A DNA stretch of 5,589 nucleotides, taken from Desulfobacteraceae bacterium (GTDB taxonomy: Bacteria; Desulfobacterota; Desulfobacteria; Desulfobacterales; Desulfosalsimonadaceae). The stretch's first letter is position 1, and every line of letters begins with the position of its first letter. A program made the position numbers and the translations under genes. Positions 1 to 5,589 of the stretch are shown here, one piece after another. The notes under the pieces are model-generated. The model saw only the letters and a program-made list of their open reading frames with translations. It was not told the DNA's origin and ran no database searches. The DNA lies in the NCBI GenBank assembly GCA_003551985.1, contig PUOB01000306.1, positions 1-5,589 of the forward strand. The letters run 5' to 3'.

Positions 1-355
1 AACTCCGGTAAAACCGAATACTTCGCCTGTATAAATAAAGATTTTCCGCTGCGGCGGCCTGTTTTAGCATGCTCATGGCATCCGTAAGGGGAAGCCCCCG
101 GGGACACCGGAGGGCGCACGTATAGCAGGTAGAACAAAGCGCAAAGGTACGGCTCTTAAAGATTTCCTCCCCATTATCCGTCAATAGAAGGCGCCACAGA
201 TGCCTTGGGCTTGCATCCATGGCATGGGCATTGGGGCATGATCCTGAGCATGTGCCGCACTGAATGCAGGCCATGATTTTTTGCTTTATGGGCGCAAGCC
301 GTTGATCCAGACTTTCCGACCTTTCCTGCGCCTTGATTGTTTTCGCAGATTCCAT
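1..355 (-). CDS. hdrC: HdrC-like iron-sulfur subunit, partial (C-terminus beyond left edge)
   Basis: This open frame begins with ATG at 355 and stays open to the left edge, giving 118 residues without a stop. It carries two complete 4Fe-4S motifs, C30-x2-C33-x2-C36-x3-C40-P and C74-x2-C77-x2-C80-x3-C84-P. The surrounding sequence (ACIQCGTCSGSCP, then LCSTCYTCALRCPRGLPL) is characteristic of the HdrC family, which passes electrons between HdrA and the HdrB catalytic subunit in the cytoplasm. The start is supported by AAGGA ending 7 nt upstream, and it lies only about 30 residues before the first cluster, as usual for HdrC. The gene is co-directional with hdrA, 195 bp downstream of it. Soluble HdrC is usually somewhat under 200 aa. 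A longer fusion to a membrane HdrE-like domain (as in QmoC) cannot be excluded, because the C-terminus is outside the window. Confidence 0.9.
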   Translation of the reverse strand, partial: MESAKTIKAQERSESLDQRLAPIKQKIMACIQCGTCSGSCPNAHAMDASPRHLWRLLLTDNGEEIFKSRTFALCSTCYTCALRCPRGLPLTDAMSMLKQAAAAENLYLYRRSIRFYRS

Positions 356-362
356 CGTGCGT

Positions 363-367
363 CCTTT
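363..367 (-). promoter_or_regulatory. Ribosome binding site of hdrC-like gene
   Basis: On the minus strand AAGGA lies 7 nt before the ATG at 355. It fixes the start of the HdrC-like frame, which has no upstream coding neighbour within 195 bp. Confidence 0.7.
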
Positions 368-459
368 CATTCGATGATGCACTCTTAAAAAGTCCGATTC
401 AGACGGCTTTGTAATTACGCCATACCGTGACAAGATCCAGGCGCGTGCAACCTCTTCAT

Positions 460-483
460 GTAGGGGCGAATAATTATTCGCCC
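460..483. repeat. REP-like element: GTAG followed by a perfect 20-bp palindrome
   Basis: On the plus strand GTAG (460-463) is followed directly by the perfect palindrome GGGCGAATAA/TTATTCGCCC (464-483). A tetranucleotide GTAG at the foot of a hairpin is the layout of repetitive extragenic palindromes mobilised by REP-associated tyrosine transposases (TnpA-REP/RAYT). From memory, a symmetric form beginning GTAGGGGCGA and ending in CTAC is widespread in bacterial genomes; here the right-hand CTAC is missing and the sequence runs into GATT. The element lies in the hdrA-hdrC spacer, so it would be a 10-bp stem in the message. There is no T-run after it on either strand, so it does not look like an intrinsic terminator. 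It could instead be an operator for a dimeric regulator, but the high symmetry and the GTAG favour a dispersed repeat. Confidence 0.6.
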
Positions 484-491
484 GATTTAAC

Positions 492-518
492 GTAGGTGCG
501 ATTCTTCAGAAATTGCGC
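492..518. repeat. Possible degenerate second REP-like unit
   Basis: Eight bases after the perfect palindrome a second GTAG (492-495) precedes an imperfect hairpin: GTGCGATT (496-503) against AATTGCGC (511-518) with a 7-nt loop and two G:T pairs. Its first 12 bases match the start of the neighbouring element at 10 positions. Same orientation and layout suggest a decayed tandem copy. The pairing is weak and could be chance. Confidence 0.3.
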
Positions 519-550
519 GTAACGCAGATACTGGACGTTTTACGTAACCG

Positions 551-3500
551 TCACTCGATGACCATATCGATCATATCGAGCATTCGACCATCAAAAAACC
601 CTTCTACGATAGACGCGCTGTTCGGGCATTCGGACGCGCAGCTGCCGCAACCCTGGCACATGGCCGCATTGACCCGGAGTTTTTGCATCTCCATATCGAC
701 GGATCTCGCACCGTAGGGGCATACGTCGATACACCGCTCGCACAGGGCGCACAGGCTGTGCCGGACCCGGGCGGTTACCCGGGCCGTTGACAGCGCATTT
801 TTGGACAGTATCCGCAAAGCCCGCTGCGCGGCGGCTTCCGCGGTTGCCACCGACTCGCTGACGGACCGCGGAGACAAGGCGATGCCGCATGCAAACACCC
901 CCTCCTTCAGGCTGTCAACCGGCCGCCACTTGGGCTCCGCCTCCATAAAGAACCCGTCCGCATCCACCTCGGCGCCGAACGCTTCGGCGAGGTCCCGGGG
1001 CAGTGCGGGTGAAATACCGGTGGCCAGAACCAGAAGGTCGCAGTCGACCCGGACGTTGGCCTCCAGGAGGGGTTCATAGGCGGTGATGCTCAGTTTTGAG
1101 GCGTCGCCGTCATTCACCGTCGCCTCGGGCTTGGCATCCGGGGTGTAGGGAATAAAGACGGCGCCGGCCTTCCTGGCTTCGGTGAACCAGGACTCCATGA
1201 ATCCATAGGCCATAATGTCCCTGTAAAACACGTATATGGCGATGTCCGGGTTTTCCGCCTTCATATGCAAAATGTGTTTCAGCGTGGATGCGCAGCAGAC
1301 GCGGCTGCAGTAGTTTCGGGGCTCCTCCCTGGAATCCACGCACTGGATCATGGCCACCGAATCCAGCGCCTTGAAATCGATCGCATTGTCCGAGACCCGA
1401 TGCGCCAGTTCCTTCTGGGTGACAATGGCGTCGCTCTCACCGTGCGCGTAGGCGCTGGTTTTCGCCTCGTCGCCGCCTGTAGCGATTATTGCGACGCCGT
1501 GCTGTATCGTTTGCGTTGTCGCTTCCGCATCCGGCGCCGCGGCCGATGCCCCTTCTGATTCGGGTTTGGAAGCCACGGTTTCGATGGTTGTAAAAAAATT
1601 CCCCACATCTCCGAAAGAACTCACCACGTTGCTGTTGACGTGAATATCGACTTTGGGATGCTTTTCCAGGCGGTCCCGAACGCCTGCCATGAAGGCATGG
1701 GCATCCCAGCCTTCCACGGTGTTTTTAAGCCAGTTGAGGTTGCCGCCGAGTTGTCCGGCTTTTTCAACGAGCGCTACCTCGTAGCCGTGGTCCGCGATGC
1801 CTAGTGCGGCCGTCATGCCGGCGATGCCGCCGCCGACGACCAGGGCACTGCGCGTAACAGGCGTTTTGGCCTTCGGCAGCGGATCGGCGCCTTTTAACCG
1901 GGATATGCCGGATTTCAGATGTCTCAGCATAGTCTGACGGATAGCGCCGGCATCTTCACCGGAAAGCGTAAATACGGGGGTTCGGATATCTTCGACATCC
2001 ATCAGGGAGGGATCGAGCATCACCTTTCCGCCGAGATTTCTGATCCGCCGGGTGTGGGCATAAGGCACGCAGGCCCCGACGAGGAGCCGGTTGTATCCCC
2101 TGGGCTTCGCCTTTTCGACGAGCATCTCCCATCCTTCGGCCGTGCACACCCGGGGAATGGCAAACACTTCTTCCACCGCGGGATCCGCTTTGAGGTCCGC
2201 TGCGATCCCTTCCATATCAATATTCCCGGCGGGGGTATCCCCGCATTGGCACAAGGCGATTCGTATTGACGGCGCCTGGTGCGAGACGTCAATATATTCG
2301 GGCGCATCGCCCGACATGTCCACCAGCCCCCGGCCTGCGGCGTGAAGCGCCGCTGATGCGCAAAGGGATGCGGAACAGGCGGATATAACGGATTCCGCAA
2401 TATCCCTGGGACCGGCAAAGGACCCCCCTGCGAAAATCCCGTCCCTGTTGGTTCTTGACAATGAAAACGGCTCCGTTTGGGCAAACCCATACCGGTTTAC
2501 GTCAAACCCGGCTGTTTCCGAAAGCGTTTCAAGGCTTTCAGCGGGTTTTTGCCCGCTGGACAGGACCACCATGTCAAAGGGATCTTCAATGCGCCGGCTG
2601 CCTTCACCCGGGTAAGAAATGATCAGCTTGCCGGTTTTTTCATCCTGGTAGACCGTATGCACCCGGCCCCGTTTAAATGTCACGCCGTATTCGTTTTGCG
2701 CCCTGTCCCGGAACCGCTGGTAGCTTTTGCCGAACGTGCGCATGTCCATGTAAAAAATGGTCGCCTCCAGGTCTTCGGGGCCTTGCGCTTTGGCCAGCAT
2801 GGCCTCCTTGACGGCATACATGCAGCATATTCCGGAACAGTAATCCGCCTCGGTCTGCAGGTCCCTGGACCCCACGCACTGAATCCATGCGATCTTTTTA
2901 ACCGGATCGCCATTTGATGGGCGCACCAGTGTCCCGTCGCCGGGATCAGGTCCGGTACCGCTGATCAGGCGCTCAAACTCAAGGCCGGTAACCACGTCCG
3001 GATTTGCCGCGTAGCCAAAGGTATCCTTTCCCGAGGACGGGTCATGACACGCCGTCCCCCCGCAGAAAATCACCGAACCGACCTCTATCTGCTCGCCTTT
3101 TGAGGCCTCCTGAATTTCGTATACCGAAATCACTTTGGAAACCAGGTCCTCGGGATCAAACGGTTTCATCAGATAATCCATGGCGCCTGTTTTCATGGCC
3201 TCGACCGCGGTCTCAACGGTGGCATAGGCGGTCATCATGATCACCGCCATCTCCGGAAAGATCTCCCGGGTCTTTTTAAGGACCTCCACTCCGTCCATGC
3301 CCGGCATCTTGATATCGAGCAGCATCATTTTATAGGACTGGGCTTTTACCGCTTCCAGGGCCTCTTCCCCGGAGCCGGCGGTTTCAACCAGAAATCCTTC
3401 CTCTTCGAGCCATTCCTTGATCGAGTCGCGCACGGTGTATTCATCGTCAACCACCAGCACGCCGAAATCCCGGCGCCCCTCCCTGAAAAGGCGGATCGCG

Positions 3501-4033
3501 CCCGTGGGACAGACATCGATGCAATCCCCGCAGCGCGTGCAGGCGTCGGGATCGATCACATAGGCATTGGGCACCATGTGCGGCACCGGGAGGTATACGG
3601 CCTTTCTCATGGACAACCCGGCGTTGAAGGCGTCCTTGACCTCAACCGGGCAGGCGTTTTCACACTCCCCGCAGCCGATGCAGGTGTCCGGATCCACAAA
3701 ACGGGGCTGCTTCCGCAGCCGGACCAGGAAATTCCCGGACTCCCCTTCGAGCCCAACCACTTCGGTAGACGTGCGGATATCGATATTTTCGTGAAAAAGC
3801 CCTTTTCGAAGGCAGTACTGGGACCCGGCATCCCGCTCGACCAGGGGGAGCATTTTGCACATGCCGCAATGGTTGGTCGGAAACTGGCTGTCCAACTGGC
3901 TTAAAATGCCGCCCAGGTGCGGCGCCTTGTCCACCAGGGTCACCGGGTAGCCGGTTTCAGCCATGTCCAACGCCGCGCGGATGCCGCTGATGCCGCCCCC
4001 GACGACAAGGGCGCGTCCGATCTTGGGTTTCAT
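551..4033 (-). CDS. hdrA: Tandem HdrA-like flavo-iron-sulfur protein with an inserted response-regulator receiver domain
   Basis: This 1160-residue protein contains two HdrA modules. Module 1 has a FAD Rossmann motif (GGGISG, 12-17; D35), cysteines C56, C59 and C74, and an 8-cysteine double ferredoxin segment (C118/121/124/128 and C165/168/171/175). A complete REC domain follows (about 189-311). The FAD fold then resumes with the HdrA cluster motif C386-x12-C399-x3-C403-C404 and a C-terminal FAD motif near 532-556. Module 2 begins with the HdrA N-terminal thiol domain (about 588-700; C595, C597, C630, C655), then a second Rossmann motif (GGGIAG, 734-739; E757), a cluster motif C898-x10-C909-x3-C913-C914, and a terminal 2x[4Fe-4S] ferredoxin (C1095/1098/1101/1105 and C1126/1129/1132/1136). 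HdrA is the FAD subunit of cytoplasmic heterodisulfide-reductase-type complexes and the site of electron bifurcation in known examples; canonical HdrA is roughly 650 aa with one module. AAGGAG lies 9 nt before the start, which sits just ahead of the Rossmann motif. The physiological substrate cannot be read from the sequence. Confidence 0.93.
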   Translation of the reverse strand: MKPKIGRALVVGGGISGIRAALDMAETGYPVTLVDKAPHLGGILSQLDSQFPTNHCGMCKMLPLVERDAGSQYCLRKGLFHENIDIRTSTEVVGLEGESGNFLVRLRKQPRFVDPDTCIGCGECENACPVEVKDAFNAGLSMRKAVYLPVPHMVPNAYVIDPDACTRCGDCIDVCPTGAIRLFREGRRDFGVLVVDDEYTVRDSIKEWLEEEGFLVETAGSGEEALEAVKAQSYKMMLLDIKMPGMDGVEVLKKTREIFPEMAVIMMTAYATVETAVEAMKTGAMDYLMKPFDPEDLVSKVISVYEIQEASKGEQIEVGSVIFCGGTACHDPSSGKDTFGYAANPDVVTGLEFERLISGTGPDPGDGTLVRPSNGDPVKKIAWIQCVGSRDLQTEADYCSGICCMYAVKEAMLAKAQGPEDLEATIFYMDMRTFGKSYQRFRDRAQNEYGVTFKRGRVHTVYQDEKTGKLIISYPGEGSRRIEDPFDMVVLSSGQKPAESLETLSETAGFDVNRYGFAQTEPFSLSRTNRDGIFAGGSFAGPRDIAESVISACSASLCASAALHAAGRGLVDMSGDAPEYIDVSHQAPSIRIALCQCGDTPAGNIDMEGIAADLKADPAVEEVFAIPRVCTAEGWEMLVEKAKPRGYNRLLVGACVPYAHTRRIRNLGGKVMLDPSLMDVEDIRTPVFTLSGEDAGAIRQTMLRHLKSGISRLKGADPLPKAKTPVTRSALVVGGGIAGMTAALGIADHGYEVALVEKAGQLGGNLNWLKNTVEGWDAHAFMAGVRDRLEKHPKVDIHVNSNVVSSFGDVGNFFTTIETVASKPESEGASAAAPDAEATTQTIQHGVAIIATGGDEAKTSAYAHGESDAIVTQKELAHRVSDNAIDFKALDSVAMIQCVDSREEPRNYCSRVCCASTLKHILHMKAENPDIAIYVFYRDIMAYGFMESWFTEARKAGAVFIPYTPDAKPEATVNDGDASKLSITAYEPLLEANVRVDCDLLVLATGISPALPRDLAEAFGAEVDADGFFMEAEPKWRPVDSLKEGVFACGIALSPRSVSESVATAEAAAQRALRILSKNALSTARVTARVRHSLCALCERCIDVCPYGARSVDMEMQKLRVNAAMCQGCGSCASECPNSASIVEGFFDGRMLDMIDMVIE
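3098..3466 (-). other. Receiver (REC) domain inserted within the HdrA-like protein
   Basis: Residues about 190-312 of the HdrA-like protein form a full CheY-like receiver. The acidic pair D196-D197 sits in VLVVDDE, the phosphoacceptor is D240 in LLDIKMPGMDG, the switch threonine is T268 in MMTAY, and the conserved lysine is K290 in MKPF. All residues needed for phosphorylation are present. The domain follows the second ferredoxin cluster (ends GAIRLFREGRRDF) and precedes the resumption of the HdrA fold (GEQIEVGSVIFCGG). The frame is continuous through both joins and no DNA-binding or kinase domain is attached. The likely role, by inference, is conformational control of electron flow, or docking to a sensor kinase. 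Confidence 0.95.
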
Positions 4034-4042
4034 ATATGAGAA

Positions 4043-4048
4043 CTCCTT
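4043..4048 (-). promoter_or_regulatory. Ribosome binding site of hdrA-like gene
   Basis: AAGGAG on the minus strand is 9 nt from the ATG at 4033. It lies just outside the large hairpin (4067-4196), so the folded spacer would leave this site exposed. Confidence 0.75.
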
Positions 4049-4066
4049 TTATTTTTGTTGTGGAGG

Positions 4067-4196
4067 GGGTGGACTTGATGGACTTTATGGACTTGGTGGA
4101 CCAGGTGGACTGGATGGACTTTCAGTCCCATTGTGTCCATTGTGTCCATCCTGTCCACTCTGTCCATCTTGTCCATATAGTCCATCCTGTCCACCC
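4067..4196. repeat. 9-nt-periodic inverted repeat able to form a 130-nt hairpin
   Basis: On the plus strand TGGAC recurs exactly every 9 nt at 4070, 4079, 4088, 4097, 4106 and 4115. Its complement GTCCA recurs every 9 nt at 4135, 4144, 4153, 4162, 4171, 4180 and 4189, with a variant GTCCC at 4125. Paired in the outermost register the arms give six helices: 4067-4074/4189-4196, 4077-4084/4179-4186, 4086-4092/4171-4177, 4095-4101/4162-4168, 4104-4110/4153-4159 and 4112-4119/4144-4151. That is about 45 pairs including two G:T, separated only by 1x1 or 2x2 mismatches, with a 24-nt loop. The spacer bases also pair in this register. The element fills the gap between the FrhB/FdhB-like gene and hdrA. 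No T-run follows on either strand, so it is not a typical intrinsic terminator; a processing, stability or read-through-modulating mRNA structure, or a mobile/expanding repeat, is possible. Confidence 0.85.
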
Positions 4197-4229
4197 AAAC
4201 CCCTCACTCAAAACTGTGGCCACCCCCCC

Positions 4230-5375
4230 CTAATGCGTCACTTCCACCACCTCGGCAAACTCCTCTTCCTTGAAAACCGTCAGCGGGGGGTCATCGTCCA
4301 GGCTTCTGCCCGCTTCATAGTCGAATACCGCCTGAGTCTTTTCCGCAGTCATGGTAAAAAGCGCCACCAGGGGAACGTCGTTGGGGCACGCATTGCTGCA
4401 CTGGCCGCACCCCACGCATGCCGTGGACATGTGGGCCATACGGGTAATATGGTAGAAAACGGTGTCCACGGGCATTTTGATCATACCCTTTCTTTTGGCC
4501 CACCGCAGGTACTGGAAGGGATCATGGTCGAAAACGTCCGTCACAAACACGCATTCACGGCAATAGCATACCGGGCATGCCACGCGGCAGTTATAACAGT
4601 TGATGCACCCCGACAGGTACGCGGCAAGTTTCTCCGGATTGTCGGTTTTTTCGCGGGTGCTCTCGAACATCTCCTTTTTAAAGGCTTCGCGTGACGCCAC
4701 GAGGGCCTCGATGGCCCCTTCCCGTTCAGACGGCGCATCCTGCGGACTCAAACCCAGCTTGTCAAATATCGCGTCGCCCTTGTCGGTTTCCGAGGTAAGC
4801 AAAAACCGGCTGTCGATATCGATGCCGAATATTCCGATTGAAATGTCCGCACCGTGCGGAACCGGATGCGCACAGGACCGGCAAGCCACCGGCAGTTCGA
4901 CGCCGGCGTCGAAGCTTGTCTCTCCGGCAAGAGCAGCCTTGAGAAACCGTTCGGTGGAACCATCGGGGGTCTCTGCGATGAATTGGCTGTAATCCGTATT
5001 CTGAAGTGCGCCCGGGCAGTCGATGCCCACCACGACAATATCATCGACGGATCCCTGCTTAAGCTTGACAAGCTCGATATGGGCCCTGATTTCACAGGGA
5101 CGGAGCACCACCGCAACCGTTCCCCCGGCGGGCCTTTTGGTGAGACGGGAGACCAGTTTGGCGGCATTCATCGGGAATGACGGCGAAAAAGGGTCGATCG
5201 CGTCAAGCTGCTCCGGATCCGTAACCAGGGTCTGCATGACCCGGTCCTGCGATGGCAGCCGCATGGGGGCCATTACGGCGCTGATGTCGCCCGCCTCAAG
5301 CAAGCGCTTGAAAAAAGACGCAAGCGTAGCCGACAGGGTCTGGTTCTCTATATCGTATAAAGCGGTTTTTGCCAT
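4230..5375 (-). CDS. FrhB/FdhB-like flavo-iron-sulfur oxidoreductase subunit
   Basis: The 381-residue protein resembles the beta subunit family of F420-reducing hydrogenase and formate dehydrogenase (FrhB/FdhB). The N-terminal part has the family-style segments VVLRPCEIRA (C94), VGIDCPG (C120) and a C165-x2-C168 pair, followed by a GIFGIDIDSRFLLTSE segment typical of the FrhB/FdhB core. The C-terminal part holds C257-x2-C260-x2-C263-x3-C267, the CPVCYCREC extension with C270, C272 and C275, and a second cluster C320-x2-C323-x2-C326-x3-C330. This C-terminal double-cluster layout is closer to FdhB than to the shorter, single-cluster FrhB. Family members bind FAD and exchange electrons with F420 or ferredoxin; which carrier is used here is unknown. 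GGAGG lies 6 nt before the start. It sits between an mvhD-like gene (41 bp upstream) and hdrA, suggesting it is the electron entry or exit module of the Hdr complex. No signal peptide or membrane segment is seen, so it should be cytoplasmic. Confidence 0.85.
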   Translation of the reverse strand: MAKTALYDIENQTLSATLASFFKRLLEAGDISAVMAPMRLPSQDRVMQTLVTDPEQLDAIDPFSPSFPMNAAKLVSRLTKRPAGGTVAVVLRPCEIRAHIELVKLKQGSVDDIVVVGIDCPGALQNTDYSQFIAETPDGSTERFLKAALAGETSFDAGVELPVACRSCAHPVPHGADISIGIFGIDIDSRFLLTSETDKGDAIFDKLGLSPQDAPSEREGAIEALVASREAFKKEMFESTREKTDNPEKLAAYLSGCINCYNCRVACPVCYCRECVFVTDVFDHDPFQYLRWAKRKGMIKMPVDTVFYHITRMAHMSTACVGCGQCSNACPNDVPLVALFTMTAEKTQAVFDYEAGRSLDDDPPLTVFKEEEFAEVVEVTH

Positions 5376-5381
5376 GGAATG

Positions 5382-5386
5382 CCTCC
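5382..5386 (-). promoter_or_regulatory. Ribosome binding site of FrhB/FdhB-like gene
   Basis: GGAGG on the minus strand is 6 nt before the ATG at 5375. It lies in the 41-bp gap after the mvhD-like stop, consistent with translation from a shared transcript. Confidence 0.75.
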
Positions 5387-5416
5387 ATACGTGTTATGTC
5401 TGCTTAAATTTTTTTA

Positions 5417-5589
5417 CTACACCACTGCCGCGTTTTTGGCCGCGTTAGGCCCCAACGCCTTGATTTCACCGACCATGTCCCGTATCGTCCGGGCAAACTG
5501 GATGCCGTCGGAGGCCCCGATCCACGTGAGTTTGAGCCGCTGCTCATCAAACCCGTACTGGGGCAGAATGGCTTTGAGCAGCTTCATGC
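5417..5589 (-). CDS. mvhD: MvhD/FlpD-family iron-sulfur subunit, partial (C-terminal end)
   Basis: The frame enters from the right edge and ends with TAG at 5417-5419, showing the last 56 residues. The segment MKLLKAILPQYGFDEQRLKL, then TWIGASDG and FARTIRDMVGEIKALGP, matches the C-terminal end typical of the MvhD (FlpD) family, in which a helix-rich segment is followed by a W-[IV]-x-A-S-[DE]-G motif and ends in an EIKxLGP segment. MvhD is a small [2Fe-2S] subunit that wires HdrA to an electron-donating enzyme such as a hydrogenase or formate dehydrogenase. The iron-sulfur ligands lie outside the window and cannot be checked, and a fusion to another domain upstream (for example HdrA-MvhD) is possible. 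The gene ends 41 bp before the FrhB/FdhB-like gene, so the two are probably cotranscribed. Confidence 0.8.
   Translation of the reverse strand, partial: MKLLKAILPQYGFDEQRLKLTWIGASDGIQFARTIRDMVGEIKALGPNAAKNAAVV

Follow-up and report, generated by a model that had tools for sequence, protein, structure and literature searches.

The window analysed here, i.e. the whole stretch of 5,589 nucleotides from a Desulfobacteraceae bacterium (contig PUOB01000306.1), encodes an HdrA-like electron-transfer flavoprotein in which a complete receiver (REC) domain lies inside the first of two fused flavin modules, in one continuous frame, as a sequence-only reading of this DNA had claimed. This REC-HdrA, hereafter hdrA-REC, is real and conserved and, as far as the open-access literature searched extends, undescribed, its name existing in a single database record (P0154). 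On balance, we lean towards considering it as a two-component-regulated HdrA, where a histidine kinase would act on the aspartate D240 and bifurcation or confurcation of electrons would be set post-translationally. The features of the window are listed below, where counts out of 42 refer to the window plus the 41 related REC-bearing loci.

551..4033, minus strand: hdrA-REC gene, 1160 aa, HdrA-like with two fused flavin modules
3704..4018, minus strand: FAD module 1, first part (residues 6-110)
3485..3703, minus strand: inserted ferredoxin domain of module 1 (residues 111-183), Fer4 matches
3098..3466, minus strand: REC (receiver) domain (residues 190-312 of the HdrA ORF)
3443..3448, minus strand: D196-D197 codons, predicted Mg-binding acidic pair (36/42 and 33/42)
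3314..3316, minus strand: D240 codon, predicted phosphoacceptor Asp (39/42)
3230..3232, minus strand: T268 codon, switch Thr (35/42)
3164..3166, minus strand: K290 codon, conserved Lys (42/42)
2354..3094, minus strand: FAD module 1, second part (residues 314-560), by alignment to HdrA 5odc
785..2278, minus strand: HdrA N-terminal-like domain and FAD module 2 (residues 586-1083)
623..757, minus strand: C-terminal two-cluster ferredoxin (residues 1093-1137), Fer4_10
4230..5375, minus strand: FrhB/FdhB-like iron-sulfur protein, 381 aa, directly upstream of hdrA-REC, PF04432 (E=1.1e-6)
5447..5587, minus strand: mvhD, 3' end, tblastn 89% identity over 47 aa to the product of locus L002
2..433, minus strand: hdrC, 5' part, cut by the window end, TIGR03290 (E=1.9e-19)

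Along the chain, FAD module 1, which holds both the ferredoxin and the REC inserts, is followed by the HdrA N-terminal-like domain, FAD module 2 and the C-terminal ferredoxin, with two thioredoxin-reductase-like modules at about residues 3-567 and 727-1083. The HdrA fold, with its FAD domain and inserted ferredoxin, is present in the window protein; residues 6-183 align with residues 144-311 of HdrA 5odc, and E354 and K409, in the second part of module 1, correspond to E356 and K409 of the same structure. The fold as well as the cluster and FAD ligands are common to hdrA-REC and the methanogen HdrAs (5odc, 8rvy and 8rwn), but the latter have a single flavin module vs. two in hdrA-REC, and the window protein stays below the NCBIfam cut-offs of the methanogen HdrA/HdrA2 models (NF040770, 673 vs. 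1100 bits; NF041778, 523.1 vs. 1400 bits; NF041891, 492.8 vs. 1300 bits). In the alignment, the REC occupies the point at which the chain passes from the inserted ferredoxin domain back into the first FAD fold; two solved HdrAs have 3-6 residues at this position. As reported in the passages opened of a recent classification, type II HdrA from methane-metabolizing archaea comprises two thioredoxin-reductase domains, and a Lys/Glu pair at FAD N5 (K409/E356 in M. thermolithotrophicus), conserved in 75% of type II HdrA, is proposed as the mark of bifurcating HdrA (PMC12054007). Type II HdrA and hdrA-REC share two flavin modules per chain, the K/E pair being found in module 1 of hdrA-REC, a likeness that concerns the domain layout and stands apart from the phylogeny of that study; type II HdrA has been described in archaea, however, and the abstract and passages opened tell of a GltD insertion and of an MvhD fusion but not of a REC (PMC12054007). 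As judged from the conserved residues, the electron apparatus of hdrA-REC is intact, with E354, K409 and each of the eight cysteines of the inserted ferredoxin, corresponding to two 4Fe-4S clusters, kept in 42/42 sequences; each of the eight cysteines of the C-terminal ferredoxin is likewise present in the 38/38 rows with a letter at these positions, the remaining four rows ending early.

REC domains are characterised by an acidic pair, a phosphoacceptor Asp, a switch Thr and a Lys. The window REC has the receiver fold (PF00072, 115.7 bits vs. a curated cut-off of 30.2) and carries all five residues, namely D196, D197, D240, T268 and K290; the loss of phosphorylation residues typical of pseudo-receivers is absent from it, and profile comparison places it nearest to the AtoC and NtrC families. 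All five pocket residues are kept together in 33 of the 42 sequences. Among the best 120 of 7913 protein matches to the window, PF00072 is found with all five residues, each being conserved in 120/120; one of these matches (P0001) is the window's own protein, which leaves 119 others, and no cultured strain with an intact pocket appears among the names shown for the matches listed.

Regarding the spread of this architecture, genome contigs were scanned with six exact peptide patterns, 80 of the 87 matches being kept, which resulted in 79 loci. Homologues with the same insertion point were indeed recovered, as the insert is continuous and in frame in 41 of these 79 related loci, nearly all from separate assemblies (L023 and L035 come from one MAG and are identical). 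Four close family members cut by contig ends (L014, L026, L044 and L047) were left out of the group without REC, leaving 34 of the 79 loci as REC-less relatives, which are distant and provide a rough control only. In addition, a single HdrA-REC, matching the ferredoxin-REC-flavin stretch at E<=1e-40, was recovered from each of 15 of 395 genomes drawn evenly from the phylum, seven candidates being scored per genome. In a tree of 71 proteins computed with the REC columns removed (quick method, LG+G4, 71 rows), a single change separates REC from no REC (SH-aLRT 99); this tree omits the four truncated family members, the REC ORFs cut by contig ends (L030, L037, L038 and L070) as well as L041, the best ORF of which is 850 aa or less. 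Such counts of changes on a tree do not distinguish gain from loss, but the breadth of the REC-less relatives, which include Bathyarchaeota, Bacillota, Chloroflexota and other sulfate reducers, makes gain the simpler interpretation, and the REC was probably acquired once in sulfate-reducing Desulfobacterota. The window being a short contig, an assembly artefact or a gene-fusion error could come to mind; it was rejected in view of the 41 loci with a continuous insert, nearly all in separate assemblies, the single change on the tree and the 15 phylum genomes, and its probability is next to nil.

The sequence-only reading had named a wide loss of the phosphoacceptor residues among homologues as evidence that would speak against it, and such a loss does occur in one Desulfovibrionales-type lineage, where the pocket is gone and the domain is kept. 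The REC is degenerate in 9/42 sequences (L019, L022, L023, L024, L025, L031, L035, L050 and L070), which are assigned by record title to Desulfovibrio, Desulfomicrobium, Desulfovibrionales, Pseudodesulfovibrio or unplaced proteobacteria, and the eight of them present in the tree form one nested clade (support 100). Among the best 120 of 7148 matches to the degenerate L023, including Pseudodesulfovibrio, Maridesulfovibrio, Paucidesulfovibrio gracilis, Desulfocurvibacter africanus and Desulfovibrio inopinatus, none (0/120) has all five residues intact, and 119/120 keep 122-145 residues between the junctions, the remaining one having 66. Both sets of 120 were chosen by likeness to their query, so these results hold for two lineages rather than for every relative.

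Selection on the REC follows the same divide. Pairwise dN/dS was estimated by the Nei-Gojobori method for 11 pairs, one of which (window/L002) gave no value. For intact RECs, dN/dS was 0.000 (L021/L033, with few changes), 0.075 (L003/L005), 0.057 (window/L001), 0.044 (L001/L012) and 0.065 (L039/L077), the REC dS exceeding 1, i.e. saturation, in the last three; for the second flavin segment and in the same pair order, it was 0.502, 0.140, 0.128, 0.107 and 0.122. The REC value is below those of the second flavin segment and of module 2 in 5/5 intact pairs, and below that of the first FAD/ferredoxin segment in 4/5, with the exception of L039/L077 (0.065 vs. 0.058). For degenerate RECs, it reached 0.401, 0.344, 0.384, 0.256 and 0.312, above the three other segments in 5/5 pairs, four of these five pairs having sequences in common. 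The direction of the contrast between intact and degenerate RECs is clear and its size is rough. A REC persisting as an evolutionary relic without function would accord with the degenerate pocket of the Desulfovibrionales-type lineage and with a REC dN/dS of 0.256-0.401 that exceeds every other segment there, but it conflicts with the 0.000-0.075 range of the intact lineage, with the 120/120 listed sites intact and with a tree that needs no reversion to the REC-less state; for the window's lineage, this reading was rejected on the low REC dN/dS and intact sites, and in general it appears highly improbable.

That the sister lineage keeps a dead receiver implies that the REC also has a structural or docking role, for which no phosphate is needed. 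Pushed further, the REC could be first and foremost a scaffold, that is an interaction surface next to the inserted ferredoxin by which a partner protein (ferredoxin, polyferredoxin or another subunit) is recruited or kept away, and phosphorylation, where retained, would tune assembly and not electron flow. Consistent with such a surface are the 122-145-residue domain maintained in nearly all listed pocket-less relatives, the inserted ferredoxin domain acting as a docking site in methanogens according to the passages opened of PMC12350162, and the junctions on either side of the REC, of 17 aa in 41/41 loci and 28 aa in 41/41 loci. Constant junction length was discarded as proof of rigid coupling and gives weak support to docking as well, because 38-76% of same-size stretches are also indel-free in the three alignments. 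Docking alone, however, leaves unexplained why the other lineage retains all the chemistry residues and why kinases lie adjacent, and we regard it as rather unlikely to be the chief role of the REC.

In the REC loci, the usual gene order is GltD-insert hdrA (type III), mvhD, fdhB-like, hdrA-REC, hdrC, hdrB and one or several histidine kinases. Neighbours called in the 41 REC loci comprise a GltD-bearing hdrA in at least 23, mvhD in at least 20, hdrC in at least 16, hdrB in at least 17 and the fdhB-like gene (cluster C1) in at least 35; these are lower bounds because contig ends and antisense ORFs hide genes, the gene calls being longest ORFs and antisense ORFs having masked real neighbours such as mvhD in L001. 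In the window, the mvhD fragment belongs to cluster C4, a member of which, in L036, has PF02662; the hdrC fragment scores 70.1 bits with TIGR03290, below the cut-off of 160, its ORF being incomplete, and a PHROGs scan of the FrhB-like neighbour gave no match.

The window contig ends inside hdrC, before the kinase region, which in the near relatives L001 and L012 harbours a kinase about 1.5 kb beyond hdrA-REC. L001, whose HdrA-REC is 75% identical to that of the window, encodes two kinases downstream (L001:12909-14747 and 15160-16668). The search for adjacent histidine kinases suggested by the sequence-only reading was fruitful: among loci whose flank reaches at least 4.9 kb, a kinase is encoded at most 5 kb downstream in 20/23 intact-REC loci (17 on the same strand), 0/6 degenerate-REC loci and 9/27 loci without REC, and a kinase lies upstream in 0/25, 4/7 and 1/22, respectively, as called with a home-made HATPase profile built from 11 annotated domains rather than from Pfam, by which divergent kinases may be missed. 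Fisher tests on these counts (1.8e-4 and 1.6e-4) treat related loci as independent and overstate the case, because the tree shows a single coincidence of pocket loss with loss of the downstream kinase. The intact loci L004, L011 and L016 lack a kinase in the 5 kb downstream, and L029, L034 and L077 have one on the opposite strand only. Inspection of downstream proteins showed PAS-HisKA-HATPase kinases, some of them with HAMP, as well as REC-kinase hybrids and a single REC. Besides, Usp-REC-Usp proteins are encoded directly after the hdrB-type gene of the hdrA-REC cluster in two loci (L018:13058-14368 and L036:10836-12149, both on the plus strand).

Against a control function of the REC, 9/27 relatives without it also have a downstream kinase, and the kinases may instead serve sigma-54 regulators found in the same loci. 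Among degenerate loci, Pfam domains reveal a divergent PAS-kinase-REC together with a REC-sigma54 activator in L025 (649-4021, minus strand) and a divergent REC-sigma54 activator beside the operon in L023 (2240-3664, minus strand), and home-made profiles reveal similar regulator pairs in L022, L024, L031 and L050. The signal could even flow in reverse, HdrA being the sensor, with its redox state tuning the acceptance or retention by the REC of phosphate from neighbouring kinases, and the enzyme would act as phosphate sink or reporter for operon transcription. Some of these loci also encode PAS/GAF kinases and REC-sigma54 regulators, which would fit, as would the single-domain RECs and REC-kinase hybrids in the operon, which suggest a multi-step relay; transcriptional two-component control of an hdr operon is moreover on record, the response regulator DVU2394 controlling transcription of the adh-hdr operon in D. 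vulgaris, as described in the passages opened of PMC3333781, where atypical receivers without a nearby kinase are also remarked on. As enzyme-attached RECs are generally read as controlling the enzyme and not the opposite in the passages opened of PMC5847659, we deem such a reversal improbable.

Returning to a kinase-controlled HdrA, the protein would be a double (type II-like) HdrA with an NtrC/AtoC-like receiver placed at the hinge that links, in module 1, the flavin fold to the inserted ferredoxin domain. D240 would, in the window's lineage, be phosphorylated by a co-encoded histidine kinase, both the phosphorylation and the partner being predicted, and the ensuing change in the REC would alter electron delivery via the low-potential branch, i.e. 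from the module 1 flavin to the inserted ferredoxin clusters and on to an external carrier. Phosphorylation of D240 might shift the position of the ferredoxin domain, its docking or the cluster-to-cluster transfer, the step affected and the sign of the effect being conjectural, and bifurcation or confurcation by an MvhD-FdhB-like-HdrABC complex would be set after translation. This complex would probably be NAD(P)H-linked, since a GltD-bearing HdrA is encoded upstream in relatives. According to the passages opened of PMC12350162, it is an arm comprising both terminal domains of HdrA (N and C) that undergoes the large movement in methanogen Hdr; electrons are anticipated to leave through the inserted ferredoxin domain, which is also a docking site. 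The arm domains of methanogens fall in the second half of the double-HdrA chain, whereas the REC stands at the base of the module 1 exit domain; with movement placed in the arm, and exit and docking in the inserted ferredoxin (PMC12350162), exit or docking and ferredoxin movement are equally likely objects of control.

Histidine-kinase control of HdrA, as put forward in the sequence-only reading, thus stands in part: the insertion is shared, the site is kept in 120/120 listed matches, REC dN/dS is low and kinases accompany 20/23 intact loci, but the pocket is lost in the Desulfovibrionales-type lineage. A more elaborate scenario, offered tentatively and with more doubt than assent, is that a kinase gates bifurcation, the phosphorylated REC at the base of the exit ferredoxin opening or closing the low-potential branch, and that the sister lineage gave the switch up, keeping the dead receiver as structure, with sigma-54 regulators divergent beside the operon (L023 and L025). 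Some sulfate-reducing bacteria may then switch an energy-saving HdrA-type enzyme directly, since the REC sits in the electron path and related clusters often encode sensor kinases.

The hinge occupied by the REC admits other domains. Type III HdrA is an HdrA with an inserted GltD, as defined in the passages opened of PMC12054007, and alignment ranges and domains put this GltD at the same hinge after the inserted ferredoxin as the REC; the GltD insert is an NAD(P)H-type flavin module, which would carry electrons, whereas the REC insert is a signalling domain. The window protein is not type III, having the REC at the hinge and no Fer4_20 among the best 25 of 26 Pfam families. The neighbouring paralogue of hdrA-REC (L001:2854-6255; cluster C3, 23/41 loci) has a GltD/Fer4_20 module in the same hinge, as do the double HdrAs of L045, L049 and L079. 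Because GltD/Fer4_20 enters the same site in this paralogue and in some double HdrAs, the HdrA hinge looks, from domain comparison, like an insertion socket for control or input domains (REC or GltD). A double HdrA from Planctomycetota (L078:5755-9273, plus strand) matches the window up to a break within the inserted ferredoxin region, which suggests a different kind of insert.

From the passages opened of PMC5847659, a REC attached to a metabolic enzyme belongs to an accepted class of response regulators with enzymatic output, which includes a thioredoxin reductase fusion in metagenomic archaeal samples; the main text of that paper contains neither 'Hdr' nor 'heterodisulfide'. HdrA-REC likewise joins a REC to a metabolic enzyme, but its REC is internal and inside the electron path. 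The database record P0154 (Pseudodesulfovibrio) bears the name 'response regulator receiver modulated heterodisulfide reductase subunit A', assigned by its source, and has the same architecture and family as the window protein, but with the pocket lost (D-R-G-A-K at the five sites). In the passages opened, HdrA of sulfate reducers is discussed without a receiver (PMC10553843, PMC5109826, PMC4287179 and PMC4046663), and receivers and HdrA are mentioned in unrelated places (PMC10547907 and PMC10972369). No paper describing a REC-HdrA fusion was found in open-access titles, abstracts and opened passages.

The control of hdr on record, in the passages opened of PMC3333781, is transcriptional, and HdrA-REC would put control on the bifurcating protein itself, for which no phosphorylation control was found in the open-access literature searched. 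If true, a histidine kinase would here operate a post-translational switch of energy metabolism. With a strongly constrained REC built into the bifurcating subunit and kinases nearby, hdrA-REC constitutes a directly testable case, and a live and a dead receiver in the same hinge in two lineages provide a natural comparison. Aside from hdrA-REC, the locus L039 contains a second receiver-HdrA fusion (16909-18645, plus strand), where two tandem RECs are joined to an HdrA N-terminal domain and the start of the FAD domain, the frame ending early, perhaps by frameshift.
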